A stretch of DNA of 64,000 nt from an uncultured Pelagibacteraceae bacterium (GTDB taxonomy: Bacteria; Pseudomonadota; Alphaproteobacteria; Pelagibacterales; Pelagibacteraceae): contig CACEFK010000005.1 in assembly GCA_902558835.1 (NCBI GenBank), positions 1 through 64,000 of the forward strand, written 5' to 3'. The notes beneath the pieces are model-generated. The model searched no databases and was not told the origin of the DNA. It saw nothing but the letters and a program-made list of their open reading frames with translations. Below, piece by piece: positions 1 through 64,000 of the stretch; within the stretch, counting starts at the first letter, position 1, and each line of letters starts with the position of its first letter. Position numbers and translations under genes: made by a program.

Positions 1-2
1 AG

Positions 3-2351
3 CACAAAGGTATACCAAGAGATACTTCTCACGATTACATGAGAATGAACTTAGACAATTGTATTAATTGTGGAAGATGTGTTAGAGCCTGTGATGAAAT
101 TCAAGGTTCATTTGTACTTACAATGAGCGGAAGAGGTTTTGAGTCTAGAATAACAACTGATAATGATATGATGTTTGGAGATAGTTCATGTGTATCTTGT
201 GGAGCATGTGCACATACATGTCCAACAGATGCTATTTCAGATGTTTTTCAATCTAAATCTGCAGCTGTAGATAAAAAAGTTAGAACAACTTGTTCATACT
301 GTGGTGTTGGATGTAATTTAGAAGCATCAATTAAAGATGATAAAGTTGTTGCAATAGATACTCCAAAACAAACAGAGGTAAATGCTGGTCATACATGTAT
401 TAAAGGAAGATATGCATTTAGTTTCTATGATCATCCAGACAGATTAAAAACACCTTTAATTAAAAGAAATGGAAAGTTTGAAGAAGCTTCGTGGGATGAA
501 GCTTATGAATTCATTAAAAAAGAAATGAACAGAATTACAAAAGATAATGGTCCAGATGCCTTTGCTGGAATTTCTTCAGCAAGATGTACGAATGAAGAAA
601 ATTATGTTTTTCAAAAAATGATTAGAGCTGCTGTGGGAACTAACAGTGTAGATTGTTGTGCAAGAATTTGTCATTCACCAACAGCTTGGGGGATGCAACA
701 AACTTTTGGTACTGGAGCAGCAACTAACTCTACAGAAGATATTTATCATGCGGATTTATTTTTGGTAATTGGAGCTAATCCAACGAACGCTCATCCTGTA
801 ACAGGTGCAAAAATAAAACAACAAGTCATGAAAGGTAAGAAATTAATTGTGCTTGATCCAGTCACAACTGAACTAGCAAAACTTGCTGATTATCATATTA
901 AACTAAGACCAGGAACTAACGTTGCAGTTCTAAATATGATGTTACACTATATTATTAAATCAAAACTTTATAATGCAGATTTTGTTAGAGATAGAACTGA
1001 AGGTTTTGATAATTTCTTAAAAGAAATTGAAAGACAAGATGTTGATCATTTAGCAAAAGTAGCTGGAGTAGATAAACAATTAGTTAAAGAAGCAGCAATT
1101 GCATATGCTACTGCAAGAAATTCAATGGAGTTCCATGGTTTAGGAGTTACTGAACACGAACAAGGATCTAAAACTGTAATGTTAATTGCAGATCTAGCAA
1201 TGATTACTGGAAACATTGGACGAAAAGGTGTCGGGGTTAATCCTTTAAGAGGTCAAAACAATGTTCAAGGTGCAGCAGATATGGGATGTCAACCACACCA
1301 AGGTGCTGGTTATTTTCCTGTAGCTGATGAAAAGCATCAAGAATTTTATACAGAAAAATATGGAGTAACTCACCCAACTAAGCCAGGATTAAAAATTCCT
1401 CAAATGTTTGAATCTGCAATAAACAAGGAACTAAAAGGTTTATGGATTATAGGGGAAGATATTGTTCAAACAGATCCTAATAGCGCACATGTTATTGAAG
1501 CTATGAACTCTTTAGAACTTTTAGTTGTCCAAGAAATATTTATGAGTGAAACAGCAAAATTAGCAACTGTTGTTCTGCCAGGTACAACTTTCTTAGAAAA
1601 AGATGGAACTTTTACAAATACTGAGAGAAGAATTCAAAGAGTGAACAGAGCTGTACCTCCTCTACCAGGAACTAAACCTGATGGATTAATTGTAACCGAG
1701 ATGATGCAGAAATTAGGCTTTGATCAGCCAACTTATGATGCAGATCAAGTTCTAGCAGAAATCGCTGATATCGTTCCTTTCTTTAAGGGAGTTACTAGAG
1801 AGAGACTTGGAAAATTTGGATTACAATGGCCAGTTCAAGAAGATGGAACTGATACAAAAATTTTACATACAGAAACATTTAAATTGGGTAAAGGCAGACT
1901 AAAAAACTTTGATTGGAAAGAATCATCAGAAATAGAAGCTAATCAAAAAGACTATCCTTTGATTTTAACAACAAGTAGGGTGTTACAACATTACAACGCA
2001 GCAACAATGACCAGAAGAACAAAAAATATAAATATTGTTGATGAAGATGTTTTATTAATTCATCCTAAAGACGCAGCTCATAGAGATCTAAATACTGGTG
2101 ATATCGGAAGACTTTATTCAGGTAGAGGCGAGGTTGCTCTTAAAGTTGAGGTTACAGATAAAGTTAAAGAAGGAATTGTGTTTACTACGTTCCATTTCCC
2201 AGAGCATATGGTTAATATGGTTACAGGTCATGGTAAAGATGAAGAAACAATGTGTGCAGAATACAAAGTATCTTCTGTTGAAGTACAAAAAATCTCTAAT
2301 CAATTTAAAACAGAAGTTAAACCAAAAGAAAATCAAGCTGAAGTTAGTTAA
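3..2351 (+). CDS. fdsA: Formate dehydrogenase alpha subunit (partial, 5' end outside window)
   Basis: Cytoplasmic molybdenum/tungsten enzyme that oxidises formate to CO2. The reading frame is open back to the window edge (HKGIPRDTSHDYM precedes the first Met at 39), so the N-terminal part, usually a 2Fe-2S domain, lies upstream. Counting from that Met, two 4Fe-4S ferredoxin clusters (CINCGRC near 8, CVSCGAC near 51) are followed by the CSYCGVGC cluster near 85 and the bis-MGD catalytic domain. The putative metal ligand is Cys211 in CCARICHSPT, followed by His212, so this is a cysteine and not a selenocysteine enzyme. The C-terminal molybdopterin dinucleotide-binding domain is complete. The fused ferredoxin domains fit the NAD-linked FdsA type, with beta and gamma subunits expected upstream. 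The selO gene starts 5 nt downstream. Confidence 0.87.
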   Translation, partial: HKGIPRDTSHDYMRMNLDNCINCGRCVRACDEIQGSFVLTMSGRGFESRITTDNDMMFGDSSCVSCGACAHTCPTDAISDVFQSKSAAVDKKVRTTCSYCGVGCNLEASIKDDKVVAIDTPKQTEVNAGHTCIKGRYAFSFYDHPDRLKTPLIKRNGKFEEASWDEAYEFIKKEMNRITKDNGPDAFAGISSARCTNEENYVFQKMIRAAVGTNSVDCCARICHSPTAWGMQQTFGTGAATNSTEDIYHADLFLVIGANPTNAHPVTGAKIKQQVMKGKKLIVLDPVTTELAKLADYHIKLRPGTNVAVLNMMLHYIIKSKLYNADFVRDRTEGFDNFLKEIERQDVDHLAKVAGVDKQLVKEAAIAYATARNSMEFHGLGVTEHEQGSKTVMLIADLAMITGNIGRKGVGVNPLRGQNNVQGAADMGCQPHQGAGYFPVADEKHQEFYTEKYGVTHPTKPGLKIPQMFESAINKELKGLWIIGEDIVQTDPNSAHVIEAMNSLELLVVQEIFMSETAKLATVVLPGTTFLEKDGTFTNTERRIQRVNRAVPPLPGTKPDGLIVTEMMQKLGFDQPTYDADQVLAEIADIVPFFKGVTRERLGKFGLQWPVQEDGTDTKILHTETFKLGKGRLKNFDWKESSEIEANQKDYPLILTTSRVLQHYNAATMTRRTKNINIVDEDVLLIHPKDAAHRDLNTGDIGRLYSGRGEVALKVEVTDKVKEGIVFTTFHFPEHMVNMVTGHGKDEETMCAEYKVSSVEVQKISNQFKTEVKPKENQAEVS

Positions 2352-2356
2352 TTAAA

Positions 2357-3802
2357 ATGACCATTGGTTGGCATTTTGATAATACATATTCAAAGTTATC
2401 AAATACTTTTAAAGAAAATATTAAACCAACTCCTGTTCATGATCCTGAATTAGTAATTTTAAATGAGGAACTAGCATCTACTTTAAATTTAGATTTTTCA
2501 AAAACAGACAAAAAAAAATTAGCTGAAATGTTTTCTGGAAACTCGATACCAGAAGAAACAAATACCATTGCACAAGCATATGCAGGTCATCAATTTGGAC
2601 ACTTTACTATGTTGGGAGATGGTAGAGCAGTTTTATTGGGTGAGCATTTAGTAAACAATCACAATCGTTTTGACATTCAGTTTAAAGGTTCAGGAAGAAC
2701 TTCTTTTTCTAGAGGTGGTGATGGAAGAGCTGCACTTGGACCTATGCTTAGAGAATATATTATCAGTGAAGCGATACATTCATTAAATATTCCAACTACT
2801 AGAAGTCTTGCTGTAGTAAAAACAGGAGAAAAAGTTGTAAGAGAAAATCTTTTACAGGGTGCTATATTAACAAGAGTTGCATCAAGTCATCTTCGAGTTG
2901 GGACATTTCAGTATATTGCTGCAACACAAAACATTGAAAATTTAAATACTTTAATCGACTACACGATAAACAGACATTATCCAGAAATTAAAACATCGAA
3001 TTCAAAAGCATTAGACTTGTTAAATCTAGTAATGGAAAAGCAATGTCAGCTTGTAATCAATTGGATGCGTGTTGGATTTATTCATGGTGTTATGAATACA
3101 GATAATATGGTAATTTCAGGTGAAACCATTGATTACGGTCCTTGTGCATTTATGGATTATTATGATCCAAAAACTGTATTTAGCTCAATAGATAAATTTG
3201 GGAGATATGCCTTTTCTAATCAACCACCAATTACAAAGTGGAATTTAGCAAGATTTGCAGAATGTTTAATCCCTCTAATTGACAAAAATGAAGATACTGC
3301 AATTAAATTAGCAACAGATTTAATAGATAATTTCCAGAATATTTATGAAGATAAATGGTTAAATATGATGAGAGATAAACTAGGTCTATTTGGTGAGGAT
3401 AAAAATGATAAAAAATTAATTTATGATTTGTTTAATTGGATGGAAAAAAATAAAGCAGATTACACAAATACTTTTTGTAATCTAATGGACATCAATTCTG
3501 ATGAAATTTACAAAAATAATGATTTTATCAATTGGAAAAATGAATGGAAAAAAAGATCTGCGTTAAATAATTCAACTAAAGAAAAACAAAGCAAACTTAT
3601 GAAATCAAATAATCCAATTGTAATTCCTAGAAATCATAAAGTAGAGGAAGCTTTAGCTGAAGCAGACAAAGGAAGTTTGGATAAAATGAAAAAGTTATTA
3701 GCTATTTTAACAAATCCTTATGATAATCAGAGTAATATTGAGGAATATCAATTACCTGCTCCATCAAGCAAAAAAAAATATCAAACTTTTTGTGGAACAT
3801 AA
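2357..3802 (+). CDS. selO: SelO/YdiU family protein adenylyltransferase
   Basis: A 481-aa member of the SelO (YdiU, UPF0061) pseudokinase family, which is known to transfer AMP from ATP to Ser, Thr or Tyr of target proteins and is linked to redox stress. The family signature is clear: AGHQFGHF and DGRAVLLGE near residue 75-95, GSGRTSFSRGGDGRAAL near 110, and the metal/nucleotide-binding region GVMNTDNMVISGETIDYGP near 245. Length matches bacterial members, and the C-terminus ends in FCGT, with Cys where eukaryotic SelO has selenocysteine. It starts 5 nt after the formate dehydrogenase stop and is probably co-transcribed with it. Its targets cannot be inferred. Confidence 0.92.
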   Translation: MTIGWHFDNTYSKLSNTFKENIKPTPVHDPELVILNEELASTLNLDFSKTDKKKLAEMFSGNSIPEETNTIAQAYAGHQFGHFTMLGDGRAVLLGEHLVNNHNRFDIQFKGSGRTSFSRGGDGRAALGPMLREYIISEAIHSLNIPTTRSLAVVKTGEKVVRENLLQGAILTRVASSHLRVGTFQYIAATQNIENLNTLIDYTINRHYPEIKTSNSKALDLLNLVMEKQCQLVINWMRVGFIHGVMNTDNMVISGETIDYGPCAFMDYYDPKTVFSSIDKFGRYAFSNQPPITKWNLARFAECLIPLIDKNEDTAIKLATDLIDNFQNIYEDKWLNMMRDKLGLFGEDKNDKKLIYDLFNWMEKNKADYTNTFCNLMDINSDEIYKNNDFINWKNEWKKRSALNNSTKEKQSKLMKSNNPIVIPRNHKVEEALAEADKGSLDKMKKLLAILTNPYDNQSNIEEYQLPAPSSKKKYQTFCGT

Positions 3803-3842
3803 TTATTAAAATAATTAAGATTTATCTTATTAATAATCTAAA

Positions 3843-4445
3843 TTATTTTTCAAAATTAAACGGAAAATGCATCCAGCCAGTAACAATATATTTCACACCA
3901 GAGCGTAAAACTTCACCTTTATGTGCGTGTGTCCACTCTGCAGGCCAAATCAAAGTTTTGCCAATTTCAGGTTTAACTTTTAGATCAAAGTATTCAAAAT
4001 ATGTCTCACCACCATCATCAACATTATTTAAATATGTCATCCAAGCAAATACCCTATGCATTGTAGATATATTTTCTCTTTCAGTATGTAATTCTGCAAA
4101 ATGACCACCGATATTATATTTTTGAATATTAAAACGTGGGATATCTACCATGCTCAACGTTTTATTTAAAAATGGCCATTGTTTTTTATAATCTTGGTAA
4201 CAATCATATAAATGATTAAAGTACATCTTTAAATCCTGAAAACCATCTTTATCTAAGTTACTTGGATCTATTCCTATATCTATGGAGTTTTTAACTTTTT
4301 CATCAACACCATTTATAGTAGCGCCCTTTTTTTGAAGTACTTTATTATTCTCAAAAAATTTAACAATGTTGTTGCATAGATTATCGTCATTAATATTCCA
4401 ACTTCCTATAAAGTTTTTTTCTTTTGAAATATTTATTCTTTCCAT
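3843..4445 (-). CDS. 2-oxoglutarate/Fe(II)-dependent oxygenase, prolyl-4-hydroxylase type
   Basis: A 200-aa protein with the double-stranded beta-helix signature of prolyl-4-hydroxylase-like oxygenases. The likely iron ligands are His120 and Glu122 (HTE, an HxE variant of the usual HxD) and His175; Lys185 in HKGEVLRSGVK is placed to bind the 2-oxoglutarate carboxylate. It has no signal peptide, so it should act in the cytoplasm. Its ATG directly follows the stop codon of the upstream TPR gene, so the two are translated together and the TPR protein may present the substrate. The substrate is unknown; protein or small-molecule hydroxylation are both possible. Confidence 0.82.
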   Translation of the reverse strand: MERINISKEKNFIGSWNINDDNLCNNIVKFFENNKVLQKKGATINGVDEKVKNSIDIGIDPSNLDKDGFQDLKMYFNHLYDCYQDYKKQWPFLNKTLSMVDIPRFNIQKYNIGGHFAELHTERENISTMHRVFAWMTYLNNVDDGGETYFEYFDLKVKPEIGKTLIWPAEWTHAHKGEVLRSGVKYIVTGWMHFPFNFEK

Positions 4446-4997
4446 TTAATTGATCTCAACATTTGATTTTCCAAATCTTATTTTTCCAAAATTTTTATAT
4501 GTAAGTGATAACCCTTTCTTAAGTTCACCGCTATTTATTAAAAATCTCGCATAAGCTCTGTTTAAAGAAGAGTTATTTTTTTTTATAGAAAAAGCCTTCT
4601 TATAATAATTTTCTGCATCAAAAATATTTTTTTCTCTTTCGCAAATCTGCGCAATATTAATATATCCTTCTATAAAGTTTGGATTAATTTCAAGTGATTG
4701 GATAAAATATTCTTTAGCTTTTTCCAGATTGTTAAGACTTCGATTTATTACTCCTAAATTATACAGTACCCCTGCATTTTTTGGCATTAAATTTAAAGAT
4801 AAATTAAAATTATAAATCGACTCCTCTAGATTTCCAGAATATTGGGAAATTATTCCTAAAAGTTGGTAAATATAAAAATCATTTTTTTTTTCATCTAATA
4901 ACTTATTTAAAAGATCTTTAGCCTCATTATAATTTTTACTCTCTATAAGTTTTATTATGTCTTTAAATTGTTCTTGTTTAGAATTTTTATTTTCCAT
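4446..4997 (-). CDS. TPR-repeat protein paired with the 2OG oxygenase
   Basis: A 183-aa soluble protein built almost entirely of tetratricopeptide repeats. At least three 34-residue units are visible, for example AGVLYNLGVINRSLNNLEKA and FIEGYINIAQICEREKN, each with the small/large pattern and a following Pro (LMPKN, INPNF). It has no signal peptide. The stop codon abuts the start of the 2OG-Fe(II) oxygenase, which suggests an adaptor for that enzyme. No catalytic domain is present and its partner is inferred from context only. Confidence 0.8.
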   Translation of the reverse strand: MENKNSKQEQFKDIIKLIESKNYNEAKDLLNKLLDEKKNDFYIYQLLGIISQYSGNLEESIYNFNLSLNLMPKNAGVLYNLGVINRSLNNLEKAKEYFIQSLEINPNFIEGYINIAQICEREKNIFDAENYYKKAFSIKKNNSSLNRAYARFLINSGELKKGLSLTYKNFGKIRFGKSNVEIN

Positions 4998-5002
4998 TTT
5001 AT

Positions 5003-6106
5003 TTACAGCACGTATGGTTCTGGTCTAGCAGATTTTCCTAATACCCTCTCAACTGCAAAATCACTTATATCTATAGTTTGATATGATCCTGTTGTGATTA
5101 ATTCAGTTAAAGCTCTACCAATACCTGGGGCCTGCATTAATCCTCGACCTGTAAATCCAGATGCCATGTAAACATTCTCATATTTTGGATGCTTACCAAC
5201 AACTGCATTGTTATCTAATCTATTACAATCATAGTAACCTGCCCATCCACCAGTTAACTTTAATTCTTCAAAAGCAGGTATTCTCTTAGCAAGAGCTGGC
5301 CACACTAATTGCTCAAAATCATTCCAAGCTGGCTCTAGATCTTCTGCATCAAATACAGAAATAGGTGATCCTGCTAAATATTCTCCTCCTTCTGGTCTCC
5401 AATACACGCCTGTAGTTAAGTCTCCACTTAGAGGCATCTCTTTTATATATGTTGGGCATTTAACCCTAAAAACAGTATGCTTTTGAGGAACAACTGGAAT
5501 ATCTTCTAACAATTCTTTTGTCCAACAGCCAGCAGCAGAAACAATTGTTTTAGCATTTATTTCAGAAATACTTTTTACCTCACCTTTTATAAATTCAGCT
5601 CCAAGCTCTATTGCTTTACTCTTTAAAGCACTATGAAACATGAATGGATCGATCCACCCTTCACTTTGATTGTCTGTATAAGTTGCTGTCTCTATCCCTT
5701 CACTATTCACATAAGGGAAAACCTTGGATAAATCTGACCCTTTGATATTTTTTGTTCCTGCATCACATTCTTTATGATTTTCTAATGCTCTATATTGTTC
5801 TTCAGCATGCTCAGGACCAAACATTAAAAGATATCCATTGGTTACCATACTAGCTGTAGGATTAGGGTTTTTTTCTGTTTTTAATAATTCTGGTATTTGG
5901 AAAATAAATTCTCTTGCAAATTTTCCTAATAAAATATTTTCTTTTTGAAAAAATTGTCTTCTAAAGCCACCTAGAGATAATGGGAATGAAGCTGTTTTAT
6001 AAGTAGGATCTCTTTCAATAACTTTTACTTTTCTACCTTCTTTAGATAAAAAATAAGCAGTTGCTGCCCCTATTATTCCACCACCAATTACTACAACATC
6101 ATCCAT
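5003..6106 (-). CDS. FAD-dependent oxidoreductase of the DAO family (glycine/D-amino-acid oxidase-like)
   Basis: A 367-aa flavoprotein with the N-terminal dinucleotide-binding motif VVIGGGIIGAATAYFL and the second FAD-contact region near the C-terminus (NVYMASGFTGRGLMQAPGIG). The overall plan matches the DAO superfamily (sarcosine oxidase, dimethylglycine dehydrogenase-like, D-amino acid oxidases), which oxidise secondary or primary amines to imines. Such enzymes are common in SAR11-type bacteria for using methylated amines and amino acids, but this sequence alone does not give the substrate. It is cytoplasmic. It lies 2 nt from tspO and 5 nt from the TPR gene on the same strand, so it is probably in one transcript with them. 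Confidence 0.85.
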   Translation of the reverse strand: MDDVVVIGGGIIGAATAYFLSKEGRKVKVIERDPTYKTASFPLSLGGFRRQFFQKENILLGKFAREFIFQIPELLKTEKNPNPTASMVTNGYLLMFGPEHAEEQYRALENHKECDAGTKNIKGSDLSKVFPYVNSEGIETATYTDNQSEGWIDPFMFHSALKSKAIELGAEFIKGEVKSISEINAKTIVSAAGCWTKELLEDIPVVPQKHTVFRVKCPTYIKEMPLSGDLTTGVYWRPEGGEYLAGSPISVFDAEDLEPAWNDFEQLVWPALAKRIPAFEELKLTGGWAGYYDCNRLDNNAVVGKHPKYENVYMASGFTGRGLMQAPGIGRALTELITTGSYQTIDISDFAVERVLGKSARPEPYVL

Positions 6107-6108
6107 AT

Positions 6109-6591
6109 CTAATTTAATATAATTAAACTTGTATTCAGAATTAGTGCAAAGCTACACCAAAGTAAATATGGAATCATTAGATAGGCACTCAACATCTTGA
6201 CGCGTTTAAACCTTAAAATAAGATTGATTATCAATGCTATTAGTATGATTAATACTAGAAGAGCCAAAACCATATTGTGAAAAACAAAAAAAACTACACT
6301 CCAAGTTGTATTGAATACTAAATGGATAAAATAAATATAAACAGTATTCATATCTCTATTATTCGTATGCCAATAAAGCCATATTGCAACTGTCATCAAT
6401 GTATACAAGGTGGTCCAAACAGGTCCGAATATCCAATCTGGTGGATTAAATGATGGTTTATTTAGTAATGAGTACCATGGCTCTTTAAAAGTAACAGTAG
6501 CTAAACCGCCAATCAATGAAACAGAGAATGTAATAGCAAGAAACAATATAAATGTTAAAAATTTATTTTTAAACATGTAAGATATATACAT
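6109..6591 (-). CDS. tspO: TspO/MBR family tryptophan-rich sensory protein
   Basis: A 160-aa integral membrane protein with five predicted helices and the TspO signature: GGLATVTFKEPWYSLLNKPSF near residues 28-48, PPDWIFGPVWTTLY near 50, and FNTTWSVVFF near 95. TspO proteins bind porphyrins and related ligands, and in Rhodobacter TspO modulates light- and oxygen-dependent gene expression. The start may instead be the internal ATG at 6576 (MFKNK), which gives a more typical N-terminus; neither start has a convincing Shine-Dalgarno sequence. The divergent SDR gene begins 8 nt away, so the promoters of both must lie inside the neighbouring coding sequence. Confidence 0.9.
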   Translation of the reverse strand: MYISYMFKNKFLTFILFLAITFSVSLIGGLATVTFKEPWYSLLNKPSFNPPDWIFGPVWTTLYTLMTVAIWLYWHTNNRDMNTVYIYFIHLVFNTTWSVVFFVFHNMVLALLVLIILIALIINLILRFKRVKMLSAYLMIPYLLWCSFALILNTSLIILN

Positions 6592-6599
6592 AACAAAAA

Positions 6600-7358
6600 A
6601 TGAGTAAAAAAACTATTTGGATTACAGGTGGCAGTACCGGGATTGGCAAAGCTTTAGCGATTAAGTTTGCAAGTAAGGGATGGAACGTTGCTATATCTGC
6701 AAGAAGAGCTGAATTACTAAATGAACTTTCAAATTCTTATGAAAATATTTCAGGTTTTCCTTTAGATGTAACAGATAAAGAAAAATGCAAAGAAGTATTT
6801 AATGAAATTAAAAATAAATATGAAAATATTGACATTTGTTTTTTTTCAACAGGAACATGGGATCCAAAAAAAGAAAAAGATATTGATGTAGAGCAAATGG
6901 AAGATGTATTTAAAGTAAACTTTTTTGGAACTGTGAATAGCATTAAAGCAGTTGAGCAATACTTTAGAGATAAAAAAAACGGTATAATTACTATTGTTTC
7001 ATCAATTGCTGGATATAGGGGATTACCTAATTCAACTGGATATGGACCATCCAAATCTGCATTAAATAATTTAGCTGAAAGTTTATACTTTGATTTTAAA
7101 AGGTACGATGTGCGTGTTTGTTTAGTATCACCTGGGTTTATTAAAACACCAATGACAGACAAAAATGATTTTAAAATGCCTTTTTTAAAAACACCTGAGT
7201 ATGCTGCAGATCAAATTTATGAAGGTTTAATTAATAAAAATATATTTGAAATTCATTTTCCAAAATCACTTACAATTACATTAAAACTATTAAGTTTTTT
7301 ACCGAGTAAAATTTATTTTGGTTTAGTTGGAAAACTAACGAAATATCAAAAAAAATAG
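6600..7358 (+). CDS. Short-chain dehydrogenase/reductase (SDR)
   Basis: A 252-aa classical SDR. It has the Rossmann motif TGGSTGIGKALA near residues 9-20, the catalytic Ser in IVSSIAGYRG, and YGPSK as the YxxxK catalytic pair; a hydrophobic C-terminal segment may touch the membrane. It uses NAD(P)H to reduce or oxidise a carbonyl/alcohol of unknown identity. It faces the DUF3833/CFA/DUF1365/FAD-oxidoreductase cluster tail to tail, with the coding regions touching. In many proteobacteria an SDR of this kind is part of that lipid cluster, so a lipid-type substrate is plausible but inferred. Confidence 0.85.
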   Translation: MSKKTIWITGGSTGIGKALAIKFASKGWNVAISARRAELLNELSNSYENISGFPLDVTDKEKCKEVFNEIKNKYENIDICFFSTGTWDPKKEKDIDVEQMEDVFKVNFFGTVNSIKAVEQYFRDKKNGIITIVSSIAGYRGLPNSTGYGPSKSALNNLAESLYFDFKRYDVRVCLVSPGFIKTPMTDKNDFKMPFLKTPEYAADQIYEGLINKNIFEIHFPKSLTITLKLLSFLPSKIYFGLVGKLTKYQKK

Positions 7359-7919
7359 TTAATCTTTTACAAATACAACTGTTAATTCAGCTACTTTAAA
7401 ACCAAATTTAGTCATTGTTGCTCTATTAATTGCAACTCTATCATCTTGTTTAAAAATCCAATCATCAAAAGTTATTTTTAATTCTTTACCTTTGACCGGA
7501 ACCAATAAAACATATTCAAATTTAAATGCTGGTCCGTAAGAATATCCTATTGCTTTGCCAACAACATCTCCAGCAGTTCCCTCGTAATTATGCTCATCAA
7601 TTTTATTAATTATCCATTCTCGATCTTGAACTTCACCATCATCCCAATTAAATTTTTCTTTAAGAATTAATTGCTTTCCATCCCAAGTTCCATTTAAATC
7701 TGCAGAAAATTGTCTTGTAACTTTTCCTGATCTATTTTGTAAAACTCCCCAAGCCTTAACATTTCCAGATAAATATTCCTCAATAATTAATCTTGGTTCT
7801 TTGTTTTTAAAGTCTTCTGGTTTCATATCACTATTGTTTGAGCAACTTGTAATTAAGAATAATGAAATTATCAATGAAATTGACTTAACTACTTTTATAT
7901 GTCGCATAAATATCTGCAT
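7359..7919 (-). CDS. DUF3833 family lipoprotein
   Basis: A 186-aa protein with a lipoprotein signal peptide ending in the lipobox ITSC (LFLITSCSNNSD), so it should be lipid-anchored in the cell envelope. The rest matches the DUF3833 pattern: a beta-rich, calycin-like fold with FNGTWDGKQL-like strand turns (here LNGTWDGKQLILKE) and YEGTAGDVVGKAIG. The real start may be the second Met at 7907 (MRHIKVVK). DUF3833 genes often accompany the CFA-type methyltransferase, DUF1365 and FAD-oxidoreductase genes that lie directly upstream here, so a lipid-related role is likely. The biochemical function is not known. Confidence 0.8.
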   Translation of the reverse strand: MQIFMRHIKVVKSISLIISLFLITSCSNNSDMKPEDFKNKEPRLIIEEYLSGNVKAWGVLQNRSGKVTRQFSADLNGTWDGKQLILKEKFNWDDGEVQDREWIINKIDEHNYEGTAGDVVGKAIGYSYGPAFKFEYVLLVPVKGKELKITFDDWIFKQDDRVAINRATMTKFGFKVAELTVVFVKD

Positions 7920-7924
7920 TATTT

Positions 7925-9103
7925 TTATTTATTTTGCATTGAAAATTGTATCAGATCAATATTTTTTGACTTAAATCCAGCTTCACAATAAGAAAGATAA
8001 AACTCCCACATTCTTTTAAATGTTAGATCAAAACCTTGATTTTTTATTAAATCCCATTTTTTTAAAAAATCTTTTCTCCATATAGCTAATGTATTTGCAT
8101 AATGATCAGCATAAGAAATATATGAATTTATAGTTAAACCGTTATCTGAAACATAACGATTAATACTATTTTTATTTGGTAAAAAACCACCTGGAAAAAT
8201 ATATTTTTGAATAAAATCTTGTTTGTTTTTGTATCTATCAAACAATCTGTCATCGATGGTAATTGCTTGAATGGCAGCTTTTCCGCCATCAGATAAATTT
8301 GTTTTAATAGTATTAAAATAACCCTCTAAATAATTTTGACCAACAGCCTCAATCATTTCTATAGACGCTATAGAATTGTATTTGCCTTTAAGATCTCTGT
8401 AATCTTTTATTTCAATATTTACTTTTTCGTTTAAACCACAATTAAAAATTCTTTCTTTTGCGTATTCAAATTGTTTTTTTGATATTGTAATACAGTCTAG
8501 TTTTACATCGTATTTTTTACCTAAGTACTCGGCAAAACCACCCCAACCACATCCTATTTCTAAAACTTTGTCACCATTATTTGGTTTTATTAGATCAATT
8601 AATTTTTGATATTTGTTATTTTGAGCATCAGAAAGATTTTTAGTCTTTTCATCAAAAATAGCACTAGAGTAGGTAAGCGTATTATCTAACCAAAGAGAAA
8701 AAAAATCATTACCTAGATCATAATGTTTAGCAATATTTTCTTTGCTTCTACTTTTTGTATTTTTGATTATTTTATTTTTTACAAAATTAATTATTGGAAA
8801 ATCAAGAAGTCCTGAGAATTTATATATTACTTCTATATTTCTAGCGGTTAATTCAATTAAATTTGATAAGTTGTCAGTTTCAAATTCACCTCTCATGTAG
8901 CTCTCAGCAAATCCAATACTACCGCCTCTAATTAAATTATAATTAAAATCTGGTTTTTTGATTGAAATATTTGCATGCAATTTTTCATTTGGATTTCCAA
9001 ACTTTAAAACTTTTCCATCATGTGTAGTGAGCTCTAGATAACCATGACTTATTTTATTAAGAAATTTAAAAACTAATTTATCTGCGGCGTTATTTGAAAA
9101 CAT
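7925..9103 (-). CDS. Cyclopropane-fatty-acyl-phospholipid synthase family methyltransferase
   Basis: A 392-aa S-adenosylmethionine-dependent methyltransferase that acts on the double bond of unsaturated acyl chains in phospholipids. It shows ENIAKHYDLGNDFFSLWLD near 120, LTYSSAIF, the SAM-binding motif VLEIGCGWGGFAEYLG near 180, and SIEMIEAVG near 248, all typical of CfaS. The product could be a cyclopropane, or a methylated unsaturated chain as made by UfaM-type enzymes on the way to furan fatty acids; the adjacent DUF1365 and FAD-oxidoreductase genes favour the second. It overlaps the DUF1365 gene by 1 nt, so the two are translationally coupled. Confidence 0.9.
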   Translation of the reverse strand: MFSNNAADKLVFKFLNKISHGYLELTTHDGKVLKFGNPNEKLHANISIKKPDFNYNLIRGGSIGFAESYMRGEFETDNLSNLIELTARNIEVIYKFSGLLDFPIINFVKNKIIKNTKSRSKENIAKHYDLGNDFFSLWLDNTLTYSSAIFDEKTKNLSDAQNNKYQKLIDLIKPNNGDKVLEIGCGWGGFAEYLGKKYDVKLDCITISKKQFEYAKERIFNCGLNEKVNIEIKDYRDLKGKYNSIASIEMIEAVGQNYLEGYFNTIKTNLSDGGKAAIQAITIDDRLFDRYKNKQDFIQKYIFPGGFLPNKNSINRYVSDNGLTINSYISYADHYANTLAIWRKDFLKKWDLIKNQGFDLTFKRMWEFYLSYCEAGFKSKNIDLIQFSMQNK

Positions 9104-9867
9104 TAATTTTCTATTGTTATATTATTTTTAATTTTAAATTTTTTCTTAATAAATTTAATTCCTTTAATCCACAATTTAAACGCTTCAAAATGTATCGCAG
9201 AGATAATTTTAAATGACATTAAAGGGTGTTTAAGATAAGAATTCATTAAGTTTTTACTTGTCAAATCAGATCTTTCACCATCTTGAGATGCGAAAAGAAT
9301 TTTTCCTTCTTGATCGTATTGATCTATTACAACTGACAACTTCTGCTCTGGATTTAATATCCTAAAAAAATAATTACAATCCATTTCAATAAATGGCGAA
9401 ACATGAAATTTTTTTGAACAATTATTTTGAATTAATTTATTTTGTCCCTCTACTTTAAAAACATATGTGTGCTGCTCACCAAATGTATTCTTAACCTCAT
9501 ATAAAATAGAAATTAAATTTTTGTTTATATCATATACAAAAAAAATACTTAGTGGATTAAAAACATAACCAAATATTCTTGGATAGCATAAAAGTTTAAC
9601 TTTTATGTTGTCTGTACTAATTTTGTTATTAATTAGATTTTTTTTTACCCATTCAAAAAGAGATGACCCGTCACGATCACCATGATCTTTCTCATAAAAA
9701 CTAATAAGATTAAATTTATTCAATGAAAAAAATTTTAATTTATCATTAAGCTCATCTAGCTCTGATAGATCTATAAATAATGAAAATACTTTATATTTAA
9801 AAAAATGTTCTTTTGGTTTAAATCTCTTATGGATTACATTTCCATTATATATACAAGAATTAATCAT
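9103..9867 (-). CDS. DUF1365 family protein
   Basis: A 254-aa protein of the DUF1365 family, recognised by the opening IYNGNVIHKRFKPKEHFFKY, the LCYPRIFGYVFNPLSIFFVY block near 92-111, and KKFHVSPFIEMDCNYFFRI. Its function is not established. DUF1365 is repeatedly encoded between a FAD oxidoreductase and a CFA-family methyltransferase, as here: it overlaps the former by 8 nt and the latter by 1 nt. The strict coupling supports a shared role in modifying fatty acyl chains. There are no transmembrane segments or signal peptide. Confidence 0.88.
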   Translation of the reverse strand: MINSCIYNGNVIHKRFKPKEHFFKYKVFSLFIDLSELDELNDKLKFFSLNKFNLISFYEKDHGDRDGSSLFEWVKKNLINNKISTDNIKVKLLCYPRIFGYVFNPLSIFFVYDINKNLISILYEVKNTFGEQHTYVFKVEGQNKLIQNNCSKKFHVSPFIEMDCNYFFRILNPEQKLSVVIDQYDQEGKILFASQDGERSDLTSKNLMNSYLKHPLMSFKIISAIHFEAFKLWIKGIKFIKKKFKIKNNITIEN

Positions 9868-11098
9868 TAAGGTTTTTCAGCATTTCAATAGATGATTTTA
9901 TTCCATCTTCATGAAATCCGTAACCAAAATAACTGCCACAAAAAAGTAAATCTTTTTGATTTTGTATCTTAATAAGTTCTGATTGAGCATCTAATGCTTT
10001 TTGATCGTAATATGGATGTGTAAATTTTACTTTTCTCAATATTTTTTTCTCATCAATATTGAAGTAAGGATTCAGTGTTAAAAAAATATTTTCATCACAC
10101 TTTAAATTTTGTAATAAATTTAACCAGTAAGTTATTGAATTTTTCTCTAAATTCTTGTCGTCTATTGATGAATTCCAAGAAGACCAAGCTTTTTTATTTT
10201 TTGGCATAGCCCGCTGATCTGTATGTATGTAAGCCATATTTTCTTTATAGCTAAAATTTGAAAGAATATTTCTCTCGTCTTCTGTTGGATTTTCAATTAA
10301 CTTTAAGGCTTCATCAGCATGTGTCGCCAAAACTACTTTGTCATAATCAAAGAATTCGTTTTCTCCACCATAATATAAATCTAATCCTGATGATTTTCTT
10401 TTTACTCTTGTAACTTTGTAATTTTTGTAATGTTCGCCACTTATTTGAGAAAGTATTTTACTTACATAAGTTCTGCTTCTATTGGTTACTGTGTACCATT
10501 GCGGTCTATTTTTTAATTTAAACAAACCATGATTTTGGAAAAATCTAAGAAAGAAACTAATTGGCATTTTGCTTGCTTCATAAGGAGGCATAGACCAAAT
10601 TGCAGATACCATTGGAATTATATGGTAATCGATAAATGTTTTAGATAATTTATTAATTTTTAAATATTCACCTAAAGTAATTTTATCATTTGATGCATTT
10701 GCTTGATCACTTTTTTTATAAAATTTAATTATATCAAAAAACATTTTTAAGAATTCTATGTTAAACAAATTTGATTTATTAGAGAAAATTCCACTCAACC
10801 CTTTTCCACAATATTCAAAGTTTGTATTATCTACTGAAACTGAAAAAGACATATTGCTTTTTTCAATTTGAATATCATTTTCCTTAAAAAAATTAATTAA
10901 ATTTGGATAAGTTTGAAAATTAAAGACAATGAAACCAATATCTACAGAAACTTTTTTTTCATCAAAAAAAATATCTATTGTATGTGAGTGTCCACCAAAA
11001 TGATCTTCTCGCTCGAAAAGATCTACATGATGTTTTTTAGATAAATAATAGGCAGCACTTAATCCAGAAATACCTGAGCCAACAACAGCAATTTTCAT
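9860..11098 (-). CDS. NAD(P)/FAD-dependent oxidoreductase (amine-oxidase/desaturase-like)
   Basis: A 412-aa flavoprotein beginning with the FAD-binding motif VVGSGISGLSAAYYLS and the following DLFEREDHFGGHSHT loop, as in the flavin amine oxidase / phytoene desaturase superfamily. The C-terminal FAD segment is LLFCGSYFGYGFHEDGIKSS. It is the first gene of a coupled trio with DUF1365 and a CFA-type methyltransferase. In Rhodobacter a comparable set is needed for furan fatty acid formation, so oxidation or desaturation of a methylated acyl chain is a reasonable proposal, but it is not shown by this sequence. The next gene upstream is gcvP, only 6 nt away. Confidence 0.85.
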   Translation of the reverse strand: MKIAVVGSGISGLSAAYYLSKKHHVDLFEREDHFGGHSHTIDIFFDEKKVSVDIGFIVFNFQTYPNLINFFKENDIQIEKSNMSFSVSVDNTNFEYCGKGLSGIFSNKSNLFNIEFLKMFFDIIKFYKKSDQANASNDKITLGEYLKINKLSKTFIDYHIIPMVSAIWSMPPYEASKMPISFFLRFFQNHGLFKLKNRPQWYTVTNRSRTYVSKILSQISGEHYKNYKVTRVKRKSSGLDLYYGGENEFFDYDKVVLATHADEALKLIENPTEDERNILSNFSYKENMAYIHTDQRAMPKNKKAWSSWNSSIDDKNLEKNSITYWLNLLQNLKCDENIFLTLNPYFNIDEKKILRKVKFTHPYYDQKALDAQSELIKIQNQKDLLFCGSYFGYGFHEDGIKSSIEMLKNLND

Positions 11099-11104
11099 TA
11101 ATTA

Positions 11105-13975
11105 TTATGCTGCATCTTCTTTAAACTCATCCATGCTAGGACAAGTACAAAAAATATTTTTATCTCCGTATACGTTATCAACTCTTGCAACCGGAGGCCA
11201 AAATTTATTTGCTTTTAAGAATTTTGCAGGATACGCAGCTTGCTCTCTTGAATATTTATGACTCCATTCATCTGAAGCTAATTCAATATCTGTATGAGGT
11301 GCATTTTTAATTGGATTATCAACTTTATCAAATTTTCCAGAATTTATCATATCTATTTCTGATTTAATGCTAATCAAAGTATCACAAAATCTATCTAGTT
11401 CAGACAAGCTCTCACTTTCAGTTGGTTCAATCATCATTGTGCCTGCTACTGGCCATGACATTGTTGGTGCATGAAAACCATAATCGATCAATCTTTTAGC
11501 TATATCTTCTTCGGTGATCCCTGTTTCAGTTTTAATAGATCGAATATCAATTATACATTCATGAGCTACATTTCCGTTTGAACCTTTATAAAGAATTGGG
11601 TAATGATCTTTAAGTCTATGAGCTATATAATTTGCATTTAATATTGCAACTTGAGTAGCTAATTTTAAACCCTCAGAACCCATCATTTTAATATACATCC
11701 AAGAAATTGATAAAATACTTGAGCTTCCCCAAGGTGCTGCTGAAACTGCTCCTATTCCTGTAGCAGGTCCACAGTCTTTAACAACTGGATGATTAGGCAA
11801 ATAAACTTGTAAATGTCTTTTACACGCGATTGGTCCCATTCCTGGTCCTCCACCACCATGAGGAATACAGAATGTTTTATGTAAGTTAATGTGGCAAACA
11901 TCAGGACCAAAATTTCCAGGTCTTGCTATACCAACAAGCGCATTTAAATTTGCACCATCCATATAAACTTGGCCACCATGTTTATGAATTAACTCACATA
12001 TATCTGTGATTTTTTCCTCAAATACTCCGTGAGTAGATGGATAAGTGACCATTAATGCTCCAAGATTTTCAGAATGTATTTCTGCTTTTTTCTTTAAGTC
12101 CTCAAAATCAACATTTCCTTCTTTATCACAATCAACAACGACAACTTTCATTCCTACCATTTGTGCACTAGCAGGATTGGTTCCATGTGCTGAGCTAGGT
12201 ATTAAACATATATTCCTGTTTTCTTCACCTCTATCTAAATGATATTTTCTAATAACCATTAATCCTGCATATTCCCCTTGAGCGCCTGCATTTGGTTGAA
12301 GCGAAACACCAGAAAAACCTGTAATTGATCTCAGCCAATTTTTAAGATCAGTGAATAAATCTCTATATCCTTCCATCTGCTCTATAGGCACGAACGGATG
12401 AGGCTCAGCTAATTCTCTCCACGAAATAGGTATCATTTCTGCAGTAGCATTTAATTTCATAGTACATGAACCAAGTGCAATCATAGTTCTATTTAAAGCT
12501 ATATCTTTATCTTCTAACTTTTTTAAATATCTGAGCATCTCAGTTTCTGAGTGATATGAATTAAAAACAGGATGTTCTAAATATTTTGAAGTTCTTAATA
12601 AATTTTTTGGTAAATTAGGTAAACTTACTGTTGGGTCTTCTTTTTTAATCGACTCAGCTGCATTAAAAATTTTTAGTAATTGATTTACTCTATAAACGTT
12701 TTTCTTTTCATCAAAAGAAACTGCCAACATTTCAGAATTTACTCTTCTAATGTTTACCTTTTGATCCAAAGCATTTTTATAAATTTGATCAGTTTTATCT
12801 TTTGTTACAATTGTAACAGTATCAAAGAAATGATCTGAATAAATTTCATATCCAGATTGTTTCAATTTATCTGCAAAATTTTTAGCTAATTGAGAAACTC
12901 TCTCAGCAATAGTTTTTATTCCATCTGGTCCGTGGTAAATGGCATATGCAGCTGAAACAATTGCTAACAAAGCTTGGGCAGTACAAATATTACTTGTAGC
13001 TTTATCTCTTCTTATATGTTGTTCCCTAGTTTGTAATGATAATCTGTAAGCTTTGTTTCCATGTCTATCAACAGAAACTCCTACAATTCTTCCAGGCATA
13101 GATCTTTTATATTCATCTTTAGTTGCAAAGAAGGCTGCATGAGGTCCACCGTAACCCATTGGAATTCCAAATCTTTGAGAACTTCCTACAGCAATATCTG
13201 CTCCTAGTTCTCTTGGTGTTTTTAATTTAGCAAGTGCTAATAAATCACAAGCTAATATTGCTTTACCATTTTTTTTATGAATTTTACTTATTGCTTCACT
13301 AGGATCTTTTATATCTCCTAAAGTTCCCGGATATTGTAATATACCACAAACTAAATCTTCCTTTAATTGGTCTAATACTTCATCTTCATTACCAACAAGT
13401 ACTTTTAATCCCATTGGTTCTGCTCTTGTTTGAATTACATCGATTGTTTGTGGGTGACAATTTTCTGAGACAAAAACTAAATTACTATCTTTTTTATTTA
13501 ATCTATGACTTAATCCCATTGCTTCTGCAGCTGCTGTTCCTTCATCTAATAAAGACGCATTTGCAATATCCATTCCTGTAAAATCAACTATCATTTGTTG
13601 GAAATTAAGCAGCATTTCTAATCTTCCTTGAGCTACCTCGGGTTGATAAGGTGTATAAGAAGTATACCAACCTGGATTTTCTAAAATATTTCTTAGAATT
13701 ACGTATGGTGTGTAAGTTCCATAATAACCCATTCCTATAAAGTTAGAGTAAATTTGATTTTTTTTTGAAATTGCTTTTAATTTTCTTAATGCTTCATATT
13801 CTGAGTTAGACTCGCCAATATTTAATTCATCTTTCAATTGGATTTTTTCTGGAACTGTACTTTTGATTAAATCATCAAGTGATTTGTAATTAAGTTCCTT
13901 AAGCATTTTATTTTGATCTTCATCTGAAGGTCCAATGTGCCTTTTTAAAAAATCTTTTTGAGAATTATGTAACAT
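11105..13975 (-). CDS. gcvP: Glycine dehydrogenase (decarboxylating), P-protein
   Basis: A 956-aa single-chain P-protein of the glycine cleavage system. It decarboxylates glycine with pyridoxal phosphate and passes the aminomethyl group to the lipoyl arm of GcvH. Both halves of the fused alpha/beta architecture are present: the N-terminal half opens with FLKRHIGPSDEDQN, and the C-terminal half carries the PLP lysine in HINLHKTFCIPHGGGGPGMG. The glycine-rich GGGGPGMGPI loop is intact. It is the last gene of gcvT-gcvH-gcvP, sharing TAATG with gcvH, and lies under the glycine riboswitch upstream of gcvT. Confidence 0.97.
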   Translation of the reverse strand: MLHNSQKDFLKRHIGPSDEDQNKMLKELNYKSLDDLIKSTVPEKIQLKDELNIGESNSEYEALRKLKAISKKNQIYSNFIGMGYYGTYTPYVILRNILENPGWYTSYTPYQPEVAQGRLEMLLNFQQMIVDFTGMDIANASLLDEGTAAAEAMGLSHRLNKKDSNLVFVSENCHPQTIDVIQTRAEPMGLKVLVGNEDEVLDQLKEDLVCGILQYPGTLGDIKDPSEAISKIHKKNGKAILACDLLALAKLKTPRELGADIAVGSSQRFGIPMGYGGPHAAFFATKDEYKRSMPGRIVGVSVDRHGNKAYRLSLQTREQHIRRDKATSNICTAQALLAIVSAAYAIYHGPDGIKTIAERVSQLAKNFADKLKQSGYEIYSDHFFDTVTIVTKDKTDQIYKNALDQKVNIRRVNSEMLAVSFDEKKNVYRVNQLLKIFNAAESIKKEDPTVSLPNLPKNLLRTSKYLEHPVFNSYHSETEMLRYLKKLEDKDIALNRTMIALGSCTMKLNATAEMIPISWRELAEPHPFVPIEQMEGYRDLFTDLKNWLRSITGFSGVSLQPNAGAQGEYAGLMVIRKYHLDRGEENRNICLIPSSAHGTNPASAQMVGMKVVVVDCDKEGNVDFEDLKKKAEIHSENLGALMVTYPSTHGVFEEKITDICELIHKHGGQVYMDGANLNALVGIARPGNFGPDVCHINLHKTFCIPHGGGGPGMGPIACKRHLQVYLPNHPVVKDCGPATGIGAVSAAPWGSSSILSISWMYIKMMGSEGLKLATQVAILNANYIAHRLKDHYPILYKGSNGNVAHECIIDIRSIKTETGITEEDIAKRLIDYGFHAPTMSWPVAGTMMIEPTESESLSELDRFCDTLISIKSEIDMINSGKFDKVDNPIKNAPHTDIELASDEWSHKYSREQAAYPAKFLKANKFWPPVARVDNVYGDKNIFCTCPSMDEFKEDAA

Positions 13976-14355
13976 TAGCTAGCACTCTCCTTTGCAAATT
14001 TATCGTATTCTTCTTTGTTCATAAGACTATCCATTTCGGATTGATCTTTCATTTTCAGTTTAAAAAACCATGCTGAACCCTCTGGATCTTCATTAATTTT
14101 AGAAGGATCATCTACAATAGCTTGATTAGTATCTACTACTTCACCACTAACTGGAGTATAAACATCACTAGCAGCTTTCGTAGACTCTACCACTCCTGCA
14201 GTACCATCTTTTTCAACATTAGATCCTTTTTCAGGAAGTTCTGCAAAAACGATGTCGCCGAGCATTTCTGTTGCATGTTTTGTAATTCCTATTGTGGCTA
14301 CATCTCCCTCTAAAGTAATCCACTCATGTTCTTTTGAAAATTTTACTTCACTCAT
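13975..14355 (-). CDS. gcvH: Glycine cleavage system H protein
   Basis: A 126-aa lipoyl carrier that shuttles the aminomethyl intermediate between P-, T- and L-proteins. The lipoylation lysine is the second Lys-containing position in [20 protein letters not shown], the normal GcvH context, and the [16 protein letters not shown] start is typical. Length is normal. The stop of gcvT and the start of gcvH overlap as TAATG, as do gcvH and gcvP, so the three are translationally coupled. Confidence 0.97.
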
Positions 14356-15458
14356 TAATTTACTCCTTTCACATAATTTTTTTTATAAAATGGTAATGCG
14401 CAAACATTTGCTGGATGTTTTTTCCCTCTTACCTCAAGCAAAATTTTAGTATCAACTTTTGAAAACTCTTTATTAACATAACCCATCGCTATAGGACCAT
14501 TTACACTTGGCCCAAAAGTGCCACTAGTTATCTCACCGATTTGTGTATCTGTATCATCAAATATTTTAGTTTTTTCTCTAGCAATCAATCTACCTTCGGG
14601 TTTAATCCCTACTCTTATTTGGCTTGCTCCATCTTGCATTTGGTTCATAATTTTTTTCGATCCAATAAAACCTCCATTTGATAATCTAGATTTTGAGATT
14701 GCCCATCTAAGGTTTGCCTCAACTGGTGTTTTATTAATATCTAATTCGTGACCATATAAACATAATCCAGCTTCTAATCTCAAGGTATCTCTTGCCCCAA
14801 GTCCTATAAGTTGTGCTCCCTTTTTAATTAAATTTTCAACGAATTTTTCAGCTTTATCGTTAGAAATTGAAATTTCAAATCCATCTTCCCCTGTATAACC
14901 TGATCTTGTAACAAATAATTTTTGATTATCAGAATCGAACCAATTTCCTGTCATAAAATTTAGTTGATCAACCCCATTTATAATTGAGTTTAAAATTTCA
15001 ACAGACTTAGGTCCTTGAATTGCTATCAAAGATCTATTGTTATCTAAATTCATTTTAAATTTCGAACCTAGTAAATTAGATAAAATCTCAAAATCTTTAT
15101 CTTTGCATGCAGCATTTAAGATAATTAAATACCCCTCCTCTATTTTGGTGATGATTAAATCATCATAAATTCCCGCATCCTCATTCATTAAAAAACTATA
15201 CTTAGAGCAGTTTTGTTTTAGATTTTTTAAATCTAATGGAAAAATTTTTTCTAATTCATCTGTTAAAGTTTCATCGCCATATATGAATAGCTGGCCCATA
15301 TGTGATACATCAAATATTCCAGAGTGGGATCTTGTGAATTTATGCTCTTCAATAATACCTTTGCTATACTGAATAGGCATTTCATAGCCAGCAAATTCAA
15401 CAAACTTAGCGTTGTTGCTCTGATGAAGTTTATTTAGTGATGTTTTTTTTATTTCCAT
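14355..15458 (-). CDS. gcvT: Glycine cleavage system T protein (aminomethyltransferase)
   Basis: A 367-aa tetrahydrofolate-dependent aminomethyltransferase that releases ammonia and yields 5,10-methylene-THF. Visible are [33 protein letters not shown] near residue 45, the catalytic-region [11 protein letters not shown] near 190 and [19 protein letters not shown] near 225. It is first in the gcvTHP operon. The ATG at 15456-15458 lies inside a 12-nt segment (AGAGTTAATATG) that is perfectly complementary to the linker between the two riboswitch aptamers upstream, which suggests that glycine controls start-codon access. Confidence 0.97.
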
Positions 15459-15473
15459 ATTAACTCTTTTTTG

Positions 15474-15613
15474 CCCCCTCTGTCTTGGTGCCTGAGAGAT
15501 TTGCTCCTTCGGCGAGAATAATTCTCTTTCCAGAGTTAATATGTACGGTCCTTTTGCCTGAGAGTTTCCGGGGTGGTTGCTCCTTCGGCGCTACAAAAGT
15601 AGTCTCTCCCGTA
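15474..15613 (-). promoter_or_regulatory. Tandem glycine riboswitch upstream of gcvTHP
   Basis: Read on the minus strand, two glycine aptamers follow each other. The first (about 15613-15544) is closed by UACGG/CCGUA and contains CUAC-UUUU-GUAG, GCCGAAGGAGCAA and CUCUCAGGCAAAAGGAC. The second (about 15535-15478) is closed by CUCUG/CAGAG and has GCCGAAGGAGCAAAUCUCUC and AGGCACCAAGAC. These are the conserved core strings of the class. The linker is only about 8 nt. Linker bases 15543-15532 (CAUAUUAACUCU) can pair over 12 bp with the gcvT start region (15467-15456), and this pairing shares CUCU with the second aptamer's closing stem. Glycine binding should therefore expose the start codon (an ON switch). 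Confidence 0.95.
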
Positions 15614-15620
15614 TATAAAT

Positions 15621-15649
15621 TTATAACACATTTAAAATGTTTATGTGAA
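15621..15649 (-). promoter_or_regulatory. Probable promoter of the gcvTHP operon
   Basis: On the minus strand, a TTCACA -35-like hexamer (15649-15644) is followed after 17 bases by TTATAA (15626-15621). This places the transcription start near 15614, exactly where the first riboswitch stem begins at 15613. It lies between the gcv leader and the end of the EamA gene. Confidence 0.6.
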
Positions 15650-15651
15650 AT

Positions 15652-16524
15652 TTATTTAGCTAGTTTTTTAACAAGTAATGGAGACAAAAACTGTATAACT
15701 ACTGCTGTTATAACTACTGCTCCCCCAAAAAGTACAGTAAGTGGCGGGTTTTCGTTTGCAAACATCCATGCCCACAAAGGTCCTAGAACAGCTTCAGTCA
15801 ACATAATGATTCCAACAAATGCTGAAGGAGTTGATCTTGCTCCGATAGTTATAAGTATGAAGCCAAGTCCAACTTGAAAAAATCCTGCAATAAAACCTAA
15901 AAAAATATCATTTGTTGAAACCAAAATACTCGGTGACATAAACAAACCTATTAGTGTTGCAAAAATTCCAGCAACTAATTGTAAAGGTATCATGTCGACT
16001 TTTGGATATTTTCTGACAATTAAAATTAAGATTGCAAATGATATCGGCATGATAAATGCAACTAGGTTTCCAGTCATTTGACCTGGTGTTAGTGAACTTC
16101 CTAACATTAAAATGATGCCAACTACTGCTGTAATAATGCAAGTTAATGTAATTTTAGAAATTTTTTCCTTTAAAAATACATAACCAAAAATCGCTAAAAA
16201 CAAAGCTTGAGTTTGAATTATAAAGTTTGCATTAGCTACTGTTGTTTCATACATAGCAAATACATAGCTAGCAAATCCAATGGATAAAATTATACCTCCG
16301 AATAAACCTGGAATTCCAGATTTATAAAGAGCACTAAAAATTTTTCCTTTGTAAGTAAAGATTAAAAAAATTGTAATTACTCCAATAAAGAAAAGTGATC
16401 TCCAAAATAATATTTGCCAAAGTGTAGATCCGTCAAAAGACTTAACGATTAAACCTCCAAAACTTAATGCACAAGCTCCTAAAAAAACTAAAAAAGGACC
16501 TGGTATTTTTGATAAAAAATTCAT
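15652..16524 (-). CDS. EamA-family (DMT superfamily) permease
   Basis: A 290-aa membrane protein with about ten hydrophobic helices arranged as two EamA repeats. The first starts at FLVFLGACALSFGGLIVKSF; the second has ISFAILILIVRKYPKVDM and the characteristic FVGIIMLTEAVLGPLWAWMF in the last third. DMT permeases export or import amino acids, nucleotides or other small metabolites; the substrate is not readable from sequence. Its start overlaps the stop of pxpC by 1 nt, so it belongs to the pxpB-pxpC transcript and may carry a related compound such as 5-oxoproline or an amino acid (inference). Confidence 0.88.
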   Translation of the reverse strand: MNFLSKIPGPFLVFLGACALSFGGLIVKSFDGSTLWQILFWRSLFFIGVITIFLIFTYKGKIFSALYKSGIPGLFGGIILSIGFASYVFAMYETTVANANFIIQTQALFLAIFGYVFLKEKISKITLTCIITAVVGIILMLGSSLTPGQMTGNLVAFIMPISFAILILIVRKYPKVDMIPLQLVAGIFATLIGLFMSPSILVSTNDIFLGFIAGFFQVGLGFILITIGARSTPSAFVGIIMLTEAVLGPLWAWMFANENPPLTVLFGGAVVITAVVIQFLSPLLVKKLAK

Positions 16525-17468
16525 TAAATTTGTGATAGTAAATTTTGAGTTTTCATTTCATATAACTTAAATAAAGTCTCTGCATCAGATAAATTAATCT
16601 CTTTAAATTTTATTTTTGAACCAGGAGACATCTGTACTAATCGGTCATAATCGACACTAGCCACAACTCCAATTTTTGGATAACCACCAATAGTACCATG
16701 ATCTGAAAGCATTATAATTGGATTTCCGTCTGCCGGTACTTGGATTACACCTTTAATCAAACCCTCTGATTTTATGTTGGTATTCACAATATTGTCAATT
16801 TTAGGTCCCTCTAGTCTCATACCCATCCTGTCTGAAAGTTTGGATACTGTGAATTGCTTTTCATAAAATATTTTTTTACCTTCTTCAGAAAAATAATCAA
16901 AATTAGTGCCTTTGATCACCCTTATGTTTTCTATTTTGGTATTAATGTAATTAGTTTTTTTAATATCCTTATTTGAATTTATTTTTTTTAAATTAATTCT
17001 TTGCCCTAAATTTAATTTTTTTCCATCATTAGATCCAATATTTGCTTTCGTATTTATAGAACAACTATTCCATTGAAATTTTAAATCGAACTCTCCACCT
17101 AATGATAAATATCCATAAACTGATTTATTTGTAGATATGATATTTATCTCATCTCCATTTTCAATTTGATAACTTTCGTAACATTTACCCTCAATTTCAG
17201 TATCTTTTTTTTTAATTGAAAAAATTACATCCCCAGTGACAGCAAAATTAATTTTTTCTCCTGAATATTTTATATGAGGACCTTGATATGCAAACTCTAT
17301 CACTGCTGAGTCTAAATTATTATTAACAAGTTTATTAGCTATAAGATAATTTCTATTATCCATAGCGCCACTAAACGGAATGCCAATATGATAAAGATGA
17401 TCCCTGCCTTTATCTTGAAAGGTGGTATTAATTCCAGGCCTGATTATATCTAGATAATTGCTACTCAT
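16524..17468 (-). CDS. pxpC: 5-oxoprolinase subunit C (KipA/biotin-dependent carboxyltransferase-like)
   Basis: A 314-aa protein of the KipA/AHS2 family. Signatures are LDIIRPGINTTFQDKGR at the N-terminus, IPFSGAMDNRNYLIANKLV, SDRMGMRLEGP near 225 and DGNPIIMLSDHGTIGGYPKIG near 255. With PxpB and PxpA it forms the ATP-dependent 5-oxoprolinase that reopens 5-oxoproline (a spontaneous damage product of glutamine/glutamate) to glutamate. It overlaps pxpB by 8 nt and the EamA permease by 1 nt. All three subunit genes are in this window, which supports this role over the older allophanate-hydrolase annotation. Confidence 0.92.
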   Translation of the reverse strand: MSSNYLDIIRPGINTTFQDKGRDHLYHIGIPFSGAMDNRNYLIANKLVNNNLDSAVIEFAYQGPHIKYSGEKINFAVTGDVIFSIKKKDTEIEGKCYESYQIENGDEINIISTNKSVYGYLSLGGEFDLKFQWNSCSINTKANIGSNDGKKLNLGQRINLKKINSNKDIKKTNYINTKIENIRVIKGTNFDYFSEEGKKIFYEKQFTVSKLSDRMGMRLEGPKIDNIVNTNIKSEGLIKGVIQVPADGNPIIMLSDHGTIGGYPKIGVVASVDYDRLVQMSPGSKIKFKEINLSDAETLFKLYEMKTQNLLSQI

Positions 17469-18135
17469 TATAATTTTTGTACTGATCTAAAGTAATTTCC
17501 TTAAAAATTACAGTATCTCCTGGGTTAATTAGATTTGGTTTATCTTCTTTTGAACTATCAAAAACATCTAAAGGAGTATTTCCCAAAATATTCCATCCAC
17601 CTGGACTTTCAAATGTATAAATATTTGCAAATTGCTCAGTTAATGCAACAGATCCCTTTGGCACTTTTACTCTTGGAGTTTCCAAACGTTGAGCTCTCAT
17701 ATTCTCATCTAAGTCACCAAGAAAAGGCATACCAGCAATAAACCCTGTCATGTAACAAAAATATTCCTTATTTAAAAAATTCTCTAAAATTTTTTCTCTA
17801 CTTAAATTTAATATTTCTTCCAATCTTTTAATGTCCATTGAAAAATTTTCATGACAACAAACTGGTATTTCTAATTTTTTAGAATTTATATCTATTGAGT
17901 CTTCAGCATTTATATTTTCAACATAATTTTTTACTTCTTTAAAATTTGTTTTTTTTAGATCATAAGAAATAATTAGTTTATTATAAGAAGGTGTTAAATT
18001 ATTTATCCCTTCAAATTTTTTTTCTTTAATAGTTTTAAAATATTTTATAACTTCTGAATTAATTGATTTATTTACTTCATTACCAAAATCACAGTACAAA
18101 GCTGCGTCACCAAGATTTGATATATTTTTTATCAT
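17461..18135 (-). CDS. pxpB: 5-oxoprolinase subunit B (KipI family)
   Basis: A 224-aa AHS1/KipI family protein: GDAALYCDFGN at the N-terminus, FCYMTGFIAGMPFLGDLDE near residue 130 and the LETPRVKVPKGSVALTEQFA block with PGGWNILGNTPL near 150-190. It is the partner of PxpC in 5-oxoprolinase and is encoded directly before it with an 8-nt overlap. Its start codon is only 27 bp from the probable start of the divergent pxpA, so the two promoters must overlap or lie inside the opposite coding region. Confidence 0.92.
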   Translation of the reverse strand: MIKNISNLGDAALYCDFGNEVNKSINSEVIKYFKTIKEKKFEGINNLTPSYNKLIISYDLKKTNFKEVKNYVENINAEDSIDINSKKLEIPVCCHENFSMDIKRLEEILNLSREKILENFLNKEYFCYMTGFIAGMPFLGDLDENMRAQRLETPRVKVPKGSVALTEQFANIYTFESPGGWNILGNTPLDVFDSSKEDKPNLINPGDTVIFKEITLDQYKNYNE

Positions 18136-18162
18136 GTCATGTTATACTTAACATTAGAGACT

Positions 18163-18936
18163 ATGGAAATTAATATAAATTGCGATTTAGGGGAAAAATC
18201 AAAACATCATTCAAATAAGTATGATCCAGATTTACTAGAAATAGTTAATTCTGCAAATGTTGCATGCGGTTATCATGCAGGTGATTATGAGTCGATGAAT
18301 CAAGTAGTTCAAATTTCAAAAAAAAATGGTGTTAGTATTGGAGCGCATCCATCATTTAATGACCCTGAAAATTTTGGAAGGCAAAGAATGAATCTTCCAC
18401 CTAATGAGGTAAGGCAATTGATTATTGATCAATATGAAATTCTTCAAAAAATTGCTCAAGATCATGGAGAGAATGTTACTCACATTAAACCACACGGTGC
18501 TTTAAATAATATGGCTTGTGAGGATATAGATTTAGCTACTACTTTAGCAAAAGCTATAAACGAGATTAGTAAAGATTTAATTTATTTGGTTCCTACAGGA
18601 TCTAAAATGGAAGAAGCGGCCAAAAAACTAAACATGCGAATAGCTTGTGAAATATTTGCTGACAGAAATTATGAAGATGATGGGAATTTAGTTTCTAGAA
18701 AAAAACCACATGCTCTTATTACTGATCCAGAGGAAGCTAAAAAACACGTATTAAATATGGTTAAAAATCAGTCACTTAATTGTCACAGTGGAAAGCAGAT
18801 ACCTTGTGAAATAGACTCTGTGTGCATACATGGGGATAATGAAAGTTCATTGTCTACCGCAAAATCAATTAGGGAAAATTTAGTAGAAAATGGGCTGCAA
18901 TTAAAACCACTTAACCAAATGAAAAAATTTATATGA
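18163..18936 (+). CDS. pxpA: 5-oxoprolinase subunit A (LamB/YcsF family)
   Basis: A 257-aa LamB/YcsF protein. I choose the ATG at 18163 because MEININCDLGE is the usual family N-terminus; an upstream in-frame ATG at 18139 would add eight unusual residues and come within 3 bp of the divergent pxpB start. Hallmarks are SANVACGYHAGDYESM, GVSIGAHPSFNDPENFGR near 68, THIKPHGALNNMA near 115 and EIFADRNYEDDGNLVSRK near 165. It supplies the metal-binding catalytic part of the ATP-dependent 5-oxoprolinase with PxpB and PxpC. The following TPR gene overlaps its stop by 4 nt. Confidence 0.93.
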   Translation: MEININCDLGEKSKHHSNKYDPDLLEIVNSANVACGYHAGDYESMNQVVQISKKNGVSIGAHPSFNDPENFGRQRMNLPPNEVRQLIIDQYEILQKIAQDHGENVTHIKPHGALNNMACEDIDLATTLAKAINEISKDLIYLVPTGSKMEEAAKKLNMRIACEIFADRNYEDDGNLVSRKKPHALITDPEEAKKHVLNMVKNQSLNCHSGKQIPCEIDSVCIHGDNESSLSTAKSIRENLVENGLQLKPLNQMKKFI

Positions 18937-19418
18937 TCAAGAAAACTTTTTATTCATTTTTGTTTTTAGTTTTACTATCAACAAATTCATATTCCGCAGG
19001 ATCAGACAGTAATAGTAAAGTAAAATCAGATTATACTCAGGCTGTTACTTTAATTAAAGCGGCTAAAAAATATGAAAAAAAAGGGAAAATAGAAAAAGCC
19101 AACAAACGATATGAAAAAGCTCAGGCCTTATTAATTAAATCAAACAAAAAAAAACCACTCCAAGCAGATACTTTAAACTATCTTGGTTTTACAACTAGGA
19201 AACTTGGAGATTTTGAAAATGGAGAAAAGTATTATCTTTTAGGTTTAGAAATTGATCCAAATCACGTGGGTATAAATGAATATTTAGGTGAATTATACGT
19301 TGTTACAAATAGATTAGATTTAGCGAAAGAAAGATTAAAAGTATTAGAAAGTTGTAATTGTGAAGAGTATAATGAATTAAAAGAAATTATAGAAGGCACA
19401 AAGAAATCTAAATATTAA
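18933..19418 (+). CDS. Exported TPR-repeat protein
   Basis: A 161-aa protein with a cleavable signal peptide (KKTFYSFLFLVLLSTNSYSA) followed by a Lys-rich linker and two to three tetratricopeptide repeats (ADTLNYLGFTTRKLGDFENG, HVGINEYLGELYVVTNRLDL). It is predicted to be periplasmic. The start overlaps the pxpA stop by 4 nt (ATGA). It carries no enzymatic domain and probably serves as a protein-interaction module; the partner is unknown. Confidence 0.8.
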   Translation: MIKKTFYSFLFLVLLSTNSYSAGSDSNSKVKSDYTQAVTLIKAAKKYEKKGKIEKANKRYEKAQALLIKSNKKKPLQADTLNYLGFTTRKLGDFENGEKYYLLGLEIDPNHVGINEYLGELYVVTNRLDLAKERLKVLESCNCEEYNELKEIIEGTKKSKY

Positions 19419-19423
19419 AAATC

Positions 19424-20035
19424 TTGATTGAAGAACTCATAATTTTAACAAATATAATTTTTATCACGATTATATTAACAGCAGACAATGCTGTAATTGT
19501 TGGATCAATTGCTTCAAATTTTGTTCCAAAAAATAGAAAACAAATAATTCTTTGGGGTGTGATTGGAGCCTTTGTTTTTAAAATCTTTTTTGCAATTTTT
19601 GCGACTTTTTTATTTGAATTTTATTTCATAAAGATTTTAGGTGGTTTGTTATTAATTTGGATTGTTAATGATTTAAGGAAAGATTTATTAGACATTAAAA
19701 AGGTAAAACCCACTACAAAAAAAAGTAAAGAACCTTCTTACATAAGTAGTATTGGAAAAGTTTTGTTTGCAGATATCATGATTAGTTTTGATAACGTTAT
19801 TGGCGTTGTAGCTGCAGCAAAAGGTTATTTTGGATTTATGATATTTGGACTTGTTTTATCAGTAGTTCTTACTGGTGCATTAGCAACATATATGGCTAAT
19901 TATATACAAAGACATATTTGGATAGCTTATGTTGGTTTAATTTTTATCTTAATCGTAGGTCTACAATTAGTAATTGGCGGATTAGTTGATCTTGAAATAC
20001 TAAAAATTAATGAAGAATTTAAAAAATACTTTTAA
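19424..20035 (+). CDS. TerC-family integral membrane protein (YjbE-like)
   Basis: A 203-aa protein with about six to seven hydrophobic helices. The two TerC acidic motifs are visible: LTADNAVIVGSIAS near residue 18 and ISFDNVIGVVAAAKG near 118, the Asp-Asn pairs typical of the family that includes Mn exporters such as Bacillus YjbE/MeeY. Metal export is therefore plausible. Translation appears to start at TTG, as no ATG or GTG gives the first helix. It follows the TPR gene by 5 nt and converges on panB, whose stop is adjacent. Confidence 0.85.
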   Translation: MIEELIILTNIIFITIILTADNAVIVGSIASNFVPKNRKQIILWGVIGAFVFKIFFAIFATFLFEFYFIKILGGLLLIWIVNDLRKDLLDIKKVKPTTKKSKEPSYISSIGKVLFADIMISFDNVIGVVAAAKGYFGFMIFGLVLSVVLTGALATYMANYIQRHIWIAYVGLIFILIVGLQLVIGGLVDLEILKINEEFKKYF

Positions 20036-20809
20036 TTAAAAAGAATTTCTTTTATTAGGAAATTTAATTTTTCTAACTTCTTTTGAATAATTAGAAACAG
20101 CTTTAGAAATATCCTTTCTAATATTTGCATATTTTTTTACAAACTTATAATTCATTGGATTTAGACCAATTAAATCATCAAAAACTAATATTTGACCATC
20201 ACAATATTTAGAAGCTCCAATCCCTATTGTTGGCACTGTAATATTTTGACTAACAAGTTTTGCTAAAGTAGTCTCAACACATTCTAAAACAATAGAAAAT
20301 ACTCCAGCTTTTTCTAACAATTGCGAGTCTCTTAGAATGTGATCTCTCTCTAGCTTTTTTTTGCCTTTAAATTTAAAAGTTTTATCTGACTGAGGAAGTA
20401 GCCCTAAATGGCCCATAACTGGAATTTTATTTTTAACTAAAGTTTTAATTGTTTCGTAAATTTTTTTTCCACCTTCTAATTTTACACCGTCACATTTAGT
20501 TTTTTTCATTATTTGTTTTGCATTTTTTAAAGCATCTTTAGAAGTTCGATAGGTGTTATGTGGCATATCAACAATCATTAAACTTTTTTTTATACCCATT
20601 CTCACACTTTTAGAGTGTTCAATCATAGTACTCAAAGTTACTTCTCTTGTAGATTTATAATTGTATAAAACAGATCCAAGAGAATCTCCAACGAGTATAA
20701 TATCGCAATGATTATCTAAAATTGATGCTACGTTTTTTGAGTAAGCAGTTAAACTTACAATTTTTTGTTTATTTTTTTTTTTAATTAAATCTAAAATTTT
20801 TTTTTTCAT
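20036..20809 (-). CDS. panB: 3-methyl-2-oxobutanoate hydroxymethyltransferase
   Basis: A 257-aa PanB that adds a hydroxymethyl group from methylene-THF to ketoisovalerate, the first step of pantothenate synthesis. Evidence: VSLTAYSKNVASILD at the N-terminus, DIILVGDSLGSVLYNYKST near 35, the catalytic-region GVKLEGGKK near 108, PVMGHLGLLPQS near 130 and TIGIGASKYCDGQILV near 195. Length is typical. panC is not in the window. It is 4 nt from the glyoxalase gene upstream and on the same strand. Confidence 0.95.
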   Translation of the reverse strand: MKKKILDLIKKKNKQKIVSLTAYSKNVASILDNHCDIILVGDSLGSVLYNYKSTREVTLSTMIEHSKSVRMGIKKSLMIVDMPHNTYRTSKDALKNAKQIMKKTKCDGVKLEGGKKIYETIKTLVKNKIPVMGHLGLLPQSDKTFKFKGKKKLERDHILRDSQLLEKAGVFSIVLECVETTLAKLVSQNITVPTIGIGASKYCDGQILVFDDLIGLNPMNYKFVKKYANIRKDISKAVSNYSKEVRKIKFPNKRNSF

Positions 20810-20813
20810 CGAC

Positions 20814-21233
20814 TTACCAAGAGCCGGTATTTTCCATTGAAGCCCAAGGTTCTTTAGGTTCTAGATTTCCCTCTTGAAGTATTTCAATTGAGATTTTGTC
20901 TGGTGATCTAACAAAAGCCATATGACCATCTCTTGGAGGTCTACTAATAGTATAACCCATGTCCATTAATCTTTGGCAAGTTTCATAAATATTATCTACT
21001 CTATAGGCAAGATGGCCAAAATTTCTTGAACCTTCTCCAAGCTCATCACCATCCCAATTATAAGTTAATTCTATTTCTGCTTTTTCATCATTTGGTGCAG
21101 CAAGAAAAATTAATGTGAATCTTCCTTTTTCATTTTCCATTCTTCTTGTTTCTTTAAGTCCAAGACCTTCACAAAAAAATTTGAGAGATGCATCAACATC
21201 GCTAATTCTAATCATTGTATGTAAATATTTCAT
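20814..21233 (-). CDS. gloA: Lactoylglutathione lyase (glyoxalase I)
   Basis: A 139-aa VOC-fold metalloenzyme that converts the methylglyoxal-glutathione hemithioacetal to lactoylglutathione. The four metal ligands of E. coli GloA are conserved: His5 (KYLHTMIRI), Glu55 (AEIELTYNWD), His74 (NFGHLAYRV) and Glu117 (KISIEILQEG). Length fits the short bacterial, typically Ni/Co-activated, class. It detoxifies methylglyoxal in the cytoplasm and is followed by panB. Confidence 0.93.
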   Translation of the reverse strand: MKYLHTMIRISDVDASLKFFCEGLGLKETRRMENEKGRFTLIFLAAPNDEKAEIELTYNWDGDELGEGSRNFGHLAYRVDNIYETCQRLMDMGYTISRPPRDGHMAFVRSPDKISIEILQEGNLEPKEPWASMENTGSW

Positions 21234-21286
21234 AAAATTATTAATTACATTTATAAATTTTAATCAATAAAAAAATTGAATTTTTT

Positions 21287-21922
21287 TTAAAAATATCCGT
21301 AGTTTTCCATTGTAGATTTATTAATTTCATCAAAAATTCCCATTATTTCTTTTGAGAAAATTTGTTCATTGTTATTTTTAAGTCGAATATACCTTCCGTC
21401 ATTTTTAGCTAAACTCTCCCTAGATGGTATACTCTTTTTAATAATATCTTTTTTCAAAAATTCGCTCAGGCTTATCAAAACTGGATTTAGATCCTTTAAC
21501 ATGCTTTCATACTTAATTAACAAAGTATCTGATCTTAATGTTGGATTCCAAGAATTTACATGATCACTCCAAGTGCCAAATCTATGCTTTCCTTTAATCA
21601 CATCTTCAATTGAGATTTTTTTGTTCCAAAAATTCCATAAACTATGCGCCGAAAATCTACCATCTCTTATAATATAAATGGCTTTACTTGTATCTTTGTT
21701 CAGCTCATGAGTTTTTACCAATGGTAAAGCACCATTAGGAAAATGAACGATTCCTTTTTGTGAATGCTCAATATGACCAACTTCATTTTGTACCTTTTCG
21801 TTTCCTTTAAAATCAGAGAAATAGAAACTAGCACTTTTTAAATTAAAACAATGGTTTAAAATTGTTCTTAATAAAGTGTTTCCACTACGTGGATAGGAAG
21901 CTAACCAAATTTTTTTCATCAC
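21287..21922 (-). CDS. Sulfotransferase domain protein
   Basis: A 211-aa protein with the PAPS-binding loop of sulfotransferases near the N-terminus (WLASYPRSGNTLLR), the second signature IYIIRDGRFSAHSLWNFW near 83, and a C-terminal RYIRLKNNNEQIF segment. It probably moves a sulfuryl group from PAPS to a hydroxyl or amine acceptor that cannot be identified here. The start has two consecutive Met codons. It lies 3 nt beyond the guaA stop on the same strand and could ride on the gua transcript. Confidence 0.8.
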   Translation of the reverse strand: MMKKIWLASYPRSGNTLLRTILNHCFNLKSASFYFSDFKGNEKVQNEVGHIEHSQKGIVHFPNGALPLVKTHELNKDTSKAIYIIRDGRFSAHSLWNFWNKKISIEDVIKGKHRFGTWSDHVNSWNPTLRSDTLLIKYESMLKDLNPVLISLSEFLKKDIIKKSIPSRESLAKNDGRYIRLKNNNEQIFSKEIMGIFDEINKSTMENYGYF

Positions 21923-21925
21923 ACA

Positions 21926-23488
21926 TTACTCTAATTCAATAGTACTAGGTGGTTTTGAAGTTACATCATAAACAACTCTATTAATACCCCGTATGCTATT
22001 TACTATTTTATTTGATATCGATTGCATAAAAGACTTTTTAAATTCGTAATAATCAGCTGTCATTCCATCTTCAGATGTAATTGCTCTTAATAAACATAAA
22101 TATTCATAAGTTCGATTATCTCCCATTACTCCTACAGTTTTAACTGGCAGCAATGCTGCATATGCTTGCCAAATTTTATGATAAAGACCGTGATCTTTTA
22201 AGCCTTGAATAAAATAATAATCAGCTTCTTTTAAAATTTTAATTTTTTCATTAGTTATAATCCCTGGCATTCTAATCGCCAAGCCTGGTCCAGGAAAAGG
22301 GTGTCTTGAAATAATTTCTTTACTTAAATTTAACTCTAATCCTAATTTTCTTACCTCATCCTTAAATAAGAATTTTAGTGGTTCTACTAATTTTAAATTC
22401 ATTTTTTTTGGTAGGCCACCAACATTATGATGTGATTTAATTTTAGAAGTTTGGCTACCAGTAACAGATTTACTTTCAATTAAATCTGGATAAAGAGTTC
22501 CTTGAGCTAAAAATTTAACATTTTTGATTTTCTTAGCATACCGCTCAAATATTTTGATAAATAAATTGCCGATTATTTTTCTTTTTTTCTCTGGATCAGA
22601 AACATTTTTTAATTTTTTTAAGAATTCCTTTTCAGCATTTACATAAATTAAATTCATTTTTAAACGCTTCTTAAAAGTTTGAACTACTTGTGCTTCCTCA
22701 TTTTTTCTTAAAAGGCCAGTGTTTACAAAAATACAATAAAGTTTTTTACCAATAGCTTTATTCAGCAATTGAGCGACTACGCTACTATCCACACCTCCTG
22801 ATAAAGCACAAATAACTTTGTTATCACCAACTTGTTTTCTAACATCTTTAATAAGCTGATTTTTTTGATCCCTAGAAGACCAATTTCTTTTAATTTTACA
22901 AATTAAAAAAATGAAATTACTTATTAATTTTTTTCCATTCTCTGTATGAGTTACTTCAGGATGAAATTGTACTCCATAATATTTTTTAATTTTATTTTCA
23001 ACAATTGCAAATTTTGAATTAGTGCTTGATGCAACAACCTTAAAATTCTTAGGAAGTTTTGAAACTTGATCAGCATGGCTCATCCAAACTTGTTTAGATT
23101 TTTTATTTTGAAAAAAATTAGTTGTTAAAAGACTGTTATTTTTTTTATAAACATTAGCTAGGCCAAATTCTCTATGTTTTGATTGTTTTACCCTACCACC
23201 GTTAAGTTTTGATAAAATTTGATGTCCAAAACATATTCCAAGTACTGGTAGATCAAGTTGTAAAATTTTTTTATCAAACGAATACTTATTTATTTGATAA
23301 ACATTTAATGGACCTCCAGATAATACTATTCCTTTAATACTGTTATTTATATCTTTTAGTTTTATTTTTTTGTGACTAACTATTTCTGAAAACACACCTA
23401 ATTCTCTTACTCTTCTTGCAATTAATTGAGTAAATTGAGAACCAAAATCTATTATTAAGATTTTGTTAAGATTTTGATCAAGACTCAT
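21926..23488 (-). CDS. guaA: GMP synthase (glutamine-hydrolysing)
   Basis: A 520-aa two-domain enzyme making GMP from XMP. The class I glutamine amidotransferase domain has its nucleophile in [10 protein letters not shown] near residue 83 and [10 protein letters not shown] near 175. The ATP pyrophosphatase domain carries the P-loop [15 protein letters not shown] near 230, and the dimerisation domain follows ([15 protein letters not shown]-terminus [11 protein letters not shown]). Its start overlaps the end of the TPR gene by 11 nt, and guaB lies just upstream, so guaB-TPR-guaA form one purine operon. Confidence 0.97.
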
Positions 23489-23919
23489 TATTTTCAGGTT
23501 CTATATTTTTTAATGACTCTTGAATATCTTTGTTTTCATCACATAAATTTTTGCAAACTTTTACAAACTTATCTGAAAGATCTTTGACTTTTTCATAATT
23601 AGATTTTTTTAAAGCAATTTTCATTAACATTAATAAAGCTTCTTCGTTATCAGGCTCAATTAAAAGTGTCGTTTCTAAATTGTATTCTTCTTTTCTTTGA
23701 TTTTCTTCTTGGTTATAAATTTTTGCTAAATATAAATATGAGTTTGCATCTTTTGGATTAAAAACAATATTTCTCTCAAATAGAAAACGCGCATCTTCAT
23801 ATTTTTCTTTTTTAAATAATTCTAAAGCTTCATTAAAAAAATTTTCTTTACTAAAAGAAGTGCTATTAAAAGAAGCAGTTAAAAGTATTAATCCTATTAA
23901 TTTTAAAAAATTTGCTCAT
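23478..23919 (-). CDS. Small exported TPR protein between guaB and guaA; start codon separated by a 1-nt frameshift
   Basis: A 145-codon open frame on the minus strand runs without stop into the start of guaA. It reads as a signal-peptide-like stretch ([19 protein letters not shown]) followed by TPR helices ([39 protein letters not shown]) and an acidic tail ending NIEPENNES. The frame has no usable start: a TGA lies directly upstream and the first Met is deep inside. An ATG at 23919, in the TAATG junction with the guaB stop, encodes MSKFF in another frame. Removing one T from the T6 run at 23910-23905 joins them as MSKFLKLIG, giving 146 aa. It may be a sequencing or assembly indel, a strain-specific mutation, or slippage. 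Confidence 0.7.
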
Positions 23920-24995
23920 TAATATTTACTATCATTTTTTACTACATCTACATTATGAACCATACTTTCATAAAATCCAGCTTTTGTAATTTTCACAAAT
24001 TGTGGTTTATTTCTTAATTTAATGATTGTTTTTGATCCAAGATAGCCCATAGAAGATTTCAATCCACCAATTAATTTATAAATAATACTCCCAACATCTC
24101 CTTTATATTTTACGAAACCTTCAACACCTTCAGGCACATATTTTGAGGAGTCTTTTTGTTTTTTTTGAAAGTACCTATCAGCCGACCCTTTGTTCATAGC
24201 TCCAACAGAACCCATACCTCTAAAACTTTTGAAAAGCTGTCCATTTTTTTTTATTAATTTTCCTGGGGTTTCGTTTGTACCTGCAAATAATGAACCTATC
24301 ATTACAGCATCTGCTCCTGCAGCAAAAGCTTTTGCTAAATCACCAGAATATTTTATTCCCCCATCTGAAATTATTTTAACATTTTTATTCTTTAAACCAT
24401 TTCTTACAGCTAAAATTGCGCTTAATTGAGGAACCCCTATTCCAGCAACTAATCTTGTTGTGCAAATAGAACCTGGCCCTATACCAATTTTAATTATATC
24501 CACTCCTAACTTTATTAGGAATTTTGCAGCTTCTGGTGTTGCAATATTTCCTGCGCACAAAGCAATTTTGTTAGTTTTTATTTTTTTTATATATTTGATT
24601 ATTTCGGCAACTTTCTTTGTATGGCCATGTGCTGTGTCTACTACGATTAAATCTACACCTTCTTTAATTATTTCTTTAGCTCTAATAAATTCATTCGGTG
24701 CTGCACCTACAGCTGCTCCAACAATTAGTTTTTGTTTTTTTACTTTTTTTATCTCTGATAATTGTTTTTTTATATCAAGGTTTCTGTGAATTACTCCAAT
24801 TCCACCAGCCTTAGCTACAGCTATTGCCATTCTGCTTTCTGTAACCGTATCCATTGCAGATGATAAAAGTGGAATTTTAAGTTTCAAATGCTTTGTTAAA
24901 GATACGCTAGTGTCTGCATCAGAAGGTAAGATTTCTGAATACTTTGGAGCTAATGTAACATCATCAAAGGTAAGTGCTTCTTTTATGGGAACCAT
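23919..24995 (-). CDS. guaB: IMP dehydrogenase lacking the CBS domains
   Basis: Catalyses NAD-dependent oxidation of IMP to XMP, the committed step to GMP. At 358 aa it is far shorter than the usual roughly 490. The barrel is complete: [16 protein letters not shown] at the start, [15 protein letters not shown] near 45, DTAHGH near 120, catalytic Cys178 in GPGSICTTR, and flap Arg274-Tyr275 in SADRYF. The missing part is the CBS (Bateman) module normally inserted after the GVIHRN strand; here [17 protein letters not shown] runs directly into KLIVGAAVG near residue 90. CBS-mediated purine nucleotide control should therefore be absent. It is the first gene of guaB-TPR-guaA. Confidence 0.95.
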
Positions 24996-25032
24996 GATCT
25001 TTTATATACGATTCCTTTTAAATTAAAAGTCT

Positions 25033-25644
25033 CTATCTGATTTTTCTACAAATTATAAAACTTTCTTTTGAATCTTTTCTGCTAGATTTTGGTTTAAAAA
25101 CCTTAACTTCTTTAAAATATTTTTTTCCCTCTGCGACGATTTCGTTAAATGTTCCTCCCATAAAAATTTTTGAAATAAAATATCCATTTTCTTTCATTAA
25201 ATCTTTAGCAAAAAACATTGCCTCTTTACACAGTTCTCCAGTTTGTATTGAATCTATATTTTTAATCCCGGTTGTATCTACGGCCATATCAGACATTACG
25301 ACATCAACTTTGCCGTTTATATTTTTTTTAATTTCTTCTTGAGTTTTTTCTTCAGTAAAATCTCCTTGGATTTGAACACTATTACCTATGGGTTCCATTT
25401 TTTTTAAATCTATAGATATCAATTTTCCACTTTTAGCTGCTTTAAGAGCATATTGTGACCAGCTACCTGGAGCTGCGCCGATATCAATTACTGATAATCC
25501 ACCTTTAAAAATTTTAAATTTTTCATCAATTTCAATTAATTTGTAAGCTGATCTAGCGCGATACCCATCTACTTTAGATTGTCTCACATAGATATCCCTA
25601 CGCTGCTTGTTAACCCAGTTCTTGGATATTTTATTTTTTTTCAA
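25033..25644 (-). CDS. rlmE: 23S rRNA (uridine-2'-O)-methyltransferase RlmE
   Basis: A 203-aa FtsJ/RrmJ-type SAM methyltransferase that methylates the 2'-OH of U2552 in 23S rRNA. The catalytic tetrad is in place: the RSAYKLIEID Lys near residue 32, the Asp of SDMAVDTTG near 120, the Lys of GYFISKIFMGG near 160 and the Glu of SKESFIICR near the end. The SAM motif is VIDIGAAPGSWSQYAL near 54. The common rlmE neighbours ftsH/ppx are absent; it follows a glycosyltransferase gene with no gap. Confidence 0.95.
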   Translation of the reverse strand: MKKNKISKNWVNKQRRDIYVRQSKVDGYRARSAYKLIEIDEKFKIFKGGLSVIDIGAAPGSWSQYALKAAKSGKLISIDLKKMEPIGNSVQIQGDFTEEKTQEEIKKNINGKVDVVMSDMAVDTTGIKNIDSIQTGELCKEAMFFAKDLMKENGYFISKIFMGGTFNEIVAEGKKYFKEVKVFKPKSSRKDSKESFIICRKIR

Positions 25645-26556
25645 TTAATTATTAAATCTTAAACTTTTATTTAAAATTTTACCTGTAAGAGTTTGAATAT
25701 CTATCTTAATACTCTTGTTAAGTCTCATATCTTCTTTATCTTTCCAGATACCAGCAGCTAAATGCATAATTCCAATTTTATAGTTAGGTAAATAAGGCTC
25801 TACCCATGTATCTTTATCCTCATCAAATTTTGGCAAAAGGTTACTAGTGATCCAATTGCAGTTTAAAGGAAGAAATTCAGTTTCGACATTATCAACATAA
25901 ACAGACATATTCATCGCTAATTGTTCAGAGCCAAATATTTCTCCACCTTTAAGTGTTTGCTTTAAATTTTCCTGCCATGAATTCCAGCAGGTTGAATTTT
26001 TTTCCAAAGAAAAAACACCAATATTGATATGAGGAGAAAAGGCTAACTTTCTAGCTTTTTCTAAACTAATATTGGATTTAATTGCGTGTTTAAAATTTTG
26101 AGATTTAATAATTGCTAGTTTTCCGAAAACCCAATTTACTCTAGAAGTAATCTTGTAACCTGGTCCGATAGTTTGTGTAATTCCTAATTTACCATTTTCA
26201 CAAGCTTTAAAATAAAGCTCAACTGATTGCCAATCATTGACCCAAGCATCACAATCAATCCATAAATATTTTTCATAGTTTGGAAAATATTTAGGTAAAA
26301 AAGCCCTAGATACTTGGCTCTTTAACCATTCGCGTCCTTTAATTTTATTATCTGGAACTTTTATATCCCATTCTGCTGATTTTATTTCATCTACTTTTGA
26401 TGATAATTCAGTCTTTTGATCATCTGATAAACCAGCATCTAAAATACATATTGCTAATTCAGAGCTCTCTTTAAATCTTTTTATAGAGTCTATTAGCTCA
26501 TTTAATAAAGGGAAATAATTTGAATCAGCTAATGATACAATGACATTTTTTTTCAT
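25645..26556 (-). CDS. Glycosyltransferase-like protein (GT-A fold, GT8-like)
   Basis: A 303-aa protein starting VSLADSNYFPLLNELIDSI, with a DxD-type metal/nucleotide-sugar motif in KYLWIDCDAWVNDW near residue 96 and later HINIGVFSLEKN and IMHLAAGIW segments, as in GT8-like glycosyltransferases. It has no signal peptide or membrane span, so it would act on the cytoplasmic face. Donor and acceptor are unknown. Its start overlaps the pssA stop by 1 nt and it abuts rlmE, so it is embedded in the psd-pssA transcript; a lipid acceptor is possible but unproven. Confidence 0.65.
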   Translation of the reverse strand: MKKNVIVSLADSNYFPLLNELIDSIKRFKESSELAICILDAGLSDDQKTELSSKVDEIKSAEWDIKVPDNKIKGREWLKSQVSRAFLPKYFPNYEKYLWIDCDAWVNDWQSVELYFKACENGKLGITQTIGPGYKITSRVNWVFGKLAIIKSQNFKHAIKSNISLEKARKLAFSPHINIGVFSLEKNSTCWNSWQENLKQTLKGGEIFGSEQLAMNMSVYVDNVETEFLPLNCNWITSNLLPKFDEDKDTWVEPYLPNYKIGIMHLAAGIWKDKEDMRLNKSIKIDIQTLTGKILNKSLRFNN

Positions 26557-27365
26557 TACAAAATATCTTCGAGATCATCATCTTCATCTTTATAATTCTG
26601 ATCTTCGTTTAGTTTTTTTAATTTTTGATAATGAAAAAAACTAATTGGAAGCATACCTAAGTATATAATTGCACTAATAGATATAACGTTAAATGGATAT
26701 ATTAAGAGTAATCCAAAAAATAAAACTATTCCAAATAAAAGAAAAATGGTTGCTTTTCTTTGAATTACGATTTTTTTAAATGAATAACTTGGAAATTTAC
26801 TGATCAATAATAGAGATGTTGCAATAAAAAAAACTGGAACAACAATGTCATAATTTATATTTATAAAATCGAAGCTTGTAAGACTAAAAATTAATGGAGT
26901 TAGAACTAAGATACCTCCTGCTGGAGATGGAACTCCTTCAAAAAAATTATCTCTCCAAGAAGGTGCTTGATCTGTATTTACGTTGAAACGAGCCAAACGT
27001 AATGCAACACAAATTACATATATTAAACATAACAACCATCCAAATCTTCCAAGTGTATTTAGTTTCCAGAAATACATAATAAATGCTGGGGCTACTCCAA
27101 AACTTATCATATCCGTAAGAGAGTCTAGTTCTTTACCAACTTTTGATGTTCCTTTAATTAATCTTGCTATTCTTCCATCTAATCCATCAATAAGAGCAGC
27201 AAACATAATTGCTATAATTGCAAATTCAAATTTTCCATCTAATGCAAATCTTATTGATGACAAACCTATACAAACCCCAATAAGAGTTAGCATGTTAGGT
27301 AAAATCACTCTTGTGTTAGTCTTTTTATCTGTAACAATTTTTAAATTATTTTTTGGCTGTTCCAT
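26556..27365 (-). CDS. pssA: CDP-diacylglycerol-serine O-phosphatidyltransferase
   Basis: A 269-aa membrane enzyme joining serine to CDP-diacylglycerol to give phosphatidylserine. The CDP-alcohol phosphotransferase signature is complete: DGLDGRIARLIKG followed by GKELDSLTDMISFG near residues 60-93. The rest consists of several hydrophobic helices. It sits 3 nt after psd, which converts the product to phosphatidylethanolamine, so the two form a two-step operon. The acidic C-terminal tail (DQNYKDEDDDLEDIL) is cytoplasmic. Confidence 0.95.
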   Translation of the reverse strand: MEQPKNNLKIVTDKKTNTRVILPNMLTLIGVCIGLSSIRFALDGKFEFAIIAIMFAALIDGLDGRIARLIKGTSKVGKELDSLTDMISFGVAPAFIMYFWKLNTLGRFGWLLCLIYVICVALRLARFNVNTDQAPSWRDNFFEGVPSPAGGILVLTPLIFSLTSFDFININYDIVVPVFFIATSLLLISKFPSYSFKKIVIQRKATIFLLFGIVLFFGLLLIYPFNVISISAIIYLGMLPISFFHYQKLKKLNEDQNYKDEDDDLEDIL

Positions 27366-27368
27366 AAA

Positions 27369-28016
27369 TTAATTTTTAGCCAGCAGTGTTTCTCCTGAAA
27401 TTGCTGTTTGACCAACTTTAACTAGTGGTTCATAATTTTCATAATAAACGTCTGCTCTACTACCAAATCTGATCATACCAATTCTATCACCTTGATTTAA
27501 TTCCTGATTTTTATTTGTTTCGCAAACTATTCTTCTTGCAACTAGTCCAGCTATTTGAACGACTACAATATCATTCCCATGCTTATCTTTAATTTTATAA
27601 TAATTTCTCTCATTGTCTTCGCTTGCTTTATCTAAAGATGCATTTAAAAATTTACCTGGTTTATATAAAATATCTTCAACAATACCTGAGCACGGTGTTC
27701 TGTTTACATGACAATCAAAGACGTTCATAAAAATACTTATTTTTTTAAATTTTTTATTTTCTAGTCCAAGTTCTTTTGGACCATCTACCTCTTCAACTTT
27801 AATCACTTCTCCATCTGCAGGGCTTACTAGGTAACTATCGTCACCTATAATTGTTCTTTCTGGATCTCTAAAAAAATAATAAACCCAGACAGTTAGTAAT
27901 ATTCCTATTAATCCTAAAAAATTATTTATAATTAGAAAAATGATAGTTATGAATACAGCTATTACTATAAACTTGTATCCTTCTGTGTGAATCTTCGGAA
28001 ATATCTTACTAAACAT
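27369..28016 (-). CDS. psd: Phosphatidylserine decarboxylase proenzyme
   Basis: A 215-aa short-type PSD that self-cleaves to create a pyruvoyl cofactor and decarboxylates phosphatidylserine to phosphatidylethanolamine. The N-terminus has a hydrophobic hairpin (FIVIAVFITIIFLIINNFLG) for membrane association; VSPADGEV near residue 65 and FDCHVNRTPCSG near 98 are family motifs, and the cleavage site is the Gly-Ser of IRFGSRAD near 180. It is the first gene of psd-pssA and is divergent from icd. Confidence 0.95.
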   Translation of the reverse strand: MFSKIFPKIHTEGYKFIVIAVFITIIFLIINNFLGLIGILLTVWVYYFFRDPERTIIGDDSYLVSPADGEVIKVEEVDGPKELGLENKKFKKISIFMNVFDCHVNRTPCSGIVEDILYKPGKFLNASLDKASEDNERNYYKIKDKHGNDIVVVQIAGLVARRIVCETNKNQELNQGDRIGMIRFGSRADVYYENYEPLVKVGQTAISGETLLAKN

Positions 28017-28026
28017 ATTCTTCTAT

Positions 28027-28056
28027 TTGCTAATTTTCGATTAATATGTATATAAA
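28027..28056 (+). promoter_or_regulatory. Possible icd promoter
   Basis: TTGCTA (28027-28032) is followed by TATATA/TATAAA at 28049-28056 with a 16- or 18-base spacer, about 35-45 bp before the icd ATG in the psd-icd divergent spacer. In such AT-rich DNA this match is only moderately specific. Confidence 0.4.
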
Positions 28057-28092
28057 ACGATCAAATTCAATTAATAAGATAATTTTTATTTA

Positions 28093-29307
28093 ATGAGCAA
28101 AATCAAGGTAAAAAACCCAGTTGTTGAGCTGGATGGCGATGAGATGACTCGTATTATATGGGAGTTCATCAAAAATAAATTAATCCTCCCATATTTAGAT
28201 CTTGGTATCGAATATTACGATTTAGGCATGAAAAGCAGAGATAATACTGATGATCAGATTACTATCGACTCTGCGAACGCAATCAAAAAAATTGGTGTTG
28301 GCATAAAGTGTGCAACGATTACCCCTGATGAAGCAAGAGTAGAAGAATTTGATTTAAAAAAAATGTGGAGATCTCCAAACGGAACCATAAGAAATATAAT
28401 TGGAGGAACAGTATTTAGAGAACCAATTATTTGTAAAAATATTCCAAAACTTGTTCCCTCTTGGACTGATCCAGTCATTATTGGAAGACATGCTTTTGGT
28501 GATCAATATAGAGCAACAGATTTTAAAGTTCCTGGAAAAGGAAAAATGGAAGTGAAGTGGACATCAGAAGATGGAAAAGATGAAATTAAATATGAAGTAT
28601 TTAATTTTACAGGTCCTGGTGTGGCTCTATCAATGTACAATTTAGATAAATCTATAGAAGACTTTGCAAGATCTTGTTTTAGCTATGGCTTAATTAAAAA
28701 ATGGCCTGTTTATATGTCTACAAAAAATACAATTCTAAAACAATACGATGGAAGATTTAAAGATATTTTCCAAGAAATTTTTGAAAAAGAATATAAGAGT
28801 GAATTTGAAAAAAATAATTTAACTTACGAACATAGATTAATTGACGATATGGTTGCATGTGCAATGAAGTGGAGTGGAAAATATATTTGGGCTTGTAAAA
28901 ATTATGATGGAGATGTGCAATCAGATACTATGGCACAAGGTTATGGATCTTTAGGATTAATGACAAGTACATTATTAACTCCAGACGGAAAAGTAATGGA
29001 AGCAGAGGCTGCACACGGAACAGTAACTAGACATTATAGAATGCATCAACAAGGAAAAGAAACTTCAACAAACCCTATTGCATCAATTTTTGCTTGGACT
29101 AGAGGATTAGCTCACAGAGGTAAATTAGATGTTAATGAAGAGCTAATCAAATTTGCACAAACTTTAGAAAAAGTTTGTATCGAGTGTGTAGAAAGTGGAT
29201 CAATGACAAAAGATTTAGCAATTCTTGTAGGTCCAAATAGTAAATTCTTAACTACAAATCAATTTTTAGATGAAATTGATGGTAATTTAAAAAAGAAATT
29301 AAACTAA
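28093..29307 (+). CDS. icd: Isocitrate dehydrogenase, NADP-dependent
   Basis: A 404-aa TCA-cycle enzyme that oxidatively decarboxylates isocitrate to 2-oxoglutarate. It is of the homodimeric type shared by alphaproteobacteria and eukaryotes: [18 protein letters not shown] at the N-terminus, [15 protein letters not shown] near 77, [19 protein letters not shown] near 95, [13 protein letters not shown] near 250 and [11 protein letters not shown] with [12 protein letters not shown] near 300. Length is normal. Its last 9 nt overlap the 3' end of alaS on the other strand. Confidence 0.97.
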
Positions 29308-31965
29308 ACCCTTAAGCTTTTCAAAAGCTTCTTCAATTTTTGACTTGTCTTGTCCGCCAGCTTGGGCAAAGTCTTTTCTTCCACCACCACCTTTACCACC
29401 AATTATTTCAGATCCAACTTTTACAAATTTAACTGCATCAAATTTGCTTGTTAATTTATCTGTTACTCCAACAGCTAATCCAACCTTGTCATCTTTATTT
29501 GCAAATACAACCACAATACCTTCGCCTAAATCTTTTTTACCATTATCTACAAGTTTTCTTAATTCTTTTGGAGGTAATCCATCTATTTTTTGAAGTCTTA
29601 ACTTAACTCCATTAATTTCTTCGTCTTTAATAATATTTTTAGATTTATCCTCTAAAATTTTATTTACTGAGATAGTTTCTAATTGTTTAGTTAAATTTTT
29701 AATTAAAGTTTTTTGATCAGCTTCTTCTAAACTTGGCTTTCCACCAAGTTTTATAATTTGCTGACTTAAATCTTTAATTGTTTCCTCATCTTTTTCTGCA
29801 GATAGGTTTGATAATTTCTCTTTATTTTTTAAATATTGCTCTAATTGTTTGTCTCTCAAAGCCTCAATTCTTCTAACACCTGCAGCAATTGAGGACTGAC
29901 TGACAATTTTAAATTTACCAATATCTCCAGTGTTTTTGACATGTGTTCCACCACATAATTCAGTAGAAAAATACTTACCGTCCTCATCTCCCATCGAAAG
30001 AACTCTTACTTCATCTCCATATTTTTCACCAAATAATGCTAGAGCACCATTTTCAACTGCCTCATCAGGTGTCATTAATCTAGTTTTAACCTCAGATTTT
30101 TTAGACACCATTGTGTTTACAAATTCTTCTATTTTATCAATTTCTTCATTCAAAATTGGCTTCATATGGCTGAAATCAAATCGTAGCCTGCTTGGCTCTA
30201 CTAAAGATCCCTTTTGAGTTACATGAGTACCTAGAACTCTTCTTAAGGACTCGTGTAATAAATGGGTTGCTGAGTGATAAGCACGAGTATTATCTCTTCT
30301 TTCCACATCAATTTTTAGCTCTACACTTTCCTGAAGTTTAATAGATCCACTCTTAACCTTTCCATAATGGACAAATAAATCTCCTAGTTTTTTTTGGACA
30401 TCGGTTACTTCAAATTTAAAGTCATTTGATACTATTTCACCAGTATCACCAACCTGACCTCCAGACTCTCCATAGAAAGGAGTTTGATTTACTATAATCA
30501 TTCCCTCATCATTTTCTTTTAACTGATCTATCTCTTTATTGTCTTTTAAAAGAGATAGCACGACACCTTCTGCTTGATTAGTTTCGTATCCTAAAAATTC
30601 AGTTGCTTCTAATTTATCTTTTATTCCAAACCAAATATCCTCAACAGCTGCATCACCAGAACCTTTCCAATTTTTCTTAGCAAGTTCTCTACTTTCCTTC
30701 ATTAAAGATTGAAACTTTTCAGTATCAATTGACATTGATTTGTTTCTTAAAATATCTTCGGTAAGATCTAATGGAAAACCATAGGTGTCGTATAATTTAA
30801 AAGCTACTTCACCAGGTAACACTTTATCTATTTTAGATATTTCATCATTTAAAATTTTTATTCCTCTATCTAATAGAACTAAGAATTTTTCTTCCTCCAT
30901 TTTTAAAGTTTCTTTGATTAAAGACTCGGCTCTAACTAGCTCTGGATAGTTTCCAGACATTTCATTTTTAAGAGTGTCAAACAAATTATAAAAAACTGGT
31001 TCTTTAGATCCTAGTAAATGGGAATGTCTCATCCCTCTTCTCATAATTCTTCTAAGGACATATCCTCTTCCCTCATTTGATGGTAAAACTCCTTCAGCAA
31101 TTAAAAATGAACTTGCTCTTAAGTGATCAGCTATTACTCTAAAACTTGAAAGATTAGATTTATCTGATTTAACTTTTACAATTTCAGAGGCTGAATTAAT
31201 TATTTTTTTAAAATGATCTGTTTCATAATTATCATGAGTGCCTTGTAGTAAAGCAGCAATTCTCTCAAGTCCCATTCCGGTATCAACAGATGGTTTTGGA
31301 AGATTTATTCTTTTATCTTTTGAAACTTGTTCAAATTGCATGAATACTAAGTTCCAAATTTCTATAAACCTATCTCCATCTTCATCTTTAGAGCCTGGTA
31401 ATCCTCCAGGTAAATGATCACCATGATCAAAAAAGATTTCTGAGCAAGGGCCACATGGACCTGTCTCACCCATTGACCAAAAATTATCAGAAGTTGCTAT
31501 CCTTATAATCCTATCATCGCTAAAACCCGCTATTTTCTTCCAAAAATTAAAGGCTTCATCGTCTTCATGAAACACAGTTACATAAAGTCTATTTTTATCT
31601 ATTCCAAAATCTTTAGTTATTAAGTTCCAAGCATAGTGAATTGCTTGTTCTTTAAAGTAATCACCAAAAGAAAAGTTTCCCAACATTTCAAAAAATGTAT
31701 GGTGTCTTGGTGTGTAACCAACATTTTCTAAATCATTATGCTTACCACCTGCCCTTACACATTTTTGTGATGTTGTGGCTCTCACATAATCTCTTTTTTC
31801 TAATCCAGTAAATACATTCTTAAACTGGACCATTCCAGAATTTGCAAACATCAATGTGGGATCATTGTTTGGAACCAAATTACTAGACTCCACAATCTTG
31901 TGATCGTTCTTTTCAAAATACTTTAAAAAAGTATTTCTTATTTCATTGAGTGTTTTGTCTGCCAT
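29299..31965 (-). CDS. alaS: Alanyl-tRNA synthetase
   Basis: An 888-aa class II synthetase, full length. Motif regions: [16 protein letters not shown] near 34, [20 protein letters not shown] near 83 and the active-site [17 protein letters not shown] near 160. The editing domain has the zinc site in [14 protein letters not shown] (near 575) and [13 protein letters not shown] (near 675). The C-terminal C-Ala/DHHA1 region ends in [16 protein letters not shown]. It lies directly downstream of recA, with a hairpin terminator between them, so it likely has its own promoter. Confidence 0.98.
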
Positions 31966-32011
31966 ATTTTTAAAATACAGCTTTTTTATTCTATGTCTAG
32001 ATATCGAAGGG

Positions 32012-32040
32012 AAAAAAGGCGCTTAAATTAAGCGCCTTTT
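32012..32040 (-). terminator. Rho-independent terminator of recA
   Basis: An 11-bp inverted repeat (AAAAGGCGCTT ... AAGCGCCTTTT, 5-nt loop), GC-rich for this genome, is followed on the minus strand by a T6 run. It lies 19 bp beyond the recA stop and before alaS, so it should end the recA transcript. Confidence 0.88.
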
Positions 32041-32058
32041 ATTAATAAAGATGACCTA

Positions 32059-33213
32059 TTAATTCTTTTTAGATGGAGGGGTAGCTTCTACTTTTTCAGC
32101 TTCTTCTTTTTCAGCTACTTTCTTTTCTTTCTCCAATTTTTCAGGATCGATTGGATTTCCCTCTATTTTCTTAGAAATCACACCTGCTTTTTCTCTAATT
32201 GCCATTTCAATTTCTGCAGCAACTTTAGGATTTTGAGCTAGATAAGTCTTAGCATTCTCTCTACCTTGACCAATCTTCTCACCTTTATAAGCATACCATG
32301 CTCCTGATTTTTCAATTATATCTGCTTTAGAACCAAGATCGACTAGTTCACCCATCTTGCTAATTCCTCTTCCATACATCAAGTCAAACTCAACAACTTT
32401 GAATGGTGGCGCTACTTTATTCTTAACTACCTTCACTCTTGTAGAGTTACCAATAATTTCGTCTTTATCTTTGATGGCACCAATTCTTCTAATATCCATT
32501 CTTACAGATGAGTAAAACTTAAGTGCATTACCACCTGATGTTGTCTCTGGACTTCCAAACATAACTCCAATTTTCATCCTAATTTGGTTAATGAAAATCA
32601 TCATCGTATTTGTGTTTGAAATTGAACCTGTTAATTTTCTTAAAGCCTGACTCATTAATCTTGATTGAAGACCAACATGATGGTCTCCCATCTCTCCTTC
32701 AATTTCAGCTTTTGGAGTTAAAGCTGCAACAGAGTCGATAACGATTACTGAAATAGAGCCTGATTTTACTAGTGTATCAGCGATTTCTAATGCTTGTTCA
32801 CCAGTATCTGGCTGGGAAATTAAAAGTTCTTCAGTATTTACTCCTAATTTTTTTGCATAAACTGGATCCAATGCATGCTCTGCATCAACAAATGCGCAAA
32901 TGCCTCCAGATTTTTGAGCTTCAGCAACAACTTGTAATGCTAATGTAGTTTTTCCAGATGACTCTGGTCCATAAACTTCAATAATTCTTCCTTTTGGTAA
33001 TCCGCCGATACCTAAAGCTAAATCAAGACTTAAAGAACCTGTTGATACAGACTCAATATCCATCGCTCTCTTTTCACCAAGCTTCATTACAGAGCCTTTT
33101 CCAAAATTATCTGTAATTTGAGCTATCGCAGCGTCTAACGCTTTGTTCTTTTCTTTAACGTCCATTTCTTGATCTTTAGTAGATTTAACTACTTTTAGGT
33201 TATTTTTCGTCAT
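32059..33213 (-). CDS. recA: Recombinase RecA
   Basis: A 384-aa RecA, the strand-exchange ATPase that also activates LexA/UmuD self-cleavage. Walker A is [12 protein letters not shown] near residue 79, Walker B lies in [12 protein letters not shown] near 155, and loop L2 is [16 protein letters not shown] near 215. The C-terminal tail is Lys/Glu-rich, as usual. A strong Shine-Dalgarno sequence (AGAGG) precedes the ATG. Upstream is an SOS-box-like sequence GTAC-N7-GTTC (33263-33277), and a terminator follows, so it is probably a single-gene, SOS-controlled transcript. Confidence 0.98.
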
Positions 33214-33262
33214 TTTTTGCCTCTTTTTTTAAATTTTTTAACACTCGAATCATGGAATAAAT

Positions 33263-33277
33263 GTACACATTTTGTTC
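33263..33277. promoter_or_regulatory. Putative SOS (LexA) box of recA
   Basis: GTAC-ACATTTT-GTTC matches the alphaproteobacterial LexA box GTTC-N7-GTTC with one mismatch. On the minus strand it reads GAACAAAATGTGTAC and lies between a TTGCTA -35-like and a TACATT -10-like hexamer, about 50 bp before the recA start. It shares the first eight bases (GAACAAAA) with the perfect box at umuD. Confidence 0.65.
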
Positions 33278-33320
33278 TCATTAGCAATATATTTATTTTT
33301 TACCCCTAAAAATCAAATAA

Positions 33321-34613
33321 TTACTTAAGTTTTAGATATTGGCTGTTTAACAAACCTACTGCCTTAAGCAGATTGTATTGAGCCATTAGATAGTTTTTCT
33401 CTGAACTTGCTAGAGAAATTTGAGCTGAAAGTAATAAAGCATTAGATTGGATAACATCTAAAGTTGTTCTCGAACCTCTTTCATATTCTGCAGCTATTCC
33501 TTCATTAGCTATTTCAGCAGCATTTACTTGAACTCTAACTGAATTTAAAAAACTTTCAGAAGATTCCAGACTAGACCATGCACTTGCTACATTAGTTTCA
33601 TTTGTTCTTACAGCATCATCCAACAATAATCTTTTTCTTGTAGTTAAATTTGAATTTTTACTAATAGTTGATCTTTTTTTTCCTCCTGAATAAAAAGGCC
33701 AGCTAATCTCTGCTTTTAAAATATCTTTTTCTCTCTCATCATAAGTTGAACTAAGGTCTTCTGTATAAGATCTTTCTAAAGATAAAGAAGCAGTTGGTTT
33801 TAGATCTGACTCTGAAATTGCTAATTCTTTCTCCGCTTTAGCTAAATCAAATTTTGCTATTTGAATATCAGGGTTATTTTGTTTTGAAAGATTAATTGCC
33901 TCGTTTAAAGTACTTGGAATACTAACTATCGCATTTGAATTTTTTTGTAATTGATTTGGATCGCTGATTTTACCAATTATATTCTCATAATTAAGTTTAC
34001 TGATTAATAAGTCACTTTTTGCTTTAGCAAATTGTGCTTGAGCACCTGCAAGCGATGATTCAGATTGTGCCAAATCAGTATTTGTAATTTGACCTCTGTC
34101 TCTTCTAATTTTATCATTTTCAACTTGTCTAATTAAAAGATTTAAATTTTTAGCGTTAATATCAATCGTTTCTCTAGCAAGAATTAAGTTTGTGAATGAA
34201 TCAATTGCTTTATGTAAAATATCCTGTTCTTTTTTAACTAACTGAGCTTTTGCTAAATCTAAAGCAGTTATATTTTTTTGAAGTGTAAGATTTCTACCAA
34301 AATCTAACAATGTTTGTTCTAATTTAATTGAAGTAGTGAATGGATCTACATCAGTTACACTTGCATCACCTCCACTTTGATTAGTTAATTTATTTGTATC
34401 TTCAAAACTTTTTGATCCTTTAACAATTAGAGAAGGTTTGTAATCAGCTTTTGCAATATTCACATCTTCCTCTGAAACTTTAATATTTTCTCTTTCAGCA
34501 TTTAATTGAATATTATTTTTATAGGTTTGATTTAATGCATCAAGAAGCGTAACTGCAAAAGCATTACTAAAATATAATATTGATGTGATAACTATGATAA
34601 ATATTTTTTTCAT
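33321..34613 (-). CDS. tolC: TolC family outer membrane efflux protein
   Basis: A 430-aa outer-membrane channel of the TolC type. The signal peptide is KKIFIIVITSILYFSNAFA, followed by two OEP repeats with long coiled-coil helices: TLLDALNQTYKNN and the second-repeat start TLNEAINLSKQNNPDIQIAK near 235. TolC forms the exit duct for type I secretion and RND/MFS efflux pumps; no pump genes are adjacent here. Its start overlaps the upstream glycerate-kinase stop by 4 nt (ATGA), so it is the second gene of that transcript. Confidence 0.9.
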   Translation of the reverse strand: MKKIFIIVITSILYFSNAFAVTLLDALNQTYKNNIQLNAERENIKVSEEDVNIAKADYKPSLIVKGSKSFEDTNKLTNQSGGDASVTDVDPFTTSIKLEQTLLDFGRNLTLQKNITALDLAKAQLVKKEQDILHKAIDSFTNLILARETIDINAKNLNLLIRQVENDKIRRDRGQITNTDLAQSESSLAGAQAQFAKAKSDLLISKLNYENIIGKISDPNQLQKNSNAIVSIPSTLNEAINLSKQNNPDIQIAKFDLAKAEKELAISESDLKPTASLSLERSYTEDLSSTYDEREKDILKAEISWPFYSGGKKRSTISKNSNLTTRKRLLLDDAVRTNETNVASAWSSLESSESFLNSVRVQVNAAEIANEGIAAEYERGSRTTLDVIQSNALLLSAQISLASSEKNYLMAQYNLLKAVGLLNSQYLKLK

Positions 34614-35539
34614 TTCGATTTATATACAGCAGTTTTAATTTGATGGTTACTATTTAAATTTAAAATTATAGATGCATATTTAGGCATATTTTTGAACATG
34701 TTTTGAGTAATTCTTTGGTAAGTTTGCATAAAATTAATCACATCCCCTTTACTCATTATTTTATGACCACCTTTTTTCTTTGTTTTTAACCATAGTTTGT
34801 GTTCCTGCTTTAATCTCCACTTTTGTAATAAACTAAAGTTTTTTGCTTTTAAGTAAATCATGCAATTTAACTGAGAATATAACTTGTTATACTTAGTTTT
34901 TAGTTGTTGATTTACATATTTTCTCCAAACTAATTTATTATCATTAGCTTTTTCCATCGAATTAATAGATTTTTTTAATGTCTTGTTAGTTTCTGCTCTT
35001 GCCCCAACACACCATCCTTCAAAAATAATAACATCTGGTCTTTTATTAATTTTGTTCCATTTATTTTTAGGAAATCTGTCATCAATTGCCTTATTAAAAT
35101 TTGGCAATTTCATATTTTTAAATTTTTTTGCTTTAGATTTCTTAAAGAAATCTAACATCATATTAATATCATGAGTTCCGGGAACGCCTCTAGTAAGTAA
35201 CATTGGGTGTACTTTTTTTGATAAAGCTATTCTTTCTTTTCTAGTTTTATAAAAATCATCAATAGAGATTTTGAATACTTTCAATTTAAAATACTTTTCC
35301 AATATTACCTTTATTATTGAGCTTATTGTTGTTTTGCCTGTTCCTTGACCTCCAGCTAAACCAACAAAGTAAGGTTTTTTGTTATCTGCTTTTTTTGCAA
35401 TCCAAAAACATATTGGGATTAAATAATTTTTGATCATCCCCTCTTTATTGCCAAACTTTTCAGTTGTAGTTTCTTGTGATTTAATAAATTTAAAACAATC
35501 TTTTTTAACTTTCTTAAAACACTCTTCCGCTAATTTCAT
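34610..35539 (-). CDS. D-glycerate 3-kinase-like P-loop kinase
   Basis: A 309-aa P-loop kinase: Walker A VGLAGGQGTGKTTISSII near residue 62, then KISIDDFYKTRKER and LTRGVPGTHDINMML near 105-140, and IIFEGWCVGA near 170. This arrangement is that of plant-type D-glycerate 3-kinase (GLYK), which phosphorylates glycerate to 3-phosphoglycerate; relatives in the phosphoribulokinase/uridine kinase group cannot be fully excluded. Glycerate arises from glycolate or serine degradation, which fits an organism with heavy C1/glycine metabolism. Confidence 0.8.
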   Translation of the reverse strand: MKLAEECFKKVKKDCFKFIKSQETTTEKFGNKEGMIKNYLIPICFWIAKKADNKKPYFVGLAGGQGTGKTTISSIIKVILEKYFKLKVFKISIDDFYKTRKERIALSKKVHPMLLTRGVPGTHDINMMLDFFKKSKAKKFKNMKLPNFNKAIDDRFPKNKWNKINKRPDVIIFEGWCVGARAETNKTLKKSINSMEKANDNKLVWRKYVNQQLKTKYNKLYSQLNCMIYLKAKNFSLLQKWRLKQEHKLWLKTKKKGGHKIMSKGDVINFMQTYQRITQNMFKNMPKYASIILNLNSNHQIKTAVYKSK

Positions 35540-35546
35540 TGAACTT

Positions 35547-35912
35547 TTATTTTTCTTGATCCATCGGATGGTTTAAACCATCGAAGTTTACTACTTCTTT
35601 TAAATCTTCTACTTTAACTTCGTCTACACAACCTAAGTTAAAACCAGTCATAGCAGGTGCACTTCTTGGATTGTGATGCGTATAAATTCCACATTCTATA
35701 CAAAAATAATGGTTAGCAACTTTAGTATGATACTGATAAAGTTTTAATTTATCTTCTCCTTTAGTAACTTTAAAATCTTCATTTTTAACCATCCCCATTG
35801 TTGCATTTTTTCTTTTACAAATAGAACAGTTGCATCTAACAATTTTTGCTAATTCGTTAACTGTAGCATTAATTTCTGCCTCTACAGCTCCACAATGACA
35901 ATTTAATTTCAT
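35547..35912 (-). CDS. GFA (CENP-V/GFA domain) family protein
   Basis: A 121-aa zinc-binding protein of the GFA family. Cysteine motifs are CHCGAVE at the N-terminus, CNCSICKRKN near 29 and FCIECGIYTHHNPRS near 72, the usual layout for two zinc ions. The family name comes from glutathione-dependent formaldehyde-activating enzyme, but that activity is doubtful for most members and the real substrate is unknown. It is cytoplasmic and in the same orientation as the VOC protein gene 12 nt away. Confidence 0.88.
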   Translation of the reverse strand: MKLNCHCGAVEAEINATVNELAKIVRCNCSICKRKNATMGMVKNEDFKVTKGEDKLKLYQYHTKVANHYFCIECGIYTHHNPRSAPAMTGFNLGCVDEVKVEDLKEVVNFDGLNHPMDQEK

Positions 35913-35924
35913 ATAACTCCTTTT

Positions 35925-36308
35925 TTATTTTAAAATACTTTTAGCTGCAATCTTATTTCCATCTAAATCACGAATATATCCATAATAATTTCCATCTTTT
36001 CTCACTCCTGGAGCTCCCTCATCTGTTGCACCTTTTGAGATTGCAATTTCATAAAATTTTTCAACAGCTTCTTTATTATCTGCTAATAACGTTATTTGAG
36101 TTCCGTTGCCAAACGTTGCATCTTTTCCATTTACAGGATGTGTTACATAAAATTGAACTTTCTCTGGATCACTTGAATGGGCGTAACCAAGATATTTTTG
36201 TGTTTTCAAAACTCTTTTTAATTTCAAAGGTTCAAAGACTGCATCATAAAAATCGCCTGATTTTTCATGATCATCAGAACCAACCATCACAAAATCTAAA
36301 ATGTTCAT
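35925..36308 (-). CDS. VOC family (glyoxalase/bleomycin-resistance fold) protein
   Basis: A 127-aa single-domain VOC protein: the opening LDFVMVGSDDHEKSGDFYDAVF and closing YYGYIRDLDGNKIAA are typical of the family's two beta-alpha-beta-beta-beta modules. Unlike the gloA product encoded near 21 kb, it does not show the complete glyoxalase I metal-ligand set. Substrate and function are unknown. It is probably co-transcribed with the 64-aa gene upstream (13 nt) and the GFA gene downstream. Confidence 0.82.
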   Translation of the reverse strand: MNILDFVMVGSDDHEKSGDFYDAVFEPLKLKRVLKTQKYLGYAHSSDPEKVQFYVTHPVNGKDATFGNGTQITLLADNKEAVEKFYEIAISKGATDEGAPGVRKDGNYYGYIRDLDGNKIAAKSILK

Positions 36309-36321
36309 AATTTATTTTTAC

Positions 36322-36516
36322 TTATTTGTTATATGTCTCGTAAACTTTTTCTCTTTCACTTTTGTTCATTCCCGTGGTTTCTTCTATAAACTTATTTCTT
36401 AATTCTCTTGTTTTTAATATGAAAAAACAAACAGTATCTTTGCTATGATAAATTGCTTTTAATTCATCATCTATTTCGTTTAACTCTTCTGGAATATCGG
36501 CTTTAATACAAATCAT
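36322..36516 (-). CDS. Hypothetical 64-aa protein
   Basis: A short, charged, soluble protein (ICIKADIPEELNEIDDELKA ... GMNKSEREKVYETYNK) with predicted mostly helical content and no membrane segment. I do not recognise a family. It lies first in a probable three-gene run with the VOC and GFA genes, and its 5' end faces umuDC across a 175-bp regulatory spacer. Codon use resembles the neighbours, which supports a real gene. Confidence 0.6.
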   Translation of the reverse strand: MICIKADIPEELNEIDDELKAIYHSKDTVCFFILKTRELRNKFIEETTGMNKSEREKVYETYNK

Positions 36517-36644
36517 AATTTTCTTTTTTAAATCACTTTAAGACTACTTATTGTAAAAGTTATCCACATGTCCACCAAATGTTGTTTTCGATGTTCACGT
36601 TTTGATTCACTTTTGATTCAATTACGGACTCAAAATACAACCTC

Positions 36645-36673
36645 TTGAGTGTATTGTATAAATGGTCTATAAA
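36645..36673 (+). promoter_or_regulatory. umuDC promoter
   Basis: TTGAGT (36645-36650), a spacer of exactly 17 bases, then TATAAA (36668-36673). The predicted transcription start near 36680 falls inside the SOS box and only about 12 nt before the ATG at 36692, so the message is almost leaderless and the upstream ATG at 36662 is not transcribed from this promoter. Confidence 0.75.
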
Positions 36674-36676
36674 TTA

Positions 36677-36691
36677 GAACAAAACAAGAAC
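36677..36691. promoter_or_regulatory. SOS (LexA) box of umuDC
   Basis: GAAC-AAAACAA-GAAC is a perfect match to the alphaproteobacterial LexA operator (GAAC-N7-GAAC, or GTTC-N7-GTTC on the other strand). It overlaps the predicted transcription start and ends one base before the umuD ATG, an ideal repressor position. The lexA gene itself is not in the window. Confidence 0.85.
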
Positions 36692-37087
36692 ATGAAACTA
36701 ACAATCCCATATTATCTACATAAAGCAGGCGCTGGTTTTCCTTCTCCTGCAACAGATTACATTGAAGAAGATATCGATCTAAACATGCATTTAATTAGAA
36801 ATGTTCCAGCAACTTTCATCATCAGGGTTCAAGGTAAATCTATGGTTGATGTTGGGATTAACGATGGTGATTTATTGGTAGTTGATAAAAGTTTAAAACC
36901 AAAAAATTTTTCAACAGTGATTGCAAATGTTCATGATGAACTTGTAGTTAAAACTTTAGTTCAAGAAAGAGATAAAAAATTTTTAACTTCTGGATCTAAA
37001 GAATTTTCTGACAGAATTTTAATTAACGAAGAACAAGATATTTTTATTTGGGGGGTTGTTACTTATGTCATCCATTCTACGTACTAA
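36692..37087 (+). CDS. umuD: UmuD-type subunit of translesion DNA polymerase V
   Basis: A 131-aa LexA-like serine protease fold. RecA-assisted self-cleavage converts it to UmuD', the accessory subunit of polymerase V. Conserved are the cleavage site Ala14-Gly15 ([14 protein letters not shown]), nucleophile Ser50 (QGKSMVD) and general base Lys87 (ELVVKTL), each at the same spacing as Cys24-Gly25, Ser60 and Lys97 in E. coli UmuD. I choose the ATG at 36692 over 36662 because the promoter and SOS box lie between the two. umuC starts inside its 3' end, overlapping by 23 nt. Confidence 0.94.
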
Positions 37088-38342
37088 AAAAATAGCACTC
37101 ATTGATTGTAATTCTTTTTATGTTTCTTGTGAGAGATTGTTCAATCCAAAAATAAGAAGAAAGCCTGTTGTTGTTTTATCCAATAATGATGGCTGTATCA
37201 TTTCAAGATCGAATGAAGCAAAAGCTTTAGGAATTAAAATGGGTGAACCATATTTTAAAGCAAAAGATATTATTCTTAAAAACAAAGTTGAAGTTTTTTC
37301 ATCTAATTATTCTCTATATGGAGATTTATCTAGAAGAGTGATGCGAACTCTTAAAAGATTTAATTCAGAAATAGAAGTTTATTCAATTGATGAAGCATTT
37401 TTAGATTTATCAAACTTTCCTGATACTGAAGTAGAGAAAGTTGGAAAAGAAATTAGAGAAACAGTTTTGCAGTGGACAGGTATTCCAACAAGTATTGGAA
37501 TAGCAAATACAAAAACTTTAAGTAAAGTTGCAAATCATATTGCAAAGAAAAAACAATCAGGGGTGACAAGCTTAATTGGAATAGAAAACTTAGATCCTAT
37601 TTTAGAAAAAGTTGAAATCAACGATGTCTGGGGTGTTGGTAGACAACTTACAAAATTTTATCAAAAGCATGGAATTTATAATGCTAAGCAATTAAAAAAT
37701 AAATCTAATACCTGGATCAAAAAATCTTCTAATGTTTTAAGCTCTAGAACTGCAATGGAGCTTAGAGGAATTTCTTGTATTGGATTGGAGACTACCACAA
37801 CCAAAAGAAAAAGTTGTGTGGTTTCAAGATCATTTGGAAAAAGAATTGAAACGTTCCAGGAATTAAAAGAAGCAGTTGCAAACTATTGTTTAAATGCCTC
37901 TGAAAAAATCAGATCAGAGTCGTTAGTTGCAAAAGCAATTACAGTATTTGTTAGAACCAGTCCTTTCCAAAGAAACTTTGGTTATTATTCAAATGCAAAG
38001 ACAGTTGATTTTCCAATTGCAACAAACAACAGTATTGAAACAGTTAAGACAGCAGTTTCAATTTTGGAAAGTATTTTTAAAAATGGTTATCGTTATCAAA
38101 AAGCAGGTGTGATGCTAACAGGATTATCAAATGCAAGTGATAAAACAAATTTATTTACCTCTGAAAAGGATGAAAAGATAAATAGCTTAATGCGATCAAT
38201 TGATAATACTAATCATCGATATGGAAGATCTACTTTAAGTGTTGCAAGTGCAGGTGTTCATAAAAAATGGAATATGAGAAGACAGTATTCTTCTAAAATT
38301 GATACAGCTGATTTTTATTGTTTACCAACGATTAGAGCCTAA
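37065..38342 (+). CDS. umuC: UmuC, Y-family DNA polymerase V catalytic subunit
   Basis: A 425-aa error-prone polymerase for lesion bypass. Y-family motifs: [19 protein letters not shown] near the N-terminus (metal Asp), [20 protein letters not shown] near 36, [11 protein letters not shown] with the catalytic Asp-Glu near 107, and the UmuC-specific C-terminal region. The ATG at 37065 gives the family-typical start and has a G-run 9 nt upstream; a TTG at 37056 is less likely. It forms an SOS-controlled operon with umuD. Confidence 0.95.
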
Positions 38343-39350
38343 TTAAAAAGGAGCAGGACTACCCTTTCTATAACCAAGGCCTTTACATTGAGCAGGTTGA
38401 TTAGGAAATGGTCTACAAAATGAAACATCTATTGCACCATGAACTTGTGATTGATTTTTTAACTGACCTGTTATTTCATCACAACCATTCCATAATTCAT
38501 CACAACTGTCTGCCTTACCGACATTAGAGTAACGAATGATTGCATCATTTATCTTAAGCCCAACGTCAGTAGCATCATCCATGTGATTTCTGTAAGGTCC
38601 GAACTTAAATCTTGCACTTGTGGCACCAGCCATCATGTCACCAAAGTAACTTGATCTGAGTTTACCATCTATCCACAAATGAAGAAATCCATCTTTAGCC
38701 CATTTTGCATTGATAAGTATATTCACCCACTTTCCTTTAAGCGGAGAATAATTATGATCCAAATCAACAACATAAGAATCAAAATAATAAGAATCATCGC
38801 CTTTAATTCTTTCAACTACATAATTTGGAGTATTAAATATCCAAATAAAACTACTATTAGAATAGTTAAAAGAAGGTCCTACTGTTTTTTCACCTTTGCC
38901 ATATAGCATTTTAAAATCAAATAGTGATAAATTATGTTTTGGAGTTGTAACATCTTTTGGTAAGAAATATCCTATTCTGTACCACTTGGTTTTACCTTTC
39001 TTGGTAGTATGTCTATAAGGTTCCATAATTTGAAATCTCTGAGCATGACCTGGTTTACCCCATCTTTTCCAATCTTCTTTATGTCCTATATCAGAATATG
39101 TTAAATTAAATTCAATTCCTTTTTCTGCAACACCCATATGATCTTCAACTTTATCGAAAAAGTTTATTAGACCAGGTCTATTAGGAACATTTCTTATATT
39201 GAAAACCATTTTATTTTTAGACTGAGCTCTTAGAACATAATTTGCAAAATCTTTCTTATCCTGCTTTTTCATATTTGTATGCCATTTTACAGCGTAAGAA
39301 TGTGATGGAAGTAAAAGAAGGGATAGAATAATGATTAAAATTTTTTTCAT
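38343..39350 (-). CDS. Exported polysaccharide-lyase-like protein B (heparin lyase I fold)
   Basis: A 335-aa protein with a signal peptide (KKILIIILSLLLLPSHSYA). The body resembles PF14099-type polysaccharide lyases with a concanavalin-like jelly roll: EFNLTYSDIGHKEDWKR and YRIGYFLPKD in the first half, KGKWVNILINAKWAKDGFLH and LWIDGKLRSSYFGD in the second. It is a diverged tandem paralogue of the gene just upstream, with which it shares the NILINAKW strand. The Cys-rich C-terminus (DSCDELWNGCDE, FCRPFPNQPAQCKG) suggests disulfides outside the cytoplasm. Lyase activity is not proven; glycan binding is an alternative. It is the last gene of a six-gene operon. Confidence 0.65.
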   Translation of the reverse strand: MKKILIIILSLLLLPSHSYAVKWHTNMKKQDKKDFANYVLRAQSKNKMVFNIRNVPNRPGLINFFDKVEDHMGVAEKGIEFNLTYSDIGHKEDWKRWGKPGHAQRFQIMEPYRHTTKKGKTKWYRIGYFLPKDVTTPKHNLSLFDFKMLYGKGEKTVGPSFNYSNSSFIWIFNTPNYVVERIKGDDSYYFDSYVVDLDHNYSPLKGKWVNILINAKWAKDGFLHLWIDGKLRSSYFGDMMAGATSARFKFGPYRNHMDDATDVGLKINDAIIRYSNVGKADSCDELWNGCDEITGQLKNQSQVHGAIDVSFCRPFPNQPAQCKGLGYRKGSPAPF

Positions 39351-40289
39351 TTAATTAAATATACCAACTTTTTCTTTAGATTTTCCCCTTCTGACTTCAT
39401 CAAAATAGATTATTGTTGTTGGAACATCCTTAACATCATAATAATTATTGCACTTTTTAAAAAGATTTATTGAATTTTTATGTCCAGGAAATTTTTTTCT
39501 CTCTAATTTGAATAGAGTAGTATTTTCTTTATTTGTAGAACCTTTTTCAGTAAAACATTTATTAATTCCATCAATATTAACATAATTTAAATATCTGGTT
39601 ATTCCTGTCCTATAGACACCAAACTTTTGATAAACCTTAGATTTTGATTTTGTTGGACCTTTGTAATCATATCTTAGGTCACCATTGACCCAAATTTTAA
39701 AAAATCCATCTTCTTTTTTTGACCATTTTGCATTTATCAATATATCAAACCAATTACCTAGAGCTTCATCATTAGTTATCAAATTTTGTTCGTGATAATC
39801 CCAGTCATTATCAGTAATAGTTCTTACAATTGTGTATCCTTTTCGAAGTTCTTTGAACATAAATATTGGATTTCCATTTTTTTGATGAAATTGACCAAAT
39901 GCATTACTCAATGGGTAAAGGTTTTGGTGATCTTTTGGAAAATATATTGACCAAGAAAACCAATGTTCTCCACTAGACATTGCGCTGTCACCACCACTTA
40001 ACTCATGACGTTCTCTATCATTTTTACAATCACTCCAACCTCCATCCGAGTCCTTTCCACAATCTCCTTGTCTCACTTCAAATCTTATTGATTGGTTTCC
40101 AGCTCTAACTGGGTGTCCATCTTCTTTATTTACAATTTGAAATCCGTGTTTCTTATAGCCTTTGCCGGTTAAACTTTTATAAAATTTAGATCCTGAACCT
40201 ACATCTTTTGGAAGTTTAACAAACTTTTTTGCATAACTATTTCCACTTAATAACAAGCCAACAAATAAAATGCCTAAAAGTTTTTTCAT
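39351..40289 (-). CDS. Exported polysaccharide-lyase-like protein A (heparin lyase I fold)
   Basis: A 312-aa protein with a signal peptide (KKLLGILFVGLLLSGNSYA). PF14099-like features are clear: SIRFEVRQGD, DRERHELSGG near 93, HWFSWSIYFPKDHQNLYP near 108, FGQFHQKNGNPIFMF near 130 and WFDILINAKWSKKEDGFFKI near 190. Relatives cleave acidic polysaccharides by beta-elimination in the periplasm or outside the cell. Its stop abuts the start of the paralogous downstream gene, and its start overlaps the stop of serine hydrolase B by 1 nt. The substrate is unknown. Confidence 0.72.
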   Translation of the reverse strand: MKKLLGILFVGLLLSGNSYAKKFVKLPKDVGSGSKFYKSLTGKGYKKHGFQIVNKEDGHPVRAGNQSIRFEVRQGDCGKDSDGGWSDCKNDRERHELSGGDSAMSSGEHWFSWSIYFPKDHQNLYPLSNAFGQFHQKNGNPIFMFKELRKGYTIVRTITDNDWDYHEQNLITNDEALGNWFDILINAKWSKKEDGFFKIWVNGDLRYDYKGPTKSKSKVYQKFGVYRTGITRYLNYVNIDGINKCFTEKGSTNKENTTLFKLERKKFPGHKNSINLFKKCNNYYDVKDVPTTIIYFDEVRRGKSKEKVGIFN

Positions 40290-41446
40290 TAACTGTTATT
40301 TTTGATTTTTTTGTAAACAATTTTTTTCCAATTATAATTTCTATATAATGAACTAATAACTATTATTCTCTTATTGTCTAAATCAATCAATATATTTTGT
40401 CCTGCAAATCCGCTTAATCCTAAAATTTTTCTTTCTTTTTTTATTCCAAAAAGATCAAAATGAATTTGGCCACCATAGGATTTTGTATAAAGACCTACAT
40501 CGATTGAATCTTTTACGTTGTCTTTCTTTTTAATTCTATTTTCATAAATTGTTTTTAAATACTTGCCTGCACAAGTATCGTTATGCCAATCTTCCATCAT
40601 TGTTTTTGCAATTCTTAAATAATCATATCTATTTGCATAAAAAGAATATCTTGCAGAATTAAATTTTGTTATAGCGTACTTTCTATTAGATTTTTGAAAT
40701 TGAACACTGTTTTTAACTTTAACATGTTCATTAAATACTTTATGTAATAATTTGTCCCAATCATCGCCTGCTTTGAATTTTACATAGTTCATAATTACAT
40801 TGGTAGTTAGGGCGCTATAGTTATAAATTAATTTACTTTTTTCTGTACCTTTTAGATATCTATTCATTACTTTCTCAAGTCCAATAACATTTACATTTTC
40901 TTCTGGCTTTACACCCTTAATCCTATTGTCTGAACCAACGTTTCTTCTTTCGCCAACCCATTTTTGATCTCCACCTTTCATATTTAGAAGATCAAGTAGT
41001 ACTGCATCTTGATAAAGAGTATTTTTAATTAATGGCCAATCATTTAATTTTACATTTATGCTATCAATGTAGCCTTCACAAATTGCGTGCCCAGTTACAT
41101 AAGACACTAAACTTTTACCCATTGAGTGTGAAGGTAACAAACCATCAATTATGTATTCCCCGCTGCTAACTTTTTTAGGAATATCAGCAACATCAATAAC
41201 AATTTTATCATTTTCAAATAATAGATAACTAATAATTCCTGTATCTTTATTTTTTTTAAATTCTTTTAAAACGTTTTTGTCTTCTCTTAAATCTGATTTG
41301 AATTTGTAATGATCTGCTGATCCTTTAACTACCCAACCTTCATAAACGGTTAATGGATAGTCCCAGGTATTTTTATTTTTATTTTTATTTGCGTAAGCAG
41401 AGGTTGAAAATATTAATATAAAAATAACTGTTAAGATATTTTTCAT
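40289..41446 (-). CDS. Exported serine hydrolase B (beta-lactamase/NylB-like family)
   Basis: A 385-aa protein with a signal peptide ending TSAYA. The penicillin-binding/class C fold motif SxxK is Ser108-Met-Gly-Lys111 in LLPSHSMGKSLVSYVTG; the Tyr motif is IYNYSALTTN near 210, where the Asn of the classical YxN is absent; the third motif is the Gly-rich GLSGFAGQNILI near 355. Family members are amidases, esterases or peptidases acting on small or polymeric substrates, rarely true beta-lactamases. It is a tandem paralogue of the upstream gene (shared GHAICEGYID) and is in the DUF1800/DUF1501 operon. Confidence 0.78.
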   Translation of the reverse strand: MKNILTVIFILIFSTSAYANKNKNKNTWDYPLTVYEGWVVKGSADHYKFKSDLREDKNVLKEFKKNKDTGIISYLLFENDKIVIDVADIPKKVSSGEYIIDGLLPSHSMGKSLVSYVTGHAICEGYIDSINVKLNDWPLIKNTLYQDAVLLDLLNMKGGDQKWVGERRNVGSDNRIKGVKPEENVNVIGLEKVMNRYLKGTEKSKLIYNYSALTTNVIMNYVKFKAGDDWDKLLHKVFNEHVKVKNSVQFQKSNRKYAITKFNSARYSFYANRYDYLRIAKTMMEDWHNDTCAGKYLKTIYENRIKKKDNVKDSIDVGLYTKSYGGQIHFDLFGIKKERKILGLSGFAGQNILIDLDNKRIIVISSLYRNYNWKKIVYKKIKNNS

Positions 41447-42832
41447 TTAACCTTTTCCTTTTTTAAATGGATCGTACAGTAGTTTTTTGTGATTATATTT
41501 GTATTTTTTATTATTATAATGAAGTGAATTAACAACTAGTATCCTTGAATTTTCTACATCAATTAAAATCATATTCCCACCATAGCCACCCATACCAAAT
41601 ATAATTTGGTCTTTTAATCCTGGAAAATCCATATGAAATTGACCCCCGTACGATTTTGTACGATTAAATAAGGGCTCTTCTTTTTCTTTACTTCCTTTTG
41701 GTATTCTTCTTTCGTAAATCTCTTTTAAATATTTTCCAACACAAGTGCCATTCTGATAATCATCCATTATAGCTTTTGCTATTCTAAGATAGTCAAATCT
41801 TGTTGCCATTATGTTGGGATGTCCATTTCCAAAATGTTCTTGAAGACTAGTATAGCCATAACGAATGCTATTTTTGATCTTTATTTTATCATTGAAAACT
41901 TTGCTATAAAATTTATCATAATCTTCACCGATTTTAAATTTCATATAGTTTAAAATTAACTGAGTAACAAATCCGTTGTAATTGTATCTTTCCTTAGATT
42001 TTTTTGTATTTTTATTTCTAAAGAATAAGCGCATTGTTGTTTCAATATCTCTATCTTCATATGCACCTAATTTACTAGTACCATCTTCAAACTCATCGAT
42101 ATATTTTTGATCACCAGTATTCATATTTAAAAAATTAATTAATTTTTGATCATGATAAAGTGAATCTTTTATTATAGGCCAGTCATTTACTCTTGCATCA
42201 ACTCCATCAATATAACCCTCACATATGGCGTGGCCTACTAAATAAGAAGTTACTGACTTACCCATCGACATTGAATAAAATTTTGTTTCATTATTCAAAA
42301 ACTCTCCCAGTCTTTCTTTTGGAGAAAATTCGTCAATTAATACTTCACCATCTTGATAATATAAATAACTAAGGATGCCTTTGGTTTTCATTTGTTTTTT
42401 TAAAAATTCATCTTCAATTAAGTTGAATTTAAAATCGTAGGAATTATTTGTAGGTTTAAACTCTTTTAAATGTCCACCTCTATCTCTATATGAGTATTTC
42501 CATAAATAATAAATCAGGGTATCTCTGTTTGGGTTTGAATGATAAGCAATATTGGTACCTGATAATGCTTTGTTTTTAATTTTAATATCTAAATTGTTCA
42601 TCGTTATCATTTTTCCCTCAGGATAATTTCCACATTCCTCATGTAACCAGCTAGCACTATTTTTTTTTAATGTTGCACAATAATCAACCGGTTCACCTCC
42701 ATTTTTTAAATATTGAGAGTGGCCATTTTTTAAAAGCCATTTATTAAATTTCATTTGATTGAACCACTCATTAGAGTTGGCATTACTGGACAAAAATACT
42801 AAGCTGAAAATAATAAGTATAAGTTTTTTCAT
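41447..42832 (-). CDS. Exported serine hydrolase A (beta-lactamase/NylB-like family)
   Basis: A 461-aa protein with a signal peptide (KKLILIIFSLVFLSSNANS). It has an extra N-terminal domain of about 120 residues with two or three Cys before the hydrolase fold. The SxxK nucleophile is Ser189-Met-Gly-Lys192 (FYSMSMGKSVTSYLVG), the Tyr motif is RYNYNGFVTQ near 285, and the Gly-rich motif is GMGGYGGNMILI near 415. About half of the motif-flanking residues match the downstream paralogue. Substrate unknown. It starts 3 nt after the DUF1501 gene on the same transcript. Confidence 0.78.
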   Translation of the reverse strand: MKKLILIIFSLVFLSSNANSNEWFNQMKFNKWLLKNGHSQYLKNGGEPVDYCATLKKNSASWLHEECGNYPEGKMITMNNLDIKIKNKALSGTNIAYHSNPNRDTLIYYLWKYSYRDRGGHLKEFKPTNNSYDFKFNLIEDEFLKKQMKTKGILSYLYYQDGEVLIDEFSPKERLGEFLNNETKFYSMSMGKSVTSYLVGHAICEGYIDGVDARVNDWPIIKDSLYHDQKLINFLNMNTGDQKYIDEFEDGTSKLGAYEDRDIETTMRLFFRNKNTKKSKERYNYNGFVTQLILNYMKFKIGEDYDKFYSKVFNDKIKIKNSIRYGYTSLQEHFGNGHPNIMATRFDYLRIAKAIMDDYQNGTCVGKYLKEIYERRIPKGSKEKEEPLFNRTKSYGGQFHMDFPGLKDQIIFGMGGYGGNMILIDVENSRILVVNSLHYNNKKYKYNHKKLLYDPFKKGKG

Positions 42833-42835
42833 GAA

Positions 42836-43996
42836 TTAAGCTTTAAAAAGCTTGTCAGATAAATTTTGCAATTTGTCTCCAAAGAATACTTCTTTTTGGA
42901 TTCTGTTAAAATCTAAGTCAAATACTGTAGACATAGCAGAAGCATAAACAGATCTTGCATCAATCGTGGCATTTAAATCTCTACCATCAAAAAGCTCTTT
43001 TCGTTTTAGTCCTGGCCAATCAGTATGAACTTGACTTTTCTTCACCAAACCTCCGGCTAAGAATACCGCTGTTCCATAACCATGCTCTGTACCGTTTCCA
43101 CCATTTTTTTTAATTGTTCTTCCAAATTCTGTAACAGTTAAAATAATTGAATTTGCATAAGCTGTTCGAGATATTTTTAAATTTTGAATAATCGTATCCA
43201 TTTCAACTAAACATCTAGTATGAGTACCATTAATTCCACCTTGTGCAGCGTGAGTATCAAAACCATTTACTTCAAACACTGCAACTCTTGGGCCACTTGG
43301 ATTTGATAAAAGTTGTCCTGCTTTCATTGCAAGATTTTTATTATTTCTTTTATCGTAACTTGAACCCACACCCATCTGCTCATTTTTACGTTTTTTTATA
43401 AAATTCATCATATCTAATAATTCTTCTTCTGAACTATCTGCGTATACTGATTTTAAAAGCTCAAGAGTTTCTTCTCTTGGAAGTCTTCCATCTGCTGGAT
43501 AATAATTATCATTTTTAGGAACACCTCTTAATAATAATGGCATCGGCAAAGACAAAGCTAAACCTTCTGCCTTAAGATTTGCAAGATTCATTCCTCGTCC
43601 AAGCCAACCAGTTTTTTCTTGATAAGGAACTCTTCCACCAGACTCCATTAAATTTTGTCCTTCAAAATGTGATCGAGCTGTATATGGAATACTTGTTGCA
43701 TGAACGATCGCACCAGTATTGTCATGCCAACATTCACTAAATCCCCTTAACTTGGGATGTAAAGCAAAGTCAGAATCAAGTCTCATTGGATTTTCAATTA
43801 AAATACCTTTTCTAATTTTTTCGAAATTTTTATCACCAATAACAGGAACAGCACAAAGGCCGTCCATTCCTCCTCTAAGCATTATGACTATTAAATTTTT
43901 CTTTTTGGAAGTTGAGGCCAAAACTGGGAAGTTAAATCCAGCTAAAAATAAAGAAGTTGCGGTTCCTTTTAAAAAATCTCTTCTTGATATCTTCAT
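42836..43996 (-). CDS. DUF1501 family protein with Tat signal
   Basis: A 386-aa protein whose N-terminus is a twin-arginine signal (MKISRRDFLKGTATSLFLAG), so it is exported folded. The body has DUF1501 features of the alkaline-phosphatase/sulfatase-like superfamily: VIMLRGGMDGLCAVPVIGD near 35, SHFEGQNLMESGG near 108, EVNGFDTHAAQGG near 245 and ILTVTEFGRTIKKNGGNGTEHG near 285. DUF1501 genes are usually paired with DUF1800 genes, as here (4-nt overlap); the biochemical role is not established. Confidence 0.87.
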   Translation of the reverse strand: MKISRRDFLKGTATSLFLAGFNFPVLASTSKKKNLIVIMLRGGMDGLCAVPVIGDKNFEKIRKGILIENPMRLDSDFALHPKLRGFSECWHDNTGAIVHATSIPYTARSHFEGQNLMESGGRVPYQEKTGWLGRGMNLANLKAEGLALSLPMPLLLRGVPKNDNYYPADGRLPREETLELLKSVYADSSEEELLDMMNFIKKRKNEQMGVGSSYDKRNNKNLAMKAGQLLSNPSGPRVAVFEVNGFDTHAAQGGINGTHTRCLVEMDTIIQNLKISRTAYANSIILTVTEFGRTIKKNGGNGTEHGYGTAVFLAGGLVKKSQVHTDWPGLKRKELFDGRDLNATIDARSVYASAMSTVFDLDFNRIQKEVFFGDKLQNLSDKLFKA

Positions 43997-45438
43997 GCTT
44001 TTAATACCTCCGGTAGGTTAAATAATATAATATGTTTTTCCTCGTTAGTTTTTGCTCTCGATACAATTTTTAAAATTTTATCTGGATTATCAAAATTATT
44101 ACGAATTATTTTTTCATGAATGGTGTCATCTATTTGATCTTTCACATTATATTTGTGAAAAGCTTCTTTGGCGAACATTATTCTTCTAATAATTAATTCC
44201 GTTGATAACCAGTCTTTTTCAAGATCTGAAAATCCATTAGGTTGTTTTTGTCTATAAGGATGACAACCTAAATCTTCTAAGAACCATCCTTGCCAACTAA
44301 TTTCTCCAAAAGGTTTGATGCCTAATGGATGACTATCAATTAATTTCTCTTGAGTTGGATATGCATAAGTTGATCCTGACATATTTATTGCTGTAAGCCA
44401 CCAATTTTCTGGATTTTGAAATTTTCTATATTTAGCAGTGTGCTCAAATGCGACTTTAATTACAGCTTTATGAACCTCTGGTAAAAATCCATCTGACTGT
44501 TCCCAGGCTTTTATAACTGGAGCAATCATTTGTGGTGTGGGTTCGTCAGTGATTAAGTATCTACAAAGTTTTGTTGCAATAAACTCTCTACAAGATGGAT
44601 GGTTAACTAAATCTTTTATTGCGAGATTTATTCCTTTCTTTCCGCTTTTGTAAACTTTCCCTAACACCTGCTTCTTGCCTGGCTCATGTCTTTCTCTATC
44701 AAATTTTACATCATGTCCATGATCTCTTCCCTTTGTCCACTTAGGTCTCCAGCCAGTCATAACTTTTGCAAGTTCAATTACATCCTGTTGAGTGTAACCC
44801 CCATCTGGAGAAATAGTATGAAGCTCCATTAGTTCTCTTGCATGATTTTCATTAATTGTAGCCGGTTCTTTTTCTCTTTTTCTCCATTCTGATCTGCCAC
44901 TTTCAGATTTAGGACCTACATTATCTTTATTATCCAAGTGCATAATCATTGGCCATGCAAGGGTGGCTTCAGTCACCATTGTCTCAAAATTTTTATCCAT
45001 ATTGGCTCTTAAAAATTCTCTTTGATAAGCTCCAGTAGAGTACGAACCCAATGTTTGTGTGTCACTTATTGTGAAATGATTGCCCCAAAAATACCAAAGC
45101 TTAGCTAAAACTGGATGATTGCTTCTCAAAGCTTCGGAATGTCTGATGCACATTTCATTAGCTGGCCAAAGCTGTTTGCCAGTATCAGCTTCTAATTTAC
45201 GTTCAGCTCTCCTAAAACCTTCTGGATCATTTTTATATTTTTTTCTTAATGTAGTATTTTCCTCAACCCTTTGGGTTATCCAATACTTTCTCATTTCTTT
45301 TTCAGAATAGATATGTTTGCCCTTCCAGTTAAATTCTGGAATTGACTCAACTTGTTTTTGAGCCCAAACTAATGGATCAGAGGGTGCTTTTTCATCTGGT
45401 TTTAAGCCAAAGGCAACTTTTCTAAAAAAATTCTTCAT
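43993..45438 (-). CDS. DUF1800 family protein
   Basis: A 481-aa, largely helical DUF1800 protein: HPVLAKLWYFWGNHFTIS near 108, AYQREFLRANMDKNFETMV near 132, NENHARELMELHTISPDGGY near 195 and MTGWRPKWTKGRDHGHDVKF near 228. No classical signal peptide is visible. It may leave the cytoplasm with the Tat-exported DUF1501 partner, which would explain the fixed pairing, but this is inference. It is the first gene of the six-gene operon and its start is preceded by about 100 bp of non-coding DNA. Confidence 0.85.
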   Translation of the reverse strand: MKNFFRKVAFGLKPDEKAPSDPLVWAQKQVESIPEFNWKGKHIYSEKEMRKYWITQRVEENTTLRKKYKNDPEGFRRAERKLEADTGKQLWPANEMCIRHSEALRSNHPVLAKLWYFWGNHFTISDTQTLGSYSTGAYQREFLRANMDKNFETMVTEATLAWPMIMHLDNKDNVGPKSESGRSEWRKREKEPATINENHARELMELHTISPDGGYTQQDVIELAKVMTGWRPKWTKGRDHGHDVKFDRERHEPGKKQVLGKVYKSGKKGINLAIKDLVNHPSCREFIATKLCRYLITDEPTPQMIAPVIKAWEQSDGFLPEVHKAVIKVAFEHTAKYRKFQNPENWWLTAINMSGSTYAYPTQEKLIDSHPLGIKPFGEISWQGWFLEDLGCHPYRQKQPNGFSDLEKDWLSTELIIRRIMFAKEAFHKYNVKDQIDDTIHEKIIRNNFDNPDKILKIVSRAKTNEEKHIILFNLPEVLKA

Positions 45439-45540
45439 ATTTTTACTTGTTGTCCCTTGTTTTACAAGTCAGCACAACCAGACTTGCTCCCTAAAAATAA
45501 AGATAAAGAATAAAAATTTTTATGTCAATAACAAATCATT

Positions 45541-46410
45541 TTATTTTATTTTATCAATTTCATGAATGTTTGTTAAAGAATTATTTAATTCATCTATATT
45601 TTCTCTTAAAGCTAAACTGGAAATTGAATAAATCATTATTAGTAATAAAACTAAGGGCAATGAAGTGATTACTGAGGCATAGCTTTTGATCAGCAATATA
45701 TAAAAAATAATAAATAAAGCTGATCGAATAAGAACAGTTTTTCTAAAAACACTTATAATTGAAAGTGAATGCTTTAATAAATTAAAGAAATTCATTTGAG
45801 ATGGCCCAAAATACCTTTTTCCTCTTATTGAAGGTGTGGAAATTAAATCCTTTTCAATTTTTTTAAGTGATCCAGAGAAGCTATTCCAAGTAGCCTTTTC
45901 ATCTAGCATTTTTTTAATTGTTGATTTTGATAAACAAGTAAAATTTCCAAATTTAATAGATTTGCCAGTAAATGCTAAAGTTAAAAATTTGTGAAATTGA
46001 TAACAAAATTTAAAAAATAAACTTTCTGATCTCTTTACTCTTTCGCCTACAATAGATTTATCCCCAACTTTTTTAGAAAGCTCAATAAAATTTTTGATTT
46101 CTTCAGGTCTATCCTCTCCGTCACCATCCATAGGAATTACAAAATCAAATTCTTTTTTCTCAAAGATATATTTTAAACCTGATGCAATACATCTTGCATG
46201 ACCTCTATTTTCTCTCATATTTATTATTTCAAATGAATGAATATTTTCTAAGTTTTGATAGTTATCAATAATTTGTTGTGACGAAGCATCATTTATAACA
46301 ACAATTGATATTTCAGATTTCAAATCTTTAGCTTCATTATTAATATTTTCAATTAATTTTTTTAAAGACTCTCTATCGTTGTAAATTGGAATTAGTAATG
46401 TCGTTTTCAT
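45541..46410 (-). CDS. Family 2 glycosyltransferase (polyprenyl-phosphate sugar transferase type)
   Basis: A 289-aa GT2 enzyme: TTLLIPIYNDRESLKKLI at the N-terminus, IVVINDASSQ near 38, the DxD motif in FVIPMDGDGEDRPEEI near 92, and two hydrophobic helices at the C-terminus (residues about 225-270). This DPM1-like plan charges undecaprenyl phosphate with a sugar on the cytoplasmic side. The gene directly upstream encodes a GT39/ArnT-like membrane transferase that would use such a lipid-linked donor. Sugar and final acceptor are unknown. Confidence 0.85.
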   Translation of the reverse strand: MKTTLLIPIYNDRESLKKLIENINNEAKDLKSEISIVVINDASSQQIIDNYQNLENIHSFEIINMRENRGHARCIASGLKYIFEKKEFDFVIPMDGDGEDRPEEIKNFIELSKKVGDKSIVGERVKRSESLFFKFCYQFHKFLTLAFTGKSIKFGNFTCLSKSTIKKMLDEKATWNSFSGSLKKIEKDLISTPSIRGKRYFGPSQMNFFNLLKHSLSIISVFRKTVLIRSALFIIFYILLIKSYASVITSLPLVLLLIMIYSISSLALRENIDELNNSLTNIHEIDKIK

Positions 46411-47802
46411 TTATTTTCTTATTCCAATCATGCAAATTCCTTGATTATCAATTTTTCCAAATTCACCTGGGCATAAATTTTTTAGTATTTCAGCGTTTCC
46501 AACGTAAATCAGACCACCAGTTGGATCCAATTGATCAACTTTTTTTTCGATAGTAAGAAACCATTTTGGTCTATCGCTTAAATGATAAGATAAATTACCA
46601 GCGTACCATTCATCACCTACAACATACATAATTTCATTTGAAAAATTTTTATTCCATCTTCTTTCAACTAGATCGGCAATATCTTTTCCAAAGTAATCAG
46701 TTCTTTTATTGTCTTTTGAAATAGAATTATAAGCATAAATAGCTGGAGATAATAAAAAAAAGAATACAAAACTATAAATAAAAGTTTTAAGCTTTCTGGT
46801 GTTTATTTTCGATTTAAATAAATAAACAAAAAAAGTTCCAAAAAATAAATAAAAAGGTGTCATCCACATTGTTCTTATTTTAGAACCGGTTAAAAAAGAT
46901 GTTATAAGCATTAATACAATCGGTAAAATATTTATAGCTAATAAAAAAAGTAATTTTTTATCTTTTAAATTCAATCTAATTTGAAATTTTTTTACCAATA
47001 GCAAAACCATTATTAAAAAAGGAATTAAAATTCCAACTTGTTTAAATATAAAAATTATAGGATATTTTATATGATCCAATAAACTAGATTGCTCTAAACT
47101 AGTTCTCGCTAAACCATAAGTAATAGTAATAAATTCATTATTATTTAACCAAATTAAATGAGGAACAAGTACTATCAAAAATATCTCAAATGTTAAAAGG
47201 TACTTAAAATCAAATTTTCTCTCTCTTTTAATAAAAATTAAGTAAATAAACAAAAGATCGATTGAGACTAATAAATAAAGGAATAAATATTTTGATAAAA
47301 ATCCAAATGCTGCAAATAACCCGACTAATAAACAATCTAAAAACTTAATTTCTTTTTCATTATAAACTTTCCAGGAATAATAAACAGTTAATGACCAGAA
47401 AGGTAACTGACATACATTTACGTTGAACTCTGGCGTTGTGAAATTATAAAAATAAATTCCCTCTATTAATAAAACTGAAATTAAACTTAATGAGTTGTTG
47501 TTAAATATTTCTTTAGAAAATTTAAATACATAGTAAAACGAAACAATAACAAAAATCTGACTAAGCAAATAATAAGACCAGTCTTGTGGTCCAAAAATTT
47601 GAAAAAATACTTCTGAAAAAAATGCGCTCATTGGAGGATGTTTATTAAAACCCCAATCTAAATTACTTCCCCAAGCTAAAGCTTCGATGGTATCTAGTGG
47701 TAAATTTTGATTTGTTAGTGATGGAATTAGTGTCCAAATTAAAAGGTGTAAAGTAACAAAAATATAAAAAATATTATTTAAATTTTTAATATAATTGTAC
47801 AT
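46411..47802 (-). CDS. ArnT/PMT-like (GT39/GT83 type) membrane glycosyltransferase
   Basis: A 463-aa protein with about ten transmembrane helices. The first periplasmic loop carries the acidic signature LPLDTIEALAWGSNLDWGFNK and HPPMSAFFSEVFFQIFG near 35-70, typical of lipid-linked-sugar glycosyltransferases of the ArnT/PMT superfamily. The C-terminal soluble part is small. It probably transfers a sugar from undecaprenyl phosphate to lipid A, a polymer or a protein in the periplasm. Its stop abuts the start of the GT2 gene, so the pair forms a donor-maker/transfer module. Confidence 0.85.
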   Translation of the reverse strand: MYNYIKNLNNIFYIFVTLHLLIWTLIPSLTNQNLPLDTIEALAWGSNLDWGFNKHPPMSAFFSEVFFQIFGPQDWSYYLLSQIFVIVSFYYVFKFSKEIFNNNSLSLISVLLIEGIYFYNFTTPEFNVNVCQLPFWSLTVYYSWKVYNEKEIKFLDCLLVGLFAAFGFLSKYLFLYLLVSIDLLFIYLIFIKRERKFDFKYLLTFEIFLIVLVPHLIWLNNNEFITITYGLARTSLEQSSLLDHIKYPIIFIFKQVGILIPFLIMVLLLVKKFQIRLNLKDKKLLFLLAINILPIVLMLITSFLTGSKIRTMWMTPFYLFFGTFFVYLFKSKINTRKLKTFIYSFVFFFLLSPAIYAYNSISKDNKRTDYFGKDIADLVERRWNKNFSNEIMYVVGDEWYAGNLSYHLSDRPKWFLTIEKKVDQLDPTGGLIYVGNAEILKNLCPGEFGKIDNQGICMIGIRK

Positions 47803-47831
47803 TTACAATTATTTATATCAATTAAGCTTGC

Positions 47832-47859
47832 TTGACACCCCTAATTTGCTGAATATACT
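47832..47859 (+). promoter_or_regulatory. dksA promoter
   Basis: Consensus TTGACA (47832-47837), 16-base spacer, TATACT (47854-47859), with a GC-rich discriminator (GCGAGCG) just after. This predicts transcription from about 47866, 15 nt before the dksA ATG. It is one of the best sigma-70 matches in the window. Confidence 0.85.
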
Positions 47860-47880
47860 GCGAGCGATTAAAATTAAGCT

Positions 47881-48396
47881 ATGCCAAAGACTGCTAAAGC
47901 AAAGAAAAAAGTATCAAAACCAAAAACTAAAGTTGTAAGTAAAGCAAAACCAACTACTGCTAAAGTTGCACCCAAAGGTCCTATAAAAATTTCAAAAACT
48001 TATGTTCCTAAGGATACTGAAAAATATATGTGTGAAAAACATAAAGTATATTTCAGAATGAGACTAACTGAATGGAAAAAAGAACTAATCAAAGCTAATA
48101 ATGAAGCTCTTTATAATGGTGGAATGGATGATAATAATATTTCTGCTGATATTGTTGATCAAGCAAACTCCTACATCGATAGCAACGTAGAAATGAAAGC
48201 AATAAATAGACAAATTAAATTAATATCTGAAATTGATAAAGCATTAAGAAGAATTAGAGAAGATACTTACGGATATTGTCTGGATACAGCTGAGCCAATT
48301 GGATTAAAAAGATTAATGGCAAGACCTGTTGCTAAATACACTATTGCAGCACAAGAAAAGCATGAAAAAGAGGAAAAAGTTCATGCTGATGACTAA
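47881..48396 (+). CDS. dksA: DksA/TraR family RNA polymerase-binding factor
   Basis: A 171-aa DksA homologue, which binds the RNA polymerase secondary channel and with ppGpp adjusts rRNA and amino-acid promoters. The coiled-coil tip acidic motif is D90-x-x-D93-x-A95 (ADIVDQAN), as needed for activity. Only one of the four zinc-finger cysteines remains (Cys133 in YGYCLDTAEPIG; the second pair is TIAA), a pattern common in alphaproteobacterial DksA. A Lys/Ala-rich extension of about 35 residues precedes the family core. It is driven by a near-consensus promoter. Confidence 0.92.
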   Translation: MPKTAKAKKKVSKPKTKVVSKAKPTTAKVAPKGPIKISKTYVPKDTEKYMCEKHKVYFRMRLTEWKKELIKANNEALYNGGMDDNNISADIVDQANSYIDSNVEMKAINRQIKLISEIDKALRRIREDTYGYCLDTAEPIGLKRLMARPVAKYTIAAQEKHEKEEKVHADD

Positions 48397-48398
48397 AA

Positions 48399-48515
48399 AT
48401 GAAAAAAAAATCTTCTAAGCAAAATTCAATCTCATTTCTATTTGCTAAAAAATATATTTACTTTTACTATCCTTTCTTTTGGGTTTTGCTGTTGCTATAT
48501 TTATTTTTGAAATGA
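48399..48515 (+). CDS. Possible 38-aa membrane mini-protein downstream of dksA
   Basis: Beginning 2 nt after the dksA stop, an ATG opens a frame with a basic start (MKKKSSKQNS) and one strongly hydrophobic helix (YPFFWVLLLLYLFL). Its stop overlaps the next small ORF as ATGA, the coupling seen between real genes here. No family is recognised. It could also be non-coding trailer sequence. Confidence 0.4.
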   Translation: MKKKSSKQNSISFLFAKKYIYFYYPFFWVLLLLYLFLK

Positions 48516-48607
48516 ACAAAAAATTAGTTTTAATAATTATTATAATTGTTGTTATTGAATTTTCAGGTTACGGAATTCTAAGTTCTCTTTATAGATTATT
48601 TGGATAA
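48512..48607 (+). CDS. Possible 31-aa membrane mini-protein
   Basis: An ATG that overlaps the previous stop opens a 31-residue frame with a single membrane helix (KKLVLIIIIIVVIEFSGYG) and a short basic tail. It ends 5 nt before the convergent GST gene. Length and composition resemble small membrane proteins, but there is no homology evidence. Confidence 0.38.
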   Translation: MNKKLVLIIIIIVVIEFSGYGILSSLYRLFG

Positions 48608-48612
48608 AATTT

Positions 48613-49239
48613 TTATAGTTTTGGGATTTTAGCTTCCTTATCCATAAAAGCATAACCTTTAACAACTGCTTCTCTTTCAGCTATTTCTTGATACCATCTA
48701 GATAGATTTTTATAATTCTTCAATCCAATATCATGCCATTCGTGTCTTGCCATCCACGGCCAAGTTGCAATATCAGCAATTGTATACTCAGAACCTGCAA
48801 GAAATTTAGATTCTTTTAATCTAGCATCTAGTTCTCCATAAATTCTTTTGGTAATTTTAAAATATCGTTCTTCTCCAAACTCACTTTTACCAGGATTATA
48901 GTGATGAAACTGATGATGTTGACCAATCATAGGACCTACAGTACCCATTTGAGCCATTAACCATTGATTAATAACTAGTCTATCTTTTTCATTATAAAGT
49001 TTTCCACTTTTATCCGCTAAGTACATTAATATTGCACCAGACTCGAAGATACTTTTATTATTATCATGATCTATAATCACAGGAATTTTTCCAAAAGGAC
49101 TTAGCTTTATAAATTCTGGCTTGAATTGTTCATCTTTACCTAAATCAATAGGAGTAACTTTGTATTCATAATCAATTTCTTCAAGCATAATACTAATTTT
49201 CCATCCATTAGGAGTATTAGCAGAAAAAAGTTCTATCAT
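48613..49239 (-). CDS. Glutathione S-transferase family protein
   Basis: A 208-aa cytosolic GST with the thioredoxin-like N-terminal domain (FSANTPNGWKISIMLEEIDY, then FGKIPVIID with the cis-Pro and ESGAIL glutathione contact near residue 66) and an all-helical C-terminal domain (YTIADIATWPWMARHEW near 148). It resembles the YfcG/YghU-type disulfide-bond reductase branch, with Asn near the active position, so a redox role is as likely as conjugation. It overlaps the upstream ferredoxin reductase gene by 4 nt. Confidence 0.88.
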   Translation of the reverse strand: MIELFSANTPNGWKISIMLEEIDYEYKVTPIDLGKDEQFKPEFIKLSPFGKIPVIIDHDNNKSIFESGAILMYLADKSGKLYNEKDRLVINQWLMAQMGTVGPMIGQHHQFHHYNPGKSEFGEERYFKITKRIYGELDARLKESKFLAGSEYTIADIATWPWMARHEWHDIGLKNYKNLSRWYQEIAEREAVVKGYAFMDKEAKIPKL

Positions 49240-50252
49240 TTTTTAATTCCAAGTCTTTCTTGTGCAGCTTTGGAAGTTGTTGTGAATTCAAATCTTAATT
49301 TTTCATCTGGTTTTGCATATTTAAAACAACCTCTTGCAGCAAGTGCGCCCTCATGAAACCCTGAAAGAATTAATTTTAATTTTCCTGGGTAAGAGCAAAT
49401 ATCACCTATAGCAAATATTCCATTAATATTTGTTTCAAAGTTTTCAGTATTCACCTGGACCGTTTTTTTATCAATATTTAAACCCCAATCCAATATAGGA
49501 CCAAGTTGCATGATTAGGCCAAAAAAACCTAGCACATAATCAGATTTAATTTCTTTAATTTCTCCTTCATCATGTTTTATTTTTACTGAAACAATTTTTT
49601 TGTCTCCTAAAACTGAGTCCATTTGATACTTTGTATATAAATTTAATTTTCCTTGTTCATTAAGCTCTTTTACTTTTTGAACACTTGCTTCTGCACCGCT
49701 AAAACCATCTCTTCTATGAATTAAATTTACTTTAGAGGTATTTGATAATTCAATTGCCCAATCTAAGGCTGAGTCTCCTCCACCAAAAATTGAAATGGTT
49801 TTGTTTTTAAATATTGATTTATCTTTAATTGAATAAAATAAAGAATTACCTTCAAATTTTTCACACTCTTTTACTGGAAACTTTCTAGGTTCAAAAGATC
49901 CGACACCACCAGCTATTACAATTGCTGCAACGTCGAACTCTACTCCACCTGAAGTTTTAACATTCCATCTGTTTTGGTTTTTTTTTAATTCCTCTACTCT
50001 TTCATTTAAATGAAATTTGACATTGAAAGGTTTAATTTGTTGTAAAAGATTATTAGTTAACTCTTCACCAGTACATTCAGGTACTGCTGGTATATCATAA
50101 ATAGGTTTGTCAGGATAAAGCTCAATACATTGGCCTCCTGCTTTATCAAGATTATCCACTATCTCACAACTTAATCCTATAATTCCAAGTTGATGAGCAC
50201 AGAACAAACCTGTTGGTCCTGCTCCAATAATTAATACATCTGTTTTATTCAT
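49236..50252 (-). CDS. Ferredoxin-NAD(P)+ reductase, thioredoxin-reductase-like
   Basis: A 338-aa flavoprotein with the FAD motif LIIGAGPTGLFCAHQLG at the start, the NAD(P) motif SIFGGGDSALDWAIEL near 155 and FAIGDICSYPGKLKLIL near 290. It lacks the CxxC pair of thioredoxin reductase, as do YumC-type ferredoxin-NADP reductases. It is encoded next to a 2Fe-2S ferredoxin and downstream of a membrane desaturase, so it most likely feeds NADPH electrons through the ferredoxin to that desaturase. Confidence 0.9.
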   Translation of the reverse strand: MNKTDVLIIGAGPTGLFCAHQLGIIGLSCEIVDNLDKAGGQCIELYPDKPIYDIPAVPECTGEELTNNLLQQIKPFNVKFHLNERVEELKKNQNRWNVKTSGGVEFDVAAIVIAGGVGSFEPRKFPVKECEKFEGNSLFYSIKDKSIFKNKTISIFGGGDSALDWAIELSNTSKVNLIHRRDGFSGAEASVQKVKELNEQGKLNLYTKYQMDSVLGDKKIVSVKIKHDEGEIKEIKSDYVLGFFGLIMQLGPILDWGLNIDKKTVQVNTENFETNINGIFAIGDICSYPGKLKLILSGFHEGALAARGCFKYAKPDEKLRFEFTTTSKAAQERLGIKK

Positions 50253-50573
50253 TTAACCTTGCTTTGAAGGAATATTTACTTCCAATCCATCCAACTCATC
50301 TGAGACAATTAATTGACAACTCAACCTGCTATTATTTTTTGGTTCAAATGCCATATCAAGCATATCTTCTTCACCATCCTCTTTTGCTGGAAGCTTATCT
50401 AACCATTCTTCTTTGACATAAACGTGGCAGGTAGCACACGCCATTCCTCCTCCACAATCAGCATCAATGCCTGGAATATCATTTTGGACTGCACCTTCCA
50501 TTACAGTTAATCCGTTTTGGACATCAATTGTGTGAGTTTTATTATCGTGAGTGTAGTAAGTAATTTTTGCCAT
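50253..50573 (-). CDS. 2Fe-2S ferredoxin
   Basis: A 106-aa adrenodoxin/ISC-type ferredoxin. The cluster ligands are the three Cys of [17 protein letters not shown] near residues 39-48 and the distal Cys of SRLSCQLIV near 86. It carries single electrons in the cytoplasm. It sits directly before its probable reductase and after a fatty acid desaturase, forming a short NADPH-to-desaturase chain. Confidence 0.93.
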
Positions 50574-50634
50574 GCGTTATATATAGTTTCTTATCTAAAT
50601 AGGACAAGTAAGTAAAATCATACTTAGTATTTTT

Positions 50635-51636
50635 TTAAATATTTTGAGGTTCAGGTAGCTCTTTTTTTATAAAATAGCTTGTATCTTCTTTTTGTTTCAT
50701 AAGTGCTGGAATAATTTCTTTATAAGCATCAATTAATCCATCATTTGGCTTTGGTAACTGGTCTTTTATATGATGGTGTAGCTTATCAAGATTATATGAC
50801 GGAACTGTTGGAAACATATGATGAGTTAAATGATATTCCATTTTCCAATATAAAAAACTTAGTATTGGATTTAAATACATTTCACGTGATGTAACCCTAT
50901 GATCTTTTATATTTCTAGCTAAACCGGCGTGCTGAGTGAATGCAACAAGCTTGTGTAAAGTTTTTCCATAAAATTGTGGTAATACAAAATATAATAAAGG
51001 CATCCAAGAAGAAACTAGTATAGACCATGAGATAATTGAAAGCCAAATAACAACATAAATTCTTGAAATAAAAATTGCTTTTGCTTGTGCATTTTCTGGA
51101 ATGCTATCTTGCATAACTTTTGTTTTAATTCCTAGGGCATGTTGAATAATTTCAAATGAAATATGTTTTTTAAAGAAAATTAAATCCAAGAATGGAATTA
51201 TATTTATAATTAAGCGCTTTGGTGTTTCTTTTAAATCATTTCCATATTCAATTTCATGATCAAATGGATTTTCTGTTGAATAAGTATTGCCGTGGTGAAC
51301 AAAGTGTGTGTATCTCCATCTAGTTGGTTCAAAGTTAGCCATGTATGATGAGATATAATAAAAAAATTCATTTAAGAATTTTGATTGAAATGCAGTTTTA
51401 TGTCCAGTCTCATGCCATAATGGATTAGAGAAAGAATAAATATTTCCATAAACTAAAAACCAAAATACTGACCACCATGTACCCCAGGTTTGATATGCAA
51501 GAATTCCGGTTATCAGCAATAGTCCAAAAAAAACTGAAACATGTTGCAGTCCTTTTAAATCTGATTTCTTTGAAAGTTCTTTTAGGACCTCTTTATCAAT
51601 CTGGCATTTGTGCCATTTTTCTAATTTAACATCCAT
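50635..51636 (-). CDS. Membrane fatty acid desaturase/hydroxylase family protein
   Basis: A 333-aa di-iron membrane enzyme. The three histidine boxes are HETGHK near residue 75, HFVHHGNT near 110 and HLTHHMFP near 270, with hydrophobic pairs between them. Such enzymes introduce double bonds or hydroxyls into acyl or other lipophilic chains using O2 and reduced ferredoxin. The following ferredoxin and reductase genes fit this electron path. The substrate could be a phospholipid acyl chain; a carotenoid/retinoid substrate is a weaker alternative suggested only by the neighbouring rhodopsin. Confidence 0.88.
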   Translation of the reverse strand: MDVKLEKWHKCQIDKEVLKELSKKSDLKGLQHVSVFFGLLLITGILAYQTWGTWWSVFWFLVYGNIYSFSNPLWHETGHKTAFQSKFLNEFFYYISSYMANFEPTRWRYTHFVHHGNTYSTENPFDHEIEYGNDLKETPKRLIINIIPFLDLIFFKKHISFEIIQHALGIKTKVMQDSIPENAQAKAIFISRIYVVIWLSIISWSILVSSWMPLLYFVLPQFYGKTLHKLVAFTQHAGLARNIKDHRVTSREMYLNPILSFLYWKMEYHLTHHMFPTVPSYNLDKLHHHIKDQLPKPNDGLIDAYKEIIPALMKQKEDTSYFIKKELPEPQNI

Positions 51637-51642
51637 AGATAA

Positions 51643-51671
51643 AAATTATGTATAATTATTATACATAATTT
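51643..51671. promoter_or_regulatory. Perfect 14+1+14 inverted repeat in the desaturase promoter
   Basis: Two perfectly complementary 14-base arms (AAATTATGTATAAT and its reverse complement) with a 1-base centre lie 6 bp before the desaturase ATG. They contain TATAAT, a possible -10 element, so the repeat is more likely an operator for a dimeric regulator than a terminator; the rhodopsin terminator is separate and further upstream. Confidence 0.6.
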
Positions 51672-51680
51672 AATAAAGGT

Positions 51681-51718
51681 AAAAAAAAAGGGCAAGTACA
51701 ATAATTGTACCTGCCCTT
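51681..51718 (-). terminator. Rho-independent terminator of proteorhodopsin
   Basis: On the minus strand AAGGGCA...GTACAAT / ATTGTAC...TGCCCTT forms a long hairpin with one mismatch, followed by a run of nine T. It is just beyond the rhodopsin stop, so rhodopsin is transcribed alone and the desaturase needs its own promoter. Confidence 0.9.
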
Positions 51719-51736
51719 AATTTAAATTTTAGCTAA

Positions 51737-52510
51737 TTACTTAGCTCTTCTTCCGCTTGAACTAGTTGCAGCAGCCCAGATTACTAGACCAAATGCAATT
51801 TTGTTAATGAAGTCAGCTAAGTTGTAAACGACGTTAAGTGAGTCAGCGTCTACACCACCAGTTAAGTAACCAAATACATAACCTAATGGGTAAATTGCCC
51901 AACCTACTGTAACGATCATTCTCATTGCTCCGAATGCAGTTACAAGAGCTTTGTTACCACTCTTCTGTGCAGCTTTACCAGCTTCACCTGAGAATACTTC
52001 ATAAAGAATGTATACCCAACCTGCCATTCCGATGATGAAACCTAGTGTAGCATTAATGTATCCTGCTTCACCTAAGTATCCACCGATTAGCATTACTAAT
52101 GAACCAATTAACAATCTCCAGAACATTCCAGAGTTTGCTTTACCAATAGCTGCTAGAATTAAATAGAATTCTACCATCTGTAATGGCACAGTGATTAACC
52201 AGTCAATGTATCTGTAAACAGTTGGCGAGTCTCCAGTAGCAACCCATACTTCTCTCATGTACATGTAGTGTATGAATGCAATACCAGTTACTAGACCAGC
52301 AACAATAACTGATGTTCTCCAGCCTGATGCGACATTGCCTGCTTCCATGAAAAAGAAAGCAGTAGCTGCTAACATTCCCATAGAGATAACCCAGAATGAA
52401 ATTCCGACGAAGTCATCTTGCATCAACATCGTTGCGTCTGCTGCAATAGCTATACCTGAAAATCCAATCAGTGCCATAGCTGCTAAAGCAAACAATTTAA
52501 GTTTTTTCAT
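51737..52510 (-). CDS. Proteorhodopsin, blue-absorbing type
   Basis: A 257-aa seven-helix light-driven proton pump with a cleavable N-terminal signal (KLFALAAMALIGFSGIAIAA). Key residues keep a constant +6 offset to the reference green proteorhodopsin: His81 (H75), proton acceptor Asp103 (D97), spectral tuning Gln111 (position 105), proton donor Glu114 (E108) and retinal Schiff-base Lys237 (K231). Gln at the tuning site predicts blue-light absorption. A strong Shine-Dalgarno sequence (GAGGGAG) precedes the ATG and a terminator follows. No retinal synthesis genes are in the window. Confidence 0.98.
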   Translation of the reverse strand: MKKLKLFALAAMALIGFSGIAIAADATMLMQDDFVGISFWVISMGMLAATAFFFMEAGNVASGWRTSVIVAGLVTGIAFIHYMYMREVWVATGDSPTVYRYIDWLITVPLQMVEFYLILAAIGKANSGMFWRLLIGSLVMLIGGYLGEAGYINATLGFIIGMAGWVYILYEVFSGEAGKAAQKSGNKALVTAFGAMRMIVTVGWAIYPLGYVFGYLTGGVDADSLNVVYNLADFINKIAFGLVIWAAATSSSGRRAK

Positions 52511-52542
52511 AAAAAACTCCCTCTTCGTTAGTTTTTATTTAT

Positions 52543-52575
52543 AGTTTATATAAACTAGACTTAGGTTTCCCTAAG
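52543..52575. promoter_or_regulatory. Palindromic elements in the proteorhodopsin promoter region
   Basis: Two dyads lie close together upstream of the rhodopsin gene: a perfect 14-bp palindrome AGTTTATATAAACT (52543-52556) and CTTAGG-TTTC-CCTAAG (52560-52575). On the minus strand, TTAGGG in the second dyad and TATATA in the first are 16 bases apart and could be the -35 and -10. This suggests an operator overlapping the promoter. Confidence 0.5.
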
Positions 52576-52721
52576 CCAAGATTGTGGTTAGATAGCAAAT
52601 TAAAATAGTTTTATGAAGACTTAATTGCCACTAATAAGCATTGATTTTACTTAATTTTTAAAATTAAATACAATTTATAAGTTAAAAACCAATAAAATTA
52701 AGGAATTCGAATCAAATATCT

Positions 52722-54623
52722 ATGTCTTCTAAGTTTAATAAAATTTACGAAAGTTCTATTAAAAATCCTGAAAAATTTTGGCAAGAAGCCTCTGAAGATA
52801 TCTTTTGGTTTAAAAAACCAACAAAAATTTTAAATATATCTAACCCTCCCTTCTACAAATGGTTCGAAGATGGTGTCACAAACACCTGTTATAACGCTTT
52901 AGACATCCATATAGATCAAGGAAGAGGTCAAAAGACAGCTTTAATATACGATAGTCCAATTACAGGTAACAAAAGCCAGTTCACTTACGAGGAATTAAAG
53001 TCAAAGGTCTCTAAGTTTGCAGGGGCATTAAAATCACAAGGGGCTAATAAAGGGGATCGGGTGATTATTTACATGCCAATGATCCCTGAAGCGGTAGTTG
53101 CTATGCTTGCTTGTGCTAGAATTGGTGCAATTCACTCTGTTGTATTTGGAGGATTTGCCTCAAATGAGCTTGCAAGTAGAATTGATGACAGCAAAGCAAA
53201 AATATTAGTAACTGCATCGTGTGGTTTTGAGCCCGGAAGAACAGTTGAGTACAAACCTCTCGTCGATGAAGCTATTAAAATAGCCAATCACAAAATTGAA
53301 AAGATGATTTTGTTTCAAAGACCTGGTCATGAAGTTAAATTAAATAATCCAAATGAACTCAGCTGGGAAGAAGTGGTCTCTAATGCTAAAGATGCTGACT
53401 GTATTGAGATGAATTCCAATGAGTTTGCCTATATTTTATATACATCAGGTACGACCGGAACCCCCAAAGGTATAGTAAGAGACATTGGAGGTCACATTGT
53501 TGCTCTCAAATGGACTATGAAAAATATTTACAACATAGATACAGATGATATTTGGTGGTCTGCTAGTGATATTGGTTGGATTGTAGGACACTCATACATT
53601 GTCTACGCTCCATTATTTAAGGGATGCACTACAGTTTTGTTTGAAGGTAAGCCCGTAGGAACTCCAGATGCAGGAGCTTTTTGGAAAATCATTTCAGATT
53701 ATAAAGTAAAATCTCTTTTTACAGCTCCAACAGCTTTTAGAGCGATAAAGAAAGAAGATCCTGAAGGTAAATTTTTCTCAAAATATGATTTGAGTAGTTT
53801 TGAGAGTTTATTCCTTGCTGGAGAAAGAGCTGATCCAGATACAATTAAGTGGGCTGAGAATTTACTTAAAGTTCCTGTGATAGATCATTGGTGGCAAACA
53901 GAGACTAGTTGGGCAATTAGCTCAAATTGTACTGGAATTGAAATGATGGAAACAAAATATGGTTCAGCTTGTAAAGCTGTTCCTGGGTATGATGTCAAAA
54001 TCATTAAACCAGATCAATCTCTAGCAAAACCAAATGAAATGGGAGATATAGTGGTTAAGCTTCCTTTGCCTCCAGGTACATTCCCAACATTATGGAATGC
54101 AGACCAAAGATACAAAGAAAACTACATGTCTAATTATGAAGGATTTTATCAAACATATGATGCAGGTCACATAGATGATGATGGTTATATTTGGATTATG
54201 TCTAGAACTGATGACATTATAAATGTAGCAGGTCATAGATTATCAACAGGTGCGATTGAAGAAGTATTGTCCGAACATCAATCGGTTGCAGAATGTGCGG
54301 TACTTGGAATTGCAGATAAATTAAAAGGTCAATTACCTATAGGATTAGTAGTTTTAAAGTCTGGTGTTGATAAAGATAATGATACTATTTCAAAAGAATG
54401 TGTTCAGATGGTCAGGGATAAAATTGGTCCTGTTGCTGCATTTAAAGTTGTGATTGTTATTAAAAGATTACCAAAAACAAGATCAGGTAAAATTTTAAGA
54501 GGAACAATTAGAAAAATTGCAGACAATGTTGAATATAAAGTTCCTCCAACAATTGATGATCCTGCAATATTAACAGAAATAAAAGAAGATTTAATTAAAC
54601 ATAAAATTTTAAACAATGGTTAA
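52722..54623 (+). CDS. prpE: Propionyl-CoA synthetase
   Basis: A 633-aa AMP-forming acyl-CoA synthetase that activates propionate (and probably other short acids). It has YILYTSGTTGTPKGIVRD as the P-loop near 240, WWSASDIGWIVGHSYIVYAP near 280, LFTAPTAFRAIKKEDPEGK near 340, and the adenylate-binding DHWWQTET near 390; PKTRSGKILRGT near 590 contains the regulatory/catalytic Lys. The stretch VRDIGGHIVALKWTMKNIY and the PrpE-like ASCGFEPGRTVEYKPLV separate it from Acs. The SMR gene overlaps its end by 8 nt. No methylcitrate cycle genes are adjacent. Confidence 0.92.
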   Translation: MSSKFNKIYESSIKNPEKFWQEASEDIFWFKKPTKILNISNPPFYKWFEDGVTNTCYNALDIHIDQGRGQKTALIYDSPITGNKSQFTYEELKSKVSKFAGALKSQGANKGDRVIIYMPMIPEAVVAMLACARIGAIHSVVFGGFASNELASRIDDSKAKILVTASCGFEPGRTVEYKPLVDEAIKIANHKIEKMILFQRPGHEVKLNNPNELSWEEVVSNAKDADCIEMNSNEFAYILYTSGTTGTPKGIVRDIGGHIVALKWTMKNIYNIDTDDIWWSASDIGWIVGHSYIVYAPLFKGCTTVLFEGKPVGTPDAGAFWKIISDYKVKSLFTAPTAFRAIKKEDPEGKFFSKYDLSSFESLFLAGERADPDTIKWAENLLKVPVIDHWWQTETSWAISSNCTGIEMMETKYGSACKAVPGYDVKIIKPDQSLAKPNEMGDIVVKLPLPPGTFPTLWNADQRYKENYMSNYEGFYQTYDAGHIDDDGYIWIMSRTDDIINVAGHRLSTGAIEEVLSEHQSVAECAVLGIADKLKGQLPIGLVVLKSGVDKDNDTISKECVQMVRDKIGPVAAFKVVIVIKRLPKTRSGKILRGTIRKIADNVEYKVPPTIDDPAILTEIKEDLIKHKILNNG

Positions 54624-54948
54624 AACATATTTATTTCTTGCAGGTGCAGTTTTATTTGAGGTTGCTGGTACAATGTTATTACCTGTAACTCAAAATTTTA
54701 CAAAACTAATCCCTACAACTGCTCTTGCATTCTTTTATCTTTGTGCATTCTATCTTTTAACTTTTGTAGCAGACAAGATTCCTATCGCTATTATGTATGC
54801 AACATGGAGTGGTCTTGGAATTTTTACTATAGCAATCCTTGGATATATATTTTTTAAACAAACTTTGGCTTGGCAAGCAATAATGGGACTATTCTTAATA
54901 GTGATAGGTATAATTTTAGTAAACAGTTTTACTGGAAAGCTTAGCTAA
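54616..54948 (+). CDS. SMR-family small multidrug/metabolite transporter
   Basis: A 110-aa protein with four membrane helices. The essential Glu of helix 1 is in LAGAVLFEVAGTMLLP near residue 15, and helix 3 has the AIMYATWSGLGIFTIAILGY pattern of EmrE/SugE-type transporters. It works as a proton-coupled dimer exporting cationic compounds or guanidinium-like metabolites. It overlaps prpE by 8 nt and the convergent dihydroorotase gene by 8 nt. Confidence 0.88.
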   Translation: MVKTYLFLAGAVLFEVAGTMLLPVTQNFTKLIPTTALAFFYLCAFYLLTFVADKIPIAIMYATWSGLGIFTIAILGYIFFKQTLAWQAIMGLFLIVIGIILVNSFTGKLS

Positions 54949-56248
54949 ACTGCAAAGGTGTTCCATCAGGATCGCCTAAAATATTTCCATCCTGCATTTT
55001 TACTTTTCCTGCAATAATTGTGTGTGTAGGTGTTCCTTTAAATTTAAATCCATTAAATGGTGACCATTTACATTTACTCTCTATATTTTCGTTTTTAATC
55101 TCAATAGTTTTGTTCATATCCACAATTGTAAAGTCTGCATCATAACCTTCTTTAATAAATCCTTTGTTTTTTATTCCAAAAATCTTTACTGGATTTTCAC
55201 AAACAAAGTTCATTAATTGGTTAAGAGATAATTTTCCATCATTGATGTGATTTAACATTACAGGCATTAAAGTTTGAACTCCTGGCATTCCTGAGGGTGT
55301 GTTTGGATACACCTTGTCTTTATTTTCTTTTAAGTGAGGGGCATGATCAGATCCAATAGTATCATTAAAGTTATTTCTCACCCCAAACCATAATCTATCA
55401 TAATGAGATTTATCTCTTAATGGCGGGTTCATTTGAGCGTATGTTCCAAGCTTGTCATAACAATCTGGAGCATAAAGCGTTAAATGCTGAGGAGTGATTT
55501 CAAATGTAATGTTACCTTTGTGTTGAGATAGAAAATCAATTTCTTCTTTTGTAGTAATATGAAGTACATGAGCTTTTTTGTTGTGCTTTTCTGCAATTCG
55601 AACAATTCTTCTAGTAGATGCTATTGCACATTCTGCACTTCTCCATACCGGATGAGTATGAACATCGCCCTCTTTAATCAATTTCTTGTTTACATTTAAA
55701 ATTGCCTCATCTTCTGAGTGAACCGCTACTACTTTTGAGGCATTTTGAAAAACTTTGTCTATATCATTCTCTTCAGCAACTAATAAATTTCCAGTTGAAG
55801 ATCCTGCAAAAAGTTTAATACCACAACATCCTTCTAAACCTTCTAAACTTGCTAAATCATCTGCATTGTCTGCGGTTGCACCAAAGTAAAAAGCATAGTT
55901 GCAATACATTCTGTTTTTAGCAAGATCTAGTTTTCTTTGGAACTCTTTCATATTTGAAGTTGGCGGATTAGTATTTGGCATTTCAAATACACTAGTTATT
56001 CCCCCTGCAATTGCGGCTCTACTACCTGAATGAAGATCTTCAGTATCCGTTGAACCCGGTTCTCTAAAATGTGTTTGGGTATCTATGCAACCAGGTAATA
56101 CTGTATGCCCTTCTGCATTAATTGTCTCTTTTGCTTCTTCTGAAATTTGTCCAATCTGTTGAATTTTTCCATCTTTTATAGCAACATCAACATCTTTTAA
56201 CTCACCATCGATGTAACATTGTCCGTTTTTAATTATAAGATCTAACAT
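54941..56248 (-). CDS. pyrC: Dihydroorotase (class I, PyrC type)
   Basis: A 435-aa amidohydrolase for the third step of pyrimidine synthesis. Metal-binding signature: GCIDTQTHFREPGSTDTEDL near residue 55; carboxylated Lys in GCCGIKLFAGSSTGN near 145; VHSEDE near 178; HVLHITTKEEI near 230; and catalytic Asp in TIGSDHAPHLKENK near 302. Hydantoinase/allantoinase relatives share these motifs, but the divergent ygfZ arrangement and the motif spacing fit alphaproteobacterial dihydroorotase. Confidence 0.87.
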   Translation of the reverse strand: MLDLIIKNGQCYIDGELKDVDVAIKDGKIQQIGQISEEAKETINAEGHTVLPGCIDTQTHFREPGSTDTEDLHSGSRAAIAGGITSVFEMPNTNPPTSNMKEFQRKLDLAKNRMYCNYAFYFGATADNADDLASLEGLEGCCGIKLFAGSSTGNLLVAEENDIDKVFQNASKVVAVHSEDEAILNVNKKLIKEGDVHTHPVWRSAECAIASTRRIVRIAEKHNKKAHVLHITTKEEIDFLSQHKGNITFEITPQHLTLYAPDCYDKLGTYAQMNPPLRDKSHYDRLWFGVRNNFNDTIGSDHAPHLKENKDKVYPNTPSGMPGVQTLMPVMLNHINDGKLSLNQLMNFVCENPVKIFGIKNKGFIKEGYDADFTIVDMNKTIEIKNENIESKCKWSPFNGFKFKGTPTHTIIAGKVKMQDGNILGDPDGTPLQFS

Positions 56249-56291
56249 TTTGAGAAATTGTTATTATATTACATTCTATAATTAATCAATT

Positions 56292-57182
56292 ATGAATATT
56301 AAAAACGTTTACATTTTAGATGACAGAGCAATTCTTTATATTAACGGAGAAGATTCAAAAGAGTTTCTTCAAAATCTTATTAGTAACGATATAAATAAAG
56401 TAAGTGATGTAAATAGTTGTTTTAGTTCATTACTTACACCCCAAGGTAAATTTTTATATGAATTTATAATTGTAAAACATAAGTCAGGATATATTTTGGA
56501 TTGTGAAAAACCTCAGGCAGAGGAATTATTCAAACAATTATCCCTGTATAAATTAAGATCAAAAGTTGAAATTCTTAATTTAAGTAATGAATTTGTTGTG
56601 GCAGCATTTTCTCATGAAAAATTCTTAACTTTTAATGCAGCAAAAGATAAACCTGGATACACAATTAAATATAGAGAAGATCCAATTTTTTTAGATCCAA
56701 GGAATAAAGATTTGGGTGCTAGATTAATTATTAATATAGAAAAACTTTATTTATCTTTAAAAAAACTAGATCTTCACGATGCAAATCTGAAAGAATATTA
56801 TACATTAAGTCATAGCCTTGGAATTGTTCCAAAAGATTTAAATAAATTGAAAGACAAATTGTTTGGTATTGAATGCAATTTTGAAGAATTAAATGGAATT
56901 GATTTCAAAAAAGGCTGTTATGTAGGCCAAGAAAACACAGCGCGAATTAAATTAAAGAACAAGCTTTCAAAAAGATTGTTTCCAATAAATTTAATTAATG
57001 GAAAACTACACGAAGGTGAAAGTATTTATAACAATGAAGTTGAAATAGGTAAAGTTTTAATTGGTAGTGACTACCCTTTTGCTTTAATTAAATACTTAAA
57101 CGAAAACTTTGATGAAAAAGCAGATTTTAAAACTAAAGAAGCTTCAATAAAAGTCAATAAACCTGATTGGATAAAAAACTAA
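56292..57182 (+). CDS. ygfZ: YgfZ/GcvT-like folate-binding Fe-S protein
   Basis: A 296-aa homologue of GcvT that helps assemble or repair Fe-S clusters in enzymes such as MiaB in a folate-dependent way. The YgfZ signature KGCYVGQENTARIK, with its redox-sensitive Cys, is at residues about 218-231; DDRAILYINGEDSKEFLQNL and LLTPQGKFLYEF mark the N-terminal domain. It is divergent from pyrC by 43 bp. It is not a second glycine-cleavage T protein, because the T-specific folate site is not retained. Confidence 0.92.
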   Translation: MNIKNVYILDDRAILYINGEDSKEFLQNLISNDINKVSDVNSCFSSLLTPQGKFLYEFIIVKHKSGYILDCEKPQAEELFKQLSLYKLRSKVEILNLSNEFVVAAFSHEKFLTFNAAKDKPGYTIKYREDPIFLDPRNKDLGARLIINIEKLYLSLKKLDLHDANLKEYYTLSHSLGIVPKDLNKLKDKLFGIECNFEELNGIDFKKGCYVGQENTARIKLKNKLSKRLFPINLINGKLHEGESIYNNEVEIGKVLIGSDYPFALIKYLNENFDEKADFKTKEASIKVNKPDWIKN

Positions 57183-57187
57183 TTTTC

Positions 57188-57349
57188 TTATTTAGATAAA
57201 TAAACAATCATTAAAATTATAAAAACTACAATAATCCAAATACTTAGATTTTTAAGAAATTGCTTTAACTGAGAATTTGATTGTAAAAAACTTGGTAGAA
57301 CTAAAAGCAAAACCCCAACCATAAATATTACTGAAAGTAATTTATCCAT
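57188..57349 (-). CDS. Hypothetical 53-aa membrane protein
   Basis: A short frame with two hydrophobic helices (LLSVIFMVGVLLLVLPSFL and IWIIVVFIILMIVYL) joined by a polar loop (QSNSQLKQFLKN). A good Shine-Dalgarno sequence AGGAGT lies 5 nt before the ATG, strongly supporting translation. It ends 5 nt from the convergent ygfZ stop and lies just downstream of tRNA-Leu on the same strand. No family recognised. Confidence 0.68.
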   Translation of the reverse strand: MDKLLSVIFMVGVLLLVLPSFLQSNSQLKQFLKNLSIWIIVVFIILMIVYLSK

Positions 57350-57375
57350 CAAAAACTCCTATATAAAATTCACTT

Positions 57376-57461
57376 TGGTGCGGTCGGAGAGACTCGAACT
57401 CTCATGGACTAAGTCCACACGGCCCTCAACCGTGCCTGTCTACCAATTTCAGCACGACCGC
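57376..57461 (-). tRNA. tRNA-Leu (GAG anticodon)
   Basis: An 86-nt class II tRNA on the minus strand. The acceptor GCGGTCG pairs with CGACCGC, the anticodon stem CACGG/CCGTG encloses the loop TTGAGGG (anticodon GAG), a variable arm (TGGACTTAGTCCA) is present, the T loop is TTCGAGT, and the CCA end is encoded. Confidence 0.97.
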
Positions 57462-57516
57462 GATATGTCCCATAATAAATGAATGACAATCATGATTCAA
57501 ATTGGTAAAAATCTCC

Positions 57517-58506
57517 ATGGAATTTACACAAGAAGTACGAAGAACAACAGATCCTATTTATCAAAAAATTTCTAAGGTTATGCCTGAAATTGAATGGTCA
57601 GTACATGCTCCGTATATTCATAAAATTAATAAATTAAAAAAAGAAAAAAATGCTGTAATTCTCGCCCATAATTATCAAACTCCAGAAATTTATCATGGTG
57701 TTGCAGATTTTTCTGCAGACTCTCTTGCATTGGCAATTGAAGCCTCAAAAACTTCAGCTGATATTATTTTAATGGCTGGTGTACATTTCATGGCAGAAAC
57801 TGCAAAATTAATGAACCCTAATAAAAAAGTTATTCTTCCTGATATGGATGCTGGCTGTTCTTTATCATCATCTATTACAGGTAAAGATGTTAGGCTATTA
57901 AAAGAAAAATACCCAGGCGTCCCTGTTGTTTCTTATGTCAATACATCAGCAGAAGTTAAGGCAGAAACAGACATTTGTTGTACTTCTGCTAATGCTGTTA
58001 AAATAGTTAAATCACTTGGCGTAAAAAGAGTAATATTTTTACCTGATGATTATTTAGCTAAATACGTTGCTTCTCAAACTGATGTTGAAATTATTTCTTG
58101 GAAAGGAATTTGTATTGTCCATGATCAATTTAATAAAAAAGAAATAGAAGATATAAGAAAAAATAATCCAGGAATTAAAATTATTGCACACCCAGAATGT
58201 CCTCCTGATGTAATTGAAGCAAGTGATTTTGCGGGATCAACATCTGGAATGATAAAATATGTAAAAGATAATCAACCAAAAAAAGTAATGATGGTTACTG
58301 AGTGTTCAATGAGTGACAATATCCAAATAGAAAATCCAAATGTAGACTTTGTTAAACCATGTAATATGTGCCCTCACATGAAAAAAATTACACTTCCAAA
58401 GATATTAGAGTGTTTAGAAAATGAGACTGGTGAAATTATTATGGACAAAGAAACGATTGATAAAGCCAGAATATCTGTGGAAAGAATGACAGCCATTGGC
58501 AGATAA
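57517..58506 (+). CDS. nadA: Quinolinate synthase
   Basis: A 329-aa 4Fe-4S enzyme condensing iminoaspartate and dihydroxyacetone phosphate to quinolinate for NAD synthesis. Motifs: [23 protein letters not shown] split across residues 45-67, [21 protein letters not shown] near 110 (first Cys ligand), and the later Cys in [10 protein letters not shown] and [11 protein letters not shown] prefer the ATG at 57517; a TTG at 57502 would add five residues. nadC follows 4 nt downstream, forming nadA-nadC; nadB is not in the window. Confidence 0.95.
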
Positions 58507-58510
58507 TTAA

Positions 58511-59344
58511 GTGTCAAAAATAAAATTAAGCAAAGAATTTATTAAAAGTACTGTTAAGCTAGCTTTAAACGAAGATCTTTATCCCTCAGGAGACATCACT
58601 TCGAGTCTAATTAATAATGATAAAGTTGTTAATGTTAAATTAATTTCAAATCAAAGCGCAATTGTTGGCGGGTTGTTATTTGCCAAACAAGCTTTTGCAT
58701 TAATTGACGATAAAATAAAATTTATTATTAAAAAAAAAGATGGTTCTAGAGTTAAAAAAGGGAATTTAGTAGCTTTAATTAAAGGCAATGCAAAAAATAT
58801 TCTAATCGCTGAAAGAGTAGCTTTAAATTTTTTGTCTCATATTTCTGGTATAGCGACTAAAACTAATGAATTTGTTAAATTAGCTGGAAAAAAAACTAAA
58901 ATTTGTTGCACAAGAAAGACAATTCCTAATTTAAGAGTTATACAAAAATATGCTGTTAAATTAGGAGGTGGCACAAATCATAGATTTAATTTAAGCGATG
59001 AATATTTAATTAAAGATAACCATATTGCTAGTTCAGATTTAAAAAGTTTAGTTTTAAAAGCTATTAAGAATAAAAAAGGAAAAAAAATTACTGTCGAAGT
59101 TGATACAATCAAGCAACTTAAATCAATTTTAGGTCTTAAATTTAATAGAGTTTTGCTTGACAATATGAGTATTAGAAATTTAAGAGAAAGTGTAAAAATT
59201 GCAAAAAAATATTATGAAACCGAAGCTTCAGGTAACGTTTCTTTAAAATCTGTTAAAGCTATTGCGTCTACTGGAGTAAATAGAATTTCTGTTGGAAGTA
59301 TCACTCATAGCGCTCCTGCAGTTGACTTTAAGTTAGAAATTTAA
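58511..59344 (+). CDS. nadC: Nicotinate-nucleotide pyrophosphorylase (carboxylating)
   Basis: A 277-aa quinolinate phosphoribosyltransferase, the step after NadA. Evidence: ALNEDLYPSGDITSSLI near 18, AERVALNFLSHISGIAT near 98, CTRKTIPNLRVIQKYAVKLGG near 130, HRFNLSDEYLIKDNHI near 157, VEVDTIKQL near 195 and the ISVGSITHSAPAVD C-terminus. Translation starts with GTG at 58511; there is no ATG near the family N-terminus. Its last 4 nt overlap the convergent MazG-like gene. Confidence 0.95.
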   Translation: MSKIKLSKEFIKSTVKLALNEDLYPSGDITSSLINNDKVVNVKLISNQSAIVGGLLFAKQAFALIDDKIKFIIKKKDGSRVKKGNLVALIKGNAKNILIAERVALNFLSHISGIATKTNEFVKLAGKKTKICCTRKTIPNLRVIQKYAVKLGGGTNHRFNLSDEYLIKDNHIASSDLKSLVLKAIKNKKGKKITVEVDTIKQLKSILGLKFNRVLLDNMSIRNLRESVKIAKKYYETEASGNVSLKSVKAIASTGVNRISVGSITHSAPAVDFKLEI

Positions 59345-59712
59345 TTCACAAACTTAGATAGGTCGGGTTTAAAATAGTTTGGACCTTTCATAACCTTTCC
59401 TGACTCATTATAAATTGGTTTTCCATTTTCATCTAGCTTACTCATGTTGGAGTTTTGAACCTCATCAAAACATTTATCCAAATCAATTCCAAATGCATGC
59501 CCTGCTCCATATGTTACATATAATATGTCTGTAAGTGCATCAGCTACTTCCAATAAATCCTTATTATTCATAGCTTCTGTGAGTTCCTCTAATTCCTCTT
59601 TAATTAGATCTATCCTTAATTTATTAATTTTTTCAGTACTAAATGATGGTTTAGTTTTAACTTCCTGACCAAACGTTTTCATGAAAGTACCTACTTTGCT
59701 AAAATTCGACAT
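59341..59712 (-). CDS. MazG/HisE-like all-alpha NTP pyrophosphohydrolase
   Basis: A 123-aa protein with the metal-binding pattern of all-alpha NTP pyrophosphatases: EELEELTEAM near residue 36-45 and LLEVADALTDILYVTYGAG near 53-71 (ExxE ... ExxD). The C-terminal part (FDEVQNSNMSKLDENGKPIY) matches the subgroup often annotated as phosphoribosyl-ATP pyrophosphohydrolase-like or Cof-like. A nucleotide house-cleaning role is likely; true HisE function is doubtful because no his genes are near. Confidence 0.8.
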   Translation of the reverse strand: MSNFSKVGTFMKTFGQEVKTKPSFSTEKINKLRIDLIKEELEELTEAMNNKDLLEVADALTDILYVTYGAGHAFGIDLDKCFDEVQNSNMSKLDENGKPIYNESGKVMKGPNYFKPDLSKFVN

Positions 59713-59779
59713 AATGCTCCTGTATGTTTTTATAAATTTGTTGTATGTTAATAATTATTTGTTACTTAAAAATTAATCA

Positions 59780-61168
59780 ATGAAATTAAGAAAAGAATTT
59801 GACAGTATTGGAAGTATAAATGTCCCAAATGATAAATATTGGGGAGCATCTACTCAGAGATCCAATAAATTTTTCAATATTGGAAAAATTTTAGTTAATA
59901 TTTCAATCATCAAATCGATTGCAATCATTAAGAGATCTGCAGCAATTGTACATGCTAAAGATAAATTAATTGATGGTAAAATTTCTAAAGCAATAATCAA
60001 AGCATCAGATGAAGTAATCAAGGGCAAATTAGATGAAAACTTTCCTTTAAAAGTCTGGCAAACAGGTTCTGGTACACAAACAAATATGAATGTAAATGAG
60101 GTCGTTGCTAATCGAGCAATAGAAATGTTAGGTGGTAAAAAGGGAACAAAAAAACCTGTTCATCCAAACGATCATGTGAATAAATCACAATCTACAAATG
60201 ATGTTTTTCCAACTGCAATGCACATCTCTGTTGCTAAAGAAACTATTTCTAAAATGCTGCCAAGCTTAAAAATTTTAGAAAAGGAGCTAAAAAGAAAATC
60301 TAATGAATTTAAAAATATAGTTAAAATTGGAAGAACTCATCTTCAAGATGCTACACCTCTTTCTCTTGGACAAGAATTTTCTGGATATCATTTTCAAGTT
60401 AAAAAAAGTATTGAAAGAATAGAATACGCTTTAAAAGAAATATTGTTTCTCGCTCAAGGTGGTACTGCTGTTGGTACGGGAATAAACTCAAAGAAAAATT
60501 TTGATAAAAAAATTGTAAAAGAAATTGCTAAGTTCACTAAAATCAAATTTAAACCAGCTCCAAATAAATTTGCAGAACTTGCCGCTCACGATGCAATTGT
60601 TAATTTTTCTGGTGCGTTAAATACTTGTGCGGTTGCATTAATGAAAATATCAAATGATATTCGTTTTCTGGGTTCTGGACCAAGAGCTGGCTATGGAGAA
60701 TTAATTTTACCAGAAAATGAACCAGGCTCATCTATTATGCCTGGAAAAGTAAACCCAACACAATGTGAAGCTGTAACAATGGTTTGTGTAAAAGTAATTG
60801 GAAATCATAATGGAATAACAATGGCAGGATCTCATGGCCATTTCGAGTTAAATGTATTTAAACCTTTAATTGCTCATAACATCTTACAATCTATCGACTT
60901 GATTGCAGATAGTACAAAAAATTTTGCTCTATATTGTGTCAAAGGAATAAAAGCTAATAAAAAGAAAATTCAAGAACATTTGGATAATTCACTTATGCTG
61001 GTTACTGCATTAGCACCGCACATAGGATATGATAATGCTGCAAAAATTGCAAAAATAGCACTTAAAAATAACACTACTCTAAAATATGAAACTTTGAAAA
61101 CAGGGTTAATTAAAGAAAAAGATTACAATAAAATAGTTGATCCTAAAAAAATGATTTATCCTCAATAA
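59780..61168 (+). CDS. fumC: Fumarate hydratase class II
   Basis: A 462-aa Fe-independent fumarase interconverting fumarate and malate in the TCA cycle. Evidence: FDSIGSINVPNDKYWGASTQRS at the start, TGSGTQTNMNVNEVVANRA near 96, the VHPNDHVNKSQSTNDVFP block near 127, GRTHLQDATPLSLGQEFSGY near 183, and the superfamily signature GSSIMPGKVNPTQCEA near 315. Full length. Its 3' end overlaps the convergent AsmA-like gene by 7 nt. Confidence 0.96.
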   Translation: MKLRKEFDSIGSINVPNDKYWGASTQRSNKFFNIGKILVNISIIKSIAIIKRSAAIVHAKDKLIDGKISKAIIKASDEVIKGKLDENFPLKVWQTGSGTQTNMNVNEVVANRAIEMLGGKKGTKKPVHPNDHVNKSQSTNDVFPTAMHISVAKETISKMLPSLKILEKELKRKSNEFKNIVKIGRTHLQDATPLSLGQEFSGYHFQVKKSIERIEYALKEILFLAQGGTAVGTGINSKKNFDKKIVKEIAKFTKIKFKPAPNKFAELAAHDAIVNFSGALNTCAVALMKISNDIRFLGSGPRAGYGELILPENEPGSSIMPGKVNPTQCEAVTMVCVKVIGNHNGITMAGSHGHFELNVFKPLIAHNILQSIDLIADSTKNFALYCVKGIKANKKKIQEHLDNSLMLVTALAPHIGYDNAAKIAKIALKNNTTLKYETLKTGLIKEKDYNKIVDPKKMIYPQ

Positions 61169-62655
61169 TGTTTAAGAGCTTCATTTAGTAAATTTTTTAA
61201 AAATATTTTGTTCTGCACTTTGTTGTCTTTTAAAATAATAGAATTAATAACTTTATTTATATTTTGATTATATTTTTCATCTAATCTTATATCTCTTAAT
61301 TTTAAAATATTTTGATCAAAGTTATATGAAAAATTTAAAATGACTTGATTTAAATTTTTTCTTAAGTTTTTAGGTGTCAACAAATACTTATAAATTTCAT
61401 TTATACTTGTAATATTTATTTCTAGTTTAGAATCTAAAAAAAGTTGGCCATCTTTTACAAAAATTAAACTATCTGTGAGTTTAAAGTCTGCAAAATCTTT
61501 CCATTGAAAATTAGTTTCATCAATATCAATTAAACCTCCTTTAATTTTTGAATTTAAATTAAGATTAGTTAAACTATTAGTATCAAAAACATTTTGTGCT
61601 TTTATATTTAATTCAAAATCAATATTTTCATTGTTTAAAATTCTAGTCTTCAAAATTTGTGGCAAAAATGAACTAGTATCAAATAAATATGATAAATTAA
61701 ATTTTTGACTCTCTCCTTCAAAACTAGAATAAAATGGATTTATATTGATTTCACCAAGATATGAATAATCTGGATTTTCTTTTCTGTCTACAAAAGTAAA
61801 CTTAAAAAAATTTGAATTTGTTTTATAAAAAAAATTACTTTTAGATTTATTTTTGACTATATAAGCTTTTCCCTCTTTTATATCATTGTTATAATCAAAT
61901 TCATTTTGAATCTTTAATTTAAAAAAATTAAGAGTGATTATCGATGTTAATTTTTTTTTATTAACGTCATCATTTATTTTTATTTCATATGGAAAATTAA
62001 ATAACTCATTTTTTGAAGTTATAATATTTTTTGACTCTTTATAATCATAATAATATTTCATATCTATGATTTTATCTAAAAATAAAACATCCTTTTTTGA
62101 ATTCCTGAAAAAAACTTTACTATTTTTTATTTTTATTACATGGTCTAAAAAATCATTTTTTAACAAATCTAGAAAAAAAATATAATTTTTGTTATTTAGA
62201 TTGAAATTAGCATTTTCAATTAACAAATCATCAATATTTATATCTTTTATAGAAAAAAGATTATCTATTGAGATATAAACCCTTAAATTTTTAACTTTTG
62301 AAATTTCTTTATTCTTAAATAAAATTACAGAGTCTTTTATTATAAAATGAGGTCTTGGAAAAATATTATAAGTTAATTTTTTAGTAAAATTAAAATTTAA
62401 ATTGAGTTTTTTTTGCAAATCTAGCTTTAGTTTTTTTGAAATTTGATCCTGTTTATAAAATGTAGGTAATGATAAATAAGATACAAATAAAATTGTTACT
62501 ATACTTAAAGCAAGAACTATTTTGTTATTTCTTAATAAATTTCTTAAATTTTTAAATTTTAACTTGTTTAAATTTTCTTCTAATAGATTATTAATTAATT
62601 TATTTATGTTTTTAAAACTTTTGATAAAAGAATTTGATTTGCTCATATTTAACAA
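61162..62655 (-). CDS. AsmA-like envelope protein
   Basis: A 497-aa protein with one N-terminal membrane helix (IVLALSIVTILFVSYLSLP near residue 50) after a cytoplasmic basic segment, then a long beta-rich periplasmic part. The AsmA-type opening after the helix is visible: a basic KKLKLDLQKKLNLNF, then IFPRPHFIIKDSVILF. AsmA-like proteins are implicated in phospholipid transport or outer-membrane biogenesis. It is very Lys/Asn/Phe-rich, and divergence is high, so assignment rests on architecture. It is divergent from the helicase gene with 25 bp between starts. Confidence 0.72.
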   Translation of the reverse strand: MLNMSKSNSFIKSFKNINKLINNLLEENLNKLKFKNLRNLLRNNKIVLALSIVTILFVSYLSLPTFYKQDQISKKLKLDLQKKLNLNFNFTKKLTYNIFPRPHFIIKDSVILFKNKEISKVKNLRVYISIDNLFSIKDINIDDLLIENANFNLNNKNYIFFLDLLKNDFLDHVIKIKNSKVFFRNSKKDVLFLDKIIDMKYYYDYKESKNIITSKNELFNFPYEIKINDDVNKKKLTSIITLNFFKLKIQNEFDYNNDIKEGKAYIVKNKSKSNFFYKTNSNFFKFTFVDRKENPDYSYLGEININPFYSSFEGESQKFNLSYLFDTSSFLPQILKTRILNNENIDFELNIKAQNVFDTNSLTNLNLNSKIKGGLIDIDETNFQWKDFADFKLTDSLIFVKDGQLFLDSKLEINITSINEIYKYLLTPKNLRKNLNQVILNFSYNFDQNILKLRDIRLDEKYNQNINKVINSIILKDNKVQNKIFLKNLLNEALKHY

Positions 62656-62680
62656 CGAATGTTATAAAGTATTATTTTAA

Positions 62681-64000
62681 ATGATAAACAAAGATTATTT
62701 AAAAAATCTAAATGATGCTCAAAAAGAAGCTGTATTACACATGGAAGGTCCACTTCTTATTGTTGCTGGAGCTGGTTCAGGTAAAACAAAAGTTTTAACC
62801 TCTAGAATAGCTAATATTATTAAAGAAAAGAAAGCTTTTCCTAATCAAATATTGGCAGTTACCTTTACAAATAAAGCTGCAAAAGAAATGCAGACTAGGG
62901 TTGGTAATATTTTGGGATCTGCAGCTGTAGGACTTTCTTGGCTTGGAACGTTTCATTCTATTTGTGCAAAATTATTAAGAAAGCACGCTTCTGCTGCAAA
63001 TCTTAATTATAATTTTACAATTATAGATACTGATGATCAAATAAGACTCGTTAAAAATATTTGTAAATCTGAAAATATTGACATCAAACAATTATCTCCA
63101 AAGTTTATTCTGGCAATTATAGATAGATGGAAAAATAAAGGATATTATCCTGGCGAGGTTAAAATTAATAGTAAAGACATTTATGAAAAAACAATTTTGC
63201 CTCTTTACAAAATTTATCAACAAAAACTTACTGATTTAAATTCATGTGACTTTGGTGATTTGATACTTCACACAGTAAAAATATTAGAACACAATCAGGA
63301 TATAAGAGAAATTTATTCTAAAAATTTCAAGTATATTTTAGTAGATGAGTACCAAGACACAAATTTTATTCAAAGTAAATGGCTCAATCTCTTGTCAGAA
63401 CGAAATAAAAATATTTGTTGTGTTGGAGATGATGACCAATCAATTTATAGTTGGAGAGGTGCAGAAATAAAAAATTTTTTAGAATTTGATCAAGTTTATG
63501 AGAATACAAAAGTAATCAGATTAGAACAAAATTATAGATCCTCACAAAATATCTTATCTGTAGCTTCAAATCTTATTTCGAATAATCAAAATAGAGTTGG
63601 AAAAACATTAATTACTACTATGGAAGAAGGGGACCTGGTCAAATTAAATTGCTATAAAAATGGTAAAGATGAGGCGATTGGAATTTCAGATGAAATAGAA
63701 AAAAAAATTAAGAAAAAATTTTCTTACAACAATATTGCAATACTTGTTAGGGCTATTTTCCAAACAAGAGAGTTCGAAGAGCGTTTTTTAAAAATTGGTT
63801 TGCCATATAGAATATTGGGTGGGACAAAGTTTTATGAGAGAGCTGAAATAAAAGACTGTGTAGCATATCTGAGATTAATTTTTCAAGAAAAGGATGATCT
63901 TGCATTTGAAAGAATTGTAAATAATCCAAAAAGATCTATAGGTGACAGTACACTAAAAAATATTCACGAATTTGCAAAAAAAAATAGTTTAAATTTAGAG
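62681..64000 (+). CDS. uvrD: UvrD/PcrA-type ATP-dependent DNA helicase (partial, 3' end outside window)
   Basis: The first 440 codons of a superfamily 1A 3'-5' helicase used in nucleotide excision and mismatch repair. Motif I is LIVAGAGSGKTKVLTSRI near residue 24, motif Ia AVTFTNKAAKEM near 60, motif II VDEYQDTNFIQSKWL near 222, motif III GDDDQSIYSWRGAEI near 250, and RLEQNYRSSQNIL near 283. The opening YLKNLNDAQKEAVLHMEGP is typical of UvrD/PcrA. Rep is the main alternative. The frame stays open at the window end. No SOS box is seen in the 25-bp spacer before it. Confidence 0.93.
   Translation, partial: MINKDYLKNLNDAQKEAVLHMEGPLLIVAGAGSGKTKVLTSRIANIIKEKKAFPNQILAVTFTNKAAKEMQTRVGNILGSAAVGLSWLGTFHSICAKLLRKHASAANLNYNFTIIDTDDQIRLVKNICKSENIDIKQLSPKFILAIIDRWKNKGYYPGEVKINSKDIYEKTILPLYKIYQQKLTDLNSCDFGDLILHTVKILEHNQDIREIYSKNFKYILVDEYQDTNFIQSKWLNLLSERNKNICCVGDDDQSIYSWRGAEIKNFLEFDQVYENTKVIRLEQNYRSSQNILSVASNLISNNQNRVGKTLITTMEEGDLVKLNCYKNGKDEAIGISDEIEKKIKKKFSYNNIAILVRAIFQTREFEERFLKIGLPYRILGGTKFYERAEIKDCVAYLRLIFQEKDDLAFERIVNNPKRSIGDSTLKNIHEFAKKNSLNLE

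Follow-up and report, generated by a model that had tools for sequence, protein, structure and literature searches.

How does a tandem glycine riboswitch control gcvT when its second aptamer closes only about 20 nt before the start codon? We addressed this question at a locus in the window, a 64,000-nt stretch of DNA from a SAR11 genome that groups with Ca. Pelagibacter. Here gcvT (14355-15458, minus strand) is the first gene of gcvT-gcvH-gcvP, with gcvH at 13975-14355 and gcvP at 11105-13975 on the same strand. Its ORF of 367 aa, which has ATG as the first codon (15458-15456) and bears the NCBIfam name GcvT, is 100% identical to the best named GcvT match, from strain SCGC AAA795-A20. Upstream, a whole-genome search found two adjacent RF00504 matches on the minus strand, aptamer I at 15536-15621 (70.5 bits) and aptamer II at 15470-15543 (52 bits), both above the gathering cut-off of 32 bits; a scan restricted to the window listed aptamer I alone. 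Thus, the segment that an initial annotation of the bare sequence had called an inter-aptamer linker does lie between two glycine aptamers. The window also contains the SAR11_0636 sRNA (RF01827) at 36552-36642 on the minus strand (89.3 bits; gathering score, 67).

The SAR11 gcvT and glcB elements were reported between 2007 and 2009 as (tandem) glycine riboswitches (PMC2704228, PMC5069720, PMC2211319). The excerpts of these three papers that we drew on do not describe a helix between linker and start region, or an expression platform, for either gene. Our literature search, which covered titles and the beginnings of abstracts and did not extend to Tripp 2009 or Torgerson 2020, found this SAR11 helix nowhere named.

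The linker itself offers a candidate platform. As first noticed in the initial annotation, positions 15543-15532 of the minus strand (CATATTAACTCT) are the exact reverse complement of positions 15467-15456 (AGAGTTAATATG) over 12 nt. In the RNA, the anti-start strand CAUAUUAACUCU (15532-15543, minus strand) consists of the inter-aptamer linker and the 5′ strand of P1b, the closing stem of aptamer II. Its target, AGAGUUAAUAUG (15456-15467, minus strand), lies 64 nt away and comprises the AUG (15458-15456) and the purine-rich ribosome contact. The assignment of CUCU to the 5′ side of P1b also held, as CUCUG (15535-15531, CTCTG in the DNA) pairs with CAGAG (15482-15478), and CUCU is common to P1b and the anti-start helix.

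Taken alone, the complementarity in the window is not clearly beyond chance. Three 12-nt inverted repeats spaced 50-100 nt occur in the window; its dinucleotide shuffles (n = 20) average 1.0, and two of them reach three. With both places fixed, shuffling the linker by dinucleotides 20,000 times gave a 12-nt run in 8 cases. The two further repeats in the window, at 9053/9142 and 26547/26629, are at about chance level. One explanation is that the repeat arose by chance or acts in DNA, for example as a protein-binding site, rather than as an RNA helix; about one such 12-nt repeat is expected by chance per window of equal length and composition, and the window count alone is insufficient to exclude a chance origin. 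This doubt is removed by comparative evidence across SAR11.

For the comparison, we collected RF00504 matches from overlapping draws of genomes, finding them in 66 of 101 genomes of the genus, 156 of 197 of the family, 124 of 197 of the order and 180 of 289 of the class. The loci analyzed are a subset of these matches, picked to span many genera. We could parse 222 of the 230 as tandem riboswitches: 159 of 161 in the SAR11 set, where some loci overlap in place, and, among other Alphaproteobacteria, 63 of 69. The 133 distinct SAR11 leaders were split by simple motifs into 100 gcvT leaders and 31 glcB-like leaders; two (L116 and L121) fell unclassed. For covariation we used 92 of the 100 gcvT leaders, spanning 11 genera (GTDB codes), after dropping eight that were alike in the linker and the next 30 nt. 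A tree was built from the coding sequences of 91 of these, with L082 left out as too short. Start codons assigned automatically were wrong for some leaders of both groups (for example L005, L052, L069 and L125; L189, L195 and L199), and we used a fixed 42-nt stretch in place of these starts when comparing duplex energies.

A check for compensatory changes in other SAR11 genomes had been set beforehand, and the gcvT leaders passed it. In a MAFFT alignment that was not fitted to structure, 97.1% of the 1104 linker:start cells form standard pairs, and 6 of the 12 pairs have changed on both sides. Double-changed cells number 87, compared to a shuffled mean of 31.3. For four measures, none of 500 shuffles was as high as observed; for the number of pairs changed on both sides, 2 of 500 were. 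Sliding the register reduced pairing to 36-51%. Pairing extends through the CUCU part (column 16, 91/92; column 18, 92/92; column 19, 87/92; column 20, 81/92). In P1b itself, UCUG/CAGA is paired in 91-92 of the 92 leaders at each position and, being invariant, shows no covariation, while the fifth, outer C-G pair is present in only 30 of 92.

Cell counts include inheritance, and only a handful of the double changes are independent on the tree. We also simulated the two sides evolving independently along it. The simulations gave a mean of 87.0% paired cells and a maximum of 95.5%, and none of 300 reached the observed value. A second measure, the fraction of leaders in which 11 or more of the 12 pairs form, is 92.3% in the data and 51.8% on average in the simulations, and here the data are not beyond every simulation (maximum, 94.5%). 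Independent contrasts per column are underpowered, with 0.6-2.5 concordant pairs on average and almost none discordant; in columns 8 and 9, most contrasts show the linker changing and the start staying the same. Duplex energies also favored cognate partners (-14.0 kcal/mol, compared to -10.3 kcal/mol for non-cognate ones, over 23 linker types; no value as low arose in 20,000 permutations). Since many linker types are alike, the own start is the best or tied-best partner for only 6 of the 23. Lastly, among named loci chosen as close relatives by GcvT similarity, the upstream region was readable in 78 of 80, and in all 78 the riboswitch is present, with a run of 10-13.

The linker sequence varies between genera and yet fits its own start region. 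The linker/start combination CATATTAACTCT/AGAGTTAATATG is found in most of the window's genus, while CATAATAACTCT/AGAGTTATTATG occurs in genera g3, g6, g13 and part of g4, and, with wobbles, in the rest of g4 and in g8. Genus g7 and leader L128 of g9 have AATAAACTCT/AGAGTTTATT. Leader L134 of g12 has ATTAAAACTCT/AGAGTTTTAAT, and the other three g12 leaders fit less well. The aligned helix ends at the start codon in 73 of the 92 leaders (72 AUG and one GUG) and just upstream of the AUG in 16 of the remaining 19. Where the AUG has moved, as in most of g2 and in L009, the helix is retained: most g2 leaders place GTAATAACTCT opposite AGGGTTATTAC, with the AUG a few nucleotides further on. In L123 (g5), CAA in the linker pairs with an apparent UUG start, assigned from the reading frame. 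The helix is weak or missing in L135 and L125 (both with about 0 expected pairs) and in L133 and L144.

These data make a chance or DNA-level origin of the repeat hardly credible. Chance is rejected on the covariation and the tree simulation. Departures from Watson-Crick pairing are more often G-U (48) than unpaired (32 of 1092 cells), as expected of RNA, and leaders whose AUG has moved still have the target in the start region; on these two grounds we rejected a DNA operator or inverted repeat. Thus, the linker:start helix is well supported as a predicted, conserved and co-varying structure across SAR11 genera. Since paired mutations have preserved the match in many SAR11 species, the linker probably prevents translation as long as glycine is absent.

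We favor, with a probability of roughly 0.8, a glycine-activated translational tandem riboswitch in which the inter-aptamer linker is the anti-start strand and competes with P1b. Without glycine, the 12 nt of linker and P1b 5′ strand would pair with the gcvT ribosome contact and start codon. In this predicted OFF state, P1a would be kept beside the 12-bp helix, the P2 stem of aptamer II and part of its P3 would be retained inside it and P1b would be dissolved. Glycine binding would stabilize aptamer II and let P1b hold on to CUCU, aided by the P5 pseudoknot and inter-aptamer contacts; the ON state would thus contain P1b (UCUG/CAGA) and P5. The helix would lose its strongest third, or never form, allowing the ribosome to load. 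We infer the glycine-dependent release, its ON direction and the action on translation.

Folding predictions agree with the OFF state. The unconstrained minimum free energy fold of the gcvT leader in the window contains the entire 12-bp helix, and the P1a strands UACGG (15609-15613, minus strand) and CCGUA (15548-15544) remain paired beside it. The helix has a probability of 0.99 in this leader and a median probability of 0.98 over the 100 gcvT leaders. Across these leaders and without ligand, the OFF ensemble has a median advantage of 9.5 kcal/mol over a fold in which P1b has formed and the start is free. That is a large gap for the ligand to bridge by itself, so the model has to invoke tertiary contacts or kinetic control. 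In equilibrium snapshots taken as the gcvT leader of the window is extended, P1b has a probability of 0.92-0.99 when 2-14 nt past it have been made and is replaced by the helix at 16-22 nt, an order that suggests ligand-gated strand displacement. This clean succession is not general, since the median P1b probability at +6 nt is only 0.38 over 96 leaders.

The initial annotation had proposed that P1b and the anti-start helix exclude each other. This holds for CUCU/AGAG and fails for the remaining 8-9 A/U-rich pairs, which in the nearest-neighbor model are compatible with P1b across a bulge of about 14 nt. P1b together with these residual pairs lies a median of 5.7 kcal/mol above the OFF state, and in at least one leader 3.9 kcal/mol below it. 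Such a fold would also suit a helix that is real and not controlled by ligand, acting as a brake on gcvT initiation, either constitutive or temperature-sensitive, alongside bound aptamers. AGAG could moreover be kept simply as a ribosome contact. We consider such a brake unlikely, as the CUCU part, which is incompatible with P1b, is kept, and the helix is made from the aptamers' own linker.

The same residual pairing would be compatible with a glycine OFF switch, in which the ligand-bound aptamers would make the linker available to the start codon. We regard this as quite improbable. The helix draws its strongest part from P1b, a stem that the ligand should stabilize, and gcvT is a glycine catabolic gene; a 2009 paper by Tripp reportedly calls the SAR11 riboswitch glycine-activated in its title. 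OFF-type glycine riboswitches do occur, upstream of sodium-alanine symporters, according to excerpts of PMC13104608, and the same excerpts report that 81% of tandem glycine riboswitches precede glycine catabolic genes and are supposedly ON switches (Torgerson 2020, via PMC13104608).

The P5 pseudoknot probably joins the aptamer I P3b loop to the tract after P1b, here CCCC (15570-15573, minus strand) and GGGGG (15474-15478, minus strand), both located by inspection. By inspection, too, the two tracts change together, as CCCC/GGGG, CCC/GGG, GCUCA/UGAGC in L133 (g12) and CUCUC/GAGAG in L189. P5 is frequent in ON, aminomethyltransferase versions of the riboswitch. A P5 pseudoknot of glycine riboswitches is described in the part of PMC13104608 that we drew on. 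GAGGGGG could be taken for a ribosome contact, which is unlikely: because the G-tract is complementary to the C-tract in P3b and changes with it, it is probably not one. Transcription attenuation was rejected as well, as the leader in the window has no terminator-like site (none at 15380-15760) and little room, with about 20 nt from P1b to the start. At the other end, a candidate -10 element, TATAAA (15620-15625, minus strand), picked out by eye, would put the RNA 5′ end near P1a; a consensus promoter scan of the window found none.

The genome's second tandem glycine riboswitch (L002, G000:C14:14392-14545, minus strand) precedes glcB, which encodes malate synthase G. It has the layout of the gcvT switch with a different sequence: the linker GCATAACACT lies opposite AGTGCTATGC with one internal mismatch. 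In 28 of 31 glcB-like leaders the linker is CATAACACTCT, which leaves at least one internal mismatch; L045, L072 and L131 have CATATTAACTCT-like linkers instead. The mean duplex energy is -11.05 kcal/mol in glcB-like leaders, compared to -14.42 kcal/mol in gcvT leaders. Over 10 glcB-like linker types, cognate pairing was favored by permutation (p = 4e-4), with the own start the best partner in 3 of 10. Expected-pair values, whose computation skipped four gcvT and two glcB-like leaders, gave fewer than six linker:start pairs in 8 of 29 glcB-like leaders. The two unclassed glcB-type leaders, L116 and L121 (both g4), have runs of only 4 and 6. The internal mismatch may set a different glycine threshold for glcB.

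We did not find the linker:start architecture beyond SAR11 in three tests covering 62, 55 and 63 leaders of other Alphaproteobacteria. In the longest-run test, where runs are rough because some automatic starts are wrong, the median was 6 and 1 of 62 leaders reached p<0.01, compared to 71% of the 119 SAR11 ones. Between P1b and the start, a distance that is rough for the same reason, the median was 57 nt in other Alphaproteobacteria and 20 nt in SAR11. Expected linker:start pairs had a median of 0.04 and a 90% quantile of 4.6 in the 55 others, compared to a median of 12.0 in 96 SAR11 gcvT leaders. One of the two batches of other Alphaproteobacteria was hand-picked mostly from small genomes and should therefore favor chance A/U pairing. 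Two leaders may be weak parallels: L194 (G460:C35), the one at p<0.01, with an A/T-rich linker, and L195 (G533:C5), a compact gcvT leader with an A-rich linker and a probable UUG start near P1b.

The third test concerned linker composition. Linkers of the other Alphaproteobacteria are mostly GA-rich and kink-turn-like: with the first two bases excluded, GA occurs in 58 of 63, compared to 1 of 100 SAR11 gcvT and 5 of 33 glcB-type linkers, and GGA in 40 of 63, compared to 0 of 100 and 0 of 33. Judged by this sequence proxy (GA/GGA only), SAR11 gcvT leaders lack the leader-linker kink-turn/P0, which excerpts of PMC5666159 state for >90% of tandem switches. Its lack does not bar membership among tandem glycine riboswitches, as the kink-turn is not universal and is apparently absent in N. 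gonorrhoeae. Environmental SAR11 reads begin at the first nucleotide of P1 or at most 15 nt upstream (PMC5069720, in part), and many SAR11 upstream regions have, by eye, TTGAC and -10-like elements right before P1a. If transcription starts at about P1a, as these observations suggest, the P0 strand is probably not transcribed in SAR11. SAR11 thus appears to have given up the usual leader-linker kink-turn, freeing the linker.

We also looked for gcvT genes lacking the riboswitch, to serve as a natural control, by searching 40 RF00504-negative genomes of the SAR11 family with GcvT from the window, and obtained no usable set. Only G008, G035 and G130 (a 52-aa fragment) had GcvT at >60% identity, with the N terminus outside the match in all three; other entries among the matches listed were at ≤31% identity, and three genomes had no GcvT match at all. 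The riboswitch seems to be absent where the glycine cleavage gene is absent. A GcvT match at >60% was lacking in 37 of the 40 RF00504-negative genomes, and many genomes are incomplete.

Taking the two genes together, we lean, with rather less confidence than for the gcvT mechanism itself, towards a broader reading. SAR11 may have swapped the near-universal leader-linker kink-turn for an anti-start linker, such that a single stretch of 13-16 nt plus UCU acts at once as spacer, as one strand of the aptamer II stem and as the entire expression platform. With a mismatch-tuned version controlling malate synthase, cells that rank among the most abundant on Earth would then have two switches that differ in strength, for two fates of glycine carbon. 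Genome streamlining could have folded the expression platform into the linker in this way.

Riboswitch aptamers are conserved and expression platforms usually cannot be aligned; in SAR11 gcvT leaders, covariation across 11 genera (GTDB codes) allows the platform to be read. The mechanism offered here makes glycine control explicit for SAR11, which the literature available to us in part describes as unable to make glycine and serine. Because control by the helix would act after transcription, caution is warranted when gcvT transcripts are taken to indicate glycine repletion, as in the part of PMC5069720 that we drew on.

How does this switch compare with known systems? The B. subtilis gcvT switch shares tandem aptamers and glycine-ON control of gcvT. 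Unlike in SAR11, its platform is a Rho-independent terminator, and its linker and leader form a kink-turn/P0 that is needed for function (PMC5666159, in part). The nearest described mechanism is that of the N. gonorrhoeae gcvT ON riboswitch, as presented in excerpts of PMC13104608. There, too, tandem aptamers precede gcvT and act on translation, the kink-turn/P0 is apparently absent, a P5 pseudoknot is possible and the sequence immediately preceding the gcvT start is proposed to be masked, in the absence of glycine, by nucleotides of aptamer II. The two differ in the origin of the masking strand, which in N. gonorrhoeae is proposed to come from P3a, P3 and P1 of aptamer II (PMC13104608, in part), whereas in SAR11 it would be the linker with the P1b 5′ strand, in a leader where P1b lies about 20 nt from the start, and would usually cover the AUG itself.
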